In this document: piece by piece, positions 1-20,389 of the stretch
Numbering within the stretch: the first letter of the stretch is position 1
How the letters are laid out: every line of letters begins with the position of its first letter
Source of the DNA: a virus
DNA length: 20,389 bases
Reading direction: 5' to 3' (one strand)
IMG/VR virus record: IMGVR_UViG_3300028025_003754
Span: 1-20,389 of that record
The notes under the pieces: generated by a model
What the model saw: only the letters and a program-made list of their open reading frames with translations
Databases searched by the model: none
Told to the model about the DNA's origin: nothing
Made by a program: the position numbers and the translations under genes

Positions 1-1
1 C

Positions 2-445
2 CTAAAAGTGGTCACCATATTTAACCAAACTTCTTACCCAAGGGAATAAATTAAATTCAACATTTATAATATCGTAGAATAAATTTTCTAATATGGATTT
101 TATTTGTTCATTATTTGTTCTAACTTCTAATACCTTTCCGTATTCGTTTTTAGATGTAGACTCTTCTGCGTAAATATCTAATGCAGCACCAATGATTGGG
201 TCAGCATCCATAGCATCATAATCTCTAAAAAGTTCTTGTCTGATTTGTTGGTAAGCAAGATAGTTCTCATAGGTATTATTCATAGCCGATGAGTGTAATC
301 TCATATATCTATCACGTAGATTGGTAGCAATTGCTTGCGTTTCATCGTAATCAATTACCTTTAACTTATTCCCCTGTTTTCTTACGATTACCGATGTAGA
401 GAATAGTTTATTTAACCTACCAAAAAATGATTTATCTGTTGCCAT
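2..445 (-). CDS. Portal vertex protein, N-terminal part (T4 gp20-like), ends at an in-frame TAG
   Basis: This encodes the N-terminal 147 residues of a T4 gp20-type portal, the dodecameric ring at the head vertex through which terminase pumps DNA and to which the neck attaches. The family call rests on the segment around residues 74-96 (RDYDAMDADPIIGAALDIYA), a hallmark of marine T4-like portals, and on FPWVRSLVKYGDHF at 134-147, which in relatives continues into FLYL-type sequence. T4 gp20 is about 524 residues, so most of the protein is missing. The frame does not simply run off the window: CAC TTT is followed by TAG at bases 2-4. The stop could be real, a lost T in the T run, the edge of an intron or insertion, or a contig-end artefact. 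The start ATG is at 445; AGAAG upstream is a weak ribosome site. It follows terminase and the Cys-rich gene. Confidence 0.85.
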   Translation of the reverse strand: MATDKSFFGRLNKLFSTSVIVRKQGNKLKVIDYDETQAIATNLRDRYMRLHSSAMNNTYENYLAYQQIRQELFRDYDAMDADPIIGAALDIYAEESTSKNEYGKVLEVRTNNEQIKSILENLFYDIINVEFNLFPWVRSLVKYGDHF

Positions 446-480
446 TTACTTCTGTTTGTTTAATTATATAACCTTTATTT

Positions 481-548
481 TTTTACTCATTTTTACCACT
501 TTTAGGTGTTTAGTGGTAATTTATAGTTTTACTCAATTTTACCACTTT
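481..548. repeat. Near-identical 22-bp direct repeat between the Cys-rich gene and portal
   Basis: Bases 481-502 and 527-548 match at 21 of 22 positions (TTTTACTCA, then T or A, then TTTTACCACTTT), 46 bp apart. The right copy contains the last codons and stop of the Cys-rich gene; the left copy lies in the spacer. The core ACCACTTTTAGG (495-506) recurs in inverted orientation at bases 1-12. A small local duplication of the gene end is the simplest reading. Confidence 0.7.
493..519 (-). other. Hairpin in the spacer upstream of the portal gene
   Basis: TTACCACT (493-500) pairs with AGTGGTAA (512-519), giving an 8-bp perfect stem around an 11-nt loop. On the transcribed minus strand no U-tract follows it (the sequence is A-rich), so it is not a convincing intrinsic terminator. 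It could be a processing or stability element in the spacer between two genes of one transcript. Confidence 0.4.
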
Positions 549-1615
549 CTACAAGACCAATATCTTGCTTTGTGTCTTGGACCAGGTTGGTCACAATTAT
601 GTCTTGCTCTAAAAGACCGTCTTGCATCTGGATTAGATTTTCTTATTCTCATTGTTTTTTCACCTTTAGATGCTGCTGATGTACCACCATGTCCAAAGTT
701 TACTTTAACAACATTACCTGCTGGATTTTTAACATATACTTTGAATTTTTTAACATCACCTCTCATTGGTTTTCCTAATTGAACATTTCTTCCCTGATAT
801 TCAGCTTCAAATACACAATTGCAATTTGCTTCATCTAATGTATTTCTGTATGCTTTTAGGAACTGAATAAAATCTTGTATATCTTCTCTGTCAACATCCA
901 ACTCATCGTAATCGTCTGTGTTATCGTGTCCACATTTATGACAAACATATGGAGTTTTTCCACCATCTTCTAAATCCCATTCCCATCCACATTTTTCACA
1001 TTCTACTGATTGAGTTTCATTTTCATTAACGGGAACACAATTTGGAACTTGCTTTCCACCTTTATCCTTCATTCCTACTTGCTTATATCCATCCCAACAA
1101 GCTTCACATAATGCATTAGCTTCTCCTTCGTTACAAGTCTTCCAACCACCGCCTTTTGATTTATAGTTCTTTGCAGCCCAACCATTTGCGTATGCAGATG
1201 GATAAACATCAAACTTTGATTTAGCTGCCGATTTAGATGCAGACCACTTTGCCGGGTCAGTTGGACAATTCTTTTCTAAAAAAAGATTTAATTTTTCGTA
1301 GATATTCATACTTTCTTTTTTTGGTTTTGTAGAAACATATATTGGCGTTTTACCCTGCCCACTACTACTTTTACCACCTCTATCTGCATCATTTTGTGCT
1401 GCTCTTTTTCTACGAGTTGCACTTTCTTTTTCTTTTTTGCTCATTCCGGCAGCTTTTGATGCTGGAACACATTTTGCATATCCCTTCTTTTCACCGGAAG
1501 TACCACATGGTGGGTGTTTTCCATCAACTTTCTTGCCGATGTTTACCCATTTTTCCTTAAACCACTTGCGTAAATCTTCTTTTACTATATTACGCAATTT
1601 AATATTACCATTCAT
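539..1615 (-). CDS. Cys-rich multi-module phage protein with a zinc ribbon
   Basis: Function is not established; it lies between terminase and portal, so a role in head morphogenesis is inferred. Four parts are visible (numbered from the ATG at 1615). Residues 19-100 are a Lys-rich segment resembling DUF5872 (WVNIGKKVDGKHPPCGTSG ... GYAKCVPASK). Residues 108-197 hold CPTDPAKWSASKSAAKSKFD, the YPSAYANGWAAKNYK segment and GGKQVPNCVP, a pattern recurrent in marine phages. Residues 206-228 form a CxxC/CxxC zinc ribbon (C206, C209, C225, C228). Residues 269-358 end in a basic tail with SFRARHNCDQPGP and RYWSCRKW, which I recall at the C-termini of other T4-like marine phage proteins. A TTG two codons upstream (1621) is an alternative start; ATG is preferred. 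No Shine-Dalgarno is visible; a TATAAATATA motif (plus-strand reading) lies 8 bp upstream. Confidence 0.8.
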   Translation of the reverse strand: MNGNIKLRNIVKEDLRKWFKEKWVNIGKKVDGKHPPCGTSGEKKGYAKCVPASKAAGMSKKEKESATRRKRAAQNDADRGGKSSSGQGKTPIYVSTKPKKESMNIYEKLNLFLEKNCPTDPAKWSASKSAAKSKFDVYPSAYANGWAAKNYKSKGGGWKTCNEGEANALCEACWDGYKQVGMKDKGGKQVPNCVPVNENETQSVECEKCGWEWDLEDGGKTPYVCHKCGHDNTDDYDELDVDREDIQDFIQFLKAYRNTLDEANCNCVFEAEYQGRNVQLGKPMRGDVKKFKVYVKNPAGNVVKVNFGHGGTSAASKGEKTMRIRKSNPDARRSFRARHNCDQPGPRHKARYWSCRKW

Positions 1616-1623
1616 ATACAATA

Positions 1624-1633
1624 TATAAATATA
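1624..1633. promoter_or_regulatory. TATAAATATA motif upstream of the Cys-rich gene
   Basis: On the plus strand the 10 bases read TATAAATATA, and on the transcribed minus strand TATATTTATA. It lies 8 bp upstream of the ATG at 1615, in the 35-bp spacer behind terminase. The same 10-mer occurs in two other spacers and a 9/10 version in a third. It may be a promoter element or an unstructured A/T initiation leader; the sequence alone does not decide. Confidence 0.4.
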
Positions 1634-1650
1634 ACAAAATTGAGTTTAAC

Positions 1651-3246
1651 CTATCGTAGTAACCATCTTAAATCTTCAAACTCATCACCATGACCAGTTT
1701 GCATCTTATATGGGTCATCACCAAACATACCAGGTGTGTATAAACTATCATGTGATGTTTGTACAAATCCATCAATAGAACGTCTTGTCAAATCAATACC
1801 TTCTTGTCTTAAACGTAGTGCAGTATCTCTAATCCACAATCCCATACCTAATGCCATCACCAAGTCATCATTATATCCTCTTGCTGCTTCTGCTCTACCA
1901 TTGTTCCAAATGAATGTAAAGAACTCATCTATCGTTCTCTTACTATGAATAACAACACTCATATCTCGCATATAAGTGTCTATTTTTGATATTACTAATG
2001 GACGAGTTTTAGATGATATACTAAATCCTGGTACCATTTGTTTTTCATCTCTGTAAAACTTATTAGTAAATTGAGTATCAATATCTACATATTTAATATC
2101 TCTATTAGACCAGAATAGATTTTTGTAGTTTCTATCTAAACATTGTTGGATTGTTGTCCAACCAATTGATGCGTTATCAATGATTAGTAAAGCATCATTA
2201 TATTCAGTTGCCAAATTGATTAGGAAATTACCAAAATCTTTTGGTTCAATCTTACCTCTATATTCTGCAACTTGCTCACAATTTTCTGCTTCTATTACGT
2301 GGACGGTAGAATAATCTTCCCCATCGCCCCTTGCAACGTCAGCAGTTACTATATAACTCTTTGCATAATTAGGGTCTTCCCATACCCATAAATTATTATC
2401 AAACCCACGTTTATACATTGGGTCTTTAACATATGCTTCAATATACTTTGTTAGAATTTCCGGTTGAATTACCGTTGCTCCAGAACTGATAAAGTCACAA
2501 TCACATTCTTGTGCTGCTCCTTTTGGTCCTAATTGTTTTTCTTGCTCCTCTCTCCAACTATTATCTCTTTCAGGGTGAACCGTCCAATGGAGTTTAATTG
2601 GATGAAATAAGTTTTCACCATTTTCTGCTTTTACCCAAGTTTGATGAAACCAGTTACCAATACCATTTGGTGTAGATAATGCTATACAACTACCACCCGT
2701 TGATAAAGTAGATTGTGCCGATGTCCAAATCTCTTCAATGTAATCAATAAATGCTGCTTCATCAAACACCAATAGGGATAGGGCTTCGGAACGTCCTGCA
2801 TCTGGTTTAGATGAAATTGCTTTGATTTGAGAACCATTCTTTAATCGTAGAGATAGTTTATTATCTTCAGACTCTTGTACTCTCAACCACACTGGTAAGA
2901 ATTGGTTCATTACTCTAACCTTTAGTACCAAGTTCTTTGCAACTTCTTGTTTAGTTGCAATAACCAACACGTTGAAGTCATCGTTGAATATCATTTTCCA
3001 TAAAGCATATCCAGCAACTAATGTCGATATACCCAATTGGCGTGATTTTAGAACAACATTAAAGCGATTATCTTTAAAATCATTTAAAACTCCTTCTTGA
3101 AAATCATATAAATCAAAAGCGATTTTACCACGAGTTGGGTGTTGAATTTTACAAAACTTACGCATGAAATAGACAGGGTCTTGCGCACATTTTCTGTATT
3201 GTTCTTTTACTGCATCTTGCAGAGATTTTGTTTGATTTGCGGCCAT
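1651..3246 (-). CDS. Terminase large subunit (T4 gp17-like)
   Basis: This is the packaging motor: an N-terminal ATPase translocates DNA into the prohead and a C-terminal RNase H-like nuclease cuts it. Visible ATPase motifs are an adenine-binding YDFQ (47-50), a P-loop KSRQLGIST (67-75), Walker B LLVFDE with D162/E163, and the coupling motif ALSTPNG (189-195). Nuclease acidic residues sit in TADVARGDG (D303), LLIIDNAS (D357) and NDDLVMAL (D460/D461). At 531 residues it is shorter than T4 gp17 (610) but all catalytic parts are present. The P-loop lacks the usual GK[ST] lysine and carries Lys/Arg at its front, the deviant form known in other terminases. AAGG about 6-9 bases before the ATG is one of the few Shine-Dalgarno-like sites here. 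It ends with TAG, 10 bp downstream of the preceding gene. Confidence 0.96.
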   Translation of the reverse strand: MAANQTKSLQDAVKEQYRKCAQDPVYFMRKFCKIQHPTRGKIAFDLYDFQEGVLNDFKDNRFNVVLKSRQLGISTLVAGYALWKMIFNDDFNVLVIATKQEVAKNLVLKVRVMNQFLPVWLRVQESEDNKLSLRLKNGSQIKAISSKPDAGRSEALSLLVFDEAAFIDYIEEIWTSAQSTLSTGGSCIALSTPNGIGNWFHQTWVKAENGENLFHPIKLHWTVHPERDNSWREEQEKQLGPKGAAQECDCDFISSGATVIQPEILTKYIEAYVKDPMYKRGFDNNLWVWEDPNYAKSYIVTADVARGDGEDYSTVHVIEAENCEQVAEYRGKIEPKDFGNFLINLATEYNDALLIIDNASIGWTTIQQCLDRNYKNLFWSNRDIKYVDIDTQFTNKFYRDEKQMVPGFSISSKTRPLVISKIDTYMRDMSVVIHSKRTIDEFFTFIWNNGRAEAARGYNDDLVMALGMGLWIRDTALRLRQEGIDLTRRSIDGFVQTSHDSLYTPGMFGDDPYKMQTGHGDEFEDLRWLLR

Positions 3247-3256
3247 AATGCCTTAC

Positions 3257-3919
3257 CTATTTTTTAATACGGATTTTCCAATATATACCACCACCCAAAT
3301 ATGGAACTACTTGATTTCCACCATTAGGTGATTGTTGATTGGATATACCAAGATTTAATTGGTATAATTTATCTGTTTTACTTTTAAGGATTACACCTGC
3401 ACCAATTGAATTGCCGAAATTTACTTTATCCAACGCTCCGTTTATACCAACATATACTTGATTTTTAGGTAGTTCTTTTACTATCTTTGTATCAGTAATA
3501 GTTCGTTCTTTAATCGTAGCATTCCACTTTCTACCTAATATTTTGTTTTGGTATAAAGTATCTGTAAGTTCTATTGTTCCCAAATTATTATCTAAAACTA
3601 ATTTATCTTTATATAACACCTTTTGGTTATACGATTGAACTATTCTAACCGTATCTCCTTTTGTATATACAGGAACTTCTATTCTTTTTTCTTTTTCAAC
3701 AATTGTTTCGTGGTAAATATCTTTACCCTTAACATATTTTATTTTGGTGTGGTCTATTATTACAGTATCAATCTTGTGTTTTAACAACTCGTAGTTTTTT
3801 CCATCTACATTAACTGTTTCACCTACTTTGCCATCATCTTTAGTACATTTGTACCATACAATTCCGGCAGTTGCAAAAATCACAATCCATTTGATATTAC
3901 TCTGTAAAAACTTTAGCAT
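3257..3919 (-). CDS. Membrane-anchored protein of unknown function
   Basis: I do not recognise a characterised family. Residues 9-24 are a single hydrophobic segment (KWIVIFATAGIVWY is its core) with positively charged residues before it, which suggests a signal anchor with the rest outside the cytoplasm. Residues 30-150 are polar and rich in predicted beta strands (repeated T/V/I alternation such as DTVIIDHTKIKYVKG). Residues 154-220 alternate Gly and hydrophobics (VYVGINGALDKVNFG, VPYLGGGIYWKI), reminiscent of short outer-membrane beta-barrel strands. Residue C25 is not in a lipobox. A role in lysis (spanin-like bridging) or envelope interaction is possible but unproven. The start lies 23 bp inside the end of the upstream gene, so translation is probably coupled. 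Confidence 0.7.
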   Translation of the reverse strand: MLKFLQSNIKWIVIFATAGIVWYKCTKDDGKVGETVNVDGKNYELLKHKIDTVIIDHTKIKYVKGKDIYHETIVEKEKRIEVPVYTKGDTVRIVQSYNQKVLYKDKLVLDNNLGTIELTDTLYQNKILGRKWNATIKERTITDTKIVKELPKNQVYVGINGALDKVNFGNSIGAGVILKSKTDKLYQLNLGISNQQSPNGGNQVVPYLGGGIYWKIRIKK

Positions 3920-4535
3920 AATCTTCTTTTATTATTTCCCAACTATCATCTTTTATTTTCTGATAACCAAGTATGTTTTCTTCTGCTTCAGCTATATCAT
4001 TTTTGATATTAGCTTTTAACTCTTCTAAATCACCATCGTAATTCCACTTTTCAGTAGTACCATCCGAATTGGCGAATACGTGCTCCTTACTTGCATCTAC
4101 TAATGCCTCTTGGAACTTTTTAATTAAATCTTTTAAAAACTCAATTTCAAAACTAGCAATCTTCCACTTTTCGTATTCACCCCAATTACCATTTACTCTG
4201 AATGTTTGTTCTTTTTCTGCCAAACAATCTATACAATAACCCGTTTTACGAATAAATTGTAAATGCTTTTGAGTTTTTTTAACTGTTCTACAATTTTTAT
4301 TTTTACAAGTAGATAATGATTGTATGTATTCTCTAATTCCATCGAACTTTGATTTAACAATCTTATATCCTTTCTCTTGTACCCAAGTTACACCATCACT
4401 ATCGGTCCACTCTTCACCAACTGCTCTATCCTGCTTTGTAGCTTTCCAACCATGCGTATTTGTTCCACCATTATCTCTGTTAAAAGCTACATCCAAAATC
4501 TTTTTTCTGGATGGGTGCATGTATTTCTTACTCAT
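3897..4535 (-). CDS. Unknown four-Cys, helix-rich phage protein upstream of terminase
   Basis: No family is recognised with confidence. Residues 1-60 are basic and contain GEEWTDSDGVTWVQEKGY, a segment I recall from hypothetical proteins of environmental phages. Cysteines C77, C82, C101 and C104 (CxxxxC then CxxC) could bind one zinc. Residues 125-205 are strongly helical and charged (IASFEIEFLKDLIKKFQEAL, then LEELKANIKNDIAEAEENIL) and may form a coiled coil. The gene lies two genes upstream of the large terminase subunit, with only the membrane protein between, so a small-terminase or packaging-adaptor role is conceivable; a DNA-binding helix-turn-helix is not evident. No Shine-Dalgarno precedes the ATG; the 50-bp leader is nearly all A/T. 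Its last codons overlap the next gene by 23 bp. Confidence 0.75.
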   Translation of the reverse strand: MSKKYMHPSRKKILDVAFNRDNGGTNTHGWKATKQDRAVGEEWTDSDGVTWVQEKGYKIVKSKFDGIREYIQSLSTCKNKNCRTVKKTQKHLQFIRKTGYCIDCLAEKEQTFRVNGNWGEYEKWKIASFEIEFLKDLIKKFQEALVDASKEHVFANSDGTTEKWNYDGDLEELKANIKNDIAEAEENILGYQKIKDDSWEIIKEDYAKVFTE

Positions 4536-4562
4536 ATAACTTATTGTTTTGTTATATATATA

Positions 4563-4572
4563 TATAAATATA
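4563..4572. promoter_or_regulatory. TATAAATATA motif in an A/T-only spacer
   Basis: This is an exact copy of the 10-mer seen at 1624 and 8592, 27 bp upstream of the ATG at 4535. The spacer around it (4551-4574) is alternating A/T and nearly self-complementary. Of the three exact copies, only this one leaves enough room for a conventional promoter with an untranslated leader. Confidence 0.4.
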
Positions 4573-4585
4573 TAGTTTTTATATT

Positions 4586-7500
4586 TTAGTAAAATATTCC
4601 TAACAATTGATTCAATGAAGCAAATGCTCCAGTCAATTTGAATACATTACCTTTGTAATTAAATACAATTCCTTCTGCTGGTACAATCTTATCAAATCCA
4701 CCAATAGAGTTTATTCTTTTTAATTCCAATTCTAATTTAGCAATCTGTGCAGGTGTTCCTTCAGCTTTAACTTGTGCAACCGTTGCATCTAATCTACTAC
4801 GGATTTGTTGTAATGCACTATCAGGTGCTACCGTTAATACCGAACTCATAAATGACATCACATCTGAACCAACACCCAAGAAGATTTCTTCAAACTTCAT
4901 AATGTTTTCTTTTGTTATTTTTGATTTATCTTGTTTCTCTACACCATCTGCCCAAGTCTTTGCTTTATCATCTCCAATTGAGCGAATACCAAATGATTTA
5001 TCATCAAACGCCCATCTTTTAATTAAACCTTCTACCTCTAATGGTGCTAAAGTTTTACCAGATTTTTTAATAAAGTTTTTCCACCAAGCCTGGTGATAAT
5101 CCGATATACCAGCTTTGTCTCCCAATCCAAACTCACTTTGTAGTTTGTTTATCATAGAAATATATTTTGGTTTTAGCTTGGATAAATCCTCATTTTTTGG
5201 TAACTTCGTAATAGGAGGTCCTTGTATAGTATATTTAGATTGTACGCTTGCATTTACTTTTTTAATCAACGCTCCCAATTTATTTTCTGCACCTTTTATT
5301 TGTCCAATAGGATTTCCTGCTTCGTTATATTCTAATGCGTTGTGGAATACCAATAGAGCCTGTCCGTAAGGTATCACATTCACCGATGTAGGCCAGATTA
5401 CTTCTATATTCATAAACACTTTTCCGTTTTGGAAAAACTTATCTAATTCTGCTTTACCCAAACTACGAAGTGCATTCTCCATATCTTTCATAGCAAAGTT
5501 GTAAGCATCGGTTAATCCACCTCTACCACCAAACTTTGCAGCAACACCATTTGCATCCATAGCATCTGCACCAGCGTTTTGTAAATGTGATTTGTTACGA
5601 GCAGCAATCAATCTACCATTTTTCCAACTGATTGCCAACGCTTGTCCATCGGTTTTTTCTCTAACAACACCTAAATTACCATCCAATGCTTTATTTACTA
5701 TGGTTTTCAAATCACCAAATGTAAGATTTATACTACTATCAAACGGATGGTTCATATGCCCATAAGCACCACCTTCCATTATTAAACTTTCTTTTACGGA
5801 TTTTTTAATAGGTTCGTATCCACGATTTTGAGTATCCTTTGTATCAGTTTGATGACCAGGTTGTTTTTTTCTATTATCATCATCAAAATCTATTGTATCC
5901 AATTCAGGTTCATACCCATAATCTGGTGCATATGTTGATGTTTTGTGATGGTGATTAAAGTTATTATCGGCAGTTCCGTGAGGTTCGTGGTTTTTTGTAT
6001 TTATAGCTTCAAACGCACTATGTTTTACTTTATACCATCCACCACCTGGTGCTCTAAATACTCTTGCTGGTATTCTAAAGGTAGAACCAATTGGTAATTT
6101 ACTGAAATACTTACTATCTATATGTACTACCTTTGTAATAAACTCTCTAGTCTTATTATCTGCACCAACTAATTCAACTTCAATCTTTACAGGTTGTCCA
6201 CCAATTTTGATTGTTCCACCAAATATACCTTTTGATATTTCAGTAAGTTTATTTTCAGTTGTATAGACCGGTGTTGATGATTTGAAATCATCTTTTCTCA
6301 TTATAGTTTTAGCAATCAATTTATTTGCTTGAACCATAAATGGAATGTTGATACCAGTTCTCTTATCTTTTACTACAAACTCATTGTATTGTTTTACGAA
6401 CTCTAAAAACTTTTTCTTATTCTTTGCTAATCTCTTAAAAAAACCAGTTAGTTCTGCTGGTGATATTTCTTTACCATTACGAGGGTCATTTAATCTTTGG
6501 AAAAAATGGTCTGTTTCTTTTCCTAAAACAACATCTTCTGGTGATAATTGAGAGTCTGCATATTTCTCAACTTTATCCATATCAGCTTTTGCCATTTCTT
6601 TTAACTCATTTGGACCTTCCCAATCTTTTTCACTAACCTTACCTTCTTCTTTATCTTTATTATATGAGTCTATTGTTTTTGCCCAAACCGCAGCTGGTAT
6701 AGCTCCGTTTATCATATTATCGGCAAGTTGTAATGTAAACCATTCTATATAAGTTTCATCCGTAATATTTTCTGTACCTGCGTTTATCGCTGCTTTTATA
6801 GCTCCACCAATTATAACCTCACTTGCCATATGTTCTGCTAAATGTACACTCAAACTACCCATTAACCCGGTTACACCATGTCCTATTACTGCACCAATAC
6901 CACCCGTTACAACCATACTAGCAACTGTCAATCCAACCGTTTTACCAATTGCTATCATAGCTTTCTTTTGGCTCTCATCTGGTTTTTGACCTGAAAATAC
7001 TGCCTTAAATCCAGCACCTGCTACATCTAACTCATGTCCCAAATGTTTAGCTTCTCTAACTACACCCTTTACAATACCCTTTGCCTTATCACCAATCCAT
7101 TTTCCAAAACTACGTCTTTCTTTTGATTGTGCTTTGTGTGCTCCTCTAAAAAATTCTTTTTCTTTATTACTCCACTTTGTTAGTTTTTGATTTATATAGT
7201 TTCGTAATACTTCTGGTTTGTCTGTTAGTGTTTTAGCAACTTTTCCAACACTAGCTTTTGCTTGTGGATTTAATGCGGTATCTTTTGGTTTTTGTGCTTT
7301 TTGTTTAACCTTTTGTAATTTTTGTTTATCCGAGCCACCCATTTTAGCAACTAACATCATTGCTGCTTTGTAAGCAGGATGGTCTCTATCGTAGTTCAAT
7401 GCTGAACTTACTTTAATATCTTCACCCGTATCTGGATTCTTTACTAATTGGTTTAGGATTTGTGGTGAATATCCACTACCTTTTACAGATGCTTCTTTTA

Positions 7501-8587
7501 CAATACCTTCACCATACCCAGTATATAATCCTAAATTAACCTGATTTACTTTATCACTCTTTGGTGATTGTTGTCCTTTTTCTATGTTACCCGGAACTTG
7601 TCTTTTATCCATTAAAGCATGAACACGAAGAACTCGCATTGCTTCTTGTCTTGCAAACTCCACTCTATCTAATTTAAGAGCATCTTTGATACGATATTTC
7701 TTACCAGTTGCTGGGTCTGCAATTTCCATATTCATTATGTTGTCCCAATCTACTGAATCTGGTTCGTAATCAATATCACCCTCAATTGTCATTAACTTAT
7801 CATAGTATTTAGGGTCTTCAAATATATGGTCTCTTGCAATTTCAGATGCTATTCTAATATCAGTAGTGTGTTCCATTTCTACATTCACACCCTTCTTAAA
7901 TTCTTTCTTTATAGTATCTAAATCTACTTTATGTTTATCAGCGATTTGTGCTAATGTCATACCTTTGGATAATCCACCAGGTATAAATTCCTTTTCTTCA
8001 TTCAACCCTTTATCTAACATTTGGAATACATCTTTATTGTATTTACCAAAGAACTTTTGAAATTGTTTTTCTTTTTCATCTGGTGATAAATTACTACGGA
8101 ACATATTTCTAACATCGGTTGCACCAAATGAGTTTGATGGGGTTTTAGAATACACATAACCCTTTGTCATATAACCTTCCATATCCTTATCGTTTTTATA
8201 AGGTTTGAAATACTGTCCACCTAAACGCATTGCATCTTTTTCACCCAATGCTATAATAAGCGCAGTTGTTGCATCATTAAAATCGCGTAAGATTTCTACG
8301 GGTTGGTATGGTGATTTTACTTGAATGAATTTTGATGGTGAAACACCAAATACTTTAACTGCAATATCACGTTTCTCATTAAAAGAAAGTGGTGATTTAT
8401 TTGAGTCTTGCACATTAGATGTTGCAATATATACATTTTTTGCTCCAAATACAGAACAAAGGTGTTTGTATGTTTTATAGTGGCCAGCGTGGAATGGTTG
8501 AAATCTTCCCCCAAATACAACTACTTTTTCCTTTACCGATTCGGTCAGTAAGAAAGTTTCCACTAAATAGTTTGATAATTCATTCAT
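4586..8587 (-). CDS. Giant protein with cytidylyltransferase-like N-terminus and ligase-type nucleotidyltransferase C-terminus
   Basis: Two nucleotidyltransferase domains flank a long middle. Residues 20-165 form a cytidylyltransferase-like Rossmann fold with GGRFQPFHAGH (26-36; the HxGH signature is 33-36) and the C-terminal FGATDVR (154-160), matching the ISSTxxR motif of NMN/FMN adenylyltransferases. Residues 230-265 (VEMEHTTDIRIASEIARDHI) resemble DUF5661. Residues 543-605 are Gly-rich and hydrophobic, possibly membrane-active. Residues 685-765 contain AELTGFFKRLAKNKKKF, a conserved phage segment. A His/Asp-rich linker (870-930) leads to 936-1333, where EKTDGQA (KxDG, K978), IEVI (E1062), AEGIVF (E1305) and VFKL (K1317) reproduce motifs I, III, IV and V of the ATP-dependent ligase/capping superfamily (DUF6267-like). 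It is long for either family. Substrates are unknown; NAD or nucleic-acid end repair, or an injected virion enzyme, are inferences. Confidence 0.88.
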   Translation of the reverse strand: MNELSNYLVETFLLTESVKEKVVVFGGRFQPFHAGHYKTYKHLCSVFGAKNVYIATSNVQDSNKSPLSFNEKRDIAVKVFGVSPSKFIQVKSPYQPVEILRDFNDATTALIIALGEKDAMRLGGQYFKPYKNDKDMEGYMTKGYVYSKTPSNSFGATDVRNMFRSNLSPDEKEKQFQKFFGKYNKDVFQMLDKGLNEEKEFIPGGLSKGMTLAQIADKHKVDLDTIKKEFKKGVNVEMEHTTDIRIASEIARDHIFEDPKYYDKLMTIEGDIDYEPDSVDWDNIMNMEIADPATGKKYRIKDALKLDRVEFARQEAMRVLRVHALMDKRQVPGNIEKGQQSPKSDKVNQVNLGLYTGYGEGIVKEASVKGSGYSPQILNQLVKNPDTGEDIKVSSALNYDRDHPAYKAAMMLVAKMGGSDKQKLQKVKQKAQKPKDTALNPQAKASVGKVAKTLTDKPEVLRNYINQKLTKWSNKEKEFFRGAHKAQSKERRSFGKWIGDKAKGIVKGVVREAKHLGHELDVAGAGFKAVFSGQKPDESQKKAMIAIGKTVGLTVASMVVTGGIGAVIGHGVTGLMGSLSVHLAEHMASEVIIGGAIKAAINAGTENITDETYIEWFTLQLADNMINGAIPAAVWAKTIDSYNKDKEEGKVSEKDWEGPNELKEMAKADMDKVEKYADSQLSPEDVVLGKETDHFFQRLNDPRNGKEISPAELTGFFKRLAKNKKKFLEFVKQYNEFVVKDKRTGINIPFMVQANKLIAKTIMRKDDFKSSTPVYTTENKLTEISKGIFGGTIKIGGQPVKIEVELVGADNKTREFITKVVHIDSKYFSKLPIGSTFRIPARVFRAPGGGWYKVKHSAFEAINTKNHEPHGTADNNFNHHHKTSTYAPDYGYEPELDTIDFDDDNRKKQPGHQTDTKDTQNRGYEPIKKSVKESLIMEGGAYGHMNHPFDSSINLTFGDLKTIVNKALDGNLGVVREKTDGQALAISWKNGRLIAARNKSHLQNAGADAMDANGVAAKFGGRGGLTDAYNFAMKDMENALRSLGKAELDKFFQNGKVFMNIEVIWPTSVNVIPYGQALLVFHNALEYNEAGNPIGQIKGAENKLGALIKKVNASVQSKYTIQGPPITKLPKNEDLSKLKPKYISMINKLQSEFGLGDKAGISDYHQAWWKNFIKKSGKTLAPLEVEGLIKRWAFDDKSFGIRSIGDDKAKTWADGVEKQDKSKITKENIMKFEEIFLGVGSDVMSFMSSVLTVAPDSALQQIRSRLDATVAQVKAEGTPAQIAKLELELKRINSIGGFDKIVPAEGIVFNYKGNVFKLTGAFASLNQLLGIFY

Positions 8588-8591
8588 ATAC

Positions 8592-8601
8592 TATAAATAT
8601 A
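8592..8601. promoter_or_regulatory. TATAAATATA motif directly before the double-nucleotidyltransferase gene
   Basis: An exact copy of the recurrent 10-mer lies 4 bp before the ATG at 8587 and fills much of the 24-bp spacer. At this distance a promoter would give an almost leaderless mRNA, so a translation-initiation role is as plausible as a promoter. Confidence 0.4.
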
Positions 8602-8611
8602 TACTTTTTAA

Positions 8612-11506
8612 TTAATAGTTAGCACAGGCAGATGCGCAACTGAATCCTTCTGTGTAAGTGTAATAAGTTAAATCATTATCATACGATTGTGGTGAAGCAC
8701 TATACATTATTCTGTATGAGTAATTACCATCCGTTGAATAATAACTACCATTACTCAACGATGTACCTGCACCTGTTTTTACTATATTTTCACCTTGATA
8801 AGTGCAAGTTCCACAATCATATTTTTCAGCTAAATAGAAATTGTCAGGACTATATCCACAATCAACTGAATTTGATTCAATAAGTTGATTATATGTTCCA
8901 CAATTTCCGTTTGTATATGTTCCCCACTTATCCCAATTATTTGTTCCAGTACAATAAGTACTCAATAAAGCACCAGCGGCTGGACAACCTGTGATATTAA
9001 TACTATAATTTGCTCCTTTATTACTACTATCAGTTATTATCAACGTAACGTTTCCCGATAATCCACATACAGATGTGTATGTTGGATAATCATACCAAAT
9101 TGCTCCATTATCAACACTAAATCTTCTATTTTGACCAGTACCATTGCTCATTACTATATTTTCAATACACCCAGTTGATGTAGTCCAAGTAGCAGATACT
9201 CTAACATACCCACACCCACCCGGAGGTCCACCTTCGGCATATTCTTCAAGTACAGATGGATTTGAGCCACAAAAGCCATCTGCAATTTGGCCAATTAGTG
9301 ACCAATTGTTTGTACCACCACAATATGTATATAATATTGTTCCAGCCGTTGGGCAAACGCTTGTATCGTTTACATATACTGTATTAGCGTATGTTTGAAT
9401 TTGTCCACTATATGAATTAATCCTTAACGCCATTAAAATGGTTTCTTGTCCTTCACTAGTTGAATCATTCACCAAAGTTTTTGAAAAAGTACCAGTACCG
9501 GAACTTATGGTAACGAATGCTTGGTTTGCTCCATCGGTAAAATCATCACCATTTGTTGTTCCTTCATTTGTTATATATAACACCGTACCATTATCCACAT
9601 CGGTTGTATTAACTGTCCAAGTAATAGTATCACCCTCATTGGCTGATGTAGTATTTGGTGAAATTGAATAAGTAGGTGTTTTACTTGTATCATCTACATT
9701 TACGGTATTTGATGTTGCTAAATTAGAACCACCCAAACCAGTCTTTAATATTATAATAATACTTTCACCACCTTCTGTGATTTTATCTGTTCTTAAAGTT
9801 TTAGAAAGGGTTGCAATATTATTGTTAATACTTATAAAATCTTCGTTAATTCCATCTGTAAAATCATCACCATTTGTTGAACCAGCATTCACCCAATACA
9901 AAGATGTATTTTGAAGATTTGTCGTATTTATTGTCCAAGTTACGGTTCTATTATTTGTTTCGTTTACCGATGTTGTTGATGGTGATATTGAAAATGTAGG
10001 GGTTGTTATATTTAAATAACTTCGTCCTTTATTACTACTATCTCTAATTGCTAAATTATAACTTGTACCCAAAGATAAACCACCAACACTAGTATTTGCA
10101 GGGTAATCGTACCAAGTTGCACCATTATTAACACTAAATTGTCTACCTACACCACTACCATCCGACATTGAATTGATAAATATTACACCATTCCCATTAC
10201 CATCAAAACCAACACTATATGTTGCCTGAACTCTTACAAACCCACAATTGGTTTCACTATATGCTTCTTGTAATATGTTTGTAGTCCCACAATTACCATC
10301 TGCAACCGTCCACCAATAATTCCAATTACCTTGCCCCACACCAGATGATGCACAAAAATCACTTATATACGTCCCATAAGCAGGACATGCACTTGTATCA
10401 TCCACAGTAACGGTGGCGGCGGTAGCTACTGTTGTGCCCGATGTAGAACCTGTCTTTAATTCAATAATTATAGTTTCAGAACCTTCTGATGTATTATCTG
10501 GTATTAATGTTTTAGAAAACGAAGCACCATTATTTTGAATAGTTACCATACCCGAATTATTAGTTTCTGTAAAATCCGAACCATCGGTTGAACCAACATT
10601 TATCCAATATAAATTAGTTCCGTTTTGAACATCCGATGTTGTGATTGTCCAAGTTACTGTTTTATTATCAGTTTCATTTACAGATGTTTTGTCGGGTGCA
10701 ATTGCATACGATGGTGCTTTACTTGTATCGTTTACGGTTACGGTTGATGATGTAGCTACAATTGGACCAGATATTGCGGATGTTCTTAAATTAAGAATAA
10801 TAGTTTCTGACCCATCGGATGTTACATCGTTTGTTAATGCTCTTGTAATTGTGGCACTATTACCACTTATAGTTACATTACCACTATTGGCATTATCAGT
10901 AAAATCTGGTCCAGTTGTTGTACCAGAATTTGTCCAATATAAAACAGTTGCATTTGGAACATTAGTGGTAGTAACGGTAAATATAACAGAACTACCTTCG
11001 TTTACTGAATTAACATTTGGTGCTATTGCATAGGTTGGTGCTAAACTAGTGTCATTTACACTTACCGCTACCGATGTAGCCACAACCGTACCAGAAGTAG
11101 AAACTGTCCTTAATTGAATAATTATAGTTTCAGTACCTTCCGTTGCAGCATCACTTGCTAAAGTTCTAGAAAGTGTGCCTGTATTACTATTTATTGTAAT
11201 TGTACCACTATTGGCTCCACCATTAAAATCTACTCCAGTTGTTGTACCACTATTTGTCCAATATAATATAGTTCCATTTGGAAGATTTGTTGTAGTAATT
11301 GTCCAAGTTACAGTACCACCCTCATTTACGGATGTTACATTGGGTGTAATTGTATAACCAGTACCAGCTAAACCTAAAAACTCCGTCATACTATCGGGTT
11401 CATCTAAATTATAATAAGCAGCATAAGCACGTATTGAGTTGGATGATAACCCAGTTTCCGTTTTTACTTGACTCATTGATATTGAACCCGATGTAGGTAA
11501 AGCCAT
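8612..11506 (-). CDS. Modular phage adhesin/fiber with Calx-beta-like and Cys-rich repeats
   Basis: Probably a virion surface or tail-fiber protein that binds the host. Residues 1-48 (MALPTSGSISMSQVKTETGL ...) are a short N-terminal motif common to phage structural proteins. Five beta-sandwich modules of about 104 residues resembling Calx-beta domains follow at 51-153, 158-262, 267-372, 504-608 and 612-716, each with a SVNEG-type opening, a LYW.N.GTT.G.DF core, an EG.ETI strand and a V.V.DTS ending. Three Cys-rich modules start at 374, 718 and 841 (CPAYGTY/CPTAGT/CPAAGA, a later NW, then GNCG or GFCG). Two FSV.NGA.WYDYP modules sit at 457-500 and 795-838. No enzyme motif is seen. Its ATG overlaps the stop of the larger fiber gene by one base (TAATG), so the two are probably translationally coupled. 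Confidence 0.85.
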   Translation of the reverse strand: MALPTSGSISMSQVKTETGLSSNSIRAYAAYYNLDEPDSMTEFLGLAGTGYTITPNVTSVNEGGTVTWTITTTNLPNGTILYWTNSGTTTGVDFNGGANSGTITINSNTGTLSRTLASDAATEGTETIIIQLRTVSTSGTVVATSVAVSVNDTSLAPTYAIAPNVNSVNEGSSVIFTVTTTNVPNATVLYWTNSGTTTGPDFTDNANSGNVTISGNSATITRALTNDVTSDGSETIILNLRTSAISGPIVATSSTVTVNDTSKAPSYAIAPDKTSVNETDNKTVTWTITTSDVQNGTNLYWINVGSTDGSDFTETNNSGMVTIQNNGASFSKTLIPDNTSEGSETIIIELKTGSTSGTTVATAATVTVDDTSACPAYGTYISDFCASSGVGQGNWNYWWTVADGNCGTTNILQEAYSETNCGFVRVQATYSVGFDGNGNGVIFINSMSDGSGVGRQFSVNNGATWYDYPANTSVGGLSLGTSYNLAIRDSSNKGRSYLNITTPTFSISPSTTSVNETNNRTVTWTINTTNLQNTSLYWVNAGSTNGDDFTDGINEDFISINNNIATLSKTLRTDKITEGGESIIIILKTGLGGSNLATSNTVNVDDTSKTPTYSISPNTTSANEGDTITWTVNTTDVDNGTVLYITNEGTTNGDDFTDGANQAFVTISSGTGTFSKTLVNDSTSEGQETILMALRINSYSGQIQTYANTVYVNDTSVCPTAGTILYTYCGGTNNWSLIGQIADGFCGSNPSVLEEYAEGGPPGGCGYVRVSATWTTSTGCIENIVMSNGTGQNRRFSVDNGAIWYDYPTYTSVCGLSGNVTLIITDSSNKGANYSINITGCPAAGALLSTYCTGTNNWDKWGTYTNGNCGTYNQLIESNSVDCGYSPDNFYLAEKYDCGTCTYQGENIVKTGAGTSLSNGSYYSTDGNYSYRIMYSASPQSYDNDLTYYTYTEGFSCASACANY
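9359..11356 (-). repeat. Coding repeat block: Calx-beta-like modules interrupted by a Cys-rich cassette
   Basis: Three adjacent modules (10391-11356) and two more (9359-9997) encode similar beta-sandwich units of about 104 codons. A Cys-rich plus FSV/WYDYP cassette lies between the blocks, and a second such cassette follows the second block. The repeats have diverged in sequence, which points to old duplications rather than a recent expansion. Confidence 0.75.
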
Positions 11507-14500
11507 TACTTATTATTTTTTAATTCATCTATTTGAGATTGTAACTCTTTCATTCCTTCGATTAAAAGTGCTACTAATTTTTCATAATGAACACCTTTAT
11601 AACCATTATCTCTAGTTACAACTATTTCTGGTAAAACACTTTCTATTTCTTGTGCAATTACACCAACATCATTTCCACTATGAGAATGTATTTCATCAAA
11701 TCCACTCAACCATTGAAATGTATTACCACTAATTTTTAAGATTTTATCCATTGAATTTGGTATTCTCTGTATATTGGTTTTTAATCTTATATCCGAAGAT
11801 GTATTTGCAGTTAAATCACCAGTCAAACTCATAGAACCAGTAACCGATACCTTCCCTCCAATCAAAACTATATCACCGCTCTGTGCTCCTCTATCTACTT
11901 TAAAGTAATTGTTGGTATCACGAATAACTTGCATACCACCTGCGATTATTTCGGTTTTACCAACATCAAATGATACAGTAGCAGATTTTACTGCTGGTGT
12001 ATTTATAAATCCAGTTAAGGTTGTAATACCACCCACATCATAACCCAATAAATTTACATTTTGTACAAACGGAACTATATAATATATACTATCTTCTAAT
12101 AAAATTGATGTTGAAAATGTTCTGTCTGTATAATCAGGTAATGAATTTGTACCAGCAGCTGCATTAGAATTTGCAACTGTATTAGATAGAGTTGCTACAA
12201 TAGTACCGGTATTACTACCCTTTCTAATCAAATACCCATAAGTTGTACTTATACTATTTAAAGAAACACTAGGAGTTGCTTCCATATACGAATAACCAGC
12301 TTCGCCAAGTGCTGTTATTTTTAGTGTAGCAGTTTTACCAACATTTGCACCTGATGCGGTGAATGTTAAATTTTGACCTGTGTATGTTATTTGTGTAGAA
12401 TTATAATAAGATGCACCAGATGAGCCATTTGCAACATCATCGGATGCTACTTGGAAATTACCGGTTATACCACCACTTGTATTTATTGAACCACCAGTTC
12501 TAGATGTAAATTCAGTACCACCATTTATATCAACTTTAAGTTCTCCACTATCATCATATACTTCAATTGCTGGTCTTGCTGCGTTTAATGAAACTTTACC
12601 ATTTAGAGTTACATTATTTTCTATTGAACTTGCGTTAATTGTCCAAAAATTATTACCAAACCCAAATCTACCACTATCTGCATTTACTTTACCGGTCAAA
12701 ATTGCATTTCTAGCAGTTAAATCACCAGTTGAGGTTACACTAAAATTATTACCATTTGTAAATGTATTACCAATTATATTTGATGCCGTTATAGTACCAC
12801 TAATATTTGCATTTGTAGCAGTTAATACTCCTGCAGGTGTAACTCTAAATGGTGCAGAACCAAATGTTGCATTACCCAAATATATACCACTACTATCTGC
12901 TTTAAATATACTATTACCACTGCCGATTTCAATTGTACCACCGATTAATGCACCACTAAATGTACCAGTTGCACCATTTAATGCACCTGCAATAGTTAAA
13001 GATGAACCATCCCATAGTAACGAATTGGTAGAGGATTTTAAAGAAAGTTTTCCACTTGTCCCATCACTACCTATCCATGCTCCCACATTATTATAGCCTT
13101 TGGTTGCTTGTCCAATTGAAATATATGGGGATGTTGTACCACCCGCAATAGTAATATTTGCATTACCACTTGAGTTAGTACCAACGTTTATTGTATTTTG
13201 TACATACGATTCTCTAAATATTGCAATTTCAGCTGCTACAAAAAACGAATCAGTTCCTAATGATTCCCAAAACGAAGTTTGAGTATCGGGTTGTTTATTT
13301 AAGTTTGTAGTTGCGTTTGTGTTTGTGGCATAATATGTCCCATTATACAAAACTGCATCTCTACGGGTTGGGAAATCATCGGTATCATAATATGTTGTTG
13401 TAGAACTCCATGGTCCTCTAAATACTACACCCGGCCCGTTTCCACCATCTGCACCATTCGTACCATTAGTTCCGTTTGTACCATTATTACCATCGTTGGT
13501 TACATTTACACTATGTGTTTTTGTTATAGTCCCACTTGTACCTTCCGAATTTACATAAGTAATTGTAACACTCGTAGCAGTACCAGCATCAGTAGTTGGT
13601 TTAGTTGGTGTAATTGTTCCACTACTATTAGTTCCACCACTTATACTTGATACTCTAAAAGTTGAATTAGCATACGGAACTGAATCATCGTAGGTATAGT
13701 TAGAACCACCTTCGTTTACTGAAATTGTAAATGTAGATGGTGTTCCATATGAACCCGAATTTGTTTTAGTAATTGCCTGTGCATCACTTGAAAATAAAGC
13801 AACAACTACTGGTGCGGCTTTCTTTGCTTTTGAATATGTTACTACTTTTGTTACATCGGTAGTATCACCGGCACCATCCTTATATCTTACTAATAAACTC
13901 AATGAACCACTATCGTTTGTTAGAGATGTTATACCATATGTAGCATCATCGGGTGTTGTATCATTAGCAACACAATTGGTTTCTGTTGCTGATATTATAT
14001 CAAATCTATTATTTGTAGTTAATCCTTCGTTTCGTATAATATCTTCACCACCCACTTTTACAATCACCGAACCACTTGTCAGAATAAACGAACCGCTTGC
14101 TACAAAACCAGTTGAAAGTGCAGGTAAAGTTACGTTTTCATTTGTTAATGAAACTGATAATCCATCTAATATTTTTACAGGAGTTATTTTAATAGCATCT
14201 GAAAATTGGTTTCCAAATTGGTCAGAACCTGATATACTATAAATTGTTTCACTCGTTGAATATGGGTACGATGAACCAGCCAAAGTATAAGTATCAACTC
14301 CATTTGTAGAATTTGTAGATACAAATGTTAATGGTGGCTTTCCACTTCCAGAATTTACAGTTAATGGGGTTGAAGCAGATGCTAAATTTTTACGTTTAGC
14401 TTCTATTGTTATAGTTTGTCCATTTGGGTTTAGGGATAAATCAGTTGCTTTATAAATAAATTGATTTGTATTTGCAGTTACAAATAGACCAGGTGCGTTT

Positions 14501-16176
14501 TCACCATCTTCAAATCTGTAAATTGTTTCATACTCATTTAACCCATCACACGATGCAGTATATGTTATAGAACCAACCAGTATAGATGATACACTACCAC
14601 TAAAATTAGCAATAGTTAAACTTGCACCACTATCCCCCGCGTTTGTCAAAAGACCAGGATATGCTCCCGCATAACTGGCAGGAACTATATAATTACCATT
14701 AGAATCGAATGCCGCAGATGCATAAGTAACTGAACCCGATAAGTTAGTTTTACTAATTGAAAACCCAACTTGTTGAAACTGCGGATTACCAAACGAGCCA
14801 CTACTAAAACGGAACGCCGTTCTATCTGATTCAAATGTTAGTATTTTTGATGGTAAATTATTACCACCCGTAAATGTTTGAGAACCGGTTACTGCTACTG
14901 GAATATAGTTATTATTTACATCAAAGAACTCAAACTTAAAGTTGAATGTTTCATTTGATATATTAGTTGGCATTGATACAATAAACGATACCTCATTTGG
15001 TGAGAACACAGTTTCGGATGATGCTCTTAAACTAACATCTTTTAAAAACCAATTACCTTGCGTTTGTTTAAAGTATAAAGATGCAGATGGTTCTGATTTT
15101 GGTAATGTAAATTGAGATATATAATTTGTAAAATCTTTGGTTGGAAATAATCCAGTAAGTGTATCTACTTTTACATCACCATTTTGAGAGCCACTAACAT
15201 GCAGTTCTAAATTACTTTGTGATGAACCAGTATAGAAAGCATCAAATGCTAATTCATAAACAGTTACATCACTTAAATCCAATTTAGGTATATGTGAAAA
15301 ATTACCATTACCATTCAGTTTAACCGCAGTTGAACCTGAAAATTGATTTGTGTTTAATGTTGCCGTTAGAGAGCCACTATTCCAAAATTTAGAAAGAACT
15401 TCCGAATTAAAAAATCCAGTATCAGTTACTACACTACCAGTTGCCTCAAATGATTGTAATAATTCTTTTGCTTCAATTTGTATATCTTGTATTAATTCAA
15501 AATCACTAACAGTACCCTCCGATGAGCGATATACTTTTACACGCTTTACATCACCTGCAAATGTATCTAAACGAGATAGTTTTATATTGGCATAAGATGC
15601 AATTATAGCAGATGGCGTAACTGTTGAACCAGAAACATTGTAAATTGGTTTTAGTAATTCAGTAATTGTTGCTCTTGGCCTTAAAAAGAAACGAACACGA
15701 GTTGTGTTAGCAAGAGTTGGGTTTATATTTGCAGTACCTACATAACGAATATTGTACTTACCCTTCCATATTTCAGGAACTTCGGTTTTACTACCATCAT
15801 TATCGTAGTATTTTAACTCGCCTAAAATTGTAATGGTACAAGGACCAAATGCAGTTGAGTCAATTGCTTGAGCAACGCTATCCGTTGGATAAACATAAAC
15901 TGCTATTACTTTTGATATACCTTCATAGTATTCAGGAGAACCATCTGAACTTTCGGTATAAACTACTCTACCAGTTGAATCACGAATTTGAACTAACACT
16001 TCCGTATTTGGTTCTAAATAATCAGTACCTGCAATTAGGAATGCGTTTTTACCACCTGTAAATGTATCAGGTAATTCGGTGAGATTAAAATATTGTGATG
16101 TTACTCGTCTATCTTCTAAAAATACAGATTTTAATTCTAATCTATTATCGGGAGCAACTTTAACTTCTACTGCCAT
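11506..16176 (-). CDS. Large tail fiber/spike with collagen-like segment and S74 self-cleaving chaperone
   Basis: A trimeric host-recognition fiber is the likely role. The N-terminal half (1-890) is beta-rich, with a possible carbohydrate-binding jelly-roll around 265-385 and Ig-like repeats beyond it. Seven G-X-Y triplets occupy 896-916. Residues 918-972 (FRGPWSSTTTYYDTDDF ... YNGTYYA ... FWESLG) resemble a CBM5/12-type sugar-binding domain. Residues 1060-1240 have beta-helix-like G-T-I/G-LTA repeats (VLTATNANISGTITASNI). The C-terminus is a peptidase S74 intramolecular chaperone: SDIRLK places the predicted Ser1461/Lys1466 dyad at the same spacing as endosialidase 911/916, followed by GVIAQE and a short coiled coil (1533-1555). 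Cleavage would release about 96 residues after trimer folding. The ATG lies 3 bp after a strong hairpin; no Shine-Dalgarno is visible. Confidence 0.92.
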   Translation of the reverse strand: MAVEVKVAPDNRLELKSVFLEDRRVTSQYFNLTELPDTFTGGKNAFLIAGTDYLEPNTEVLVQIRDSTGRVVYTESSDGSPEYYEGISKVIAVYVYPTDSVAQAIDSTAFGPCTITILGELKYYDNDGSKTEVPEIWKGKYNIRYVGTANINPTLANTTRVRFFLRPRATITELLKPIYNVSGSTVTPSAIIASYANIKLSRLDTFAGDVKRVKVYRSSEGTVSDFELIQDIQIEAKELLQSFEATGSVVTDTGFFNSEVLSKFWNSGSLTATLNTNQFSGSTAVKLNGNGNFSHIPKLDLSDVTVYELAFDAFYTGSSQSNLELHVSGSQNGDVKVDTLTGLFPTKDFTNYISQFTLPKSEPSASLYFKQTQGNWFLKDVSLRASSETVFSPNEVSFIVSMPTNISNETFNFKFEFFDVNNNYIPVAVTGSQTFTGGNNLPSKILTFESDRTAFRFSSGSFGNPQFQQVGFSISKTNLSGSVTYASAAFDSNGNYIVPASYAGAYPGLLTNAGDSGASLTIANFSGSVSSILVGSITYTASCDGLNEYETIYRFEDGENAPGLFVTANTNQFIYKATDLSLNPNGQTITIEAKRKNLASASTPLTVNSGSGKPPLTFVSTNSTNGVDTYTLAGSSYPYSTSETIYSISGSDQFGNQFSDAIKITPVKILDGLSVSLTNENVTLPALSTGFVASGSFILTSGSVIVKVGGEDIIRNEGLTTNNRFDIISATETNCVANDTTPDDATYGITSLTNDSGSLSLLVRYKDGAGDTTDVTKVVTYSKAKKAAPVVVALFSSDAQAITKTNSGSYGTPSTFTISVNEGGSNYTYDDSVPYANSTFRVSSISGGTNSSGTITPTKPTTDAGTATSVTITYVNSEGTSGTITKTHSVNVTNDGNNGTNGTNGTNGADGGNGPGVVFRGPWSSTTTYYDTDDFPTRRDAVLYNGTYYATNTNATTNLNKQPDTQTSFWESLGTDSFFVAAEIAIFRESYVQNTINVGTNSSGNANITIAGGTTSPYISIGQATKGYNNVGAWIGSDGTSGKLSLKSSTNSLLWDGSSLTIAGALNGATGTFSGALIGGTIEIGSGNSIFKADSSGIYLGNATFGSAPFRVTPAGVLTATNANISGTITASNIIGNTFTNGNNFSVTSTGDLTARNAILTGKVNADSGRFGFGNNFWTINASSIENNVTLNGKVSLNAARPAIEVYDDSGELKVDINGGTEFTSRTGGSINTSGGITGNFQVASDDVANGSSGASYYNSTQITYTGQNLTFTASGANVGKTATLKITALGEAGYSYMEATPSVSLNSISTTYGYLIRKGSNTGTIVATLSNTVANSNAAAGTNSLPDYTDRTFSTSILLEDSIYYIVPFVQNVNLLGYDVGGITTLTGFINTPAVKSATVSFDVGKTEIIAGGMQVIRDTNNYFKVDRGAQSGDIVLIGGKVSVTGSMSLTGDLTANTSSDIRLKTNIQRIPNSMDKILKISGNTFQWLSGFDEIHSHSGNDVGVIAQEIESVLPEIVVTRDNGYKGVHYEKLVALLIEGMKELQSQIDELKNNK

Positions 16177-16179
16177 ATT

Positions 16180-16209
16180 GTAGGATATTCTTTTATATAA
16201 ATATCCTAC
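16180..16209 (-). promoter_or_regulatory. Perfect 10-bp hairpin directly before the fiber start codon
   Basis: GTAGGATATT (16180-16189) and AATATCCTAC (16200-16209) form a perfect 10-bp stem with a 10-nt loop. In the minus-strand RNA the stem ends three bases before the fiber ATG (16176). No U-tract follows on that strand, so intrinsic termination is unlikely there. Masking of the ribosome site, protein binding or RNA processing at the boundary between replication and fiber genes are the options. Confidence 0.6.
16196..16205. promoter_or_regulatory. TATAAATATC, 9/10 copy of the recurrent motif
   Basis: This differs from TATAAATATA at the last base and lies 19 bp upstream of the fiber ATG, spanning the loop and one arm of the hairpin. 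It is the fourth spacer to carry the motif. Confidence 0.35.
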
Positions 16210-16222
16210 TTATGGTTTTTCA

Positions 16223-19200
16223 TTATTTGTGTGAGATTTTTGAATATCCGTTTTCCTTTTTGATTTCTACCAAAGTATCTACCACATCTCTAATCTGGTC
16301 TAAATGGGAAATGATGGTTACAAAATCAAATTGTGTTTTAAGATACTGAAACAATAGGAATGTAGATTGTAAGTTTTCACCATCCAATGTTCCAAATCCC
16401 TCATCCAATACCAAAAAGTTAGGACGAGGTAGGTTACATACATTTATAAGTGCAACTCTAATTGCCAATCCACTAATGAACTTCTCCATACCACTACACA
16501 TTTCTAATCCCCACTCCTGGTCTTCATATACGATGTTAGCAGTTATATTCTTACCATCCATTGTTAGTGTAACACCAAAATCTACAATTTGTGATAAAAT
16601 GTTATTTACCTCACCCTCAATTACAGGTAAAGATTTAGCAATCAAATCATAAGATACACCATCTCTTTTAACTGCATCCAAATAAAAATCGTATGTTACA
16701 TATTTTTCTTCTAACTCGCTTGCTTCTTCAATTTTTTGGTACATACCAGCAATCTTTTCTAGCAATCTCGAGCTTGAACCAGTTATTGACAACATTTCTT
16801 TTTGTACGGAGGCAATACTTTTATCAACAATTTCAATATTACCTTTAGCAATATCAATATCTTTTTGAAGAACTTTATTGTTTTTGATTGTAGCTTCGTT
16901 TTCATGATACCTTTGGATTAAAGTTTCTATATTTTGTAACTCCAATTCAGCTGCTTGCTTCTTACTTTCGTATGATTTAATATCAACTACTAATTTTTCA
17001 GCACTCAACTTACCCTTATCAAATTTTTGTTTAAATGATTTGTAGTCATTATAATTATCAACTACTCCATTTAATTTTTGTAATCTGTGTAAAGTTTTGG
17101 AATAATTTGTTTCCAACTCTTCCAATACAATTCTTTGAGAGTCTACTTCTTGTTGTGTTTTCTGTGCATCTTTTACGAACACATTATTCATACAGAAATT
17201 ACAATTAGGGTCATATTCATGCTCCGCTAAATGTACCAACTTCTCCTCATTCTTTTCCAATGAAATCTTACACTTTTCAATTGAATGTAAAGAAGATGTT
17301 TGTAAGTTAGATAATCGTAGATATTGAGTATGTGCTTCTTCAATCTCTAACTCACCAAATGTTGCCAAATCGTTTATACTTTGAGATATTTGAACCAAAG
17401 CATCTTTAAATTGTTCTAATTGTTCCAACTTTTTAGCTTCATCATCTTTAAGTTGTTGGATTTTATCTAATTGATTTTGTTTCTTTTTATCCAATCCTTC
17501 AATATCCACAATATTAGCATCTACTGCTACCAATTGTTGTGTTAGTTCTAATAGGGTATTGTTGTGATTTAACCGGTCTTCTGTCAGTTGGTTATACTTT
17601 CCTTCTTCTAACGAATAACTATTGCTTAAATCCACTACTTTTAACTCATCATTGGCCAATTCGGTTGTGAAATCATTTGATTTAAATTTCTTTAACAAAA
17701 TTTGAACTTCTTTGATGTCTTCTAATGCATACGCATACAATTTATCAAATACATTGATACCCATAAATTGTGCTAACAAATCTTTTCTTTCACTTTGTGA
17801 TTTGTCAATAAATAAAGCATTATTACCTTGTAAGGATAAAGCGGTTAATACAAAATCCTCATAAGTTCCTAAATATTGTGAAATGTTTTTATTTGTATCT
17901 CTACGCTCTGTTCCGTTCAATGAAACCGCTTGCCCATCAACTTCTTTCCAAAACTGCACATCTACTTTTACATTTGTAGCTTTTGAGTTTTGTGCCGCAG
18001 TTCTTTCAATAAAGAAATCTTCACCATTAATTTGAAAATGTAATTTACATTTAAAATTGGATTTACGATTGTTTAATATAGCAGATGCTCTAAATGCTCT
18101 ACTACACTTATCAAATGCGCAGAATGATACTGCATCAAAAATAGATGATTTACCACTTGCGTTTGGAGCAAATAGACCAATGACACCATTTAACTTTGTG
18201 AAATCAATAACATTATCTTCTCCATATGAGAACATATTTGAAAACTCAAATTTAATAGGTTTCCATACAATGTTTTTAGCCAAATCTTCATCTGTAAGTC
18301 TTTTGTTTAATTCTGTGTTTAATGATTTAACATTTGCAAGGTTATGTTCATCAATTGAAAATGAACGAACTAAATAATCTTCAATCAATCCATTTTGATA
18401 ATCTACATCATTAATATCGCCAACGTTAATTTTACCATCTCTAACGCCGTTACGGAGTTTAGATAAACTGTCTGTTTTAGTAATCGTAAATTCATCAACA
18501 TTATATTTCTTTTTAATTTCAGTAGTAACTCGCTTCATATCGCCAACATCCGTATTGGATACATAAACACGAAGACGAGGTTTTTTGGGCATATCCGTTA
18601 CAATAGGAACTATACCATTATCTACGTGTAGGGTATAGTAACCATAATCGTTTGGAATATCAACGTAAGTAGGTTTTAAAGTTTCAACATCCCAAATAGC
18701 ATACCCGTGATTTTCTAATGCTTCTCCATGTGATTGCTGAATAAGTGAACCAGGATAAACTACAATTGGATTTGATTGCTTAACAGTCTGACGTTTGTGT
18801 ATATCACCTAATAAAGCTGCATCGTATCCTTCAAAAATATCTGTGGTAAAATTACGAGAACTAATAACATATCCAATATCTGTTTGGGATTTATCAATTG
18901 GTCCGTGAAAAAGAGCAATCTTAACATCACCCTGAATATCAGTTCCTTTTGGCCAATTCTCTTTCTTATCAAAGATACTGAATACACCAAATGTAATATT
19001 ATGAACTTTAACTACCTCTGTATCACGTAGGTAATATAGATTGGGCAGATTAAGTCCATCTACGATTGGAGATAAAGCATCTAATCTGTGGATATTATTT
19101 AGATTACAATCGTGATTACCTGCGATTAAGAATGTAGGACATAATTCAGAACACTCTCTTAAAAAAGCTGAAATCTCCTTTACTAATTCAGGTGATAATT

Positions 19201-19390
19201 CCAATTTAGCATGAGCTATATCACCAGCTAAATAAATTATTGCATCTTCTGTACCACGTTTCTTAATATCTGAATACAATTTTTGGAATACTTCTTTGTA
19301 TTCATCGTGTCTCTTCAAATTGCGAATGTGGACATCTGCAATATGATAAATGGTCTTAATTTTCTTAAAACCTAAATCTATATTTCTCAT
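16223..19390 (-). CDS. Fused Mre11/SbcD-Rad50/SbcC-type nuclease-ATPase (T4 gp47-gp46 in one chain)
   Basis: In T4, gp47 nuclease and gp46 ATPase form a complex that resects DNA ends for recombination-dependent replication; here both are one polypeptide. Residues 1-345 are the metallophosphoesterase, with ADVH (D19, H21), GDIAH (D57), GNHD (91-94), FHG (H162) and GDIH (D196, H198), a complete metal-binding set. From about 375 the ATPase begins: Walker A APNASGKSS (408-416), long coiled-coil arms (about 560-900), a zinc hook CNFC (C730/C733), signature CSGMEKFISG (965-974), Walker B FLVLDEGFGTLD (992-1003, E997) and H1029 as switch histidine. No frameshift or internal stop separates the halves, and the linker (about 345-375) shows no obvious restart. 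Size roughly equals gp47 (339) plus gp46 (560), with longer arms. Its ATG overlaps the primase stop (ATGA). Confidence 0.95.
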   Translation of the reverse strand: MRNIDLGFKKIKTIYHIADVHIRNLKRHDEYKEVFQKLYSDIKKRGTEDAIIYLAGDIAHAKLELSPELVKEISAFLRECSELCPTFLIAGNHDCNLNNIHRLDALSPIVDGLNLPNLYYLRDTEVVKVHNITFGVFSIFDKKENWPKGTDIQGDVKIALFHGPIDKSQTDIGYVISSRNFTTDIFEGYDAALLGDIHKRQTVKQSNPIVVYPGSLIQQSHGEALENHGYAIWDVETLKPTYVDIPNDYGYYTLHVDNGIVPIVTDMPKKPRLRVYVSNTDVGDMKRVTTEIKKKYNVDEFTITKTDSLSKLRNGVRDGKINVGDINDVDYQNGLIEDYLVRSFSIDEHNLANVKSLNTELNKRLTDEDLAKNIVWKPIKFEFSNMFSYGEDNVIDFTKLNGVIGLFAPNASGKSSIFDAVSFCAFDKCSRAFRASAILNNRKSNFKCKLHFQINGEDFFIERTAAQNSKATNVKVDVQFWKEVDGQAVSLNGTERRDTNKNISQYLGTYEDFVLTALSLQGNNALFIDKSQSERKDLLAQFMGINVFDKLYAYALEDIKEVQILLKKFKSNDFTTELANDELKVVDLSNSYSLEEGKYNQLTEDRLNHNNTLLELTQQLVAVDANIVDIEGLDKKKQNQLDKIQQLKDDEAKKLEQLEQFKDALVQISQSINDLATFGELEIEEAHTQYLRLSNLQTSSLHSIEKCKISLEKNEEKLVHLAEHEYDPNCNFCMNNVFVKDAQKTQQEVDSQRIVLEELETNYSKTLHRLQKLNGVVDNYNDYKSFKQKFDKGKLSAEKLVVDIKSYESKKQAAELELQNIETLIQRYHENEATIKNNKVLQKDIDIAKGNIEIVDKSIASVQKEMLSITGSSSRLLEKIAGMYQKIEEASELEEKYVTYDFYLDAVKRDGVSYDLIAKSLPVIEGEVNNILSQIVDFGVTLTMDGKNITANIVYEDQEWGLEMCSGMEKFISGLAIRVALINVCNLPRPNFLVLDEGFGTLDGENLQSTFLLFQYLKTQFDFVTIISHLDQIRDVVDTLVEIKKENGYSKISHK

Positions 19391-20376
19391 TTAATAAAAG
19401 ATAGTTTCTGTTTGATTAAACTTTCAAAACTCAAAGTTACGGAATTTTTCTGATATATCAAAATATCTTTGAACTTTAATTCACCAGCATCCTTTTCTTG
19501 GAAGTCTATTAACTTTATTGTTGGTATTATGGTATTATATTTTTCGTAAATCTTTAAAGAGTCTTGTTTTGCATCATTATCCAATGCAATAACCATTTCT
19601 TTAACTTCACCATCAGCTACTCTTTTTTTAATTTCAGTATCTAACTTTCTAGGTACAAATTTACCAAACAAAGGAATAGCATTTCGTTTTAAAGCAATAG
19701 CATCAAAAGCACCTTCACATAGTGTAATTGGTTCAGTCCAATCTATTTGATTTTCAAATGCAATTATATTTTTACTTACTGGTGGATTTTTATATTTGTA
19801 TTTACTATTCGCATCAATATGTCTAGCAATAAAGTAATTTAACATGCCATCTTTATCATATGATGGAATAATAACTCTATCTTTATATACACCTTCCGAT
19901 GTAAATCCAATGTTATATTTAATAATCTCTTTCTTACTTAACCCTCTGTTTTTTAGATATTGAATAGCATGACCTTCAATTGGATTAGTAACATTTGGTG
20001 TAAGTTCTAATGCCGATTTGAAACCTGGAGGTAATGATAAATAGACATGGTTTTCTTCATCTTCTTCTTCATACTTTTCCCACATATCCAAAAATTGCTC
20101 ATTTAGAGTTTTGTTAGAACTCATAGCAGTTTTTAATTTAGTATTAGACTCACCAAAGATAATTTGTAAATCATCGGTATTCATTCCAATACGCTTTGCC
20201 AAATAAGTTATACTACCACCTGAATTACATACCCAACAATGGAACTTATTTGTTCTTGTATTGACTTGTAGTTTTGGTTTGTGGTGATGACAAAATGGAC
20301 AATGGAAAGCGTGCTCATCTTTTTTAAGAGTGGCAGAACTTCCTAAATACTTTTGGAAAAGACTTATTAATTGCAT
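19387..20376 (-). CDS. DNA primase (DnaG/T4 gp61-like)
   Basis: It synthesises RNA primers on the lagging strand, working with the replicative helicase (gp41 in T4), which is not in this window. The N-terminus has a CHC2-type zinc domain: FHCPFCHHH (C26, C29) and KFHCWVCNSGG (C47, C50), followed by helix SITYLAKRIGM. The middle (155-200) carries the RNA polymerase basic region with DRVIIPSYDKDG. The TOPRIM fold shows LCEGAFDAIAL (E221) and VIALDNDAK (D266, D268), the metal-binding acidic residues. At 329 residues it is close to T4 gp61 (342) and lacks a long helicase-binding C-terminal domain. The ATG at 20376 is 13 bp from the window end, so an upstream promoter cannot be judged and no Shine-Dalgarno is seen in those bases. 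It overlaps the next gene by 4 nt. Confidence 0.93.
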   Translation of the reverse strand: MQLISLFQKYLGSSATLKKDEHAFHCPFCHHHKPKLQVNTRTNKFHCWVCNSGGSITYLAKRIGMNTDDLQIIFGESNTKLKTAMSSNKTLNEQFLDMWEKYEEEDEENHVYLSLPPGFKSALELTPNVTNPIEGHAIQYLKNRGLSKKEIIKYNIGFTSEGVYKDRVIIPSYDKDGMLNYFIARHIDANSKYKYKNPPVSKNIIAFENQIDWTEPITLCEGAFDAIALKRNAIPLFGKFVPRKLDTEIKKRVADGEVKEMVIALDNDAKQDSLKIYEKYNTIIPTIKLIDFQEKDAGELKFKDILIYQKNSVTLSFESLIKQKLSFIK

Positions 20377-20389
20377 AAGTCAAATACTA

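Follow-up and report, generated by a model that had tools for sequence, protein, structure and literature searches.

Polyvalent proteins of phages and conjugative elements are large chains in which unrelated enzyme domains are combined as swappable modules; their genes lie with the late genes, and packaging and injection have been inferred for them (Iyer et al. 2017, PMC5512222). In the available part of that account, no pair of an HxGH nucleotidyltransferase (NT) and an RNA-ligase-like domain appears, RNA ligases are stated not to have been seen in linkage with the 2H domains of the polyvalent type, and polyvalent proteins are described as scarce in cyanobacteria. In T4, the prohead protease gp21 cleaves after L/I-X-E, and the internal head proteins IPI-III and Alt have a short N-terminal propeptide ending in L/I-x-E (PMC9026906). 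Since 2010, three proteomic studies of cyanophages have detected a cytidyltransferase-like enzyme in virions by mass spectrometry, namely those of S-SM1 (PMC3037559), S-CREM2 (PMC10665884), and S-SZBM1 (PMC9146016). Here, we analyzed a 20,389-nucleotide stretch of DNA (the window) from an uncultured T4-like phage, which encodes a homolog of this enzyme within a much longer chain.

Results

The gene spans exactly the positions of the original prediction, 4586 to 8587, and encodes 1,333 residues (ORF list and translation), but it lies on the minus strand; all features given below are on this strand. Its product is a polyprotein consisting of an NT, a variable middle, and a ligase-like domain, an architecture shared by 97 homologs. 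The gene sits between tail-type genes and the terminase and portal genes, which is a late-gene or virion-gene neighborhood. The earlier proposal of two unrelated nucleotidyltransferase domains at the protein ends was confirmed by the invariant active-site residues and by structure prediction, with nucleotidyltransferase folds being predicted with good confidence for both ends and matching solved structures.

The NT (residues 18 to 200; positions 7988 to 8536) is NMN adenylyltransferase-like according to Pfam and PHROG matches, alignment, modeling, and a PDB fold match. It contains GRFQPF-H33-A-G-H36, with H33-A-G-H36 at positions 8480 to 8491, and G155-A-T157-D-V-R160 at positions 8108 to 8125, the latter being a (S/T)xTxxR motif. 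H36, T157, and R160 were invariant across 26 aligned homologs, whereas H33 was substituted in 11 of them, typically giving GRFQPFGPHH. The HxGH/ISSTxxR-type motifs recognized earlier are present, with H33 as the one detail that failed; it was also the only variable one among the residues whose conservation had been proposed as a check (K978, E1305, and H33/H36). A profile search for cytidylyltransferase families, suggested at the same time, gave matches to CTP_transf_like of Pfam above the curated cutoff (E value of 9.4e-5; 23.1 bits versus 21) and to the phrog_395 cytidyltransferase (E value of 7.4e-9). An AlphaFold-type model of the N-terminal part (pLDDT of 85), like our other structure predictions made from alignments that left out rows from public phage records, retrieved NMN/NaMN and pantetheine-phosphate adenylyltransferases in a PDB fold search. 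The fold is Rossmann-like, and NaMN/NMN adenylyltransferases in the PDB matched it with an E value of about 1e-6 and a probability of 1.00.

These enzymes are the nearest curated models and structures, which would suit a counter-defense that restores NAD, in which the NT would act as a NadM/NadR-like NMN adenylyltransferase and the C-terminal domain as an NAD-consuming ligase. Restoration of NAD by phages has a precedent (PMC9503650), and a Nudix module, as in NadM, occurs in one homolog. However, the NT scored 16 to 23 bits with the curated NadM/NadR/NMNAT models and reached none of their cutoffs of 127 to 449, and pantetheine-phosphate adenylyltransferases fit the fold nearly as well. NAD salvage via NadV was sought in six long relatives, and no NadV/Nampt (PF04095) was found in them. 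We regard an NAD-restoring role of this kind as improbable.

The C-terminal domain (residues 937 to 1333; positions 4589 to 5779) is an RNA-ligase-like covalent nucleotidyltransferase according to alignment, modeling, and a PDB fold search, and its motifs IIIa and IV are separated by a helical insertion of about 200 residues. The KxDG, EGIVF, and motif V lysine noticed earlier are all present: motif I is K978-T-D-G (positions 5645 to 5656; K, D, and G invariant), motif IV is E1305-G-I-V-F (positions 4661 to 4675; E, G, and F invariant), and motif V is K1317-L-T-G (positions 4628 to 4639; K, T, and G invariant), while motif III is E1062. These motifs are beyond chance, since 73 diverse representative homologs all keep K978, D980, G981, E1062, E1305, and K1317. 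Pfam and PDB sequence searches with the domain of the window gave no match, and none of the RNA-ligase Pfam families was matched by this domain or by 36 family members. A fold search was needed because the ligase-like sequence profile gave only weak unrelated matches in the PDB (ribosomal protein eS6). With the AlphaFold model of residues 937 to 1333 (pLDDT of 89; pTM of 0.84), solved RNA/DNA ligases and related nucleotidyltransferases filled nearly all of the best 49 PDB ranks, at probabilities of up to 0.99 and TM-scores of only 0.2 to 0.3.

The middle of the polyprotein is a swap region with variable modules. In the window protein, it includes a DUF5661 module (residues 202 to 270; positions 7778 to 7984; PF18905, E value of 3e-14), whose edge at residue 202 recurs in 17 BLAST matches and which Flavobacterium phage immuto carries within a separate gene. 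The Gly-rich hydrophobic stretch that had been noted earlier is real and lies at about residues 553 to 607 (positions 6767 to 6931). It is followed by a phrog_14518-like module (residues 664 to 786; positions 6230 to 6598) that is defined by its PHROG match and by its borders, L-K-E664 and L-T-E783; in immuto, Melnitz, and the phiM12-group phages, its homolog is a small protein of its own. The modules in the middle of homologs include a kinase (zeta-toxin/polynucleotide-kinase-like), a CCA-adding/poly(A) polymerase (tRNA nucleotidyltransferase; E value of 7e-59), Nudix, and an RNase_T exonuclease. RNA-repair modules occur in a minority of the homologs, about 5 of 36, which counts against reading the protein as RNA-repair head cargo. 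DUF5661 and the other middle modules without known activity, together with the size of the protein and its late-gene position, could indicate a structural or scaffold protein of the head in which ancient enzyme folds are kept for binding and catalysis is lost. Since the catalytic motif residues are kept invariant, i.e., six in the ligase-like domain of 73 homologs and H36, T157, and R160 in 26, a purely structural role is not expected, and we consider it very improbable.

The ligase-like domain is encoded in >570 viral stretches. A cellular origin was rejected, as the domain turned up in only two metagenome-assembled contigs, making it essentially viral in the collections searched. Its pairing with the NT is old: the two are fused in 97 cases, split into nearby genes in 3, and cut by contig ends in 72. 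Another 16 homologs were scored as having no visible NT, and in 12 of these the ORF is complete and opens with a divergent NT motif, e.g., GGFKPPHGGH. The pair is widespread rather than unique to the phage of the window. It appears as an NT-to-ligase fusion, which is compact in the culturable relative Microcystis phage Mel-JY01, as adjacent genes (e.g., two successive genes for the ligase-like and NT domains), and, in cyanophage S-PM2, with the order reversed.

The ligase-like part of the single S-PM2 protein is DUF6267, and the DUF6267 gene of cyanophages adjoins a cytidyltransferase gene, with both found in one place in 201 phage records. The literature searched made no use of the names DUF6267 and DUF5661. 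The cyanophage NT is homologous to that of the window (hhalign E value of 5e-8), and phrog_395 is matched by both. The ligase-like domain of the window, however, had no Pfam match at an E value of 10, DUF6267 (PF19782) included, and hhalign against the cyanophage alignment gave a probability of 2% and an E value of 0.022. The DUF6267 lead of the original prediction turned up a counterpart whose neighbor or fusion partner is an NT of this kind, but which belongs to a different family by sequence; we rejected DUF6267 membership and kept the functional parallel.

Comparison of homolog N termini identified a capsid-targeting-like propeptide, MNELSNYLVETFLLTE (residues 1 to 16; positions 8540 to 8587), with L/I-x-E sites at E10 (LVE10) and E16 (LTE16). 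An L/I-x-E occurs within residues 5 to 24 in 73 of 89 distinct homolog N termini, compared with an overall background of 10 to 25%. Two more candidate cleavage sites border the enzyme domains. Directly after the NT is L195-N-E197 (positions 7997 to 8005), and an L/I-x-E is found there in 99 of 101 distinct homologs, compared with 24.6% of background windows. Before the ligase-like domain is I936-M-E938 (positions 5774 to 5782), in a stretch of low confidence in the AlphaFold model, and the corresponding frequency is 77 of 94 non-redundant homologs compared with a background of 9.6%. Cleavage at this border would not be universal, since a marine subgroup has M where the others have E (KELLLM^GG). 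The L/I-x-E motif is short and common, a property that counts against a head-packaged, processed protein. Peptidase_S77 (gp21) was present in all eight relatives tested, the 20-kb window ending before that region, and the major capsid protein propeptide of the same relatives appears to end with LLDE^A at an inferred position.

The NTs of S-SM1, S-CREM2, and S-SZBM1 all begin with an internal-protein-like sequence of the M(K/R)xFxxF(L/I)xE^A type. Their cyanophage DUF6267 partner has no internal-protein-like N terminus, which counts against head packaging, and the S-SZBM1 DUF6267 protein is not named among the virion proteins (PMC9146016). Both points, as well as the preservation of the pair in both domain orders and as neighboring genes, would fit a single pair of enzymes that works inside the infected cell, in metabolism or in nucleic acid modification, with head packaging being incidental or absent. 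For example, an activated nucleotide made by the NT could be moved by the covalent nucleotidyltransferase to RNA, DNA, protein, or a small molecule. Against such a pair are the late position of the gene adjoining those for terminase and portal, the propeptide-like N terminus and sites between modules, and the homologous NT in three virions, and we judge it possible but rather unlikely.

Discussion

We favor, with a probability of roughly 50%, a modular "polyvalent" polyprotein that is packaged in the head of a T4-like phage, processed there by a protease, and delivers nucleotide-metabolism and RNA-sealing enzymes. The short propeptide would target the polyprotein to the prohead core, where a T4 gp21-type prohead protease may remove the propeptide and separate the modules by cleaving after L/I-x-E. 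The products, i.e., an HxGH adenylyl/cytidylyltransferase, small middle modules, and a covalent nucleotidyltransferase, would then be in the head as separate proteins and be injected together with the phage DNA. For the C-terminal domain, the most likely chemistry is the sealing or modification of RNA ends through a lysine(K978)-AMP intermediate, which might repair RNA (e.g., tRNA) cut by host defenses. For the N-terminal domain, it is the synthesis of a dinucleotide from NTP, with NAD as a first guess. Against this reading are the missing match to RNA-ligase families by sequence and the lack of NadV in six long relatives. Presence in the virion is suggested by analogy, from the homologous NT of three cyanophages only. 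The original prediction of both folds and of a virion or injected protein, which now appears likely, has held up, and the variable module middle with its protease-like border sites had been overlooked. The further ideas of that prediction, i.e., two chemistries that feed each other, defense evasion, and NAD synthesis, stay hypothetical.

More tentatively, the family may represent a head "polyprotein" strategy, in which one late gene encodes an enzyme cassette joined by prohead-protease sites, with an obligatory adenylyltransferase/RNA-ligase-like pair, that is cut in the capsid and, once injected, serves as a kit for RNA repair and nucleotide supply, protecting translation during the first minutes of an infection; we see this as possible rather than probable. 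Our results tie the virion cytidyltransferase to a regular ligase-like partner, which is DUF6267 in cyanophages and a different family in the phage of the window. Hundreds of contigs from aquatic T4-like phages show the pair, in two domain orders and as neighboring genes. Our analysis offers a testable route through head packaging, protease cutting, and injection. If the favored reading is true, an RNA-sealing activity would be delivered with the phage DNA, with no wait for synthesis, and L/I-x-E-bordered modules would be a possible way to find other head cargo.

The C-terminal domain resembles the RNA ligases of the Rnl1, Rnl2, Trl1, and Naegleria types in its fold and in motifs I, III, IIIa, IV, and V, but differs in its lack of a sequence-family match, low TM-scores, and the insert between motifs IIIa and IV, its activity being predicted. 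The cyanophage DUF6267 and cytidyltransferase pair (T4-GC 71/T4-GC 190; phrog_455/phrog_395) combines the same two domain types, either as neighbors or in one chain, with a homologous NT and KxDG...EG(F/Y)V...K motifs, and the window domain fold matches the S-PM2 protein; the cyanophage pair, however, has the reverse order and no long module-filled middle. With polyvalent proteins, as far as the available part of their account goes (PMC5512222), the window protein shares its large size, late gene, swappable modules, and a chain that joins at least two domains of differing activity. It has none of the polyvalent hub domains (metallopeptidase, ArdC, ART, SNF2, and ParB-like), for which 36 homologs gave one ParB_N and one Zn_protease match only, and the family adds protease-like sites between modules. 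With the T4 internal head proteins (PMC9026906), it shares the short propeptide-like N terminus ending in L/I-x-E, and a gp21-type protease is encoded in the genomes of its relatives, but its internal borders also have sites, so that one chain could yield several candidate cargo proteins.

The two ends of the polyprotein

The 1333-aa product of ORF 4586-8587 (minus strand), found to be complete and real by ORF calling and translation, is most likely a putative head-packaged, protease-processed polyvalent protein, the fixed ends of which are predicted to be an adenylyltransferase-like and an RNA-ligase-like enzyme. Motifs and predicted folds agreed with the original prediction of a nucleotidyltransferase domain at each end.

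The N-terminal domain (NT, residues ~18-200) matched Pfam CTP_transf_like above the cut-off, as well as phrog_395, and its predicted structure (pLDDT 85) resembled NaMN/NMN adenylyltransferases and pantetheine-phosphate adenylyltransferase. The nearest curated models were NMN adenylyltransferases, with scores far under their cut-offs. The HxGH motif proposed earlier was borne out in part: among 26 aligned homologues, H36 was invariant (with G27, R28, P31, K117, D118, T157, and R160), but 11 had a different residue at H33, most of them belonging to a GRFQPFGPHH subgroup; another subgroup carries GGFKPPHGGH.

Sequence searches of Pfam and PDB with the C-terminal ligase-like domain (937-1333) gave no match. 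Its motif residues, including the predicted K978 and E1305 and the motif V lysine, K1317, were invariant in 73 representatives, as were E977, D980, G981, A996, R997, K999, E1062, and G1306 (fragment number + 936). A fold search of PDB with the predicted structure (pLDDT 89, pTM 0.84) returned RNA ligases (Rnl1, Rnl2, Trl1, Naegleria, and archaeal types) and DNA ligases at nearly all of the first 49 ranks, with a best E of 2e-3, probabilities of ≤0.99, and low TM-scores, the last probably due to a helical insert of ~200 residues separating motifs IIIa and IV. The fold matches concur on a covalent nucleotidyltransferase, for which "RNA ligase" would be the nearest specific reading. Two long relatives, G003 and G001, have a separate conventional RNA ligase-like gene as well as the polyprotein gene (L243 and L244; the G001 match is under the curated cut-off). 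In the viral stretch L086 (2429-3661), the ligase-like domain is spread over two reading frames, possibly by a frameshift or sequencing error.

Pairing of the domains and the variable middle

The ligase-like domain was encoded in at least the >570 viral stretches listed in each of three scans, and in only two metagenome-assembled contigs in a contig collection scan. Among the distinct ligase-like ORFs examined, the NT shared the chain in 97 and lay in a nearby gene in 3, and 72 were truncated where the contig stops. A further 16 were scored as lacking it: 12 complete ORFs with a divergent NT motif at the start, two free-standing ligase-like genes close to the end of a contig, and two fragments of a single broken frame. 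The domains occupy successive genes in the 462-kb phage LR756500. Cyanophage S-PM2 has them in one protein in reverse order, DUF6267 (E 1.6e-111; KWDG...GDLLF...PEGFVA...KIV) and then CTP_transf_like, and in other cyanophages a "cytidyltransferase" gene (T4-GC 190) comes immediately after a DUF6267 gene (T4-GC 71). The occurrence of both domain orders and of neighboring genes argues strongly for a link between the two activities.

The middle is modular, with limits drawn from BLAST edges: a DUF5661 module (202-270), a phrog_14518-like module (664-786), and two further modules (788-863 and 863-933). The Gly-rich hydrophobic stretch predicted earlier is present within residues 271-663, which BLAST edges left undivided. 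The DUF5661 and phrog_14518 modules together make one separate small protein in Flavobacterium phage immuto. Homologues hold other modules there: a tRNA nucleotidyltransferase in L104 (E 7e-59), kinases of the zeta-toxin/polynucleotide-kinase-like kind in L095 and L145, Nudix in L164, RNase_T exonuclease in L122, and ParB_N. As clearly RNA-repair-like modules occur in about 5/36 representatives, they are at most suggestive.

Gene neighborhood

The window comes from a T4-like phage; among cultured phages, the Flavobacterium phages "immuto" have the nearest terminase (57.7%). The polyprotein gene is preceded by genes for a primase, a gp47/gp46-type fusion (16223-19390), and two very large, repetitive tail-type proteins (8612-16176), and directly followed by those for a 212-aa zinc-finger-like protein (3897-4535), a small membrane protein, the terminase large subunit, an adjoining 360-aa protein (539-1621), and the portal; all four coordinates refer to the minus strand. 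The 1055-aa fusion apparently joins recombination nuclease subunits (SbcD-like and SbcC-like), as in Microcystis phage Mel-JY01. The 1556-aa tail-type protein ends like an intramolecular chaperone of tail fibers (SDIRLKTNIQRI...). By eye, the 484-kb phage LR756508 (L002:8554-9198) seems to have a conserved counterpart of the 212-aa protein. The 360-aa protein is a patchwork in which DUF5872 is combined with a Zn-ribbon and several unknown PHROGs; the ligase polyprotein of L006 has a similar Zn-ribbon in its middle.

Protease-like sites and possible head packaging

The T4 prohead protease gp21 cleaves after L/I-X-E (PMC9026906). This motif fell within residues 5-24 in 73 of 89 distinct homologue N termini, compared with 4-12% at positions further in and 39% in other ORFs of the same loci. 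It also occurred just after the NT in 99/101 homologues (background, 24.6%) and immediately ahead of the ligase-like domain in 77/94 (background, 9.6%). The latter site looks like a short linear signal, given its variable upstream part and low confidence in the predicted structure, and it is not universal, as a marine subgroup has LLM in place of LLxE. In the window polyprotein, a site lay ≤6 residues from 5/7 module borders, which random placement reached in 5 of 200,000 trials (759 of 200,000 for inner borders alone). A gene for a gp21-type protease was present in each of the eight long relatives tested, the major capsid proteins of which have an LLDE^A-type sequence where the propeptide end is expected (^, putative cleavage point).

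Homologous cytidyltransferases are reported from the purified virions of three cyanophages: S-SM1 (T4-GC190, a core gene of cyanophages; PMC3037559), S-CREM2 (ORF154; PMC10665884), and S-SZBM1 (gene 140, its function called unclear; PMC9146016). Their starts, MKKFSAFLNE^A, MKNFSSFLTE^A, and MRFRQFIIE^A, respectively, with inferred cleavage points, resemble that of T4 IPI (MKTFKEF...ITE^A). The S-SZBM1 DUF6267 protein (gene 141) is not named in PMC9146016 and has no IPI-like start; for the ligase-like part, packaging in the head is therefore predicted from its fusion in the window family.

Comparison with the cyanophage DUF6267 system

A profile check for DUF6267, suggested by the original prediction, gave no Pfam match to the ligase-like domain, and hhalign against the cyanophage alignment gave a probability of 2% (E 0.022); membership was rejected by sequence. 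Searching a viral structure library with the domain model did retrieve the S-PM2 protein (E 7e-6); we claim structural likeness and the same kind of partner, not membership. The link between the window-type and cyanophage NT families (hhalign E 5e-8), which both match phrog_395, is firmer than that between the ligase-like parts.
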